Source of the DNA: Candidatus Fermentibacterota bacterium
GTDB lineage: Bacteria; JAFGKV01
Direction of reading: 5' to 3'
Length of the DNA: 5,816 nucleotides
Assembly (NCBI GenBank): GCA_030620115.1
Contig: JAUXFG010000205.1
Span: 1-5,816, forward strand
How positions within the stretch are numbered: position 1 is the stretch's first letter; the number at the start of each line of letters is the position of its first letter. This document shows, piece after piece, positions 1 through 5,816 of the stretch. The position numbers and the translations under genes are program-made. The notes beneath the pieces were generated by a model, which was given only the letters and a program-made list of their open reading frames with translations, did not search any database and was not told the origin of the DNA.

Positions 1-153
1 ATAATAGATCAATCTGTCGATATTATACCTTTTCGTGAATCCTTCAATCATGTGATGCTTGTGTTCGTATACACGTCTCCTCAAATCATTCGTCACCCCT
101 ATATATAGAGTCCTGGACCTGTTGGTCATAACATATACATAGTACTGCTTCAT
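1..153 (-). CDS. GIY-YIG nuclease domain protein, partial (C-terminus outside window)
   Basis: This gene is read leftward and runs off the left edge, so only about 51 codons are present. The product begins MKQYYVYVMTNRSRTLYIGV, which contains the GIY-like strand (YVYV) and the YIG motif of small stand-alone GIY-YIG proteins (UPF0213/YhbQ-like). These motifs are followed by the conserved Arg-x-x-x-His signature (RVYEH). It is almost identical to the complete gene at 4348-4629: within the shared coding part the differences are Tyr for Cys before the Glu-His pair and Arg for Gly after NID, plus two silent changes. An in-frame ATG nine bases upstream (160-162) would add MGA. I prefer the inner ATG because family members usually start at MKxYYVY and GGGGGCA lies just upstream of it. 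Truncation is by the window edge, so there is no evidence of a pseudogene. The family fold is a metal-dependent endonuclease; the substrate is unknown. Confidence 0.85.
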   Translation of the reverse strand, partial: MKQYYVYVMTNRSRTLYIGVTNDLRRRVYEHKHHMIEGFTKRYNIDRLIYY

Positions 154-207
154 TGCCCCCATTCCCCCACCCAGATTCTTCGGTCGCTCCGCTTCCTCAG
201 AATGACA
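151..207. repeat. 57-bp leader + REP-like module, copy 1
   Basis: The module consists of the GIY-YIG start codon (CAT on the plus strand), a C-rich tract that reads as a purine-rich ribosome-binding leader on the minus strand, and a 35-bp REP-like unit (173-207, orientation A) starting AGATTCTTCGG and ending CTCAGAATGACA. The same 57 bp recur without gaps at 4253-4309 and 4627-4683. The REP-like part is bounded by ATTCT and AGAAT, so it is itself a short imperfect palindrome. Confidence 0.85.
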
Positions 208-273
208 TACGACGATGGGCCCTTGTGCGCAATACAACTGTCATTCTGAGCGAATGCAAGGAGCGAAGAATCT
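173..273. repeat. REPIN-like inverted pair of REP units (A, 31-nt loop, B)
   Basis: Unit A (173-207) and unit B (239-273) are inverted copies of each other, separated by 31 nt. The outer 10 bp (AGATTCTTCG against CGAAGAATCT) and the inner 12 bp (CTCAGAATGACA against TGTCATTCTGAG) are perfectly complementary, while the middle of the arms is diverged. The whole would fold as a hairpin with an internal bulge. A degenerate pair with exactly the same loop length lies at 4125-4210. Confidence 0.8.
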
Positions 274-310
274 CTCCTTGCTCCTCGTTCCGTTATCTGA
301 ACGCTTGTTT

Positions 311-340
311 GAGAGTACATTTCATATCTGCGGTACTCTC
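311..340. repeat. 8-bp perfect inverted repeat with 14-nt loop
   Basis: GAGAGTAC (311-318) and GTACTCTC (333-340) form a perfect 8-bp stem around a 14-nt loop. No T-run follows on either strand, so it does not look like an intrinsic terminator. It lies between two REP-like units and has no known family that I can name. Confidence 0.5.
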
Positions 341-356
341 TACCTTGAAAAATCTG

Positions 357-371
357 ATGGCGCGGCGCCAT
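357..371. repeat. 15-bp perfect palindrome ATGGCGC-G-GCGCCAT
   Basis: Two perfect 7-bp arms are separated by a single base. Symmetry ends abruptly on both sides. It could be an operator-like dyad or part of a decayed repeat. It has no adjacent promoter or gene start within about 120 bp, so a regulatory role is not supported. Confidence 0.5.
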
Positions 372-414
372 AAGAGGCCGCACTGAACACTGTCTTCTCC
401 CCTCCCTTCCCCCC

Positions 415-449
415 AGATTCTTCGGTCGCTCCGCTTCCTCAGAATGACA
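415..449. repeat. REP-like unit, orientation A, solitary
   Basis: The 35-bp sequence from AGATTCTTCGG to CAGAATGACA is identical to unit A at 173-207. The preceding C-rich stretch is only loosely like the 57-bp module and no GIY-YIG start codon is present, so this copy is a solo repeat. It lies about 47 bp past the end of the glycosyltransferase gene and would be in its 3' untranslated region if transcription continues. Confidence 0.85.
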
Positions 450-476
450 TGCGTTCTGCTCTCGGCCCCGGATGTC

Positions 477-499
477 AGCTCAATAGCTCAATAGCTCAT
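477..499. repeat. AGCTCAAT tandem repeat, about 2.9 units, overlapping a stop codon
   Basis: AGCTCAAT occurs at 477-484 and 485-492, followed by a partial unit AGCTCAT at 493-499. The last unit includes the TGA stop codon (496-498 on the minus strand) of the glycosyltransferase gene, so the array begins exactly at the end of that coding region. Confidence 0.7.
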
Positions 500-1614
500 C
501 CACCCAGCTTCTCCTCGATCAAGGTCGACATCTTCTTCAGTATGCGTTGTTGGGAAAATGGAGCCACTGCAGCCTTTCTTCTTTGAATCCAATCAGTATC
601 CCTTCCCTCTGCAAGCGCCTCTTCTATGGCTGAGATGAAGCCATCCACCCCATGGCTCTGACGCACCATTTCCACCTCATCAAGCTCGGGCATGGGCGTG
701 GAGACCACCGGCACACCGGCGGCGAGGTACTCATATGCCTTCAAGGGATTGACCGTGCGCGTGAGCGTGGTCTCTCTGAAAGGGACAAGACCCGCATCAA
801 AGCCCGCGATATATCCCGGTACTTCCTCGCGGCTACATCGCCCTAATAGATGAATATTCGGCGCATTGGGCAACAGTGCCGTCCTATCCCCCACCGGCCC
901 TACGAGCACGAATGACCATTCTGGTCGGGCCTTGGCCACCGCGGAAAGAAGCTCCATGTCGAGCCAGTGCCCCAACCCCCCGACAAAACCTAATCGTGGC
1001 CGTGGGATCTCCTGGAGCGCCGTAGGAACAGGGACCGGCCGGCTGAAGAGCGCCTCATCATAACCGTTCGGCATGAAGTGGACCTCGTTGGTGCAGGCGC
1101 GGCAATGATCAAGAAGGCCGCGAGCGGTGACAAAGACAAGATCCGCCCTGCGCAGGAGTCGACTCTCGAGTCTATCCAGAAGGCCGCGGTACCCGCCATA
1201 TGCTGAGTGTCGATCAACGCAGTCATAGATGACCAGCCTGCCTTTCACCTGTTCTACAATGGGAACTGCGGCCGGGTCATAGACCCACCAGATGTCAGGA
1301 GGGAGGAGATCACGACACAAATGGACCTGCCGCGAGAGCAATGCCATATTCACCCGATGCGCAATGGACCAATGCTTGCCAAAGGGGAGCACGGACCATG
1401 GGTGTACCAGCTGGAGCCCCTCTGGGATTGGCGATCTTCCGGCTGACGCCCTTCTTCTCCCCCACCACCTGGTCTTGTAGGTGAGCGATTCCTGAGGATC
1501 CACGTAGAGGATGCTGTTCTTCTTTGCCAACTGATTCATGATCCACTGTTTTCTCGTCCAAAGGGCATGCCACGATGAGGTCGAGAGACAGGCAATCTTG
1601 AGGTCTTGAAGCAC
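496..1614 (-). CDS. Glycosyltransferase, GT4-like (TuaH-type)
   Basis: The 372-residue product is likely a cytoplasmic GT-B glycosyltransferase that moves a sugar from a nucleotide-sugar donor to an envelope or exopolysaccharide acceptor. The N-terminal Rossmann half starts KIACLSTSSWHALWTRKQW. Next come YDCVDRHSAYGG (about 130-141), a feature I associate with TuaH-like proteins, then HFMPNGYD (179-186). The C-terminal half has RPRLGFVGGLGHWLDMELL (205-223), FVLVGP (235-240) and the donor-site signature NPLKAYEYLAAGVPVVSTP (289-307), with Glu295 at the usual sugar-nucleotide-contacting position. There is no signal peptide and no obvious membrane segment. The start codon is GTG (1612-1614), with AGGA eight bases upstream. 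It lies only 13 bp after the sppA stop codon, so the two genes are probably one transcript with possible translational coupling. The exact sugar and acceptor cannot be read from the sequence, and the TuaH comparison is from memory of the family. Confidence 0.9.
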   Translation of the reverse strand: MLQDLKIACLSTSSWHALWTRKQWIMNQLAKKNSILYVDPQESLTYKTRWWGRRRASAGRSPIPEGLQLVHPWSVLPFGKHWSIAHRVNMALLSRQVHLCRDLLPPDIWWVYDPAAVPIVEQVKGRLVIYDCVDRHSAYGGYRGLLDRLESRLLRRADLVFVTARGLLDHCRACTNEVHFMPNGYDEALFSRPVPVPTALQEIPRPRLGFVGGLGHWLDMELLSAVAKARPEWSFVLVGPVGDRTALLPNAPNIHLLGRCSREEVPGYIAGFDAGLVPFRETTLTRTVNPLKAYEYLAAGVPVVSTPMPELDEVEMVRQSHGVDGFISAIEEALAEGRDTDWIQRRKAAVAPFSQQRILKKMSTLIEEKLGG

Positions 1615-1627
1615 CGCGGTGATCCTG

Positions 1628-3319
1628 CTACTCTATGGAGAGCGCGAAGGGCAAGCGCATCTGTACGTGGGTCTGCGGCGCCAGGCCGGTGCGGGCCGAG
1701 AGATTCGCCATCAGCTCGTCTTCCACCGTGGATCCGTGCAGCAACATGTCAAAGATCCTGGTGAGCATGGAGCGGGGTTTGGGCATGGGCACCAGGGACA
1801 TGGGCGAATCAGCCGGCAGATCCAACAGGCCGGCGAGTTGCCCTCGCGCAGCCCAGATTCCCCCCAACGTATCCACGAGGCCACAAGATTCGGCACGAAA
1901 TCCGCTCCACACACGTCCCTGTCCAAGGCTGTCCACAGTGGCGGCTGCCATCCCCCTCCCCATGGCCACTTTGGCCACGAATACATCCCAGTAGTATTGG
2001 GTCATGAGGTTTCCAAGACGCGCGCGCTCCTCTCCATCAAAGGGTCGGCTCATGCTAAACTGATCAGCGTGTGCGCCCCGCTTCACCACCTCCACGTGAT
2101 AGTCAATATCATCATAGAGCTCCTCGGCCACGAACTTGCTGGCGTACACACCGATTGAACCGGTGATGGTCGTTGGTTCTGCAATTACTCTGTCTGCAGC
2201 CGCAGCCAAGTAGTATCCACCGCTGGCTGCCATGTCCCCCATGGAGACGACCACCGGCTTGTCTCGCGCCGTTCTCCTCACCTCGTCCCACATCACGTCC
2301 GCCGCCATAGCGCTGCCACCAGGGCTGTTGATCCTGAGCAAGACCCCTTCTATATCGTCGTCCGCCCGTGCATCACGAAAGGCTCGCGCAATAGTCTCGC
2401 TGCCCACGATGGGATCCAAGAGGGGAAGATCCCCACTTCCCCCCGGAAGCATGGTCCCTTCCACCACGATGTAGGCGATATGGGGCCCATCTTCCTTCTT
2501 CAGGGCGGCCACATACCGCTCAAGGGAGATAACCTCGACATTCTCGCTGCCCCCCAAGTGCCGAACCGCCTCTCGCCGGTAACGAAGACCATCCACCAAC
2601 CCGGCATCCATAGCCTCGCGCGGGCTCAATGGGCCTCTATCAAGGAGGACCACGAGACTGTCCGATTCGATCCCTCTGGAAGATGACGCCAGGTCGACGT
2701 AGGTCTGGAACAGGTCACCAATGAGTGCATCCAGTGCCTCTCTATGGCACTGGCTCATGGTGGTTCTCGTGTACGTGTCAGGAGCGTTCTTGTATTCGCC
2801 CACCCGCTCCACCTGCACTTCGAGACCCACCTTCTTCAGCATGCCGTGCAAGAAGCCCACTTCCGCGGCTAGGCCGTCTATCATGAGATGGCCCCCCGGC
2901 AACATGAACAGCGATTCCGCCGCACTGGCAACGAGATATTCCTTGTCTCCCCCCGCCTCCATGAGCACGGTCAAAGGTATGCCGCTGTTCCGAACTATCT
3001 GGAGGGCACGTCTCATCTCCAATGCCGCGGCCCAGCCGGTTTGGATTGAGGATATTCGCACAAGAATGCCCCGCACTCGCCTATCGGATGCTGCCTCACG
3101 CAATCCTCGTGTGAGACGATAGAGATCAAGGTCTTCTTGCGTCAGAAACCCCACTGCTGAGGGCGATCGGGATTCATCGATGGCCCTAGTAAGGTAGAGC
3201 TCAACAACAAAACTGCCGGGCAGACGAGGACCCCCGCACAGCAGGCCCAATATCCCCGCGAACACGAACAAAACAATGAGCACAAGCAGCGCTCGTCTCA
3301 CTTTCCTGAATTGACTCAA
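1628..3319 (-). CDS. sppA: Signal peptide peptidase SppA, 67K type
   Basis: The 563-residue protein matches the tandem-domain (67K) form of SppA, a membrane-anchored serine protease of family S49 that degrades cleaved signal peptides. Residues 9-28 form one hydrophobic anchor after a basic start (MSQFRKVRRA). There is no proper lipobox: Cys28 is preceded by Leu. The N-terminal domain carries the expected general-base lysine, Lys177 in GEYKNAPD. The C-terminal domain carries NSPGGS (331-336) and the nucleophile Ser366 in DMAASGGYY, followed by TGSIGVY (386-392). The Lys-Ser separation of 189 residues is close to that of the E. coli enzyme (Lys209 and Ser409). The start codon is TTG (3317-3319), chosen because a perfect AGGAGG lies five bases upstream. 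The glycosyltransferase gene follows 13 bp downstream in the same direction. The E. coli residue numbers are recalled, not checked here. Confidence 0.95.
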   Translation of the reverse strand: MSQFRKVRRALLVLIVLFVFAGILGLLCGGPRLPGSFVVELYLTRAIDESRSPSAVGFLTQEDLDLYRLTRGLREAASDRRVRGILVRISSIQTGWAAALEMRRALQIVRNSGIPLTVLMEAGGDKEYLVASAAESLFMLPGGHLMIDGLAAEVGFLHGMLKKVGLEVQVERVGEYKNAPDTYTRTTMSQCHREALDALIGDLFQTYVDLASSSRGIESDSLVVLLDRGPLSPREAMDAGLVDGLRYRREAVRHLGGSENVEVISLERYVAALKKEDGPHIAYIVVEGTMLPGGSGDLPLLDPIVGSETIARAFRDARADDDIEGVLLRINSPGGSAMAADVMWDEVRRTARDKPVVVSMGDMAASGGYYLAAAADRVIAEPTTITGSIGVYASKFVAEELYDDIDYHVEVVKRGAHADQFSMSRPFDGEERARLGNLMTQYYWDVFVAKVAMGRGMAAATVDSLGQGRVWSGFRAESCGLVDTLGGIWAARGQLAGLLDLPADSPMSLVPMPKPRSMLTRIFDMLLHGSTVEDELMANLSARTGLAPQTHVQMRLPFALSIE

Positions 3320-3324
3320 TCTGG

Positions 3325-3330
3325 CCTCCT
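3325..3330 (-). promoter_or_regulatory. Shine-Dalgarno site of sppA (AGGAGG)
   Basis: AGGAGG on the minus strand lies five bases upstream of the TTG at 3317-3319. It decides in favour of this non-ATG start over the nearest in-frame alternative, a GTG six codons further in. Confidence 0.8.
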
Positions 3331-3390
3331 ATCCCGAACTTCTCACCAGCTTTCGGCTACAGACCACTGCGTTGGTTCCCTTAATCGTAA

Positions 3391-3481
3391 CTTCTCAATA
3401 AGTCCGTGCGATATCGGAAAAATCCCCCTTAATCCCCCTTTGCGAAAGGGAGAAGGGCGGATGCCCGGACCTATTGAGAAG
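3391..3481. repeat. 91-bp palindromic element (MITE-like), copy 1
   Basis: The ends are 16-bp inverted repeats with one mismatch: CTTCTCAATAAGTCCG at 3391-3406 and CGGACCTATTGAGAAG at 3466-3481. Inside lie a tandem AATCCCCCTT (two units, 3421-3440) and a short hairpin CCCTTT-GCG-AAAGGG. A related element of 92 bp is at 5485-5576, with the same core and its own inverted ends. The right arm contains the TAG stop codon of the Nudix gene. The minus-strand sequence after the hairpin ends in GGATTTTT, so weak termination of the Nudix transcript is possible but unproven. No transposase is encoded inside. Confidence 0.75.
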
Positions 3482-4103
3482 TCGCCCTCAATCCCTCTAT
3501 CACCAGTTGTGACCATGTTTCGAAAGAGTCGGGTTGCTCGTCGAGGCGACGAAATAGCTCACTTCGTGGAATCAAGGCACCTTGGAGCTGATCGCTCTCC
3601 CTGATCCGGACATCACTACCTTCCTCGATGCGTGCTTCAAACACCACCCCAAAATGCACGGATCCAACCGGATTGCTCTCATCATTCACAAAACCCATGG
3701 GCTTCAGCGACAGGAGATCGGGCAATATGAGCTCTTCTTCGAGTTCCCTCCGCGCAGCTCGCAACAGACGCTCGGATGACGAACGTTCCCCATCTACAGG
3801 ATTGATATGGCCGCCCACGCCCACGGAAAGCAGATGATGAAGTCTCTTCTCGCCACCGCCCTTCAGTCTCTGGAGGAGAAAAACCCGATCCCCCGCAGTC
3901 ACCACACAGTATGGAATGATCTGCTTTAATCTGGGGTCTGTTTCCACCTCATCCCTCGGCCCGAAAAAACCTTGCCTTTCCGCTGTCTCCAACCAGCGAG
4001 CGCCGTGTTCGCCTGACACATGGAGGGAGATCATACCCTGCGGCGTGAAATCCGGAAACAGGATCCCCCTTTGTACTACGAATACATATTCCCTATCGTC
4101 CAT
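3471..4103 (-). CDS. Nudix hydrolase, predicted phosphoesterase (COG4112-like)
   Basis: The product has 210 residues. The Nudix box is visible as Gly105-x5-Glu111-x7-Arg119-Glu120-Leu121-x-Glu123-Glu124-x-Ile126-Leu127. It is complete except that the usual late glycine is Ile126. The metal-binding REXXEE core is intact, so hydrolysis of a nucleoside diphosphate-X or similar phosphate ester is expected. The stretch LLSVGVGGHINPVD just before the box, and VFLLQRLKGGGEKRLH (74-89), recall the MutT-family phosphoesterases grouped as COG4112; the substrate is unknown. The ATG at 4101-4103 is the first possible in-frame start (a TGA lies six bases upstream), yet the GAGGA preceding it abuts the ATG with no spacing, so initiation may be weak or unusual. 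The last residues (ATSQ) and the TAG come from the inverted arm of the palindromic element at 3391-3481. The upstream side abuts a degenerate REP-like pair. Confidence 0.9.
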   Translation of the reverse strand: MDDREYVFVVQRGILFPDFTPQGMISLHVSGEHGARWLETAERQGFFGPRDEVETDPRLKQIIPYCVVTAGDRVFLLQRLKGGGEKRLHHLLSVGVGGHINPVDGERSSSERLLRAARRELEEELILPDLLSLKPMGFVNDESNPVGSVHFGVVFEARIEEGSDVRIRESDQLQGALIPRSELFRRLDEQPDSFETWSQLVIEGLRATSQ

Positions 4104-4124
4104 TCCTCACCAGCTCTTTCCTAA

Positions 4125-4210
4125 GGGCTCCCTTGGAATGACACGTGACGATGCATCCTTCTGCATATCCCCACTGTCATTCTGAGCGACATCCAGGGAG
4201 CGAAGAATCT
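4125..4210. repeat. Degenerate REPIN-like pair (partial A, 31-nt loop, B)
   Basis: Only the right half of unit A is recognisable (GGCTCCCTTGGAATGACA, ending 4143). Unit B is complete at 4175-4210 (TGTCATTCTGAGCGAC to CGAAGAATCT). The loop between them is 31 nt, the same as at 173-273, and the loops share GACGATG near the left end. The pair lies directly upstream of the Nudix start codon and so forms most of that gene's leader and any promoter region. Confidence 0.65.
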
Positions 4211-4252
4211 CTCCTATGTCCCTACTCTCTCTTCCGGCAATCCAGCAATTCG

Positions 4253-4309
4253 CATTTCCCCCATTCCCCCACCCAGATTCTTCGGTTGCTCCGCTCCCTC
4301 AGAATGACA
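4253..4309. repeat. 57-bp leader + REP-like module, copy 2 (no gene body)
   Basis: This copy matches 4627-4683 in 53 of 57 positions by eye and includes the leader and the GIY-YIG ATG (4253-4255 on the minus strand). What follows the ATG is not GIY-YIG sequence; the frame closes after a dozen codons. It is an orphan 5' module, in the same orientation as the module at 4627-4683, so the two form direct repeats around the complete nuclease gene. Confidence 0.8.
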
Positions 4310-4313
4310 GGTG

Positions 4314-4344
4314 ACTCTGAACGATGAACGGAAGCGAAGAATCT
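4314..4344. repeat. REP-like unit B, diverged, abutting GIY-YIG stop codon
   Basis: The segment from ACTCTGAACG to GCGAAGAATCT is a shortened unit B, inverted relative to unit A at 4275-4309 and only 4 nt from it. The outer 10 bp (AGATTCTTCG and CGAAGAATCT) pair perfectly. On the nuclease mRNA this hairpin would begin three bases after the stop codon, where it could protect or end the transcript, although no U-run follows. Confidence 0.65.
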
Positions 4345-4347
4345 CTT

Positions 4348-4629
4348 CTACCACTCCTCGCTCAGGTCTCTCCATTCCGGACTCATTGATTCAACAAGAG
4401 ATATCTTCCTCTTGCGCAGCCATCCCTTGATCTGCTTCTCTCGAGCAATCGCCGCCATGATGTCTCCACTCACCTCATAATAGATCAATCCGTCGATATT
4501 ATACCTTTTCGTGAATCCTTCAATCATGTGATGCTTGTGTTCGCATACGCGTCTTCTCAAATCATTCGTCACCCCTATATATAGAGTCCTGGACCTGTTG
4601 GTCATAACATATACATAGTACTGCTTCAT
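4348..4629 (-). CDS. GIY-YIG nuclease domain protein (UPF0213/YhbQ-like), complete
   Basis: The 93-residue product is a single GIY-YIG domain. It has YVYVM (5-9) as the GIY strand, LYIGVT (16-21) as the YIG motif, Arg27-x-x-x-His31 matching the catalytic Arg and His spacing of the fold, and Glu64 in AREKQIKGW as the likely metal ligand. It ends SPEWRDLSEEW, where relatives usually have NPEWRDL. Key residues are intact, so an active metal-dependent endonuclease is plausible; the DNA target is unknown. The start at 4627-4629 is preferred because homologues begin MKQYYVY and GGGGGAA lies immediately upstream. An ATG at 4636-4638 would add MGE. REP-like units lie three bases after the stop codon and 19 bases before the start, and the gene is bounded by 57-bp direct repeats. 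A near-identical second gene is cut by the left window edge (1-153). Confidence 0.9.
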   Translation of the reverse strand: MKQYYVYVMTNRSRTLYIGVTNDLRRRVCEHKHHMIEGFTKRYNIDGLIYYEVSGDIMAAIAREKQIKGWLRKRKISLVESMSPEWRDLSEEW

Positions 4630-4700
4630 TTCCCCCATTTCCCCACCCAGATTCTTCGGTCGCTCTGCTGCCTCAGAATGACACGTGACGATGGGCCCTT
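4477..4700. repeat. Long direct repeat, copy 2
   Basis: This is the partner of 1-224, with 11 mismatches and no gaps. The match covers the first part of the complete GIY-YIG gene, its leader, the REP-like unit at 4649-4683 and the first 17 bases beyond. It ends at GGGCCCTT. In copy 1 an intact unit B follows; here only a possible decayed remnant (TTCTGAG ... GCGAAG, about 4699-4720) can be made out. Confidence 0.9.
4627..4683. repeat. 57-bp leader + REP-like module, copy 3
   Basis: The module runs from the GIY-YIG start codon through the C-rich leader to the REP-like unit A at 4649-4683. It is the functional upstream region of the complete nuclease gene and is homologous without gaps to 151-207 and 4253-4309. 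Confidence 0.85.
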
Positions 4701-4725
4701 CTGAGGCCTAGGAAATGCGAAGTTG

Positions 4726-4749
4726 GTTCGTGACGAAGTTCGAGACGAA
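4726..4749. repeat. Two tandem palindromic 12-mers (GTTCGTGACGAA, GTTCGAGACGAA)
   Basis: Two adjacent 12-mers differ at one position. The first contains the perfect palindrome TTCGT-G-ACGAA and the second TTCG-AGA-CGAA. They lie 40 bp past the end of the histidine phosphatase gene, between it and the repeat island. No T-run follows, so they are not a typical terminator. Confidence 0.6.
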
Positions 4750-4789
4750 GTCTGCGGATCCATCAAAATATCTTCCGACGCCAAGCGAA

Positions 4790-5422
4790 CTAATACTCCT
4801 CCATGGGGGACCCGGGGACACCGGATGAAATGTTTACCTGGTTCAGGACGAATCCCTCGTCGTCACGATACGTCAGCCTGCAGTACGAGGCGGGATCAAG
4901 GTAGAACTTCCAGAAGTAGCCTTGTTTCAGGCCAAGCACCGCTCCCAATAAGGTCTTTATCACGCTCCTGTGTGTGATCACGGCAATGGTTTCGTCCCGA
5001 TGCCGCCGTTTTGTCAAGGCCACAAGCCCTGCCCACGCCCGCTCCTGCACCTCACCAACCGACTCGCCTCCAGGGGGGAGGAATTGCTCCGGTACCGTGG
5101 TCCAAAGCCTCCAGTCCTCCGGATAGCTCCTGGCAATATCGACCTTTCGCTTCCCCTGCCACTGCCCCAGGTTAATATTCCTGAATGCGTCATCCACTTC
5201 AACCTCGAGGTCGTGAGGCAATGCCACTGCATGGGCGGTATCAAGAGCTCTGGCCAGGGGGCTGGAGTATACCGCCGTGATATCCACCTTGGCGAGAGCT
5301 CTCCCCAGGGCTTCAGCTTGCAGCCTTCCATGCTCGTTCAAAGGCACATTCAGGGTTCCTCTGAACAGCCCTTCCCGGTTGAAATCCGATTCGCCGTGTC
5401 GCATCAAATATACAACCGTCAT
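4790..5422 (-). CDS. Histidine phosphatase family protein (phosphoglycerate mutase-like)
   Basis: The 210-residue product belongs to the histidine phosphatase superfamily, which acts through a phosphohistidine intermediate. The signature LMRHGES places the nucleophile at His9 beside Arg8. SSPLARALDTA gives the second phosphate-binding arginine (Arg58), and VITHRS gives the second histidine (His151). PGGESVGEVQER (117-128) is the usual segment before the last helix pair. The length fits single-domain phosphatases such as CobC, PhoE or GpmB-like proteins; the substrate cannot be told. Where most members have an acidic proton donor (L-x-E-x-x-x-G-x-W-E-G), this protein reads FRNINLGQWQG, with Asn82 in that place. 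The ATG at 5420-5422 has AGGAGG four bases upstream. The gene stands alone: REP and GIY-YIG sequences lie downstream, and a palindromic element lies 62 bp upstream of the start. Confidence 0.92.
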   Translation of the reverse strand: MTVVYLMRHGESDFNREGLFRGTLNVPLNEHGRLQAEALGRALAKVDITAVYSSPLARALDTAHAVALPHDLEVEVDDAFRNINLGQWQGKRKVDIARSYPEDWRLWTTVPEQFLPPGGESVGEVQERAWAGLVALTKRRHRDETIAVITHRSVIKTLLGAVLGLKQGYFWKFYLDPASYCRLTYRDDEGFVLNQVNISSGVPGSPMEEY

Positions 5423-5426
5423 AGCA

Positions 5427-5432
5427 CCTCCT
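5427..5432 (-). promoter_or_regulatory. Shine-Dalgarno site of histidine phosphatase gene (AGGAGG)
   Basis: AGGAGGT on the minus strand ends close to the ATG at 5420-5422 (four bases between AGGAGG and ATG). It supports that start, which also matches the expected N-terminus of the family just ahead of the RHGE motif. Confidence 0.75.
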
Positions 5433-5465
5433 GGTTCGATACCGAATCAGGCTCCGCTTCGCTCC

Positions 5466-5479
5466 CTGCCGGTCGGCAG
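5466..5479. repeat. 14-bp palindrome CTGCCG-GT-CGGCAG
   Basis: Two perfect 6-bp arms flank a 2-bp centre, 44 bp upstream of the phosphatase start codon. The sequence just to its left (GCTCCGCTTCGCTCC) resembles the middle of the REP-like unit A, so this may be a relic of another dispersed repeat rather than an operator. Confidence 0.45.
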
Positions 5480-5484
5480 CTAGG

Positions 5485-5576
5485 CGTCTCAATAAACGCT
5501 GGCGCCATGGATAAATCCCCCTCAATCCCCCTTTGCAAAAGGGGGAGGGGGTCAGATGCCGTCATTTATTGCGACG
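5485..5576. repeat. 92-bp palindromic element (MITE-like), copy 2
   Basis: The core AATCCCCCTCAATCCCCC, then TTTGCAAAAGGGGGA and a downstream GATGCC, is shared with the element at 3391-3481 in the same order and spacing. Its ends pair with each other: CGTCTCAATAAACGC at the left against a complementary stretch ending TTATTGCGACG at the right (15 of 19 positions). The central hairpin is stronger than in copy 1 (CCCCCTTT/AAAGGGGG). It encodes no protein. It starts 62 bp upstream of the phosphatase gene, much as copy 1 starts 71 bp upstream of sppA. Confidence 0.7.
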
Positions 5577-5738
5577 TTGCGCGCTATGCCCGGATGGCGG
5601 GGATCACCCATCTTCATGTCGACTACCCGGGCTGGAGCAAGTGACAACTACTCGGGTATCAATTTGCCTAGAGTCATGTCACCGGGCAACTGTGGGGATG
5701 GGGGAAAAATCTGGAATCTGTCAATCTCGGGGAGGAAG

Positions 5739-5816
5739 AAGAGAGCGTTCAGCGTTCAGATGAGGGAATGGGGGAAGAGAGCGTTCAGCGTTCAGCGTTC
5801 AGATGAGGGAATGGGG
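5739..5816. repeat. Tandem array: 36-bp unit with nested GCGTTCA heptamers, running off the window
   Basis: Unit 1 (5739-5774) begins AAGAGAGCGTTCAGCGTTCA and ends GATGAGGGAATGGGGG. Unit 2 (5775-5816) repeats it but has three GCGTTCA heptamers instead of two, and is cut by the window edge. The array therefore varies at two nested scales. The end of each unit (GGGAATGGGG) matches, in reverse complement, the C-rich leader of the 57-bp module. Confidence 0.8.

Follow-up and report, generated by a model that had tools for sequence, protein, structure and literature searches.

Introduction

Many bacteria contain CGTC-type REPs, with copy numbers that reach into the hundreds. These repeats were defined by Di Nocera et al. 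in 2013 as units with a CGTC, TGTC or CCTC tag, an AT-initial stem of 8 to 9 bp, a loop of 4 to 5 nt and a short unpaired tail; they form dimers and heterodimers, occur in several phyla, fall into four families and are apparently without a dedicated transposase (PMC3733652). A function of REPs as transcription or RNA elements has been proposed (PMC3733652). In the REPtron (Nunvar 2010, PMC2817692; Bertels and Rainey 2011, PMC3116915), a REP is combined with a RAYT tyrosine transposase. The system described in this study is similar to the REPtron in that one gene is flanked by REPs, many REP dimers are found elsewhere and the type of repeat is matched to the type of enzyme. The differences are the enzyme, which in the REPtron is an HUH tyrosine transposase unrelated to GIY-YIG, and the tag, which is GTC here instead of GTAG; in the window's genome we found no Y1_Tnp/HUH gene flanked by the units.

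The free-standing GIY-YIG homing endonucleases of the phage T4 type, as presented in the sections of PMC2988022 used here, are comparable in being encoded by small selfish nuclease genes which are present or absent at a given site. The protein of this study differs from them in lacking an extra DNA-binding domain (it has only 96 aa), and whereas homing endonucleases target a single-copy gene, the site here is a repeat and there are often several gene copies per genome. A literature search, from which preprints and most subscription journals were outside, found nothing that joined GIY-YIG genes with REPs, and the passages searched of the 2006 GIY-YIG survey (PMC1564403) contained nothing on REPs. 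The parts of the system were known already; their pairing, the arrangement as a bracketed cassette and the footprints described below are probably new.

A GIY-YIG gene bracketed by inverted REP units

The window, which is the whole 5,816-nucleotide stretch of DNA that was analyzed, is one contig of a Candidatus Fermentibacterota assembly of 4.10 Mb in 296 contigs. Its genes, all on the minus strand, encode a glycosyltransferase, an S49 peptidase, a NUDIX protein, a complete GIY-YIG nuclease of 96 aa (4348..4638, stop codon at 4348-4350) and a histidine phosphatase. An earlier note, made from the sequence alone, had described the GIY-YIG gene as enclosed by REP-like units, and this was borne out. 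A type A unit is located upstream of the gene on the minus strand (4649..4683), and a degenerate type B unit is located on the plus strand just past the stop codon (4311..4344). The GTC tags of both face away from the gene, and the two units form an inverted pair that brackets it. The 57-bp module that the note had placed on each side in direct orientation was recovered as 4253-4315 and 4627-4689, with 92% identity over 63 nt. A tail which is G-rich on the minus strand separates the upstream A unit from the start codon (4627..4648), and a second copy of it (4253..4274, minus strand) is joined to the next A unit of the downstream array (4275..4309, minus strand). This A unit and the degenerate B unit make up the inverted A/B pair that had also been claimed directly past the stop codon. 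The array continues with a 36-nt B unit on the plus strand (4175..4210) and a decayed A remnant at about 4127-4143.

A second GIY-YIG copy (1..153, minus strand) comprises the 5' half only, is truncated at the left contig edge and is about 95% identical to 4477-4629. As the note had stated, it has the same upstream module and an adjoining pair: over 227 nt the region is 95% identical to 4477-4703, including both the gene and the upstream REP, and an A unit at 173..207 (minus strand) forms an A/B dimer with a B unit at 239..273 (plus strand). A single A unit is found at 415..449 (minus strand). The contig begins within the truncated copy, as expected where an assembly runs into repeated sequence.

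The REP family of the window's genome

A genome-wide search with a pattern built from the two conserved ends of the unit gave 470 matches (243 + 227, at most 3 mismatches), compared to 0 for the reversed pattern, and the REP-like repeats in this genome are therefore not due to chance. Types A and B represent variants of a single unit. In the window and 18 stretches of its own genome, picked because they contained repeats or transposase genes, every one of the 16 close dimers whose tags point inward was an A/B heterodimer, with a spacer of 30 to 35 nt. The whole A/B dimer, represented by the 101-nt dimer containing 173-207 and 239-273, folded with much greater stability than shuffled sequence (z = -5.4), whereas a single unit from the same genome showed no such advantage; single-unit hairpin stability was consequently rejected as evidence, and covariation was used in its place. 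No Rfam match was found.

In the same set of stretches, a G-rich tail (GGGTGGGGGAATGGGGG type) followed 24 of 30 A units and a C/T-rich tail followed most B units, which makes the whole dimer a larger imperfect palindrome. It is conceivable that the strands of tailed dimers form G-quadruplexes.

With CGTC REPs these units share the tag, the high copy number (470), the dimers and the heterodimers. They differ in having a 5-bp outer stem followed by tandem G-A mismatches rather than a stem of 8 to 9 bp, and their close dimers carry inward tags, unlike the published ones. Since an AT stem of 8 to 9 bp with a loop of 4 to 5 nt was absent from the window units, we term them CGTC-like and file them in none of the four published families. 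That structure was found in most of the CC-class units beside the Pseudomonadota genes described below; the Pseudomonadota repeats (CGTCATTCCCGCG..CGCGGGAATCC, CGTCATCCTCGGGCTTGACCCGAGGATCC) match the published structure, and Sinorhizobium, Novosphingobium, Azospirillum and Neisseria are within the groups or species named in PMC3733652.

The GIY-YIG subfamily

The PF01541 domain of the window protein scored 48.8 bits against a cut-off of 22.6, placing the protein in the GIY-YIG superfamily. Its AlphaFold prediction (pLDDT 94) consists of one domain, a bare GIY-YIG domain. Among 42 members of the subfamily, Y10, Y20, G22, R30, H34 and E67 were invariant and N86 nearly invariant, and the catalytic residues of the superfamily (two Tyr, Arg and Glu) are conserved. 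The nearest solved relatives by both sequence and fold were UPF0213 and Slx1 (PDB 1zg2, 1ywl and 6seh), yet the fold alignments, at 18 to 26% identity, correspond to a remote relation. Unlike the window subfamily, the remaining small GIY-YIG genes in these genomes, UPF0213-like ones included, were not linked to REPs. The window protein had no match in NCBIfam, and 14 of the 42 members weakly matched the NCBIfam model for group I intron endonucleases, while some members matched a GIY-YIG homing endonuclease phrog. Genomes often had several copies of the subfamily gene, and these were frequently broken or duplicated.

A phage origin was considered and rejected. Merely 20 relatives of the subfamily were found among 2.9 million viral contigs, with REPs adjoining 9 of the 19 examined, so that viruses are at most a minor vehicle.

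Linkage of the subfamily to tagged hairpins across phyla

The detector used for tagged hairpins required no more than a GTCAT start, a complementary arm of 5 bp and a C following the arm. A first set of 80 loci from named genomes, retrieved by searching with the window protein, spanned Latescibacterota, Zixibacteria, Ignavibacteria, Chloroflexota, Cyanobacteria, Planctomycetota, Cloacimonadota, Acidobacteriota, Bacillota, Pseudomonadota and others. A tagged hairpin was present within 300 bp of the gene at 76 of these loci, and on both sides at 52. The same was true of 26 of the 29 best Pseudomonadota loci from a sample of 249 genomes, many of the hairpins having the published CGTC-type structure, and of 16 of 21 further paralogues in the first-set genomes, 2 of which duplicate first-set loci. 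In total, such a hairpin lay within this distance at 116 of 128 independent subfamily loci, from more than 15 phyla. Control genes, which were other GIY-YIG genes from these genomes, gave 2 of 20 (p = 2e-13 versus the subfamily), a rate that is if anything too high because one control gene near a REP (L194) itself looks like a decayed subfamily member. The enrichment near GIY-YIG genes for which the earlier note had suggested looking was thus found, and was strong, for this subfamily. The linkage counts are low rather than high, as the detector misses CCTC-tagged and AC-stem units that can be seen next to plasmid genes.

Hairpin density was 10.6 per kb at 0 to 50 bp from the gene, compared to 0.12 to 0.14 per kb at 0.5 to 3 kb and 0.026 per kb in the Markov-shuffled control; within 100 bp of the gene it was 67 times that further out (rate ratio). 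The REPs were closely spaced to the start and stop codons, and the tag of the upstream REP pointed outward in 45 of 59 cases. The subfamily genes sit between genes, beside REPs, and a long non-repetitive site in a conserved gene, as expected for a homing endonuclease, was not seen.

On p1 of Planktothrix agardhii (L262), a REP-GIY-YIG cassette lies in a defense region between MmeI and DISARM drmA genes.

Repeat type and nuclease clade

At 353 GTCAT...ATCY sites within 200 bp of the genes, the three variable stem bases were complementary in 266, whereas 56 were expected when the 3' sides were dealt out anew. Detector hits were excluded as covariation since the detector demands pairing. Pairing of the stem is thereby strongly supported without having been assumed. 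The stem classes present were ATTCT, ATGCT, ATCCT, ATTCC, ATCCC and ATTGC, and the tag was TGTC or CGTC in nearly all hits and CCTC in Sinorhizobium and Rhizobium tumorigenes.

On a nuclease tree of 141 rows and 94 columns, which had few well-supported branches, the stem class (CT, CC or GC) required 18 changes, compared to a mean of 41 when shuffled (0 of 200 shuffles as low), and host phylum required 40. The stem class follows the nuclease clade more than the host, in agreement with the covariation of repeat and nuclease that the earlier note had proposed to look for. Each of four genomes (G010, G011, G012 and G016) contained one nuclease with CT-stem REPs and another, with N[ST]V[LI]Y or NKVLY, with GC-stem REPs, and in two more (G035 and G037) NGTLY nucleases with CC-stem REPs were found beside other pairs. 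These different pairs inside single genomes remove the host as a confounder. Looser cases also occurred: in G009, a pair of nucleases whose loops are of one kind had CT-stem and CC-stem REPs, respectively. The residues between the two catalytic tyrosines vary with stem class, a supporting observation in which kinship was ignored.

In Rhizobium tumorigenes and Sinorhizobium (L255 and L321), CCTC-tagged REP dimers with a structured spacer adjoin the GIY-YIG genes, and the adjoining sequence matches dozens of places per record. These dimers presumably resemble RIME elements.

Occupied and empty sites

Presence and absence of the gene at one site was observed in Azospirillum, Sphingobium and Sinorhizobium. 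On plasmid AZO_p3 of Azospirillum lipoferum (L264), a block of about 0.5 kb consisting of REP, REP, gene, REP and REP splits sufB from sufC, and in five relatives the sufB-sufC gap is a short spacer with no gene and no REP. In the Sphingobium replicons TomMM7A and TomTYG46 there is a REP-gene-REP arrangement between fnrL and a response regulator. At the same site, TomTYG64 has a single REP with two tags, one at each end, and no other unit of this kind in 50 kb, and TomTYG72 and TomTYG65 have neither gene nor REP. In Sinorhizobium Ak57, the gene and a decayed tandem copy lie between gltA and lpxB; K101 has at this site one double-tagged REP, the only REP found by the scan in 50 kb, which runs on into the same right flank as in Ak57.

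In two related replicon pairs, therefore, a double-tagged REP is located exactly where the other allele has the gene and two REPs. Such a REP is the product expected if the left and right REPs were joined through their shared stem arm. The footprints indicate an exchange inside the REPs in these two cases and would fit either insertion or deletion; a deletion through slippage between the stem arms common to both REPs would leave an identical product. The REP tagged at both ends in the gene-less allele is also a candidate cleavage target.

A different GIY-YIG gene, with REPs of different sequence, was found between the sufB and sufC genes of Shinella sp. PSBB067 (L270). The same gap is hence occupied by two different GIY-YIG/REP cassettes in the distant genera Shinella and Azospirillum.

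Distribution of genes and units among genomes

The subfamily was carried by 37 of 251 Chloroflexota genomes and by 8 of the 13 that had at least 10 CT-stem units (odds ratio 11.5, p = 8e-5; rank test p = 1e-7). In Pseudomonadota, the association with one CC-type pattern was modest (odds ratio 3.7, p = 4e-5 for any copy; odds ratio 2.7, p = 0.01 for at least 10 copies). The tests in both phyla ignore host kinship and cover one stem class each.

The earlier note had held that its proposal would suffer if units were equally common in relatives without the gene, and on this point the outcome was divided. Within the phylum, the relatives compared were two genomes of the same family and another genus, and by whole-genome pattern counts neither had the subfamily gene or a REP unit. 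A de novo hairpin scan of 165 kb of these two relatives gave 11 hairpins of mixed types with no dominant family; hairpin densities of these and the own-genome stretches form a biased comparison because the latter were picked for repeats, and the whole-genome counts are the fair one. However, many units without an intact gene were found elsewhere: 448 in G408, 166 in G353 and 35 in G454, 179 in G081 and 136 in G209, both Pseudomonadota without a subfamily match, and 760 in G133, which had a gene fragment only. The GIY-YIG genes of G408 and G353, both Chloroflexota, were UvrC-like or unrelated ones only. The REPs can thus outlast the gene or have another source there, and these genomes need explanation, be it gene loss, incomplete assembly or another source of REPs.

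Proposed mechanism and alternative explanations

The small GIY-YIG subfamily looks like the missing enzyme partner of CGTC-type REPs, and the locus is best read as a nuclease cassette associated with REPs, through which it is gained and lost. We consider it fairly probable that the gene and its bracketing REPs are a small mobile cassette without a transposase, that the subfamily is the dedicated partner of CGTC-type REPs, and that the nuclease cuts REPs while host repair spreads both. The cassette would be laid out as a REP, the GIY-YIG gene and an inverted REP, with the tags outward. Slx1 is a nuclease acting on branched DNA, and in the most likely mechanism the subfamily nuclease would recognize the tagged hairpin or a cruciform and cut in it as a structure-selective, Slx1-like enzyme. 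Since GIY-YIG chemistry is hydrolytic, spreading would need host repair, which may take another REP-bearing copy as template and in this way copy the cassette into REPs and spread REP dimers as non-autonomous passengers; covalent strand transfer would not be needed. The linkage, the bracketing, the covariation of stem bases, the tie of stem class to nuclease clade and the presence or absence of the gene at sites with exchange points in the REPs are observations; that the nuclease both cuts the REPs and spreads them is an inference. More tentatively, CGTC REPs and the subfamily might together constitute a class of transposase-free mobile elements in which the nuclease cuts the hairpin and host repair does the copying, with hydrolytic cutting as the sole driver of a genome-wide repeat family in many phyla, an extension that we regard as possible and somewhat doubtful.

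The nuclease gene could instead parasitize REPs, as a free-standing homing endonuclease gene whose targets are pre-existing CGTC REPs and which spreads itself but not the REPs; these would arise otherwise. Among the rivals, a homing endonuclease merely landing in REPs explains best why some genomes have hundreds of REPs yet lack an intact gene; the double-tagged REP at a gene-less site could then be the uncut target, and the matches to the group I intron endonuclease model and the homing endonuclease phrog also favor this account. It is nevertheless unlikely in our estimation. The two same-family genomes lack the REPs as well as the gene, the gene-less sites of Azospirillum, TomTYG72 and TomTYG65 contain no REP, and with the repeat class tracking the nuclease clade inside one genome, a matching REP would always have to pre-exist. 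REP arrays are known targets of insertion sequences, according to the part of PMC1525189 used here, and the broken and duplicated gene copies would also fit a passive neighbor, that is, a dispensable small gene that settles in recombination hot spots without acting on REPs. This is improbable given that the same gene family was picked in more than 15 phyla, that other small GIY-YIG genes of the same genomes were rarely near REPs (2 of 20) and that stem class tracks nuclease clade.

Two further accounts leave the nuclease without a part in moving the repeats, and both appear very improbable. If the REPs were terminator or RNA-stability elements of the gene, their close spacing to the start and stop codons and the role proposed for REPs (PMC3733652) would be accounted for; the gene and its REPs are, however, present or absent as a block, and hundreds of REPs are away from any such gene. 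In the other account, a RAYT or other transposase would spread the REPs and the GIY-YIG gene would only be carried along. The earlier note had weighed this against its own proposal, and RAYT-type (Y1_Tnp) genes are indeed present, four of them in the window's genome. RAYT was rejected as the mover on linkage, as none of the four has a REP unit within 3.5 kb. Being as frequent in the two unit-less relatives (5 and 3 genes), these genes do not explain the repeats, and no transposase linked to CGTC repeats was found by Di Nocera et al. (PMC3733652).

With the nuclease as the likely partner, the question of the missing CGTC-REP transposase becomes one of simple tests, because the enzyme can be named, cloned and assayed. 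If the nuclease does move REPs, then REPs arose with two unrelated enzymes, a tyrosine transposase and a GIY-YIG nuclease, and the many genes that are annotated merely as "GIY-YIG nuclease family protein" would gain a function. The residues between the catalytic tyrosines would in that case be the place to look for specificity.

Other repeats in the window

The right end of the contig (5738-5816) carries tandem AGCGTTCAGCGTTCAG repeats together with GAGGGAATGGGGGAAGAG, and the contig probably breaks in a repeat there. Another dispersed repeat, AATCCCCCTTAATCCCCCTTTGC.AAAGGG, which bears no relation to the REP units, was found at 3414-3482 and 5507-5550 and also in L004. It is fairly rare, its core being matched just twice in 226 kb of sampled sequence from the same genome. 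In L004 the repeat also reads as PLNPPLRKGE, the start of a UvrC frame.
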